Source: Cyanobacteriota bacterium (GTDB taxonomy: Bacteria > Acidobacteriota > Vicinamibacteria > Vicinamibacterales > UBA2999). Taken from it: a stretch of DNA of 32,116 nucleotides. Positions 1 to 32,116 of the stretch are shown in pieces. The position numbers and the translations under genes were made by a program. The notes below the pieces were generated by a model that did no database searches, was not told where the DNA came from, and saw only the letters and a program-made list of their open reading frames with translations. Position 1 is the stretch's first letter; each line of letters begins with the position of its first letter. Where the stretch lies: positions 1 through 32,116 of the forward strand of contig JAIEMQ010000039.1 of the NCBI GenBank assembly GCA_019752015.1. The letters are read 5' to 3'.

Positions 1-46
1 TATCATGAGAACGAAGAAAGAACGACGAAGAACTCAAACAGCGTAA
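1..46. other. Gene-free edge, purine-rich low-complexity sequence
   Basis: This is the stretch downstream of the leftmost methyltransferase stop codon. It is A/G-rich with degenerate repetition of a GAACGAA-like unit around positions 8-33. No gene, terminator hairpin or promoter is visible. It slightly resembles the AT-rich AACGAA-containing element at 27672-27738, but the similarity is too short to claim a shared repeat family. Confidence 0.4.
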
Positions 47-841
47 CTAAACCGTCCACTGAATCGGATCAGGCCTATAGCCCGACTCCACGTAAAGCAG
101 CATCACTTTCCGCAAGTATGAGGCTTCCTCCGCGAAACGCTTGTTAATCAACACTCGATTTGGTCGTGCCCAATGTGAGTCTCGCCGGGTAAATAGGGAA
201 AAGCAGTCAGTTATTGCGGTGCTGGTCTCCCAGTTAATGAGTTCCTGCGCTATACACCGCAACCCAACAGCCGAACAGCACTCTGTAAAGCGCCGTGCCG
301 TCATACTTGTCGCGCGCCCAGGTGTGTTATCTAAGAAATCGGGCAACTCACCAGTGGAGGGGTCCACATACACTCCGATGTTCGAGTGGTGGAAAAACCC
401 GACGCCATTCGGGGTGAGCTTGCGAGCCAGTTGGGCGAGGTAGCTGTCGATGACATCCGCCTCGGCATGTACCAGGGAGTCGAAGGAGAACGCGAAATCA
501 ATAGTGGCATCCTGGAGCATTGCCAGTGATTTGCCATCATTAAGATGATAGGAAATGTGTGTGTCCTTATGGAACCGTTTCTTGCAGGCTTCGATGCAGG
601 AGTCTGCCAAGTCCACCACGATGAGCTTCTCGCAGTGTGCCTTGATCATTTCTGTCCATCGCCCGTACCCTGGGGCAATCTCCAGAATCGAATGAGCCGG
701 AAGAAAAGCATGTATGCGAGGAAAGATGCTGGCGTACCACTGAGTCTCTGATCCTCCCCAGCTGGCCGACCACTTTTCACCTTTTTGAGACCAGTCGTAC
801 TTCTCGTTCCACCATCGCAGGTTTTCCTCGATTGTAGGCAT
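47..841 (-). CDS. Class I SAM-dependent methyltransferase
   Basis: A 264-residue protein with a Rossmann methyltransferase core. SAM motif I is ILEIAPGYGRW at residues 52-62, an acidic end of strand beta-2 follows at LIVVDLAD (about 73-80), and FAFSFDSLVH (about 117-126) is the motif-IV region. It is the last gene of the leftward unit GT4 - flippase - methyltransferase, so it most likely methylates a sugar or a polysaccharide/lipid intermediate; the substrate cannot be read from sequence. The ATG start has GAGGAG just upstream. The gene is visibly richer in A+T than its neighbours (more AAA, AAT and TTA-type codons), which suggests recent acquisition, as is common at the edge of polysaccharide clusters. 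Family call is firm, substrate unknown. Confidence 0.85.
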   Translation of the reverse strand: MPTIEENLRWWNEKYDWSQKGEKWSASWGGSETQWYASIFPRIHAFLPAHSILEIAPGYGRWTEMIKAHCEKLIVVDLADSCIEACKKRFHKDTHISYHLNDGKSLAMLQDATIDFAFSFDSLVHAEADVIDSYLAQLARKLTPNGVGFFHHSNIGVYVDPSTGELPDFLDNTPGRATSMTARRFTECCSAVGLRCIAQELINWETSTAITDCFSLFTRRDSHWARPNRVLINKRFAEEASYLRKVMLLYVESGYRPDPIQWTV

Positions 842-878
842 ATCTCCTCACCTTGTTAGACCGTACTATTCATGGCAT

Positions 879-2420
879 TTACGCGGGTCGCGGCGCCGTT
901 TTACCAACGACGGCCAGCAGATCCCAGAGCGCTCGTCGTTCAGACGCGGGAAACATAGTCAGGAATACCAGCGCGGCAATGGGCAGACTGAAGGACGCGC
1001 GCGTCGCAATCGCCGGATACGAGCGGCCCGTGATCACCAACCCTGAGAGATAAAGCACAGCCGCGTTCGCGGCGAACATCAGCGCGCCCGGAAAAACGCT
1101 GGCTGCGATCAAGGTCCAGATCGGCAGGTCGAGCTTTCGACATAGGTAAGACGGCAGCACGACCGCGCTGATGAAGACCGCGGGAAGCGCTGTCGCCAGC
1201 GCCACGCCGGGGATACCGAGGCGCGGCGCGAGCCAGATGCTCAACCCGAGATTGGCCAACGCTTCCAGCATCAACACCTTTGCGGGAAACGACACCAGGT
1301 GCATCGCCTGATAGAAGCCGAGCGGCCCATGAATCGTCAGCACCTGGCCGAACGCGGCAACCGCGAGAAAGATCAGCACCCATTGCGCGGGCGCGCCGAA
1401 TGCGTCGCCGACCCAGCGGTTCAAGAACGCCGGGCCCAGCGTCATCAACGTGGCCCCAAGCCAGGCGGTCAGAAAGCACGCAATCCGCGTGGCGCTCAAG
1501 TACGAAGCTCGAAGCGCGGCCAGTTCGCCGCGCGTGCTCAGCTCCGTCAGGTGCGGCAGCAACACGCTCGTGAAGCCGCTGACCGCTTGACGTGCGTACT
1601 CCATGAGCTGCAACGGCAACGCGTAGAGTGCGACGCTCGACGCGCCGAGCATGATGCCGATGATCGTCGTATCGCTGAAACTCACCAAGCGGACCGCGAA
1701 CATGATGAAAAACGACGGCACACCAAATCCGTAGAGCATCGCGAGCTCGTCGCGCCGGCACCGGACCGGGCGCACGGACAACTGCGGGACCAGGCGATAC
1801 GCGATCGCGGCGAGCATCAGCGTCTGAATCGCCGCCACCGACGCGGTCATCAACGCCAGGCGAAATAACGGATCCCGACCGGTCGCGAGGATCAGCGGGA
1901 TGGCGATGAATCGCAGCGCGATCGTCGAAATGTTGACGACATTGACGAGGTCCCACCGGTCGTAGCCGCAAATCAAACCCGAAAACGCGCTGCCGATGAA
2001 GACGAAGAACAGCTGTGCGCCGAGCAGCAGGCACGTGGCCGACGCCGCCCGCGCGGCCTCAGCTGAGAGGGGCTCGGCGAACGCGTGCGGGATCACCGTG
2101 CTGATCGCGGCCATCACCACAAAGCACGCGAGGCCGAGGATGCCGTAGATGCCCGTCACGACGGAGATCAGGCGATTGGTGCCCGCCTGATCGTTGTTCG
2201 TCCGATACTGAGCGACGTATTTGATCAGCGCCGAGCCGAGGCCGATATACAGGAGGTCGGAGTACATCAGCAGGCCGTTCAGAAACGACCAGACGCCGTA
2301 CAACTCCGTGTCCAGCGCACGGACGATGATCGGCGTGATGATCAGGCCGTACGCGACGCTGATCGGAATGGTCAGCCAGTTCGAGAGGACGTTTCTGGCG
2401 ACGGAGCCGGGGCGCGTCAT
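879..2420 (-). CDS. Polysaccharide flippase (Wzx/MATE-like, MOP superfamily)
   Basis: A 513-residue, highly hydrophobic protein with about 12-14 predicted membrane segments. It has a short charged N-terminus (MTRPGSVARNVLSNW) followed by alternating hydrophobic stretches, as in RfbX/Wzx oligosaccharide flippases. The expected role is flipping lipid-linked oligosaccharide repeat units across the inner membrane before polymerisation. Its ATG overlaps the stop codon of the preceding GT4 gene by four bases (2417-2420), indicating translational coupling. With the O-ligase/polymerase at 10472-11803 it would give a Wzx/Wzy-type route. Family assignment is by overall character and context; individual flippase motifs are weakly conserved. 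Confidence 0.88.
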   Translation of the reverse strand: MTRPGSVARNVLSNWLTIPISVAYGLIITPIIVRALDTELYGVWSFLNGLLMYSDLLYIGLGSALIKYVAQYRTNNDQAGTNRLISVVTGIYGILGLACFVVMAAISTVIPHAFAEPLSAEAARAASATCLLLGAQLFFVFIGSAFSGLICGYDRWDLVNVVNISTIALRFIAIPLILATGRDPLFRLALMTASVAAIQTLMLAAIAYRLVPQLSVRPVRCRRDELAMLYGFGVPSFFIMFAVRLVSFSDTTIIGIMLGASSVALYALPLQLMEYARQAVSGFTSVLLPHLTELSTRGELAALRASYLSATRIACFLTAWLGATLMTLGPAFLNRWVGDAFGAPAQWVLIFLAVAAFGQVLTIHGPLGFYQAMHLVSFPAKVLMLEALANLGLSIWLAPRLGIPGVALATALPAVFISAVVLPSYLCRKLDLPIWTLIAASVFPGALMFAANAAVLYLSGLVITGRSYPAIATRASFSLPIAALVFLTMFPASERRALWDLLAVVGKTAPRPA

Positions 2421-3613
2421 CGTGCTGCGATTCCAACGAGATCGGTACCGTCAGGAGCCCGCTCCAACGCCGGCGAGACCAGCTGCTCGAACAGTTGCTC
2501 GTAACGGTGCAGATGATGATCCCAGGTGTAATTGCGCTGAACGGTCTCGCGCGCCGCGTCGCCGGCGGCCCGGAGTTGCTCCGGGCGCTCGATGAGGTCG
2601 GCCAGCAGGCGGCCGAAGTGTTCATCGGAGTCCGCAAGAAAACCATCGCGACCGTGATCGACAATTTCCGCATTGGCGGTGTGATAACGCACGCCGTCAC
2701 CGCGCATCGCCAGGCACGCGACGCCATGACTCATGGCTTCGACCATCGTGACCGGAAAATTCTCGAGCCATGACGGAAACACCAGTAGGTCCGCCCGGCG
2801 ATACCAATCGGCGGGATTCGATTGGAATCCGTGGAAGACCACGCGATCGGCGATGCCGAGACGCCGTGCCTGCGCCTCCAGTTCAGCGCGCGTGCCGCCG
2901 TCACCCACGATGTCGAAGATCCAGTTCTGCGAGCCGGCTCGCGACAAAACGTCCAGCGCCAGGTCGATCCGTTTGCGCGGGATGAGCTGACCGACCCAGA
3001 GCAACCGGACCTGTTGACCGCCGGACGCACGTGGCGTGGGCGCCGGCATCTCTGTCGCCATCGGATTGATGAAAAAGCGCGGCCGGATATTTGGATACCG
3101 TTTCGTCAATGCGTCACACGCCAGCTGAGTGAAGCGCATCGTGCGGGTCGCGTGTTGTAGCGCCCATCCCTGCAAATGGACGTAGAGGCGGTGAGTCACT
3201 GCCGCGAGGAATTTTGGAAAGTTGTAGCTGGCGATTTCCTGATCGACGAGCAGCGAGTGCGGCAGATACACCCATGGGGTCTGCGGAAAGCGCCGCGCGT
3301 GCGCCTTCACAAAGAGGTGCTCGCCGGCGATGACGACGTCCGCGGGAGGCAGATTCAAATCGAGCAAGCCTCGGTGGGAGTGTCGGTAATTGTGGAGAGC
3401 CGCGAAGCGCCAGAGAAAAGGGAAAGATGGCGGCGCCGGCAACGGCACGGCATAAACCTCGACGTTAGGCCCAACGTTGGGGTTGGGCTCGAACGAGACC
3501 AGGGAGACGCGATGCCCACGCGCGGTAAGCCGCTCCACCAGTTCCTGGTGATAGACATGACTGCCGGCGCTGCGGTCGACCTTTCCCGCCAGAATCCTGA
3601 CGTGGTATCTCAC
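2417..3613 (-). CDS. Glycosyltransferase family 4 (GT-B fold)
   Basis: About 398 residues. The N-terminal acceptor domain contains the glycine/serine-rich loop GKVDRSAGSHVYHQ near residue 10. The C-terminal nucleotide-sugar domain contains the VGQLIPRKRIDLALDVL strand-helix and the GT4 E-x7-E signature (ENFPVTMVE) before a glycine-containing helix. It probably transfers a sugar from a nucleotide donor to the lipid-linked repeat unit in the cytoplasm. I chose the GTG at 3613 because GAAGG lies five bases upstream; an in-frame ATG at 3682 would add 23 residues that do not look like GT4 sequence. First gene of the flippase unit, divergent from the secreted protein at 3731. Confidence 0.87.
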   Translation of the reverse strand: MRYHVRILAGKVDRSAGSHVYHQELVERLTARGHRVSLVSFEPNPNVGPNVEVYAVPLPAPPSFPFLWRFAALHNYRHSHRGLLDLNLPPADVVIAGEHLFVKAHARRFPQTPWVYLPHSLLVDQEIASYNFPKFLAAVTHRLYVHLQGWALQHATRTMRFTQLACDALTKRYPNIRPRFFINPMATEMPAPTPRASGGQQVRLLWVGQLIPRKRIDLALDVLSRAGSQNWIFDIVGDGGTRAELEAQARRLGIADRVVFHGFQSNPADWYRRADLLVFPSWLENFPVTMVEAMSHGVACLAMRGDGVRYHTANAEIVDHGRDGFLADSDEHFGRLLADLIERPEQLRAAGDAARETVQRNYTWDHHLHRYEQLFEQLVSPALERAPDGTDLVGIAAR

Positions 3614-3730
3614 TTTGACCTTCGGGATGCAAAACAATAGCCACGGCCGTGCAGTCAGATCGGCACTGAATAATCGCGGCAAAAGACGGATGTGGTAGTG
3701 GGCGGCATGAGATTCGCTTAGCCACTCCGC
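3614..3730. promoter_or_regulatory. Divergent intergenic region between GT4 and secreted protein
   Basis: A 117-bp gap between two outward-facing genes, so it should hold both promoters. Weak -24/-12-like strings with GG and GC 12 bp apart can be read on both strands (3628-3644 minus, 3702-3718 plus), but each would start transcription within four bases of the start codon and neither has a GAC-N4-GTC dyad upstream. I do not assign a promoter with confidence. Confidence 0.3.
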
Positions 3731-5005
3731 ATGTTCAAGGCATTGATGCGGTCAACGATCACGTCCGGCGTCATTGTTGGGCTTGGGGTGGCGTTGCTAT
3801 TGACCGGCGTCACGGTCGCGCGCGTGCAGGTTGATGGCCCCAAGCGGCTCGAGCCGATACGCCCGCCGGCACAACCATCTTCCGGACGCTTGAGCTTCGA
3901 CGCCCTTATCTATCAGGGTGCCTTCCGGGTGCCTGATCAAAGCAGCGAGGAGGGTTTCTCGTACGGCGGGCAGACGCTGGCATATAACCCGGTGGCCAAC
4001 ACGCTGTTCCTCAACGCGTTGAATGGCACGGTCGCCGAGGTGTCGATTCCGGCTCCCGTCAAGGCCGCGCTCGCCGAGCAGGTGCCGGTGGCAACGATCG
4101 TCCAACCGCTTCGCGATCCCACTGACGGCCATCTCCGGGACATCGCGGAGAGCGGCGTCGTGCTCGATGGCCTGCTCGTGCATGACGGACGGTTGTACGG
4201 CGCTGGCGTGATCGCGTACGACGCGTCGAACTCGCAACGGGTGTCGCACTTCGGACGCTCCCTGGATTTGACGCGGCGCGAAGTGACTCGCATTCACCAG
4301 GTCGGAGAAACCGGTAAGGCCGGGTTCGTGGCCGGCTACATGGCGACCGTTCCCCCCGAATGGCGCGCGGCGCTGGGCGGGGCCGCGGTGACCGGACAGT
4401 GTTGTCTCTCCATCATCAGCCGCACTTCGTACGGGCCGGGATTGTTCGCGTGGAACCCGGCCGATCTCGGCAACCGTGACCCGGTACCGGCGGCCCCGCT
4501 GCTGTACTACCCCCAACAGCACGCGACGCTGGGACCGTGGGAAGGCGCGAATGAAGTATTCGGCGGCACGACGGAGGTCGCCGGAGTCGCCATCATTGAC
4601 AGGGCGGTCCTGTTCGCCGGACGCAATGGCATGGGCCCTTTTTGTTATGGCCAAGGCACCGGCGATGCGCGAGTGGCGAGCGAACCGCGAACCGACGGCG
4701 AAAAGTTCTGCTACGACCCGACGAGCAACGACAAAGGGCAGCACGCGTTTCCGTACCGGCTCCAATTCTGGGCTTACGACATCAACGATCTGGCCGCAGT
4801 ACGCGCCGGCCGGCGTGACCCGTGGGAAGTGAAGCCGTACGCGGTGTGGCCGTTCGAGCTCCCAGCGATTGGCGATCCCTATCCGAGAATTGGCGCCGTG
4901 GCGTATGACGCCTCTCGTCGCCGCCTGTTCCTGACACAGCTCTTCGGCGACAAGGACGGCTACGCCCGTCGTCCGATCGTGCACGTCTTCACCGTTCGCG
5001 AATGA
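3731..5005 (+). CDS. Uncharacterised exported or membrane-anchored protein, possibly beta-propeller
   Basis: A 424-residue protein that I do not recognise. Residues about 9-30 form one hydrophobic segment after a basic start (TSGVIVGLGVALLLTGVTVA), so it is probably exported, or anchored with the bulk in the periplasm. The rest is rich in Gly, Pro and aromatic residues. Phrases such as LAYNPVANTLFL (about 84-95) and VAYDASRRRLFLTQL near the C-terminus resemble propeller-blade strands. Four cysteines fall in GQCCL, PFCYG and KFCYD contexts, suggesting disulfides or metal binding. It sits alone on the plus strand inside the exopolysaccharide locus, between two leftward glycosyltransferase units. 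A role in handling the glycan outside the cytoplasm is inference only. Confidence 0.8.
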   Translation: MFKALMRSTITSGVIVGLGVALLLTGVTVARVQVDGPKRLEPIRPPAQPSSGRLSFDALIYQGAFRVPDQSSEEGFSYGGQTLAYNPVANTLFLNALNGTVAEVSIPAPVKAALAEQVPVATIVQPLRDPTDGHLRDIAESGVVLDGLLVHDGRLYGAGVIAYDASNSQRVSHFGRSLDLTRREVTRIHQVGETGKAGFVAGYMATVPPEWRAALGGAAVTGQCCLSIISRTSYGPGLFAWNPADLGNRDPVPAAPLLYYPQQHATLGPWEGANEVFGGTTEVAGVAIIDRAVLFAGRNGMGPFCYGQGTGDARVASEPRTDGEKFCYDPTSNDKGQHAFPYRLQFWAYDINDLAAVRAGRRDPWEVKPYAVWPFELPAIGDPYPRIGAVAYDASRRRLFLTQLFGDKDGYARRPIVHVFTVRE

Positions 5006-5034
5006 TGGAGCGCCGAAACGGCACTCAGAATTGA

Positions 5035-6285
5035 TTACGCCGAATATACACGTGGCGCCTTTGCGATCTGAGGGGATGCCGAGGCCTGCAGGGATCGTGG
5101 CGCCGCCGCGCGTTCGAGGATCGAGACGAGCGGCTCGAGCACGCGTGGCCACGTCAACGCGCTCAAATCGCTGCGGAGGGCGAGAGCGCGGCGCTCCGCT
5201 GCGGTTTTGTTCAGCAGATCGATCACGTGCTTCGCAAATTCCGGCGGCGTGTTCGCGACCCGGCATGCGGCCGCCGCCGTCGTCGGCAAGCCGCCGGCGA
5301 CCGCTTCGGTGATCACGATCGGTAATCCGGCAGCAATCGCTTCGAGCGCCTTGTTCTGAACACCGCGGGCGACATGCAGCGGAGCAATGCCGACCGCGGC
5401 GCCCCACAACCAATCGCGGACGTCGGGCACTCGGCCCGCCACGGTGATCGACGGATCGGTGTCGCAGAGCGCACGAAATGCCGGCGACGGATCGGGGCCG
5501 ACGACGGCGAGGGTGGCGTCGGGCCGCGATGCGCGCACGAGCGGCCACACCTGTTCCACGAACCACGTCATGCCTGCCGCATTCGGCTCGTAGTTCATCA
5601 CGCCGCAAAACACCACGCGTGGGCTGGTGATCGGCGAGCCCTGCGGCCGGAGCCGCTCGAGCTCGACGCCGTTGGCCAGCACCTTCACGTTGGCAGCGGG
5701 TGTCAGCGCGCGCGCGTTATCGGCTTCCCGCTCGTTGACGACCAGCGAGGTAACCGCCCTAGCGGCGGCGCGGGCCTCGAACGCCCCGAGCGTGGCCGCT
5801 TCGCGACGGTAGACCCACGATTTTGGAAACGTCCCGGCCGCCGCCATATCGCGCCACTTGCAGGAATCGACGTCGACGAAGTCGAGGACCAGCGGAATGC
5901 GATCGAGCGGCGGCTGCATGGCGAAGCGCGCCATCCCCGAGCCGTACGCGAACACCACGTCAGGTGGATGGGTCGCGGAAATGCGCTGCAGCGTGGCCTG
6001 CATGCCCGGCGCATCGAGCAGCGCGTGAGTGAGTGGAGTGCCGGTAATCAGCGCGGCGGCCGCATTGACGCCACCGCGAACCTTCGAGACGCGCATCGCG
6101 GTGACGCGCGCCACGAATGCCCGCACGTCATCGGCATGCGACGCTTCCTCGTCATCATGCACGAGCGAGACGAGCTCGACATCGGCGTGATCGCGCAGGT
6201 GACGCAGCGTGTGATACGCGCGAATGCGATCGCCGCGATTGGGCGCGTAGGGCAGCCGCTGAGTCAGCACCAGAACGCGCATCAT
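5035..6285 (-). CDS. PEP-CTERM/exosortase-associated sugar transferase (stp1/TIGR03087-like)
   Basis: A 416-residue GT-B glycosyltransferase. It begins RVLVLTQRLPYAPNRGDRIR and carries DFVDVDSCKW, VFCGVMNYEPNAAGMTWF and APLHVARGVQNKALEA. From memory these are hallmarks of the sugar transferase family tied to exosortase/PEP-CTERM exopolysaccharide loci (TIGR03087). It should add a sugar to the lipid-linked repeat unit. Its ATG overlaps the stop of the acetyltransferase (6282-6285), and two adjacent ATGs are possible starts. The AGGTGG just upstream comes from repeat copy A, so translation initiation may depend on that repeat. Last gene of the leftward GT2 - GT4 - acetyltransferase unit. Confidence 0.9.
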   Translation of the reverse strand: MMRVLVLTQRLPYAPNRGDRIRAYHTLRHLRDHADVELVSLVHDDEEASHADDVRAFVARVTAMRVSKVRGGVNAAAALITGTPLTHALLDAPGMQATLQRISATHPPDVVFAYGSGMARFAMQPPLDRIPLVLDFVDVDSCKWRDMAAAGTFPKSWVYRREAATLGAFEARAAARAVTSLVVNEREADNARALTPAANVKVLANGVELERLRPQGSPITSPRVVFCGVMNYEPNAAGMTWFVEQVWPLVRASRPDATLAVVGPDPSPAFRALCDTDPSITVAGRVPDVRDWLWGAAVGIAPLHVARGVQNKALEAIAAGLPIVITEAVAGGLPTTAAAACRVANTPPEFAKHVIDLLNKTAAERRALALRSDLSALTWPRVLEPLVSILERAAAPRSLQASASPQIAKAPRVYSA

Positions 6286-6911
6286 CCACCTACGCCAAGG
6301 CTTCGGTGGATAAGGGCCAGCGGCGGCTCTTCATCTCGTCGTCGAATGACGCGGGCGGGCACGCCGCCGGCGATCGTCAGGTCGGGAATTGGCCGCGTCA
6401 CAACGGCGCCTGCCGCGATTACTGTATCGCGACCGACATCGGCCATCACCACAGCGGCGCTGCCGATCCAGCTGCCGTTGCCGATTCGCACCGGCGCTTT
6501 CGTCGTGGGTTGATCGCGGATGGCAATCGTCAGGTCGTCAATGCCGTGCGTGTTGGCGCCGCTCGGCACGTGCACGCCCGCGGCCAGCAACGCGTTGTCG
6601 CCAATCTGGGCCCACCCGAGGTGGCACCGCGGCCCGATGTAGGCGCGGTCCCCGATCGTCGCCGAAGCGGAAGAGAAGATGGTGCCGAATTCGATGGTCG
6701 CCGTGCTCGCGCACGACTGCAGGGTGCGTGACAGAAAGGCGCGTCGCAGGTATTGCCCGATCAATCCAGGCACGAGCGCCCAGGCCTGCGTGGAGCCTTC
6801 GAGGGCGCGGTCGGCTCCCATCAGGCGGGCGCGCAGCCGCCAGGAGATGACCGATGGCGTGACGGCGAGCACGGCCAGGGCATGGGCCGTGGCCTTGATC
6901 GCTTCACGCAT
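6282..6911 (-). CDS. Hexapeptide-repeat acyltransferase (left-handed beta-helix)
   Basis: A 209-residue protein. After a partly hydrophobic N-terminal region it has a run of imperfect hexapeptide turns from about residue 88 (ATIEFGTIFSSASATIGD, YIGPRCHLGW, VRIGNGSWIG, VIAAGAVVTRPIP, IAGGVPARVI), typical of O-acetyltransferases such as WcaF- or serine-acetyltransferase-like enzymes. It likely acetylates a sugar of the exopolysaccharide; the acyl donor and acceptor are not visible. It overlaps GT4 by eight bases at its start and the next GT by four bases at its end. The last residues (IHRSLGVGG) are encoded by repeat copy A, so the natural C-terminus may have been altered by repeat insertion. 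Confidence 0.87.
   Translation of the reverse strand: MREAIKATAHALAVLAVTPSVISWRLRARLMGADRALEGSTQAWALVPGLIGQYLRRAFLSRTLQSCASTATIEFGTIFSSASATIGDRAYIGPRCHLGWAQIGDNALLAAGVHVPSGANTHGIDDLTIAIRDQPTTKAPVRIGNGSWIGSAAVVMADVGRDTVIAAGAVVTRPIPDLTIAGGVPARVIRRRDEEPPLALIHRSLGVGG
6289..6316 (+). repeat. Dispersed ~30-bp repeat, copy A
   Basis: The core ACGCCAAGGCTTCGGTGG matches copies at 15391-15423 (opposite strand) and 19501-19530. It lies at the acetyltransferase/sugar-transferase junction. On the minus strand it codes for the last residues of the first protein and provides AGGTGG just before the next ATG. Confidence 0.6.
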
Positions 6912-8073
6912 ACGACTCTCTCAGGCGCGCCGGCGGCGCGGCCAGCTCCTGATAGATCCGTTCAACCTTGCGGCAGCGCGTTTCGAATGACAGCTCGTTT
7001 TCCACACGCTGGCGGGCGCGGATCATCATGCGGCGCGTCGCCGACCGATCGAGCATCGCGGCGCTGATCGCGTGCATCAGCTTGTCGCCGCGTCCGATCG
7101 GCACGATGCGGCCGTGGACGCCGTCGTGCACGAGCTCCGCGGTGCCGCCGGCCTCGGTCGCGACGATCGGCGTTTCCATCGCCATCGCCTCGAGCACCGA
7201 GTTCGGCGTGCCTTCGTAATCGGACGACTGCACGAACAGGTTGAGCGCGTGATGCAGCGAGACGACGTCGGTGAGGTGTCCGGTCATCGTGACGCCGTCG
7301 GTCACGTCGAGCGCGCGGCGCTGGCGGTCGAGGGCCTCGCGCAGGCTGCCGTCGCCGGCGATGATCAGGTGCAGCTTCGGATTTCTCCGGTAGAGCGGCG
7401 CGAAGGCGTCGAGCAGCAGGTCGAACCGCTTCTGCGGCTCGAGGCGCCCGACCGCGCCAATCGCGATCTGATCCGGCTGCAGGTGCAGGCGCGCGCGCGC
7501 ATCGGCGACCTTCGACGCGTCGCGGCGGAACGCGCGCGCGTCGATCGCGTTGAGCACGGTCGTGACGCGTTCGGCCGGAGCGCCGTGCGCGATCAGTTCG
7601 TTGGCAATGTCGGTCGAGACCGCGATCAGGCGCGGGAACTTCGCCAGCACCTTCTTGTCCGCCGGGTAATACAGATAGCGTTCGCGCGGCGAGTGGCCGG
7701 TCCAGCCGTGCACCGTGGCCAGCGCCGCCACGCCGCAGGACTTCGACAGCATGAGCGCCAGCAGGTCGGTCTTGTATTCGTGCGCGTGCACGAGGTCGAT
7801 CTGCCGATCTGCAATCAGCCGGCGCAGCTTCGACCACACTTGCGGATCGAACGAGTGACGCTCGGTGACTTCGACGTAATCGACGTGCGCATCGTGGGCC
7901 CGTGTATCGATGCCGAAGATGCCGTCGCGGCGATCGCGGATGTAACAGACCGTGACATGCGTGCTGCTGGGATCGGCCATGGCCGCCCCCATCAGGATGG
8001 TTTTTTCCGGGCCGCCGCCCGTGCCGCGCACGCTGCGCAGCTCGAGGACGCGGACCGGGCGTGATGGGCTCAT
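6904..8073 (-). CDS. Glycosyltransferase family 4 (GT-B fold)
   Basis: A 389-residue protein starting MSPSRPVRVLELRSVRG. The N-terminal domain has the loop GTGGGPEKTI near residue 20 and VHAHEYKTDLLALML. The C-terminal domain has GAVGRLEPQKRFDLLLDAF, IIAGDGSLRE and the E-x7-E signature EGTPNSVLE. It should be a retaining glycosyltransferase using a nucleotide sugar in the cytoplasm. The ATG at 8073 follows the GT2 stop by two bases. The reading frame continues open upstream into the GT2 gene, but that extension is antigenic noise of the overlapping frame and not part of the protein. It overlaps the acetyltransferase start by eight bases, so the four genes are tightly coupled. Confidence 0.9.
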   Translation of the reverse strand: MSPSRPVRVLELRSVRGTGGGPEKTILMGAAMADPSSTHVTVCYIRDRRDGIFGIDTRAHDAHVDYVEVTERHSFDPQVWSKLRRLIADRQIDLVHAHEYKTDLLALMLSKSCGVAALATVHGWTGHSPRERYLYYPADKKVLAKFPRLIAVSTDIANELIAHGAPAERVTTVLNAIDARAFRRDASKVADARARLHLQPDQIAIGAVGRLEPQKRFDLLLDAFAPLYRRNPKLHLIIAGDGSLREALDRQRRALDVTDGVTMTGHLTDVVSLHHALNLFVQSSDYEGTPNSVLEAMAMETPIVATEAGGTAELVHDGVHGRIVPIGRGDKLMHAISAAMLDRSATRRMMIRARQRVENELSFETRCRKVERIYQELAAPPARLRESYA

Positions 8074-8075
8074 GA

Positions 8076-9035
8076 TCAGGCTACTCGGCGTGCGCGGTGA
8101 CTGCCGCGCGCCAGGATCGCGAACGCTCTCGCGAGATCGAAGACCACCGCCACCGCAAACGCCTGCGCGGATGCGAGGACGCCGCGCCGCAGTTGGCGCT
8201 TCCGGATGAGCGCGGCGCGGATGCCCGCCGGCGCGAATGCCGCAGCCAGGCACGCTGCCGACAGCATCGCCAGACCGCTCAGCAGAAACACGACGCTGGC
8301 GATCAACAGCAGCAGTTCGGCGAGCGGAATCAGCGCGCTGCGAAGATGGCGAAGGGTCCGTGGTCCCGCAAAAGTGACGCGGAGGTTGTCCCGGCCACGC
8401 CACAGTTCGCCGAAGAACAGCGCCTTGAGCGTTCGCGGATCGCCAAAGTGAATGCTGCGCAGCTCGGGATCCGCGACGATGCGAAACCCCGCGCCGGTGA
8501 TGCGGTTGCAGAAGTCGACGTCCTCGCACGCGACCAGGCTGGTGTTGAAACCGCCGATGCGCTCGAACACCGATCGCTTCACCGCGAGGTTGCCGCTGCC
8601 AAGCCACGCGGTGTCTTCACGCTTGTCCGGCCGTGATCGCAGACCGTCGTACTGTTCCTGCACCCAGTTGCACTCCGGCGCCGGCAGGTACGGCGCGCCG
8701 GTGGCGGCGACGGTCGCGTCCGACAGGACGGCCACGGCCGACGTGATCCAGTTGCGTGAAATCTGGTGATCGGAATCGACGAACGCGATGATGCTGCCGA
8801 GCGCGGCGCGCGCGCCGCGATTGCGGAGCTCAGCCACGGTGGCGGCGTCGGACCCGAGGACGACGGCGCCATTGGCGCGGGCGGCTGCCGCCGTGCCATC
8901 GGTCGACTCGTTGTCAACGACGATGATTTCGATCAGCTCGCGCGGATAATCATTCCGGGTGATGCTGGCCAGGCAACGCTGCAGCCGGAGCATGTCATTC
9001 TTGACGGGGATCACGAACGAAACGAGCGGTTGCAC
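8076..9035 (-). CDS. Glycosyltransferase family 2 with C-terminal membrane segments
   Basis: A 319-residue protein with the GT-A N-terminus VSFVIPVKND, the nucleotide-binding IIVVDNESTDGT, and the metal-binding DxD motif in IAFVDSDH. GGFNTSLVACEDVDFCNRI is the usual acceptor-side motif with the ED pair. The last third has two or three hydrophobic helices (about residues 237-290), so it is probably inner-membrane attached. It likely elongates the lipid-linked glycan. The start is GTG at 9035, fixed by the canonical MQPLVSFVIP start of the fold. First gene of the 9035-5035 unit; a -24/-12-like promoter candidate ends immediately before it. Confidence 0.9.
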   Translation of the reverse strand: MQPLVSFVIPVKNDMLRLQRCLASITRNDYPRELIEIIVVDNESTDGTAAAARANGAVVLGSDAATVAELRNRGARAALGSIIAFVDSDHQISRNWITSAVAVLSDATVAATGAPYLPAPECNWVQEQYDGLRSRPDKREDTAWLGSGNLAVKRSVFERIGGFNTSLVACEDVDFCNRITGAGFRIVADPELRSIHFGDPRTLKALFFGELWRGRDNLRVTFAGPRTLRHLRSALIPLAELLLLIASVVFLLSGLAMLSAACLAAAFAPAGIRAALIRKRQLRRGVLASAQAFAVAVVFDLARAFAILARGSHRARRVA

Positions 9036-9046
9036 GCCACCAGAAA

Positions 9047-9066
9047 AGCAAAGAGCTGGCCAGCTC
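9047..9066 (-). promoter_or_regulatory. Sigma-54-like -24/-12 candidate overlapping a palindrome, upstream of GT2
   Basis: On the minus strand 9063-9047 reads CTGGCCAGCTCTTTGCT: GG and GC are 12 bp apart and the -12 element TTTGCT is perfect, but the -24 element is imperfect. Predicted transcription start falls at about 9036, next to the GTG at 9035, so a transcript would be leaderless. The same bases contain the palindrome GAGCTGGCCAGCTC (9053-9066) followed by TTTGCTTTT on the minus strand, which could instead be a weak intrinsic terminator for the upstream unit ending at 9165. The two readings cannot be separated by sequence alone. Confidence 0.35.
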
Positions 9067-9139
9067 CACGGCGACTAAAGTTATGCGGTTTTGCTCATAT
9101 TGTGGAGCACTCAGGAGGAATTGAGTCCGCCAGTCGCGA

Positions 9140-9149
9140 GACCGAAGTC
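9140..9149. promoter_or_regulatory. GAC-N4-GTC dyad (possible enhancer-binding site) upstream of GT2
   Basis: GACCGAAGTC is centred about 96 bp upstream of the -12 GC of the candidate promoter at 9047-9063. A second related site, GACTAAAGTT, lies at 9073-9082. Both resemble GACAAAAGTC/T found upstream of the PEP-CTERM gene. Position is right for an activator of sigma-54 RNA polymerase, but it is a short motif. Confidence 0.3.
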
Positions 9150-9164
9150 GCCCCGCCAACGAAC

Positions 9165-10475
9165 TTAACGAGTCCGCAGCCGTGGCACAACCACGGCCGG
9201 AACCGGCACTCGTGAGGCGGGGATGTGGAGAGCATCACCCTGTGCGGCCTCATCGAGCACGGCGGCGAGTTTGGCCGTCAACGCCCGGTGCTCGAACGAC
9301 GCCAGCGCGTCCGCGTTGAGCGGCGGAACCTGGACCGTTTTCGTCCGGCACGCATCGAGCAACGTGTAATAGAGCTCGCCCGGACCCTGGGCGGACAGCA
9401 CCTTGCCGCCCCCCAGACGACGCATCATGCGAGCGAGCTCGCCGTCGGTTTGCGTCTGCGCGATGACGGGTGTGCCGGTCGCAAGACACTCATACAATTT
9501 TCCCGGCACCGCCCACTGACGCTCGGGGTCGCGATGACCCAGGTAGATCAAGTGCGCCGAGCGCATCAGGTCGATCGCGTCGCGATGCGCCACCGGACCA
9601 ATCTCCCGGACGTGACGCGACAGTCCGCGGCGCCGCGCCTCGCCGGGTGCGAAGCCGGCGGCGACCACTTCAAGGTTGTCGAGCGCATCGGGATTCGAGC
9701 GGCGAATCCAGTCGATCGTGTTGTACAGCGCGCCGGGGTTGACGCCTTCGGTCCACATTCCGGTGTAGACGATCCGGAACGGACGCTCCGCCCGGGGCGG
9801 CGCGGCGTGCTCGAATTCCGCCGCGTCGAAGCCGTTGTGAATAGTGACGAAGCGGGCCTCATCGACCGCGGGATGCGTGTTCGACATGTGCTGGCGCATC
9901 CGATCCGTCGTGCAGATAACGGCGGCCGCGCCGTTGACCACGTCGGCTTCAGCAGCATGGAGGGGACGCGCGTCGGAGTCGCCGGTCCAGATATCGCGGA
10001 AGTCGGCGATGAACGGCCGGTTCGTCGCCGCACCGATCGCGCGGCCAACGGTCAGCGCCGACCACGGATAGCCGGTCGCAAAGACGGCGTCGAAACCAAT
10101 GTCGCGGAAGAGTCGCTTGGCTGCCCGAAGCGCACCCGGCTGCCACGGCGCATAGCGGTCGGGATCGGGGTGACGTGCCTGCCAGCGCCGGGCCAGCGCC
10201 TGGCCCGCCTGGCGGCCGATCGATCCGCCGCCAAGCGCGGTCGCGATTACACCGCCGATTTGCTCGTGGAGCATGGGCACGCGCTCGATGCGGACGCCGC
10301 GCGGAAGTTCGTCGACGAGCGCGGCATCAACGGCGTGACCGTCGAACCGCGCCGCGGTCAGCACGATTGGCTCCCACCCGTGCCCGGCGAGGTACTTGAC
10401 GAATTTGAGCGAGCGCTGCGCCCCGGAACTGGCGATCGGCGGAAACAGATACGCGACGAAGAGAACGCGTTTCAT
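9165..10475 (-). CDS. Glycosyltransferase (GT4-like)
   Basis: About 436 residues starting MKRVLFVAYLFPPIASSGAQ, the typical N-terminus of a GT-B enzyme with a SSGAQR loop. FRIVYTGMWTEGVNPGAL opens the C-terminal domain. VPGKLYECLATGTPVIA is the donor-binding helix in the variant form lacking a strict E-x7-E. It probably transfers a sugar to the exopolysaccharide repeat unit. I prefer the ATG at 10475, which overlaps the O-ligase TGA as ATGA; an ATG two codons upstream (10481) is also possible. Third and last gene of the amidotransferase - O-ligase unit. A 129-bp gap separates it from the next leftward unit. Confidence 0.85.
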   Translation of the reverse strand: MKRVLFVAYLFPPIASSGAQRSLKFVKYLAGHGWEPIVLTAARFDGHAVDAALVDELPRGVRIERVPMLHEQIGGVIATALGGGSIGRQAGQALARRWQARHPDPDRYAPWQPGALRAAKRLFRDIGFDAVFATGYPWSALTVGRAIGAATNRPFIADFRDIWTGDSDARPLHAAEADVVNGAAAVICTTDRMRQHMSNTHPAVDEARFVTIHNGFDAAEFEHAAPPRAERPFRIVYTGMWTEGVNPGALYNTIDWIRRSNPDALDNLEVVAAGFAPGEARRRGLSRHVREIGPVAHRDAIDLMRSAHLIYLGHRDPERQWAVPGKLYECLATGTPVIAQTQTDGELARMMRRLGGGKVLSAQGPGELYYTLLDACRTKTVQVPPLNADALASFEHRALTAKLAAVLDEAAQGDALHIPASRVPVPAVVVPRLRTR

Positions 10476-11803
10476 GCCCATACGAAATCCTGGACGGGCT
10501 CAGCGTCCGGCCGTTGTGCTGCCAGCGCGTCGCGTTGCTGCTGTTCGAGGCGCTCACGCTCCGCGGCCATCTCGTGGGCGGCGACCCGCTCGAGCGCGAT
10601 GCTCAATCCGAAGTAATGCCAGAGCATCTCGGAATAGTGGAACGACACGAAACTGCCGCCGATGATGAATGCGACGAGGGATGATTCGAGCGCGACGGCG
10701 TATGGTCCCATGGCGGCAGGCACTTCGCCGCGGCGCGCGGCCCTGCGTACGCGGCGGCAGGCGCGCAACGACGACAGGACGATCGCGCCGAACAGCAACA
10801 GCCCGGGATAACCGAGCTCAGCGAGCACGCCGAACCAGGCGCTGTGAACGGCGCGATTCAGTCCGAATTCTCCCGCGGTCCAGTCGTACTGGTTGTAGGC
10901 GCGCGGGTACGCGCTGTGGCCGACACCGGTCAACGGGTGATCGTTCGCCATGGCGACCGCCACCTGCCAGAAGTGCAACCGGCCCTCGGTGGAGCTGTCA
11001 CGGTCCTCCGGCGCCGTGATCGTGCTCATGCGATCCCAGAACTGCTGCGGCAGCACGGGCAGCACGAGCAGCGTTACGACCGCAATCGCCGCGAGCGTCT
11101 TGACCCGGTGCGGCGATCGCCAGAGCTGGACCGCGCCGACCGCGCCGACCGCGAGAAAACCGCCGCGCGAATAGGTGCTGAGCCCGCGATAGAAGACCCC
11201 GATGTTGGCAAATTGCCACGCCCGCTTCCGCCAGCCGGTCGACGTTTCCGCCAGCGCGGCGATGATCGGGATCAGCATGGCCATGCCGACCGCGACCACG
11301 TTGTTGTCGCCGAGAAACGGGATGCTGTTGCCGTTGCGCGCGCCCGGATTGAGCAGCATCTGCGTCCAGCCCTGCTTCACGGCTTCGAAACCGAGAGAGA
11401 CGGCGATGACGATCAATACCAGGCGCAGGTCTTGGCTGGTCCTGATGATGGCCGTCAGCAGCAGGCTGACGACGATCACCTTGGCGAAGTCACGCAGATA
11501 GCCGAATGAATACGCGCTGTCGGGTCCGAGCAATGTCGCGACTAGCGCCTGTGCCAGAAACAGCACCAGCAGCCAGCCGCGCAATCCGAGGCGCAGCGGC
11601 ACCCCTGAAATCATGGTGCGGATCACGAGATAGGCGCCCGCGATGTACGACAAGTTCAGGGTCACGAACAAGTCGTTCCACGCCCACGATTCCGGGCGGA
11701 AGTAGGCAATCCACAAGTACAGGCACGCCGCATACAGCGGGCTCTGTAAGGCGAAGCCCCAGCCCACCGCGAGTACGACGACGACGAAAAGTGTGCGGAG
11801 CAC
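10472..11803 (-). CDS. O-antigen ligase/polymerase-like protein, exosortase-associated (TIGR03097-like)
   Basis: About 443 residues with roughly 10-12 membrane helices. LYLWIAYFRPESWAW near the N-terminus, STYSRGGFLAVG in the middle and HPLTGVGHSAYPRAYNQYDW in the large periplasmic loop match the Wzy/WaaL superfamily. The N-terminal pattern is that of the probable O-glycosylation ligase linked to exosortase systems (TIGR03097, from memory). It should polymerise or ligate lipid-linked glycan on the periplasmic side. I chose GTG at 11803, one base after the amidotransferase stop, with AAGGG nine bases upstream. An ATG at 11914 would add 37 Arg-rich residues overlapping the amidotransferase and is unlikely. 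It overlaps the next GT by four bases. Confidence 0.88.
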   Translation of the reverse strand: MLRTLFVVVVLAVGWGFALQSPLYAACLYLWIAYFRPESWAWNDLFVTLNLSYIAGAYLVIRTMISGVPLRLGLRGWLLVLFLAQALVATLLGPDSAYSFGYLRDFAKVIVVSLLLTAIIRTSQDLRLVLIVIAVSLGFEAVKQGWTQMLLNPGARNGNSIPFLGDNNVVAVGMAMLIPIIAALAETSTGWRKRAWQFANIGVFYRGLSTYSRGGFLAVGAVGAVQLWRSPHRVKTLAAIAVVTLLVLPVLPQQFWDRMSTITAPEDRDSSTEGRLHFWQVAVAMANDHPLTGVGHSAYPRAYNQYDWTAGEFGLNRAVHSAWFGVLAELGYPGLLLFGAIVLSSLRACRRVRRAARRGEVPAAMGPYAVALESSLVAFIIGGSFVSFHYSEMLWHYFGLSIALERVAAHEMAAERERLEQQQRDALAAQRPDAEPVQDFVWA

Positions 11804-11804
11804 G

Positions 11805-13748
11805 TTACGCCACCCTTCGACTCGTCGCCGGCACGCCCGCGCCGTCCCGCCCGGGGCAAGCCGCCTCCTCCTGGCGCGCCCAGCGTTCGAGCATCCACAC
11901 CGCCCAGAGCGCAAAGGAGTGATCGGCCGCGCCGCGCCGATGCTCGTCGAACAAGCGCGCGACCCGCGCCGTGTCGATGATGTCGCGTGAGCGGGCCTGG
12001 CCCGTCAGCACATCGTCGCGAAACTGGCCGGCGTACTCGCGCGCCAGCCATGCGCCGGTCGGCGCGGTGAAGCCGCGCTTCGGCATGTTGACGAGCTTGC
12101 GCGGCAGCCGCCGTTCGGCGAGGCCGCGCAATAATGATTTCGGCTTGCCGTTCGGCATCTTGGTTTTGGTCGGGATGCGGAACGCGAGCTCGATGATCCG
12201 GTGATCCAGCAGCGGGCAGCGGATCTCGAGGCTGTTCGCCATGCTCATGCGATCGACCTTCACGAGCGGATCGTTGGGCAAATACACTTTCATGTCCGCG
12301 TACTGCGCGCGCTGCACGGCGCTGTCGGACTTGCACTCGCGATACGGGCGCGTCACCTGGTCGTAGACAGGGCTCTCCGACGGCTCGCGCGCCGGCGCCT
12401 TGCCAAGCAGCGCGCGGGCATCCTGCGGCTTGAGGAAGCAGAGGTCCGCGTAGTACGCGCCGGCCGGATCGCGCCCGAGATTTTCGAGCACGTTGCCGAG
12501 CCGCAGCGGACGCGGGAACGCGCGATGGCGCGGCCAGCGCGCGCCGAGCCACGCGGCAGCCCTTTGTCCAGCGGATCCGGGTACGAAACACCGCATCTGC
12601 GCTTCGAGCTGATGCGGCAGGTAGCGCCACACGTAACCGCCGAAGGCTTCGTCGCCGCCGTCGCCCGACAGCGCGACGGTCACATGCTGGCGCGCCATCT
12701 TGCTGACGTAGTAAGTCGGAATCGCGGACGGATCCGCGAACGGCTCGTCGAACGAGCGTACGATCGGATCGAGGACGTCCTCGAGTCTCGGCTCGACGAC
12801 TTGGGTCGAGTGGCGCGTCGAGAAGTGTTTCGCGGTCAGGCCGGCGGGCTCGAGCTCGTTGTGCTCGGTGTGATGGAAACCGACCGACGCGGTGACCGGC
12901 GCACTGCCGAGCGACTCGGCCATATACGAGACCACCAGTCCCGAATCAATGCCGCCCGACAGGAACGCCCCGATCGGCACTTCGCTTTCGAGCCGGCGGG
13001 CCACCGCCGCGGCAAGGCGCGCGTCGATTTCGTCGAGCAGCACGCGACCGGTGCGGTCGTCCGTGTCGAACGACTCGAGGTCCCAGTATTTGCGATCGAT
13101 GATGCGCGAGCCCTCGATCGACAGCGTGTGCGCAGGCTCAAGCTTGTGCACGTGCTTGTAGGCGGTGGCCGGTGCGACGAAGTAGCCCAGCGACAGGTAG
13201 CCTTCGATCGAATCGAGATTGACCTGGCCGTTCCACAACGGGCTGGCCTTGATCGCCTTGATCTCACTGGCGAAGTGCAGCACGCCGCCGAGCATGGCGT
13301 GGAAGAGCGGCTTCTTGCCGAGGCGATCGCGCGCCAGCAGCACGCGGCGGCGGCGCAGATCGGCGATCGCGAATGCGAACATGCCGTCGAGACGCTCGAC
13401 GCACGCATCGCCCCACTCGTCGTAGGCGTGGACGATCGCTTCGGTGTCGGAGTGCGTCCGGAAGCGGTGGCCGCGGGACTCGAGGTCGCGCCGCAGATCG
13501 CGATGGTTGTAGACCTCGCCATTGAACACGATCCAGGCCGACTGATCCTCGTTGGCCATCGGCTGCTCGCCGCCGGCGCGATCGATGATGGCCAGGCGGC
13601 GATGGCCGAGCGCCGCCCACGGCGCGTAGAAATATCCTCCGCCATCGGGTCCCCGATGGTAGAGGCGGTCGGTCATGGCCGTGATGGCGCTCAAGACCTG
13701 CGGCGGCAGATCTCCATCGATGCTGACCACGCCGCAGATGCCGCACAC
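11805..13748 (-). CDS. Asparagine synthase-like amidotransferase, exosortase-associated (TIGR03108-like)
   Basis: A 647-residue protein with two domains. The N-terminal class II glutamine amidotransferase begins MCGICGVV, so Cys2 becomes the catalytic N-terminal residue, with HRRLAIID (49-56), FNGEVYNH (75-82) and SDTEAIVHAYDEWG. The C-terminal synthetase domain has the ATP pyrophosphatase loop FLSGGIDSGLV (262-272) and VALSGDGGDEAFGGY. Such proteins in exosortase loci are thought to amidate a sugar acid or other component of the exopolysaccharide rather than make free asparagine; the substrate is unknown. The start is GTG at 13748, fixed by the required Cys2; no Shine-Dalgarno is seen. It heads the unit that continues with the O-ligase and a GT4. 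Confidence 0.92.
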   Translation of the reverse strand: MCGICGVVSIDGDLPPQVLSAITAMTDRLYHRGPDGGGYFYAPWAALGHRRLAIIDRAGGEQPMANEDQSAWIVFNGEVYNHRDLRRDLESRGHRFRTHSDTEAIVHAYDEWGDACVERLDGMFAFAIADLRRRRVLLARDRLGKKPLFHAMLGGVLHFASEIKAIKASPLWNGQVNLDSIEGYLSLGYFVAPATAYKHVHKLEPAHTLSIEGSRIIDRKYWDLESFDTDDRTGRVLLDEIDARLAAAVARRLESEVPIGAFLSGGIDSGLVVSYMAESLGSAPVTASVGFHHTEHNELEPAGLTAKHFSTRHSTQVVEPRLEDVLDPIVRSFDEPFADPSAIPTYYVSKMARQHVTVALSGDGGDEAFGGYVWRYLPHQLEAQMRCFVPGSAGQRAAAWLGARWPRHRAFPRPLRLGNVLENLGRDPAGAYYADLCFLKPQDARALLGKAPAREPSESPVYDQVTRPYRECKSDSAVQRAQYADMKVYLPNDPLVKVDRMSMANSLEIRCPLLDHRIIELAFRIPTKTKMPNGKPKSLLRGLAERRLPRKLVNMPKRGFTAPTGAWLAREYAGQFRDDVLTGQARSRDIIDTARVARLFDEHRRGAADHSFALWAVWMLERWARQEEAACPGRDGAGVPATSRRVA

Positions 13749-13759
13749 GCGCCGGATAA

Positions 13760-13776
13760 AGCAAATGATTCGCCAA
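13760..13776 (-). promoter_or_regulatory. Sigma-54-like promoter candidate for the amidotransferase operon
   Basis: The minus strand reads TTGGCGAATCATTTGCT: TTGGC of the -24 element, a perfect TTTGCT -12 element, and exact 12-bp GG-to-GC spacing. The -24 element lacks the final AC. The predicted start is about 13749, one base before the GTG, so the mRNA would have no leader; this lowers confidence. The dyad GACTTCAGTC (13851-13860) is centred about 94 bp upstream of the -12 GC, nearly the same distance as in the exosortase promoter. Confidence 0.45.
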
Positions 13777-13850
13777 CAAATGCCGGGTTTTCAGCCCCTG
13801 CAGTGGAGAGCGGGCGGACGAAAATGTGAAGCAAAGGACATGAATTGGCA

Positions 13851-13860
13851 GACTTCAGTC
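13851..13860. promoter_or_regulatory. GAC-N4-GTC dyad upstream of the amidotransferase operon
   Basis: GACTTCAGTC shares eight of ten bases with GACTTTTGTC upstream of the exosortase (20622-20631) and lies at the same distance from its -24/-12 candidate. It is a possible binding site for the same enhancer-binding activator. Confidence 0.35.
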
Positions 13861-13930
13861 GGGCCACGCGGCGACTAGCGCGGCTGTAGCCGTGCCGGTT
13901 GCTGGCATACGGTTGGCTTAGATCACGTCC

Positions 13931-15118
13931 GTGCGCAAGCTCCGCGTCATGCAGCTCGTGCTCAGCCTTTCCCCGGGCGGCACTGAGCGCCTGGTCATCG
14001 AAATCGTTCGCAAGCTCGCCAGCCGGATCGACTCCGTTGTCTGCTGCCTCGACGATCCGGGGACCTGGGCGGCCGAGATCGAAGCGCTCGGTGTCCCCGT
14101 GATTGCCCTCGGACGTACGCCGGGCTTCCAGCCCGCGCTCGCGATGCGTCTTGCGCGCATCATCAAAGAGCGCCGCATCGACGTCCTGCATTGCCATCAC
14201 TATTCGCCGTACGTCTACGGCCTGCTCGCCTCGTTGCTGAAGCCGTCGGTGAAGCTGGTATTCACGGAGCACGGCAAATTGTCGGATGCGGGTCCGTCGC
14301 GAAAACGCCGGCTCGTCAACCCGATCCTGTCGCGCTGGCCGGGATACTTATGCGCGGTGTCGTCGGATCTGAAGCAGCATATGGTGGACGAAGGATTCCC
14401 GTCGCGGCGCTTGTGCGTGCTCTACAACGGCATCGATCCGGGGGAACGGCCGACCGCTCAACAGCGGCACTCCGCGCGCGTCGCCCTCGGCGTGCCAGAC
14501 GAGGCGTTCGTCGTTGGCACGGTGGGACGCCTGGATCCGGTGAAGAACCTGCCGTTACTGCTGAGGGCGCACGTGCTGGCGGTGGCGGCGAATCCGAATG
14601 TGCGCACGGTCATTGTCGGCGACGGCCCTGAACGCGCCGGTCTCGAGGCTAAGGCCGCCGAGCTCGGGATCGAGAGGTCGCTGATTTTCAGCGGCTACCG
14701 CCAGGACGTTCGTTTCCTGATGTCCGGCTTCGATGTGTTCGTGAATTGCTCGTCGTATGAAGGCGTGTCGCTGACGATCCTCGAAGCCATGGCGTCGACG
14801 CTGCCCGTCGTGGCGACGCCGGTGGGCGGCAATCCCGAAGTGGTCGTTGATCAGGAGACCGGCCTGCTCGTTCCCGCCATGCCACGTACGCTTGCGGATG
14901 CGATGGCGGCGCTCGCGAAATCGCCGCGCCGCCGCCAGGACATGGGCAATGCCGGCCGCTGGCGGGTGATCCGGCACTTCTCAATCGCTCGAATGGTCGA
15001 CGATTACGCGAGCGCTTATTTCGGCGAGCGCCACACCGACAGCGCCATTCCGCCGATGAAGGCGCCAGCGGAAGCCGAGGCAATGTCGGTCAGCGATCCG
15101 ACGCGATCGCTGGTGTAG
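13931..15118 (+). CDS. Glycosyltransferase family 4, exosortase locus-associated
   Basis: A 395-residue GT-B enzyme. LRVMQLVLSLSPGGTERLVI opens the acceptor domain with the GGTER loop. VGTVGRLDPVKNLPLLLRAH and VIVGDGPERAGLEAKA build the donor domain, and EGVSLTILE gives the E-x7-E signature. It resembles the second sugar transferase type of PEP-CTERM loci (TIGR03088), but I would not insist on that subfamily. The start is GTG at 13931; no clear Shine-Dalgarno is present, and MQLV at 13949 is a fallback start. It is the only glycosyltransferase on the plus strand. Its last 28 residues look non-conserved because that DNA is the convergent 3' end of the VanZ-like gene (103-bp overlap). Confidence 0.9.
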   Translation: MRKLRVMQLVLSLSPGGTERLVIEIVRKLASRIDSVVCCLDDPGTWAAEIEALGVPVIALGRTPGFQPALAMRLARIIKERRIDVLHCHHYSPYVYGLLASLLKPSVKLVFTEHGKLSDAGPSRKRRLVNPILSRWPGYLCAVSSDLKQHMVDEGFPSRRLCVLYNGIDPGERPTAQQRHSARVALGVPDEAFVVGTVGRLDPVKNLPLLLRAHVLAVAANPNVRTVIVGDGPERAGLEAKAAELGIERSLIFSGYRQDVRFLMSGFDVFVNCSSYEGVSLTILEAMASTLPVVATPVGGNPEVVVDQETGLLVPAMPRTLADAMAALAKSPRRRQDMGNAGRWRVIRHFSIARMVDDYASAYFGERHTDSAIPPMKAPAEAEAMSVSDPTRSLV

Positions 15119-15390
15119 AGCTGCAGCGCCTCGTTCGAGGCGCTGAACAGGATCGCCACTCCCGTGATGCGCATCACCAGCCGCAGCCAGTGACGCCGGT
15201 AGGCGCCCCTGAACGACAGCACGCCGAGCGCACCGAACGGCACATACAGCAGCACATTCGTCGCAACATCAGGAATAACAATCAGCGTCGGCGCCCAGAT
15301 GCCCGGCTGATTCGGCGCCCACGTGCCCATGCTGCCGAGCACGATGAACGTGCCCAGCAGCGCCCACAGGATTCGACAGCCTGTTCTCAC
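15016..15390 (-). CDS. VanZ-like membrane protein
   Basis: A 124-residue protein with about four hydrophobic segments. It has the VanZ-family layout: DVATNVLLYVPFGALG in the middle, then SNEALQLYTSDRVGSLTDI, and a final glycine-rich helix ASAGAFIGGMAL. VanZ-like proteins occur often in exopolysaccharide loci; their biochemical role is unclear, and teicoplanin resistance should not be assumed. The start is GTG at 15390 with GAGGCAGG upstream, contributed by repeat copy B. It follows the TPR lipoprotein stop by 33 bp and is probably co-transcribed with it. Its 3' end overlaps the convergent GT4 gene by 103 bp. Confidence 0.85.
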   Translation of the reverse strand: MRTGCRILWALLGTFIVLGSMGTWAPNQPGIWAPTLIVIPDVATNVLLYVPFGALGVLSFRGAYRRHWLRLVMRITGVAILFSASNEALQLYTSDRVGSLTDIASASAGAFIGGMALSVWRSPK

Positions 15391-15423
15391 AGCCTGCCTC
15401 GCCGTAACCTTGGCGAAGGCGGG
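15391..15423 (-). repeat. Dispersed ~30-bp repeat, copy B
   Basis: This copy fills the whole 33-bp gap between the TPR lipoprotein stop and the VanZ-like start. Read on the minus strand it contains CTTCGCCAAGGTTACGGCG, matching copies A and C on the plus strand. It supplies the purine-rich GAGGCAGG before the VanZ GTG. Confidence 0.6.
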
Positions 15424-17697
15424 CTAACCCTTGATCGAGTCGAGGAGCTTCTTCGCTTCCTCGAGGCGATCGAACTTCGACTTGCTGTTGACGGCCTTCT
15501 CGAGATACTTCTTCGCCTCGGCGTTGTTGCCGCTCTGATGGTACGCGAGCGCCAGGTGGTAGTTGTAATTGGGGTTGTCGGGTTGCCGTGTCGTGCTCGT
15601 CTTCATGGCTTCGATCGCCATCGACGAGAGGCCCTTCTTGTAATAGATGTAGCCGAGCGTGTCGTCGACCTCGTGCCGGTTCGGCAGCTGCGACTTCGCG
15701 GTCTGCGCGAGCTGCAGCGCCATGTCGAGGTTGCCATTGTTGTTGGCGTCGATCCAGGCGAGGTTGTTGGCGGCGACCGCGGCGCGCGGATCGGTCTGCA
15801 GGGCCTTGTTGTAGCGGACCTTCGCTTCGTCCTTGCGGCCCTGCAGCTCGAGGATGGTGCCGAGCATGGTGTTGCCGGGCACGGAATTCGGCGCGCGGTT
15901 CACGTAGGTTTCGAGCTCGCGGCGGGCGAGGTCGAGGCGGCCCTGCTGGTAATACATCTTACCGAGCATCGCGTAGGCTTGCAGGCTCTGCGGGTCGACC
16001 TCGACGGTTTTCTTGAGCGCCTTCTCCATGGCGAAGGCGTCGCCGAGCGCGTTGTAGGTCTGCGCCGACATCAGCAGCACGTTCGGATCGTTCGGCGTCA
16101 GCGCCAGCTGCTTCTCGATCAGTGCTTTGGCGTTGCCAAACTGCTTGCCCTGCATCTCGGCCGTCAGCAGCCCGGCGAGCGCCTGGTAGGAGCGGGGATC
16201 GGCTTCGAGCGCGCGGCTGTAGGCGGCGCGCGCGCCGGCGGTGTCCTGTTTCATCTGCGCCAGCATGCCGGCCGCGGTCTGGATCGTGGCGGAGTTCGGG
16301 CTGGCCTGCAGCAGCACGTTCATCTGCTGCGTGGCCTGCGGCAGGTCGCCGACCGCCATCAGGCCGTGCAGCAGGAGCAGTCGCGCTTCGAGGTTCTGCG
16401 GGTTGTCCTCGACGATCTTGAGCACGAGCGGTACCGCGTCCGCTGCGGAGCCGGTGTTGATCTGGAGGCGCGCCAGGCCGAGCCGGGCCTCCATGTTCTT
16501 GCCGTTGAGCTTCAACGCATCGTTGAACGCGGTGGTCGCCTCCTTGTTCGCGCCGCGAATGACATAGGTCTGCGCCAGCGCGAGGTGGGCGTCGATCGAT
16601 CGCGGATTGGCCTCGACCGCGGTTTGCAACGTCGACAGCGCGTTGACCGTGTTGTTCTCGGTCAGGTACAGCTTGCCGCGCGTGATCAAGGCATCCGGAT
16701 TCTTCGGCTCGCGCGCCAGCACGGCTTCGATCAGGCGATGCGCGTCGGCATTCTTGTTGGCGACGACTTCAATGCGCGCCAGCCGCACCGACGCGCCGAC
16801 GAAGGTGGCGTCGTTCTTGAGCAGCGGCGTCAGCGTCGCACGGGCATCGTCGATCCGTCCAAGGCGCAGATAGTACTCCGCGAGGAAGTACTTCGCTTCG
16901 GCGCCTGGCATGTGTTCGGCGACGATCTTCAGGTGCGGCTCGGCATCGGTCGGGCGGTTGGTCACCATGTAGTACATCGCCATCGCGCGATTGCCGGTGA
17001 CGCTCTTCGGCTCGAGCGCGAGGCCGGCCCGCATTTCCCGCTCGGCGCCCGGCAAGTCGCCGCTCGCCCACAGGAAGTTCGAGTACGAAAAGTGCGCGCC
17101 CGCATTCTTCGGATCGATCTGGATCGCCTTCTTGAACGCGGCATCGGCCGCTTCCTTGTTGCCGCTGACCATATGGATGGAGCCGAGCTCGGAGTACGTG
17201 CTCGATCGATTCGGATCGAGCTCGACCGCTTTCTCGAAGGTCGAGACGGCGCCGTCGAGGTCTTTCAATCCAGCCAGCGCGTTGGCGAGCAGGATGTGCG
17301 CTTCGACATCGTTGGGGTTGCGCTTCAGCATGCGCTCGGCCAGGCCTTGCGCGTCGGCGAACTGGCCGCCGAGCAGCATGAACGCGCCGGCGCGCTGCTG
17401 CGCTTCCTTGTTCTCCGGCATCAGGTCGGCGGCGCGAACGTATTCGCGGAGGGCATTCATGCCATCGCCGGTCGACGCATACGCATAGGCGAGCTGCAGC
17501 CGCGCTTCACCGAGGCGCGGGTCGGACTGCACCGCGCGGCGGTACTCGATGATCGCTTCGGGAAATTTTTTGCTTTGCGCATGCTGGTTGCCCTTTTCGA
17601 GGGCGTCCTTCGCGACCGCCTGCGGATCTTTCGAACATCCGCCCAGCGCGACCGTGGCCAGGATCGCCGTCAGGGCAATGGAGAGTCTTCGCATCAT
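15424..17697 (-). CDS. PEP-CTERM system TPR-repeat lipoprotein (PrsT/TIGR02917-like)
   Basis: About 757 residues. The start MMRRLSIALTAILATVALGG is a lipoprotein signal ending in the lipobox LGGC, with Cys21 the lipidation site and Ser at +2, which favours the outer membrane. The rest is an array of about 20 tetratricopeptide repeats with regular A..LA..Y...G...A and (D/N)P spacing, for example EKGNQHAQSKKFPEAIIEY, AIQIDPKNAGAHFSYSNFL and LARRELETYVNRAPNSVPG. In exosortase systems such proteins are thought to scaffold exopolysaccharide assembly or surface-protein processing. An ATG at 17865 is in frame but would bury the signal peptide, so 17697 (or 17694) is preferred. It lies downstream of the PEP-CTERM gene, with a hairpin in between. 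Confidence 0.9.
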   Translation of the reverse strand: MMRRLSIALTAILATVALGGCSKDPQAVAKDALEKGNQHAQSKKFPEAIIEYRRAVQSDPRLGEARLQLAYAYASTGDGMNALREYVRAADLMPENKEAQQRAGAFMLLGGQFADAQGLAERMLKRNPNDVEAHILLANALAGLKDLDGAVSTFEKAVELDPNRSSTYSELGSIHMVSGNKEAADAAFKKAIQIDPKNAGAHFSYSNFLWASGDLPGAEREMRAGLALEPKSVTGNRAMAMYYMVTNRPTDAEPHLKIVAEHMPGAEAKYFLAEYYLRLGRIDDARATLTPLLKNDATFVGASVRLARIEVVANKNADAHRLIEAVLAREPKNPDALITRGKLYLTENNTVNALSTLQTAVEANPRSIDAHLALAQTYVIRGANKEATTAFNDALKLNGKNMEARLGLARLQINTGSAADAVPLVLKIVEDNPQNLEARLLLLHGLMAVGDLPQATQQMNVLLQASPNSATIQTAAGMLAQMKQDTAGARAAYSRALEADPRSYQALAGLLTAEMQGKQFGNAKALIEKQLALTPNDPNVLLMSAQTYNALGDAFAMEKALKKTVEVDPQSLQAYAMLGKMYYQQGRLDLARRELETYVNRAPNSVPGNTMLGTILELQGRKDEAKVRYNKALQTDPRAAVAANNLAWIDANNNGNLDMALQLAQTAKSQLPNRHEVDDTLGYIYYKKGLSSMAIEAMKTSTTRQPDNPNYNYHLALAYHQSGNNAEAKKYLEKAVNSKSKFDRLEEAKKLLDSIKG

Positions 17698-17878
17698 GGG
17701 CCCGGCCATTACAAGAAACACGCCAAGCGGCCAATGCCGCGCATTGGCCGGGGCTGCGTCGTTTTCCGGCCTTCCGGGGGGTTTGGAAGAGGGAAGTCTT
17801 CGTTCTGACGTAGCGGGGAAGCGAGAAAGTCTCTCACTTGGGAGATATCTATTCTTTGTTGGCATCCGTACAGCCTAA
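17698..17878. other. Upstream region of the TPR lipoprotein gene
   Basis: About 180 bp without a gene. It should hold the promoter of the TPR lipoprotein if transcription does not pass the hairpin at 17879-17906. I see no -24/-12 pair and no GAC-N4-GTC dyad oriented to this gene. GCCAATGCCGCGCATTGGC (17729-17747) is a perfect inverted repeat with 8-bp arms (GCCAATGC/GCATTGGC) around three bases (CGC), about 30-50 bp before the start; it could be an operator or an attenuating hairpin. Confidence 0.4.
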
Positions 17879-17906
17879 GAGGAGGAGCGGGTAGACGCTC
17901 CTCCTC
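17879..17906 (-). terminator. Hairpin terminator downstream of the PEP-CTERM gene
   Basis: A perfect 11-bp inverted repeat (GAGGAGGAGCG / CGCTCCTCCTC) with a 6-base loop sits 20 bp after the PEP-CTERM stop codon. On the transcribed strand it is followed by only a short TT, so it may be a weak intrinsic terminator or an mRNA-stabilising 3' hairpin that separates a highly expressed substrate gene from the TPR gene. Confidence 0.65.
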
Positions 17907-17926
17907 AAAGGGAAGGACACCGGACC

Positions 17927-18583
17927 TCACGCCTGACGGCGACGGGCCCTGAAGGCGGCCAGCAGACCCGTGCCGAGCAACATCATCGTGGCCGGTTCCG
18001 GAACTGCTGTGTTGCGAATGTCGGTGCTGATCACGACTCCGGGAGTGCCGTCCGGGTCGAGGCCGCGGGTCGTCATCGAGAAGCCGAAGAATTCCCACGG
18101 CAGCGTGGTCGACCAGTTGATCGCATCCATCAACTCTTCGGCCTTGAAGTCTGCGCCCGAGGCGACCAGCAGGCCGTTGGAGCCGCCCGTGAAGCCGGTG
18201 AAGCTGCCGGTCAACAGATCGATCGGATCGCAGTTGCCGTTGGCGTTGAGACCGACCGACAGGCCGGGGATGCAACCGGTCAACGTGATGAAGTTGTTGT
18301 CGGGGTTCGTGTTGAAGGCCAGGCTGCCGAACGGACCGCCGCGGCCCGTGCCCGCCGCGGTGCCGCTGACGGTGAAAACTCCGTTGCCCGTCGGAGCGCC
18401 GGTGATGTTCACGGCGCCGATCGGAATGTTCGAGCCGATCAGGTTCGTGCCGTCCCAGCTGATGGTGCCACCTTCGCCGGCCAGGCCGGTCTGGAAGTCG
18501 ATGACGGGCGCGGCCTGTGCCGTCGCCGCCATCAGGACGACCGCTCCGAGTGCGGCGCCCAACATTTTCAACTTAGCAAACAT
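17927..18583 (-). CDS. PEP-CTERM sorting-domain protein (exosortase substrate)
   Basis: About 218 residues with all parts of a PEP-CTERM protein. The N-terminal signal peptide MFAKLKMLGAALGAVVLMA ends in AQA (predicted cleavage before APVIDF). A Gly/Thr/Asn-rich secreted region of no recognised fold follows. The C-terminal sorting signal is VPEPATMMLLGTGLLAAF followed by a basic RARRRQA tail. The exosortase is expected to cut at the VPEP motif. I chose ATG 18583 because GGGAGG lies six bases upstream; a start at 18631 would precede the signal peptide. It has its own sigma-54-type promoter (18660-18676) and a 3' hairpin, so it is probably expressed separately and strongly. It lies between the exosortase/EpsI genes and the TPR lipoprotein. 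Confidence 0.93.
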   Translation of the reverse strand: MFAKLKMLGAALGAVVLMAATAQAAPVIDFQTGLAGEGGTISWDGTNLIGSNIPIGAVNITGAPTGNGVFTVSGTAAGTGRGGPFGSLAFNTNPDNNFITLTGCIPGLSVGLNANGNCDPIDLLTGSFTGFTGGSNGLLVASGADFKAEELMDAINWSTTLPWEFFGFSMTTRGLDPDGTPGVVISTDIRNTAVPEPATMMLLGTGLLAAFRARRRQA

Positions 18584-18659
18584 TCGTGTCCTCCCTCTTA
18601 CTAACGTCTCTTGCCTCCGTGCCGCCCGCAAACGTTGCGTCGATCACGCCACTTGTTTC

Positions 18660-18676
18660 AGCAACAGTGCTGCCAA
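18660..18676 (-). promoter_or_regulatory. Sigma-54 (-24/-12) promoter of the PEP-CTERM gene
   Basis: The minus strand reads TTGGCAGCACTGTTGCT. Against the sigma-54 consensus TTGGCAC-N5-TTGCW it differs at the seventh base of the -24 element, and the GG-to-GC spacing is exact. Predicted start is near 18649, leaving a 66-base leader with a good Shine-Dalgarno. Dependence of PEP-CTERM genes on RpoN and the PrsK/PrsR pair has been reported in Betaproteobacteria, which supports this reading. Confidence 0.72.
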
Positions 18677-18769
18677 TGTCCGGCGCATTAGCGAAATGAA
18701 GAGTCTGCAAATCGATGATTCGTAAGTAGTTGTTGTTGCCACAGATAACGGGAAGTCACTCGTGCTGCC

Positions 18770-18826
18770 GACAAAAGTCGCGCGTTCGGCGAGCGTCAAG
18801 AGACACTCCTGACGGAGACAAAAGTT
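18770..18826. promoter_or_regulatory. Paired GACAAAAGT(C/T) sites upstream of the PEP-CTERM promoter
   Basis: GACAAAAGTC (18770-18779) and GACAAAAGTT (18817-18826) lie 47 bp apart, centred about 113 and 160 bp upstream of the -12 GC. This is the usual distance for binding sites of a sigma-54 enhancer-binding activator. The reverse complement of the first, GACTTTTGTC, occurs upstream of the exosortase promoter. Confidence 0.5.
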
Positions 18827-18846
18827 GACGATCGATTGAAAGGGGA

Positions 18847-19494
18847 TCAGTTCGGCAGATAAGCGGGCAGCAGCGGGAAGATCTCGCGCGCGAATCCTTC
18901 GGCGAGTTTTTCCGCGGCTGCGCCGTCATCGTCGGCGCCGACGGGAATCGGCGCAATGACGCGCACGAGCGCGCCGTCGGTGCGATTGAGGCGGATCGCG
19001 TCGTTGATCAGGAAGGCCTTGCTCCAGTACTCGCTGGCGGTGACGCGCCCGTGGCTCTGATACCAATAGAGCACGAGCTGACGCTCGAGACCCTTCTGCA
19101 CGATGTAGCGATTGACGGTGATGTCGCGGCCGGCGCCATCGGCGTTGGTGATCGTCAGACGCCCTTCACGCACCGGCTCCCAGCCGGCGCCCGGCAGGCA
19201 GTTGAGCGGCGAGTGAATCGTGTCGCCCTGCCGCTGGCTGCCGTAGTAACCCATATAGAGGCCCACGGCTGCGCCCGGCTTGTAATAGATGCGCGACAGA
19301 TAATCGTCCACGCCGAGGACCTTGAGAATGTCTTCTTCCATCGGCGGATCGACGGTGGCTTGCCAGGCGCCCAGCGACATCGGGAACGCATCAAACGACG
19401 TGCGCGTGACGGCCGTTTCCGCTTTACGCGCGTTGGCGAGCAGAACGGTCGTCGTCCCGAACATCACGCACAACACGATGGCGCGAGTGATCAC
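18847..19494 (-). CDS. epsI: EpsI family protein, exosortase partner
   Basis: About 215 residues. A single N-terminal hydrophobic segment (VITRAIVLCVMFGTTTVLLA) anchors the protein. The periplasmic domain carries FPMSLGAWQA, DYLSRIYY, VGLYMGYYGSQRQGDTIHSP, NCLPGAGWEPV and VLYWYQSHGR, all hallmarks of EpsI proteins encoded beside or fused to exosortases. Its role is periplasmic and still poorly defined. Two starts are plausible: GTG 19494, with GGAGG four bases upstream, and ATG 19533, which overlaps the exosortase stop (ATGA) and would add 13 residues encoded by repeat copy C. I prefer GTG because the added residues (KLARRSLGAGG) are simply the translated repeat. It is co-transcribed with the exosortase. 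Confidence 0.9.
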   Translation of the reverse strand: MITRAIVLCVMFGTTTVLLANARKAETAVTRTSFDAFPMSLGAWQATVDPPMEEDILKVLGVDDYLSRIYYKPGAAVGLYMGYYGSQRQGDTIHSPLNCLPGAGWEPVREGRLTITNADGAGRDITVNRYIVQKGLERQLVLYWYQSHGRVTASEYWSKAFLINDAIRLNRTDGALVRVIAPIPVGADDDGAAAEKLAEGFAREIFPLLPAYLPN

Positions 19495-19500
19495 GTTCCC

Positions 19501-19530
19501 TCCTGCGCCAAGGCTACGGCGGGCAAGCTT
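19501..19530 (+). repeat. Dispersed ~30-bp repeat, copy C
   Basis: The core GCGCCAAGGCTACGGCGGGC matches copies A (6289-6316) and B (15391-15423). It occupies almost exactly the gap between the exosortase stop and the preferred EpsI start. On the minus strand its end reads AGGAGG and forms the EpsI ribosome-binding site. Confidence 0.62.
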
Positions 19531-20420
19531 CATGCGGACGCCGGCTCCGTCACCGGGACTTGCTTGACGACTTGAATTCTCTGCTCGCGCGGCGGCGGCA
19601 GGAACTTCTGCAGCAAGCGCTGCAGCGCGAACATCATCAGGAAGGCAATCACGAAGACCACCCACCCTGAAAATTCGTGGAACAGGCCTTCGACCCCGGC
19701 GTTGCCGAAGTTGTGCGCCGCGACGCCGGCGCTGGCGACGCGGAGGCCGTTGGCCAGGATCGCGACCGGGATCGCGGAGAGGGCAATGACCGCCCGCACC
19801 CAGGCGCGGCGATCGACGAAGTAGCCGAAGACAATGCCGAGCGTGAACAGCGACACCAGTGAGCGGATGCCGCTGCAGGCTTCCGCCACTTCGAGCGTCG
19901 CGTTCGCCAGGATCAGCACGTTGCCTTCGCGCAGGATCGGGATGTCGAGCGACCTGACCGAGTATTCGCCGACATTCGACGCCAGCAGCTGCAGCGGGAA
20001 GGCGATCTTGTTGAAGATAATCGCCGGCAGCGGCACCATCAGCAGCATGAAGGCAAGCGGGAACAGGACGATGCGGAGCATCGGCCAGCCGAACAGGAAG
20101 AGGATCGCACCGGCGACGGCGCCGATAATCGACACGCGCGACAGGAATAATTCGGCTCCGAGTAGTCCGGCGACGAGCAGGAACAGGCTGCCGCCGACGA
20201 CCAACGCGCCGAACATCGAAGGCCGCACCGGCGCCGCGGCAATCGCGTTGCGCCGCTCCCACGCGAAATACAGCGCGAGCGGGACTATGAAAAAGCCGTG
20301 GGAATAATTGTCGTCGGTGGACCAGGCGTCAACCAGTCCACGGATCACCGACCAATAGACCAGCAGCAGCGCGCCGAGCACCAGCCCCACTGCCACGAGT
20401 TTGTCCGACGCGCTCTTCAT
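19530..20420 (-). CDS. xrtA: Exosortase (XrtA/EpsH-type transpeptidase)
   Basis: A 296-residue integral membrane protein with about eight helices. The three conserved catalytic positions of exosortases are present: Cys182 in EVAEACSGIRSL, Arg227 in LANGLRVASAG and His248 in LFHEFSGW. DDNYSHGFFIVPLALYFAW near residue 40 is the usual N-terminal motif. The enzyme is thought to cleave PEP-CTERM proteins after translocation and pass them on to a surface acceptor. I chose ATG 20420 because AGGGA lies just upstream; an ATG at 20666 would add 82 non-conserved residues and run through the promoter. The XrtA subtype is inferred from the companion stp1-, O-ligase- and amidotransferase-type genes. It is followed by EpsI. 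Confidence 0.94.
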   Translation of the reverse strand: MKSASDKLVAVGLVLGALLLVYWSVIRGLVDAWSTDDNYSHGFFIVPLALYFAWERRNAIAAAPVRPSMFGALVVGGSLFLLVAGLLGAELFLSRVSIIGAVAGAILFLFGWPMLRIVLFPLAFMLLMVPLPAIIFNKIAFPLQLLASNVGEYSVRSLDIPILREGNVLILANATLEVAEACSGIRSLVSLFTLGIVFGYFVDRRAWVRAVIALSAIPVAILANGLRVASAGVAAHNFGNAGVEGLFHEFSGWVVFVIAFLMMFALQRLLQKFLPPPREQRIQVVKQVPVTEPASA

Positions 20421-20531
20421 CGGTCCCTGTACAAAAAGTTGCGGGCGGCGGCGGGTCCGGTCGCCACATACGGGCGACTCCACCGCCACCACTCGCTGCG
20501 GCCGGCGTATGCGCCGGCCTGCCCGCCAATG

Positions 20532-20548
20532 AGCAAACGGTCTGCCAA
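20532..20548 (-). promoter_or_regulatory. Sigma-54 (-24/-12) promoter of the exosortase-epsI operon
   Basis: The minus strand reads TTGGCAGACCGTTTGCT, with one departure from TTGGCACRNNNNTTGCW (G for C at the seventh base) and exact spacing. Predicted start is about 20521, giving a leader of about 100 bases. TTGGCAG is shared exactly with the PEP-CTERM promoter at 18660-18676. This is the best match seen in the window. Confidence 0.75.
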
Positions 20549-20621
20549 CAATAGGGCATGGCGATAAGCCGCAAAAACGCCGGCCCGCTGACAACGGTGC
20601 AGCAGAGTCCCCGAAATGAGT

Positions 20622-20631
20622 GACTTTTGTC
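20622..20631. promoter_or_regulatory. GACTTTTGTC dyad upstream of the exosortase promoter
   Basis: The reverse complement, GACAAAAGTC, is identical to the site at 18770-18779. It is centred about 94 bp upstream of the -12 GC of the exosortase promoter, a typical enhancer position. It also lies about 90 bp before the divergent c-di-GMP gene, so a bound regulator could influence both. Confidence 0.5.
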
Positions 20632-20715
20632 CGCTTCGGGTGCACCGAAGAAACACGTGTGGTCATCGAAGCAACACGGAGCCGACGGCAGCAAAATTGC
20701 TCAATCGGCGGTGGG

Positions 20716-22863
20716 ATGGCGAAGAGTCCACATCGGGCACCGGAGCGACCGACGAATGGTCACGGCGTACCGACGCTGCTGTTGATCGAACCGGCCGAGA
20801 CCGGCCGGCGCACGATTCGGGAAGTGCTGGCCGCCGCCAGCGGCATGCTCGACATCGATCATGTGACGACCATCAAGGACGGTGTGGCGCGGCTGGGCCA
20901 GAATTCGGTGAGCGCGGTACTTCTCGATCTGGATCTGCCGGCAGCCCGCGACCTGACCGCGCTGGATGAGCTGCGGCGCGTTGCGCCCAAGGTCGCCATC
21001 ATGATCCTGACGCGCGCCGCCGACCAGGCGCTCGCTCGACGCGCCGTGGAGCGCGGCGCCAACGATTCCGTGGTCACCGATCAGATCGACTCGCGCAGCC
21101 TGGTGCAGTTGATCGCGATGATGTTCGAGCGGCGGGCGAGCGAGGAGCAGAAGTTCGTCGAGCTCGAGCGCGCGGAAGTGACGCTGAATTCGATCGGCGA
21201 CGCGGTCATGACCACCGACACGCTGGGCAACGTCACCTATCTCAATGCCGAGGCCGAAGCGTTGACCGGCTGGACGCGCTCGGAGGCGTTTGCGCGTCCG
21301 CTCGCGGAGGTGTTCGACGTCACCGACGGCCTGACCGGTCAGCACGCGCAGGATCCGTCGCGGCTGGCCATCGAGCACAAGAGGAAGGTGCGGCTCAAGG
21401 GCAATTACATCCTGGTCGGCCGTGAAGGCAACGAGACGGCGATTGAGCACTCGGCGGCGCCGATTCACGATCGCCAGGGCAACATTCTCGGCGCGGTCAT
21501 TGTCTTCCGCGACGTGATCGTGTCGCGCGAGCGCCGGTTGCAGATGCTGCACCTCGCCGAGCACGACGCGCTCACGGACCTGCCGAATCGCCTGCTGCTC
21601 AACGATCGCCTGGCGCGATCGATCGCGCTGGCCCGCCGCTATGGCCGCCGGCTCGCGGTGTTGTTCCTCGATTGCGATCGCTTCAAGCACATCAACGACA
21701 CGCTGGGTCATGCGATCGGCGACCAGGTCTTGCGATCGGTGGCGAAGCGGTTGACGACGTGCGTGCGCGAGTCGGATACGGTCAGCCGCCACGGCGGCGA
21801 CGAGTTCCTGATTCTGCTGTCGGAGCTCGATCAGCCCGAGGACGCGGAAGCGATCGCGCAGAAGATCGTCACGTCGATCGCCGAGCCGCACCTCGTCTCC
21901 GGGCACGAGCTGCAGATCACCGCCAGCGCCGGCATCGCGCTGTATCCGGAAGACGGTCAGGACGCGCAGTCGCTGATTATGCGCGCCGACACGGCGATGT
22001 ATTACGCGAAGAACACCGGCCGCAACCGCGTCGGCTTCTACAAGCCCGACATGGAGGCGCCGGCGATCAAGCGGTCGTCGATCGACTCCGAGCTGCGCAG
22101 CGCGCTCGACAAAGGTGAGTTCGAGCTGTTTTATCAGCCGACGATCGATCTCGAGACCGGCGTCATCAGCGGCGCCGAGGCGCTGATGCGCTGGCGGCAT
22201 CCGGAGCGTGGCATCATTGCGCCCGATCAGTTCATTCCCGCCGCCGAGGCCTCAGGCCTGATCGTGCCGATGGGACGCTGGGCGTTGCGCGAGGCCTGCC
22301 GGCAGGCGAAGGCGTGGCAGGACGCCGGCCTGCCGGCGATTCCGATCGCGGTCAACGTGTCGGCACTGCAGTTCCGCACCGCCGGGTTCCTCGAGGACAT
22401 CATGCGCTTCCTTGCCGAATCGGCTTTGCAACCGCAATACCTCGAGCTCGAGCTGACCGAGAGCGCGTTGATGGTCGACAACGCCTCGACGATGTCGCTG
22501 CTCGAAGTGTTGAAGCAACACGGCATCCTGCTCAAGGTCGACGACTTCGGCACCGGGCCGTCGAGTCTCAGTTACCTGCAGCGCTGCCCGGTTGACGTGC
22601 TGAAGATCGATCAGTCGTTCGTGGCCGACATCGATCCGCAGCCGGAGAGCGCGCCGCTGGTCCGCGCCGTGATCGCGATGGGCAAGAGCCTCGGCTGCCG
22701 CGTGGTTGCGGAAGGCGTCGAGACGAAGCAGCAGTTTGCGTATCTGCGGGCGGAGAACTGCGACGAAGGCCAGGGCTACCACTTCAGTCCGCCGGTGAAC
22801 GCCGCGACCTTCGAGCGCCTGCTGTCCAACGCCCCCTACGCCCTTCCCGAAGTCAAAAACTAG
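20716..22863 (+). CDS. c-di-GMP turnover protein: receiver-like, PAS, GGDEF and EAL domains
   Basis: About 715 residues. Residues 18-135 form a receiver-like domain with phospho-acceptor candidate Asp71 (VLLDLDLP), but strand-1 acidic residues are reduced to IEPAE and the strand-5 Lys is missing (VVTDQI), so phosphorylation is doubtful. A PAS domain follows (about 150-270; LNSIGDAVMTTDTLGNVTYL). The cyclase domain has an intact GGDEF (360-364) and the inhibitory RxxD site (RESD, 351-354) five residues before it. The EAL domain has EAL (488-490), NVSALQF, ELTES, DDFGTG (609-614) and VVAEGVET. Both making and degrading c-di-GMP are therefore possible. ATG 20716 is chosen because the frame upstream is not domain-like. 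It is divergent from the exosortase operon. Confidence 0.93.
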   Translation: MAKSPHRAPERPTNGHGVPTLLLIEPAETGRRTIREVLAAASGMLDIDHVTTIKDGVARLGQNSVSAVLLDLDLPAARDLTALDELRRVAPKVAIMILTRAADQALARRAVERGANDSVVTDQIDSRSLVQLIAMMFERRASEEQKFVELERAEVTLNSIGDAVMTTDTLGNVTYLNAEAEALTGWTRSEAFARPLAEVFDVTDGLTGQHAQDPSRLAIEHKRKVRLKGNYILVGREGNETAIEHSAAPIHDRQGNILGAVIVFRDVIVSRERRLQMLHLAEHDALTDLPNRLLLNDRLARSIALARRYGRRLAVLFLDCDRFKHINDTLGHAIGDQVLRSVAKRLTTCVRESDTVSRHGGDEFLILLSELDQPEDAEAIAQKIVTSIAEPHLVSGHELQITASAGIALYPEDGQDAQSLIMRADTAMYYAKNTGRNRVGFYKPDMEAPAIKRSSIDSELRSALDKGEFELFYQPTIDLETGVISGAEALMRWRHPERGIIAPDQFIPAAEASGLIVPMGRWALREACRQAKAWQDAGLPAIPIAVNVSALQFRTAGFLEDIMRFLAESALQPQYLELELTESALMVDNASTMSLLEVLKQHGILLKVDDFGTGPSSLSYLQRCPVDVLKIDQSFVADIDPQPESAPLVRAVIAMGKSLGCRVVAEGVETKQQFAYLRAENCDEGQGYHFSPPVNAATFERLLSNAPYALPEVKN

Positions 22864-22901
22864 CAACCGTCCGCTTGCGGTTGTGAGCGGGGGACTTTAG
22901 A

Positions 22902-25361
22902 ATGCGCGCGATGTTGCGTATCGCCGACGCGGCATGGACTGACGTCCGGCAAGGCGTCCGCCGCATTGCCCGCACGCCGTTCCTGTCGCTGATTGTCATC
23001 TTCGCGCTGACGCCCGCGATTGCGGCCAACACCACCATCTTCAGCCTGCTGAAGATGACGGTCCTGCAGAAGCTGCCGACACCCAATCCGGAGGCGCTCG
23101 TCTCGATCGAAGGTGTCGACACGCGCACCAACAACTACAGCGGCATCTACCTGCCGACGCTCGATCGATTGAAGGAGCATCCCGGCGCCTTTACCGCGAT
23201 GGCCGCCTACCTGACCAGCTTGACGCGGATCGACGCCGGCGGCGTCAGCGTGAACATCGGCACCGAGGGCGTGTCGGGCGATTTCTTCGCGCTGCTCGAT
23301 GTCCAGCCGCAGTCGGGCCGCGTCATTGCTCCCGGTGACGATCCACTTGCGGCGATTTGCGTGCTCAGCGAACGTCTGTCGATGCGATTGTTCGGCTCGA
23401 CCGACGCGGCCGGCCGCACGATCACCGTCGACGGCCGGCCCATCGAAATCATCGGCGTGACCGAGCGGGGATTCACGGGCGTGCGGATGGACGGCGGCGA
23501 CGATCTGTTCGTGCCGGTCGCGTATCTGCGCTTCATGCAGAGCGGCAACGCCAAGGCGGTGCCGCGTGTGCAACAGATCGTCGGCCGGCTGAGGCCGGGA
23601 TCGAGCTTCGACGCGGCGCGCGCGGAGCTGCTCGGGCGCTGGCCGTCGCTGCGCGCCACGCTCAGCGCGGAACTGCCCGCGGCGCAGCGGCCGTTCATCG
23701 ACAACCAGGAGCTGAAGATCGAATCGTTCGCGCGCGGCTTCTCGAGCACGCGCAATCTCTACGGGCGATCACTGACGCTGGCGATGGCGCTGGCGATCGC
23801 GATGCTGCTGATCGGCTGCGTCAACCTGACGGCGCTGATGCTGGCGCGCGCGCTGACGCGGCAGCACGAGTTCGCGGTGCGCCGCGCGCTCGGCGTCAGC
23901 CGGCTGCGATTGTTCCAGCAGAGCGCGATCGACGGCCTGCTGTTGTCGCTGGCCGCGGCGCTGCTCGCGATTCCGCTGGCGTGGTGGGCGAGCGGCGTGC
24001 TCGTGTCGATGGTCAGCGTCGCGAAGGCGGTGCCGATTGGCAGCGCCGCCCCGGACTGGCAGGTGATTGCGCTGGCGACGCTCGCGTCGATGCTGGCCGG
24101 TGTGGCCATCAGCGTCCTGCCGTCGCGCCGCGCCATGTCGGCCGACATGGACGATGTGCTGCGCGGGCGCGGCACCGTGCATCGAGTGCGCGGCGCCTCG
24201 CGCGCGATCCTGATCGTGCAGGTCGCGCTGTCGATGATCCTGGTCGTCGGCGCGGGGCTGTTCGCCGCCACGCTGTCGAACCTGTACGGCAATGGGCTGC
24301 AGCACCGCGACGCCGACGTCGTCTGGACGCGGCTGTCGCGCGATCCGCTGCAGCGGGCCACCGAACTCCAGCAGCCATACTTCGCGGATCTCGCGCAACG
24401 GCTCGCCGCGATTCCTGGGGCCGACGCCGCCGCGTACTCGGTGTTGTATCCGGCGTATCTCAACTTCACCGCCACGATTCCGCGCGACACCGTCACGAAA
24501 CCGGGCGGCGCGACGGCGACCGCCGTCAACGATTCCGTGTCGCCGGGCTTCTTCGACATTTACGCCATCGCCACGCTGCGCGGCCGCGACTTCACGTGGT
24601 TCGACAACACCACCGCGCCGCCGGTCGCGATCGTGAACGAAACGCTGGCGCGGCAGCTCGATCCGTCCGGCGATGTCGTCGGCCAGCACGTGACGATCAC
24701 CGCGGCAGCATCCTCGACAGCGGTCGAGATCGTCGGCATCGTTGCCGACGCGAACGTCACGAATATCCGCGACGGCCGGACGCCGGCGATCTACCGGCCA
24801 TTGATGCAGGACATGCGAAGCGCGCAGTTTCCGCTTGCCCACGTCCGCGTCCGCGGCGACCTCGCGTCCGTGCAGCGCGGCTACGTCGACGTGGTCAACG
24901 CCGCAGGCCAGCACTCGGTGCTCGGACTCTTCACGATCGACACGTGGCTCGACAACGCGCTGGTCACGCAGCGATTGCTCGCCGGCATGACCAGTTTCGC
25001 CGCCGTCCTCGCGCTGCTGCTCTCGGCGCTGGGCCTGTTCGGTCTGCTGGCATATTCGGTGTCGTCGAGGATCCGCGAAATCGGCGTCCGCGTCAGCGTC
25101 GGCGCGGCGCAACAGGAAGTCGTGCGCATGATCGTCCGCGAGGGCCTGGTGGCCGCGGTGCCCGGCATCGCGATCGGCGTGCCGGTGGCCCTCGGCGCGG
25201 CGTGGGCGATGCGATCGCAGTTTTACGGGATCAGCGCGACCGATCCACGCATCGCCGCCGCCGCCGCTGCCGTATTTCTCATCACCGCGGCAGTCGCCTC
25301 GTGGCTGCCGGCGCGACGCGCCGCCCGGATCCAGCCGATCGACGCGCTGCGCGAAGAGTGA
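22902..25361 (+). CDS. ADOP-type orphan ABC permease (MacB/FtsX-like, duplicated)
   Basis: An 819-residue membrane protein with the duplicated MacB-periplasmic plus FtsX-permease layout of the acidobacterial duplicated orphan permeases. The first unit has a membrane helix with IAANTTIFSLLKMTVLQKLP (canonical family form GANTAIFS), a periplasmic core (about 60-280) and three helices starting at LTLAMALAIAMLLIGCVNL. The second unit repeats this, with a core at about 440-680 and the last helices from SFAAVLALLLSALGLFGLLA, ending in RRAARIQPIDALREE. No ATPase is encoded nearby, as is usual in this family. Substrate and mechanism are unknown. ATG 22902 follows GGGGGA by seven bases. It is the strongest taxonomic marker in the window. 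Confidence 0.92.
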   Translation: MRAMLRIADAAWTDVRQGVRRIARTPFLSLIVIFALTPAIAANTTIFSLLKMTVLQKLPTPNPEALVSIEGVDTRTNNYSGIYLPTLDRLKEHPGAFTAMAAYLTSLTRIDAGGVSVNIGTEGVSGDFFALLDVQPQSGRVIAPGDDPLAAICVLSERLSMRLFGSTDAAGRTITVDGRPIEIIGVTERGFTGVRMDGGDDLFVPVAYLRFMQSGNAKAVPRVQQIVGRLRPGSSFDAARAELLGRWPSLRATLSAELPAAQRPFIDNQELKIESFARGFSSTRNLYGRSLTLAMALAIAMLLIGCVNLTALMLARALTRQHEFAVRRALGVSRLRLFQQSAIDGLLLSLAAALLAIPLAWWASGVLVSMVSVAKAVPIGSAAPDWQVIALATLASMLAGVAISVLPSRRAMSADMDDVLRGRGTVHRVRGASRAILIVQVALSMILVVGAGLFAATLSNLYGNGLQHRDADVVWTRLSRDPLQRATELQQPYFADLAQRLAAIPGADAAAYSVLYPAYLNFTATIPRDTVTKPGGATATAVNDSVSPGFFDIYAIATLRGRDFTWFDNTTAPPVAIVNETLARQLDPSGDVVGQHVTITAAASSTAVEIVGIVADANVTNIRDGRTPAIYRPLMQDMRSAQFPLAHVRVRGDLASVQRGYVDVVNAAGQHSVLGLFTIDTWLDNALVTQRLLAGMTSFAAVLALLLSALGLFGLLAYSVSSRIREIGVRVSVGAAQQEVVRMIVREGLVAAVPGIAIGVPVALGAAWAMRSQFYGISATDPRIAAAAAAVFLITAAVASWLPARRAARIQPIDALREE

Positions 25362-25390
25362 ACGCGCCCGGCACGGACGCCTGGTCCCAG

Positions 25391-27667
25391 CTACCTGGTC
25401 TTCGCGAGTTTGATCAACTGAGTCGTCGAACTGTCGTGTGACGCGCTGTCCCCCGACGCGAGATCCTTCACGATCGTCGAGGCCAGCTGCTTACCCAGCT
25501 CCACGCCCCACTGATCGAACGAATTGATGTTCCACACCGCGCCCATCGTGAACACGCGATGCTCGTACAGGGCGAGCAGCATGCCGAGCGTCCGCGGCCC
25601 CAGCTTGCGATACATGATCGTCGTCGACGGACGATTGCCTGGAAATACCTTGTGCGGCGCCAGTTCGTCGATCGCCTGCGTTGACAGGCCCTGCGCCTGC
25701 AATTCCGCGCGCGCTTCGTCTTCGGTCTTGCCGCGCATCAGCGCCTCGGTCTGCGCCAGGCAATTCGCCATCAGCAGGCGATGATGATCGCCGAGCGGAT
25801 CGTGCGACTCGATCCCGACCAGGAAATCCGTGGACACCAGGCGCGTGCCCTGATGCAGCAGCTGGAAGAACGCGTGCTGTCCGTTGGTGCCGGGCTCGCC
25901 CCACACGATCGGCGAGGTCTGCACGCCGACGAGGCGGCCTTGACGATCGACACGCTTGCCGTTGCTCTCCATTTCGAGCTGCTGCAAATAAGCCGGCAGG
26001 CGCTGCAGGTGCTGCTCGTACGGGAGCACCGCGTGCGAATCGGCGCCGAGCACGCTCGAGTACCACACGCCGAGCAGGCCGAGGATCATCGCCGCGTTCC
26101 CGTCGAGCGGAGCGGTGCGGAAGTGCTCGTCCATCTCGTGCGCGCCGTCGAGCAGCTGCTCGAAGCGCCCGTAGCCGGCGGCGATCGCAATCGGCAGGCC
26201 GATCGACGACCACAGCGAGTACCGCCCGCCGACCCAGTCCCAGAACACGAACATGTTCTCCGGCGCGATGCCGAACTGTCTTACTTCGGCTTCGTTCGTC
26301 GAGATGGCGACGAAGTGCTTCGCGATCGCCGATTCGTCCTTCGCGCGCGACAGGAACCACTCGCGCGCCGATCGCGCATTGGCCATCGTCTCCTGTGTCG
26401 TGAAGGTCTTCGACGCCACCGTGAACAACGTCGTTGCCGGGTGGAGCGTTCGCAGCGTATCGGCAAGATGGGCGCCGTCCACGTTCGACACGAAATGCGT
26501 GCGAGGACCGTCGTGCGTGTATGGGGCCAGCGCGCCGGTGACCATCGCCGGACCCAGATCCGATCCGCCGATCCCGATGTTGACGACGTCGGTGATGCGC
26601 AGGCCGGTGTAACCGAGCCACTTGCCGTTGCGGACTGATTCAGAGAACGACCGCAGGTGTTCGAGCGCGGCATTGACCTCGGGCATCACGTCGCGGCCGT
26701 TGACGTGCATCGGCCGGCCGGATCGATTGCGGAGCGCGACGTGCAGTACCGCGCGATGTTCGGTGCTGTTGATCGCCTCGCCGGCAAACATGCGATCGCG
26801 CAGCGCCTCGACACCGGTCTGGCGCGCCAGATCGAACAACGCCGCCATCGACTCTTCAGTGATCAGGTTTTTCGAGTAGTCGATGAAGAGGTGTTCGCCG
26901 ACCTTGAGAAAAAAGCGATTGGCGCGCGCGGGATCGTTCTCGAACATTTCCCGGAGATGCTGGCGCGGCGCGAGCGGCGCCAGCGATTTCAATGGCGAGG
27001 CCTCGCCGGCCGGACTCTCGGGCTGCTCCCACACGCGGAAGCCGCCTTCGAACGCCTTGTCGTTGTGGCCGCGGCGGACACCTTCGGGGAGCGTCTCGAA
27101 GAGCCGCGCGTTGCCCCCGCCGATGACGACGTATTCCGCCGCCATTGCCGCTCGCAGCAATTGCGCGCCCTCGATCACGGCTTTCTTCCATGCCGCTTCG
27201 CCAAGCGCGGCAAGGCCGCGTTGCCCCAGCACGTCTTCGAGCGTCTTGCCTTGATACGGAAAGTGCGCGAGCTCGAGCGCAACGACACGGCCGTCATCGA
27301 CGAGCGCGGTGCCAAGCCCGGATCCGAGGCCGATGAACAGCATGCGGCCGCCTTCATCGCTGCCGAGCGCCTGCATGGCCGCGTCGTTGATGATCCGGAC
27401 CGGCTTGCCGAGAGCGGCAGACCAGTCGAAGCTGACCCAGCCGGTTCCCAGGTTCCACGGCTCTTCCATGACCCTGCCGCGAAGGACGGGGCTGGGAATG
27501 CCGAGCGTAATGACGTCGTACTTCCAGTCGCGGGTGTTTGCCTTAATGCCGTCAACGACCTGCTGTGGAGTGAATCCGTCGCCCGAATCGAACTTCCGCG
27601 TTTCGGGACTGCCCGTATGCATCAACTTGACGTGGGTTCCCCCGACATCAACCACCAATACCCGCAT
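25391..27667 (-). CDS. pgi: Fused glucokinase-like (ROK/PPGK) and glucose-6-phosphate isomerase
   Basis: A 758-residue two-domain enzyme. Residues 1 to about 220 form an ROK/polyphosphate-glucokinase-like sugar kinase: [11 protein letters not shown] (5-15) is the phosphate-binding loop, [11 protein letters not shown] carries the catalytic-type Asp95, and [16 protein letters not shown] (111-126) is the second phosphate motif. Residues about 225-758 form a complete phosphoglucose isomerase: [19 protein letters not shown] (363-372), [13 protein letters not shown], and catalytic residues Glu567 (ESNGK), His598 (GQHAFF) and Lys726 (ELGKQLA). Together they could turn glucose into fructose-6-phosphate on one chain. 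The phosphoryl donor (ATP or polyphosphate) cannot be read. The ATG at 27667 lacks a Shine-Dalgarno. It is divergent from transaldolase. Confidence 0.9.
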
Positions 27668-27671
27668 GTGA

Positions 27672-27738
27672 AATAACGAATAACAAATAACGAAGAATAA
27701 AGGGGAACTTTGTTGTTTGTTCTTTGATATTCGTTATT
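27672..27738. repeat. 67-bp imperfect palindrome between fusion kinase/isomerase and transaldolase
   Basis: Two 31-base arms (27672-27702 and 27708-27738) are reverse complements at 26 of 31 positions around a 5-base centre GGGAA. The outer 11 bases (AATAACGAATA / TATTCGTTATT) match perfectly. The element is strikingly AT-rich compared with the flanking genes and fills nearly all of the 80-bp divergent gap, so it overlaps both promoters. It could be an operator for a dimeric regulator, a cruciform-forming site, or a small non-autonomous mobile repeat. Confidence 0.75.
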
Positions 27739-27747
27739 CTGTATTGC

Positions 27748-28710
27748 ATGAGTCTTCTTGAGTCGCTGAAGAAATTCACGACCGTTGTCGCGGACACTGG
27801 TGACATCGAGTCGATGCGGCAGTTCAAGCCGCAGGATGCGACGACCAACCCGTCATTGCTGTTCAAGGCGGCGCAGCAGCCCGAGTACCGGGCGCTGGTC
27901 GAAGCGTCGCTCGCCGACGCCGATCGATCGGGCGCGGCAGAGTCGAAGCGCGCCGAAGCGTTCATGGATCGTCTCGCCGTGAACTTCGGCCGGGAGATCC
28001 TGAAGATTGTTCCCGGCCGCGTCTCCACGGAAGTCGATGCGCGACTGAGCTTCGATCGGGACGCCACGGTGGCGAAGGCGCGCGAGCTGATTGGCCTGTA
28101 CGAGAAGGCCGGCATTTCACGTGAGCGCATCCTGATCAAGGTCGGCACCACGTGGGAAGGCATTCGTGCCGCCGGCGCGCTCGAACAAGAGGGCATCCAC
28201 TGCAACATGACGCTGCTCTTCAGCTTCGCGCAGGCGGTGGCCTGCGCCGAGGCCGGCGTCACGCTGATCTCTCCGTTCGTCGGCCGCATCTACGACTATT
28301 ACAAGAAAGAACGCGGCGGCGACATTCCGGCCGCGGACGATCCGGGTGTGCAGTCGGTGACGCGCATCTACAACTACTACAAGAAATTCGGCTACAAGAC
28401 GCAGGTGATGGGCGCGAGCTTCCGCAAGGTGGAGCAGATCATCGACCTGGCCGGCTGCGATCTCCTCACCATCAGCACCGACCTCCTCGACGCGCTGCAC
28501 AAGGCGCCCGGGGAGATCACGCCGAAGCTGACGCTCGAGCACGCGAAGGCGTCGGCGGAAGAAAAAATCTCGCTCGACGAGAAGACCTACCGGTGGATGC
28601 ACAACGAGGATCCGATGGCGGTGGAGAAACTGTCGGACGGCATTCGACGCTTCAACGTCGATGCACGCAAGCTCGAGAAGTGGGCCACCACCGCAGTCGC
28701 GACTGCGTGA
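27748..28710 (+). CDS. tal: Transaldolase (TalB-type)
   Basis: A 320-residue enzyme of the long TalB class. Asp17 lies in [10 protein letters not shown], Lys131 in [12 protein letters not shown] is the Schiff-base lysine, and [19 protein letters not shown] plus [13 protein letters not shown] follow in the usual order. It transfers dihydroxyacetone units between sedoheptulose-7-phosphate and glyceraldehyde-3-phosphate in the pentose phosphate pathway, in the cytoplasm. The ATG at 27748 is fixed by the family N-terminus [15 protein letters not shown]; no Shine-Dalgarno precedes it. A TATTCT box about nine bases upstream would suit a leaderless transcript. It is divergent from the glucokinase/isomerase fusion, so carbon entry and pentose phosphate genes share one control region. 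Confidence 0.95.
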
Positions 28711-29210
28711 TTCTGGATCTACCTTCGGACTCGCCGCTGCGCGGACTCGCCGGCCGGCCGACGCTCGTGGTGCTGTTGCGATCGTTCGGCTGCACGTTCT
28801 GCCGCGAAGCGATCGCCGACGTGGCGGCCGTCAAGCACGACATCCACGACGCCGGCGCGAACATCGCGTTCGTACACGGCGCCTCGTCGATCGAAGCCGC
28901 GCCGTGGTTCACGAAGTACGGGCTCGACGACGTGATGACCGTCAGCGATCCCGGGCTGGATCACTACAAGGCGTTCGGTCTCGGCCAGGCCAGCACAGCC
29001 GCATTGCTGGCGCCGACGGTGTGGGCGCGCGGCGCGGTGTGCGCACTGTCGCACGGCTTCGGCAGGCAATCTTCGGAAATGCTGCGTCAGCTGCCCGGCG
29101 TATTTCTCGTGCAGGGCGATCACATCCTGGCTGAGTACCGTCACCGGACCAACGCCGATCGTCCCGACTACGTCGCGCTCGTGCGCTCCGCCGGCGTCAC
29201 GTCAAGATAG
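28707..29210 (+). CDS. Peroxiredoxin-like protein (AhpC-TSA_2 type)
   Basis: A 167-residue thioredoxin-fold protein. [14 protein letters not shown] places a CxxC pair at Cys29 and Cys32 after the first strand, followed by [30 protein letters not shown] and [16 protein letters not shown], the order expected for the AhpC/TSA-like antioxidant family. It may reduce peroxides or act as a thiol oxidoreductase in the cytoplasm; no signal peptide is present. The start is GTG at 28707, which overlaps the transaldolase stop as GTGA, so the two are translationally coupled. The coupling suggests a link between pentose phosphate flux (NADPH supply) and oxidative stress, which is inference. Confidence 0.85.
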
Positions 29211-29242
29211 ATCCGCGTTTGCGTTCCCCCACTGGAGGCTCC

Positions 29243-31435
29243 ATGTCCGTTCGTCAGATCGCGATGGCCCTGATGCTTGCGTGTGCATCGACCAGCGCAT
29301 TTGCACAAACCGGTAGTCAGCAACCGCCACCCAAACCCGAAGAACAGCCCGTCTACGAAGAGCAGGTCGTCGTCACCGCGTCGAAGGTCGAGCAGCAGCT
29401 CGTCAATGCGCCGGCGACGGTCTCGGTCGTGACCGCCGACGTGATCGCGTCAACCCCGGCGACCAACTACGCGGAGTTGTTCCGATCGGTGCCGGGCGTC
29501 AACCTGTCGCAGACGTCGGCACGTGATTTCAACATCACGATGCGCGGCGCCGCATCGACGCTCGCCACGTCCACGCTGGCGCTGCTCGACGGCCGCAGCT
29601 TGTATCTCGACTTCTTCGGCTTCGTGGCGTGGGACCTGCTGCCGGTCAACCCGAACGAGCTGAAGCAGATCGAAGTGATCCGCGGGCCGGCGTCGGCGGT
29701 GTGGGGCGCCAACGCCATGAACGGCGTCGTCAACTTCATCTCGAAGACGCCGCGCGAGCTCGACGGCAACACGGCGACGCTGACCTTCGGGGCGTTTGGC
29801 CGTGACAGCGAGCGCGGCCAGCAGCTGGCAAAGGGCACGCTGTTCGGCGTCAACGCGACGCACGCGCGCGCGGTCAACGAGCGCTGGGCCTACAAGATTT
29901 CCGCCGGCGGCTACACCTCGGATCCGTTCGCGCGTCCGACCGGCGCGATTCCCAACGGCACCGGCACGCAGTACCCGAACTTCGCCAACACCGGCACGAC
30001 GCAGCCGAAGCTCGACGCCCGCGTCGATTACGACCAGGCCAGCTACAAGCTGGTGTTCGCCGGCGGCTACTCGGGCACCGACGGCATTTTCCACACCGGC
30101 ATCGGCCCCTTCGACGGCAACGGCGTCGGCGTCGGCTACGGCACCATGCGCTATTCGCGCGGCGGGCTGAAGTTCAACGTCTTCACCAACCAGTTGAACG
30201 GCGACGCGCGCGGCCTGCTGGCGATCGGCACCAACGGCCAGCCGATTCTCTTCCAGTTCAACACCAGGACCTACGACGTCGAGGCCGGCAACATCAACGC
30301 GATCGGCACCCGCAATGTCGTCAGCTACGGCGGCAATGTCCGGTTCAACACCTTCGATCTGTCGATCGCGCCGCGCGGCAACAGCCGCCGCGAGATCGGC
30401 GCCTACATCCAGGACGAGATTTTCCTCAATGACCGGATCCGCCTGAATCTCGGCGCGCGCTTCGACAAGTTCGGCAACATCGCCGACCCGGTGTTCTCGC
30501 CGCGCGCCACGCTGATCCTGAAGCCGCACGCCAACCACGCGCTGCGCGTGTCGTACAACAAGGCGTTCCGCTCGCCGTCGCTGATCAACAACTACCTCGA
30601 CACGACGATCATCAACCAGCTCGACCTCGCGCAGATCAACGCCGCCTTCGCGGGGTTGCCGGGACGCGCCTACGCATTCCCGGTGCGCGCCACCGGCAAC
30701 GAGACCCTGACCCAGGAATCGAACCAGTCGTACGAGATCGGCTATACCGGCATCATCAACAACCGCGCGACCCTGTCGGCAGCGGTCTACTGGACGAAGA
30801 GCTCGAACGAGATCTTCTTCACGCAGACCGGCCGCTACCGCGCGCTGTCGCCGCCGCCGGGATGGCTGCAAACCTTTTCACCCGGCGGCACGCCGATCCT
30901 GCCGCCGGCGTCGATCCTCGGCATCCTCGAAGTGCTCCCGCCCGCCTGTTCGTCGCCGGTCGCGGCCTGCACGAGCGGCGGCCTGCCGTCGGCATTCAGC
31001 TACCGGAATCTCGGCCGGGTGAAGAACCGGGGCTTCGAGCTCGGCATCGATGGGGCCGTCACCCGGGGACTCAACGCCTTCGCGAATTATTCGTATCAGG
31101 CCCAGCCCGTGCCGGACTTCGCGCTGTCGGAGATCAACCTGCCGCCGACGAATCGCTTCAACGCCGGCTTCAACTACAGCCAGGGCCACTTTCTTGGCAA
31201 CGCGTCGGTCAGCTTCGTGGACGATGCGTTCTTCCAGGACGTGCTCGACGCGCGCTTCGCCGGCCCGACGCAGGCCTACACGCAGGTCAACGGCGCCTTC
31301 GGCGTGAAGTGGCTGCGCGACAAGCTGACGACGACGATCAAGGTGATCAACCTGCTCGACGAGGACATCCAGTCGCACGTGTTCGGCGACATCCTCAAGC
31401 GGCAGGTGATCGGTGAACTGCGGGTGACGTTCTAA
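29243..31435 (+). CDS. TonB-dependent outer-membrane receptor
   Basis: A 730-residue protein. The signal peptide MSVRQIAMALMLACASTSAFA is expected to be cut before QTG. A likely TonB-box region (EEQVVVTASK) precedes the plug domain (about 40-165) with PATVSVVTADVI, FRSVPGVNL, ITMRGAAS, QIEVIRGPASAVWGANAMNG and VVNFISKTP. The remainder is a beta-barrel ending in the aromatic RVTF. Two cysteines in a short loop (CSSPVAAC) may form a surface disulfide. The ligand cannot be told; siderophores, cobalamin or glycans are all possible. ATG 29243 has GGAGG four bases upstream. It starts 32 bp after the peroxiredoxin-like gene and may be co-transcribed. Confidence 0.92.
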   Translation: MSVRQIAMALMLACASTSAFAQTGSQQPPPKPEEQPVYEEQVVVTASKVEQQLVNAPATVSVVTADVIASTPATNYAELFRSVPGVNLSQTSARDFNITMRGAASTLATSTLALLDGRSLYLDFFGFVAWDLLPVNPNELKQIEVIRGPASAVWGANAMNGVVNFISKTPRELDGNTATLTFGAFGRDSERGQQLAKGTLFGVNATHARAVNERWAYKISAGGYTSDPFARPTGAIPNGTGTQYPNFANTGTTQPKLDARVDYDQASYKLVFAGGYSGTDGIFHTGIGPFDGNGVGVGYGTMRYSRGGLKFNVFTNQLNGDARGLLAIGTNGQPILFQFNTRTYDVEAGNINAIGTRNVVSYGGNVRFNTFDLSIAPRGNSRREIGAYIQDEIFLNDRIRLNLGARFDKFGNIADPVFSPRATLILKPHANHALRVSYNKAFRSPSLINNYLDTTIINQLDLAQINAAFAGLPGRAYAFPVRATGNETLTQESNQSYEIGYTGIINNRATLSAAVYWTKSSNEIFFTQTGRYRALSPPPGWLQTFSPGGTPILPPASILGILEVLPPACSSPVAACTSGGLPSAFSYRNLGRVKNRGFELGIDGAVTRGLNAFANYSYQAQPVPDFALSEINLPPTNRFNAGFNYSQGHFLGNASVSFVDDAFFQDVLDARFAGPTQAYTQVNGAFGVKWLRDKLTTTIKVINLLDEDIQSHVFGDILKRQVIGELRVTF

Positions 31436-31438
31436 GCG

Positions 31439-32065
31439 CTACCGCGTCGCGTGCCAGTCGCACCAGAACCCGAACGGGGACGCGGTGGGCTGGGAGAAAT
31501 AATCTCCGCGATGCTTCTTCAACGTCTCGACGGCCGACTGGTAATCCGTCCAGTCGCCGTCGAGATCCTCTCCAAACGGTCCGGATGCGCCCACGTCAAA
31601 CCGCCACTTCAGCCGCTGCTCCAGCACGTCGCGTGAATCGGCCGGTGGACTGAATTTCCGCACCGCACGCTGCAACAGGCTCGGCGTGTAGAACGTCGAG
31701 GGGCCGAGCACGGTCAGCGTCGCCTGATCGACCAGCTTGAACCGGCGGTAGCCGAGCTTGTGCAGCGCTTCCAGGGTGCGCAGCGCCTCGGCGTCGGTGA
31801 GCCGCGTATCGCCGGCGCATTCGCTCTCGACGGAGATGAACCGCGGCACCGCGCCGCCGCCCTCGAGACTTTCGAGGCACAGCAGATCCGCGCCTTCGAC
31901 GTCGATCTTGCAATACTCCGGCACGCCGTGGGTGTCGAACACCTCGGGCAGCCGCACGGCCTTCACGTCGATGGTGTGCATGCCGAGATGCGTGCGCGTT
32001 GCGATGTCCGTAGACAGCGAGCTCCATTCGCCGTTGTCGCTAGAAAGAAACGGAACCGATGTCAC
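31439..32065 (-). CDS. FkbM family methyltransferase, 3' part, probably frameshifted
   Basis: A 208-residue reading frame with the second half of an FkbM-type methyltransferase: NGEWSSLSTDIATR, then KAVRLPEVFDTHGVPEYCKI and DVEGADLLCLESLEGG. The N-terminal SAM-binding half (motif I) is missing. The GTG at 32065 looks like a start only because the frame shifts there. In the next frame, 32066-32116 encodes RRLEELGLSVEVRPAA and then TGA, which reads like the FkbM segment just before this one. One missing base near 32063-32066 would join the two. It is therefore either a frameshifted gene, a sequencing error, or two overlapping genes (GTGA). It converges on the TonB receptor with three bases between stop codons. 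Methylation of a sugar in the same glycan is possible. Confidence 0.75.
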   Translation of the reverse strand: MTSVPFLSSDNGEWSSLSTDIATRTHLGMHTIDVKAVRLPEVFDTHGVPEYCKIDVEGADLLCLESLEGGGAVPRFISVESECAGDTRLTDAEALRTLEALHKLGYRRFKLVDQATLTVLGPSTFYTPSLLQRAVRKFSPPADSRDVLEQRLKWRFDVGASGPFGEDLDGDWTDYQSAVETLKKHRGDYFSQPTASPFGFWCDWHATR

Positions 32066-32116
32066 GCAGCAGGTCTCACCTCCACAGACAGACCGAGTTC
32101 TTCGAGGCGCCGAATG

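Follow-up and report, generated by a model that had tools for sequence, protein, structure and literature searches.

The segment at positions 18,660 to 18,826 of the window (the whole 32,116-nucleotide stretch of DNA analysed here) is, with a probability of about three in four, the promoter region of a PEP-CTERM substrate gene in a sigma-54 regulon, whose enhancer box and activator are shared with the exosortase-epsI operon and whose activator is likely a receiver-less protein. According to this reading, an activator would bind a 32-bp inverted repeat, GACAAAAGTC-N12-GACTT, contact RNA polymerase-sigma-54 at a -24/-12 site 54-145 bp downstream, and open the promoter. A box of this kind would also serve the exosortase-epsI operon, that copy probably also acting on a divergent GGDEF/EAL gene, and a further putative copy lies before prsT. 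The activator would most likely be the receiver-less sigma-54 AAA+ protein encoded at G000:C52:15669-16793 of the source genome. Since boxes are common to exosortase-epsI, prsT and the substrate gene, the sorting enzyme, its accessory proteins and the substrate would be induced together. The first-pass annotation had proposed shared sigma-54 control of sortase and substrate, a claim that was right but understated, as it overlooked the complete repeat, prsT, the likely activator and the promoter of the divergent GGDEF/EAL gene.

A sorting signal, an exosortase and EpsI, the features by which a PEP-CTERM/exosortase system is recognised, are all present at the locus. The genes concerned are:

15424-17709, minus strand: prsT, TPR lipoprotein of the PEP-CTERM system (TIGR02917, 343.8 bits; cut-off 312.2)
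17927-18583, minus strand: PEP-CTERM substrate gene, with signal peptide and VPEPATMMLLGTGLLAAFRARRRQA tail (TIGR02595 and PF07589 above cut-off)
18847-19494, minus strand: EpsI, exosortase-associated protein (TIGR02914 above cut-off)
19530-20420, minus strand: exosortase, XrtA/XrtW-like (TIGR03109, 209.5 bits, cut-off 208; TIGR02602 above cut-off)
20716-22863, plus strand: response-receiver/PAS/GGDEF/EAL protein (c-di-GMP turnover), divergent from the exosortase gene

The substrate gene starts with the ATG at 18583-18581 on the minus strand. The exosortase start codon was positioned by reading the sequence, and the start of prsT is uncertain, the listed open reading frame extending to 17865. 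The gap between the substrate gene and prsT also contains a perfect 11-bp inverted repeat (17879-17906), read as a hairpin without a clear T-run.

Promoters were scored against a hand-weighted sigma-54 consensus with a maximum of 30.5, and the following sites were assigned at the locus:

17710-17726, minus strand: tentative sigma-54-like site of prsT, TTGGCGTGTTTCTTGTA, score 23.5, under the threshold of 24 used elsewhere
18660-18676, minus strand: sigma-54 (-24/-12) promoter of the substrate gene, TTGGCAGCACTGTTGCT, score 28.5
20532-20548, minus strand: sigma-54 promoter of exosortase-epsI, TTGGCAGACCGTTTGCT
20685-20701, plus strand: divergent sigma-54-like site directed toward the GGDEF/EAL gene, ACGGCAGCAAAATTGCT, score 25.5

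The substrate and exosortase elements lie where they had previously been placed, and the description of the substrate leader and its strong ribosome-binding site also holds (about 65 nt and GGGAGGAC, as read from the sequence). The substrate, exosortase and divergent sites each have GG at -24 and GC at -12 with the usual spacing, and the divergent site is just ~15 nt ahead of the GGDEF/EAL ATG. The prsT site is graded tentative because it is weaker, with GT rather than GC at -12, and abuts a possible ATG start codon.

Two decamers had been described upstream of the substrate promoter, and both are present, GACAAAAGTC at 18770-18779 and GACAAAAGTT at 18817-18826 (plus strand), separated from TTGGCAGCACTGTTGCT by 93 and 140 bases, respectively. 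As stated before, GACAAAAGTC is the exact reverse complement of the exosortase decamer GACTTTTGTC (20622-20631). What did not stand is that the decamers are sites in their own right: they are halves of GTC-N12-GAC, the decamer forming the left half of the 32-bp box, whose consensus after refinement is roughly GACaAAAGTCgcC-N5-gGcaGACTT. Two box matrices, trained without the source genome and giving the paired scores below, identify four copies in the window:

17823-17854, minus strand: putative enhancer box before prsT, 16.9 and 19.1 bits
18749-18780, minus strand: proximal substrate box, CGACTTTTGTCGGCAGCACGAGTGACTTCCCG, which holds GACAAAAGTC, 18.6 and 20.9 bits
18796-18827, minus strand: weaker, distal substrate box, which holds GACAAAAGTT, 10.1 and 14.8 bits
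20601-20632, minus strand: box in the gap between the exosortase and divergent GGDEF/EAL genes, GGACAAAAGTCACTCATTTCGGGGACTCTGCT, 19.7 and 19.6 bits

The remaining window matches of 12-17 bits resemble background. The proximal substrate and exosortase boxes are complete, whereas the distal substrate box has a degenerate right half, with GTC replacing GAC. The proximal box is centred ~89 bp from the -24 element. The exosortase box is midway between the two divergent sigma-54-like sites, with the start of each site 84 nt from that of the box.

The intergenic region upstream of the exosortase has diverged strongly in the congeneric species G082 except for a few blocks, which in the alignment hold GCGGACAAAAGTCA, GGACTCTG and TTGGCA..CC.TTTGCT. 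The exosortase box of G082 is a conserved block of 18.3 bits, the exosortase sigma-54 site is TTGGCAACCCATTTGCT, and the divergent site ACGGCAACGAATTTGCT (25.5) precedes the same kind of GGDEF/EAL gene, the box start being 87 and 85 nt from the two divergent sites. The PEP-CTERM gene of G082 has the site ATGGCAGAAGGATTGCT (27.5), and its prsT has a weaker box (9.7 bits) and a sigma-54-like site, CTGGCGCAATTCTTGTA, of 23.5. The arrangement at 20601-20716 of the window, where a single box kept in G082 lies between the exosortase and receiver-PAS-GGDEF-EAL sites, is a possible link of c-di-GMP to sorting.

A composite pattern, which combines the sigma-54 core with a suitably spaced AGTC-N12-GAC read on the opposite strand, had three matches in the source genome and none in the backward control. 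Two of the three are the substrate and exosortase promoters, and the third (C37) has a box of merely 2.1 bits. The whole genome of G082 has two matches, which are its exosortase and PEP-CTERM gene promoters. Across the order the pattern matched 23 times and its backward control 20 times; beyond this genus, matches to so strict a form are thus mostly due to chance. Besides the genus's four promoters there were 19 matches, 15 of them inside frames of at least 150 aa, though at L311, L318 and L323 the box scores 21-24 bits.

We analysed 118 PEP-CTERM regions of the order, 116 with a start, from 40 genomes, of which 114 had enough upstream sequence. A sigma-54 score of at least 24 was found within 300 bp on the coding strand for 80/114 PEP-CTERM upstreams, compared with 12 on the reverse strand, 12 in mirrored and 11 in complemented sequence; at a score of at least 26, the numbers were 48/114 against 3, 1 and 5. 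Among 178 non-PEP open reading frames of exosortase loci (first ATG, 300 bp), 34 and 12 had sites at these two thresholds. We also counted trimer dyads with gaps of 0-12 in the 170 bp ahead of the sigma-54 sites of 78 genes and set the counts against dinucleotide-resampled sequence. GTC-N12-GAC ranked first (30/78, 4.2 expected), and GAC-N4-GTC, the frame of the earlier decamer, was likewise high (21/78, 4.15 expected). The spacing is sharp, with AGTC-N12-GACT present in 14 of the 78 and any other spacing from 0 to 30 in none or one.

Boxes of at least 13 bits precede 54/114 PEP-CTERM genes (350 bp), against 0.6 in shuffled and 1 in mirrored sequence, and 52/114 when the gene's own genome was withheld from training; the other 60 upstreams had no box at this threshold. 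A sigma-54 site is present for 48 of the 54 box-positive genes vs 32 of the 60 box-negative ones (Fisher 3e-5), and in 46 of those 48 the box is upstream of the site, with its centre 54-145 bp away (median ~90). In 29 exosortase loci, which include the window and some genomes that also gave training sites, there were 29 box sites of at least 16 bits and none in mirrored sequence. Only six of the 29 exosortase upstreams have a box, and in at least 10 of these loci a PEP-CTERM frame ends directly before the exosortase. The box is not enriched in 25 exosortase loci from outside the order (23 carry the label Acidobacteria or one of its subgroups, one is Myxococcales and one Planctomycetota), where five sites of at least 14 bits compare with 11 mirrored. 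The enrichment of site and box before the PEP-CTERM genes of relatives supports the idea that sortase and substrate would be co-regulated from separate promoters.

The expectation that promoter and box recur before other PEP-CTERM genes was thus strongly borne out in the relatives and more thinly in the source genome itself, where three further PEP-CTERM matches exceed the cut-off. Upstream of the gene on C8, a box of 19.1 bits lies 132 nt before a weak sigma-54-like site (24.0). For the gene on C52 the sigma-54-like site is strong (28.0) and overlaps the listed start, and no suitably spaced box exceeds 12.0 bits. The match on C4 lies in a 39-residue frame in which no intact gene was seen; this match (G000:C4:52629-52697, L022) is the genome's best to PF07589 and is either a fragment or a very small gene that has escaped recognition. 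Whole-genome scans with a covariance model of this repeat were set aside for lack of sensitivity: scoring 150 candidates in each genome, they gave five weak matches in four genomes (four in G082, one in G158, none in G155), and none at E 10 in the source genome, where 150 of 968 candidates were scored.

The leading candidate for the activator is the receiver-less protein, because its family tracks PEP-CTERM genes and a box precedes 8/29 of its genes (0 mirrored); no box of at least 13 bits was found upstream of the source genome's own copy. The candidate is the single source-genome match at E 1e-10. It has a sigma-54 AAA+ domain at residues 28-195 of 374 and no receiver match, and its gene directly follows a PilZ gene, with a PEP-CTERM gene ~1 kb away. 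The activator C-terminal domain occurs in 75/162 genomes of the order and in all 26 genomes with a close exosortase. It is found in 56/63 genomes with a PEP-CTERM match vs 19/99 without (Fisher 5e-19, a significance inflated by shared ancestry), a co-occurrence computed for the receiver-less family alone among sigma-54 activators. In G088, G104 and G046 the receiver-less form is found near PEP-CTERM genes or the exosortase, and the activators of these genomes have a common C-terminal stretch, ESFW...YKRFLNFLRK.

Like PspF-type receiver-less enhancer-binding proteins, the candidate has an AAA+ sigma-54 domain without an N-terminal receiver; unlike them, it reaches 254.3 bits for TIGR02974, with a cut-off of 443.55, and no Pfam family matches its last 84 residues, the best E being 0.04 for an unrelated DUF. 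The C-terminus also gave no significant match to a solved structure, and our reading of its letters suggests a resemblance to Fis-like DNA-binding regions. It is this protein that would bind the box. For activators without N-terminal domains, a partner protein or a cascade has been suggested (PMC4641369). The sigma-54 contact loop is GSFTGA in the candidate; among 23 proteins of relatives it is GSFTDA in five (G084, G085, G086, G087 and G088, at L278, L283, L280, L279 and L277) and GAFTGA in one. In several genomes, paralogues of this family occur as adjacent or divergent pairs.

An unlikely, but not negligible, alternative is that promoters and box are real and the activator is some other NtrC-like response regulator, namely a divergent form of PrsR together with its kinase, the arrangement of Proteobacteria. 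There, PrsR is the predicted activator (PMC1569441), and the account of Desulfovibrio DVUA0057, a predicted PEP-CTERM regulator, describes DAP-chip detection at its five predicted PEP-CTERM targets (PMC3333781). In the source genome 24 proteins match much of the PrsR model TIGR02915 at 259 bits or more; the candidate is among these, and the 23 others match the sigma-54 part of PrsR. A receiver-type activator also adjoins the PEP-CTERM locus L126 (G054). However, the best PrsR match, of 436.6 bits, is below the cut-off of 502.6, and the best for PrsK (TIGR02916) is 109.8 against a cut-off of 300, with matches nearly all in the kinase part. The association with PEP-CTERM genes and the boxes before its own genes favour the receiver-less family instead.

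It is less likely still that the box controls exopolysaccharide genes at large, the PEP-CTERM genes being a mere part of its targets. The 19 genomes that have the activator family and no PEP-CTERM match would fit this, as would an export-type gene after the activator in 8/30 loci (scored with a short pattern) and a box before 15/178 non-PEP open reading frames of exosortase loci (300 bp). Against it, the 54 box-carrying PEP-CTERM genes are spread over 28 genomes and are mostly outside exosortase loci. At L269:4319-5794 (G000:C52), the PilZ gene is followed by that of the receiver-less activator, whose end overlaps a gene for exopolysaccharide export; this export gene scores 138.7 bits for TIGR03027, under the cut-off of 180.

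Taken singly, the short motifs are weak markers. With one mismatch GACWWWWGTC has six matches in the window, a number reached in 26 of 100 shuffles, and TTGGCA-N6-TTGC has four, reached in six. A genome-wide scan for TTGGCA-N6-TTGC near genes for VPEP-tailed products had been put forward as a check of the claim; over the whole genome the core gave 10 matches, two of them here, against nine in the backward control, and this core alone was dropped as a genomic marker. GACAAAAGTC occurs three times in the 5.9 Mb source genome, twice at this locus. RACAAAAGTY is rarer than in the backward control (eight in 5.92 Mb vs 19), and three of the eight are in these two intergenic regions; no sigma-54-like site of at least 26.5 was found within the 3 kb around the other five (L114-L117 and L121). 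That the motifs are alike by chance can draw on their frequency in the window and the unenriched promoter core, but is very improbable, being contradicted by the PEP-CTERM upstream controls for sigma-54 site and box, the own-genome composite control, the conserved blocks in G082, the rarity of RACAAAAGTY and the excess of GTC-N12-GAC.

Sigma-54 control of PEP-CTERM genes is already known. The text of Haft et al. 2006 describes a 17-nt box ending in TTTACA and a sigma-54 site before 99/167 proteobacterial PEP-CTERM genes, finds the box only in Proteobacteria, names PrsK, PrsR and PrsT, and expects further regulatory proteins and motifs still to be discovered (PMC1569441). The arrangement described there, with an upstream box that is sometimes repeated, then a sigma-54 site (mean spacer 62.8 nt) and then the PEP-CTERM gene, is like that seen here, as are the presence of PrsT and the exopolysaccharide setting (PMC1569441). 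In contrast to the 17-nt TTTACA box (PMC1569441), the repeat described here spans 32 nt, occurs in apparently another phylum and also precedes the exosortase, and PrsR and PrsK are under cut-off. The source genome would belong to the Acidobacteria, judging by the label of 23 out of 25 named exosortase relatives. The hexamer TTTACA, the end of the proteobacterial motif alone, was present in 6/78 upstreams (2.15 expected). In Aquincola tertiaricarbonis, pepA is reported to be RpoN1-dependent, with a mapped start, and next to prsT, so that the PEP-CTERM gene is upstream of prsT as it is here; however, PrsK/PrsR are present in that organism and prsT is described as unaffected by rpoN1 disruption, whereas here prsT has a box (PMC9850573). 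Among the matches listed for the open-licence literature, none reports such a box or activator outside Proteobacteria. As far as our searches go, the operator, its sharing with the exosortase and probably the GGDEF/EAL gene, and the likely activator are new.

This provides a regulatory motif for PEP-CTERM genes in apparently another phylum. Control of these genes becomes testable by gel shift and reporter assays, now that the operator is defined and there is a single candidate protein, and the operator could reveal regulon members without a recognisable sorting signal. We also consider, at slightly less than even odds, a broader reading in which a one-component receiver-less activator with a new DNA-binding domain and a new 32-bp operator replaces PrsK/PrsR, governs an order-wide regulon and is wired to c-di-GMP. 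The c-di-GMP wiring is suggested because a PilZ gene precedes the activator and a single enhancer would drive the exosortase and GGDEF/EAL genes in opposite directions.

Beyond the order, a search with the activator C-terminus at E 1e-20 matched 35 of 396 sampled genomes of the phylum, 21 of them in the order. The 14 matches outside it score at most 104.2 bits, and 11 lie in open frames of 868-1841 aa. In G231, G283, G444, G169, G208, G319, G184 and G298 the C-terminal domain is part of open frames of 1649-1841 aa, which are perhaps fusions.
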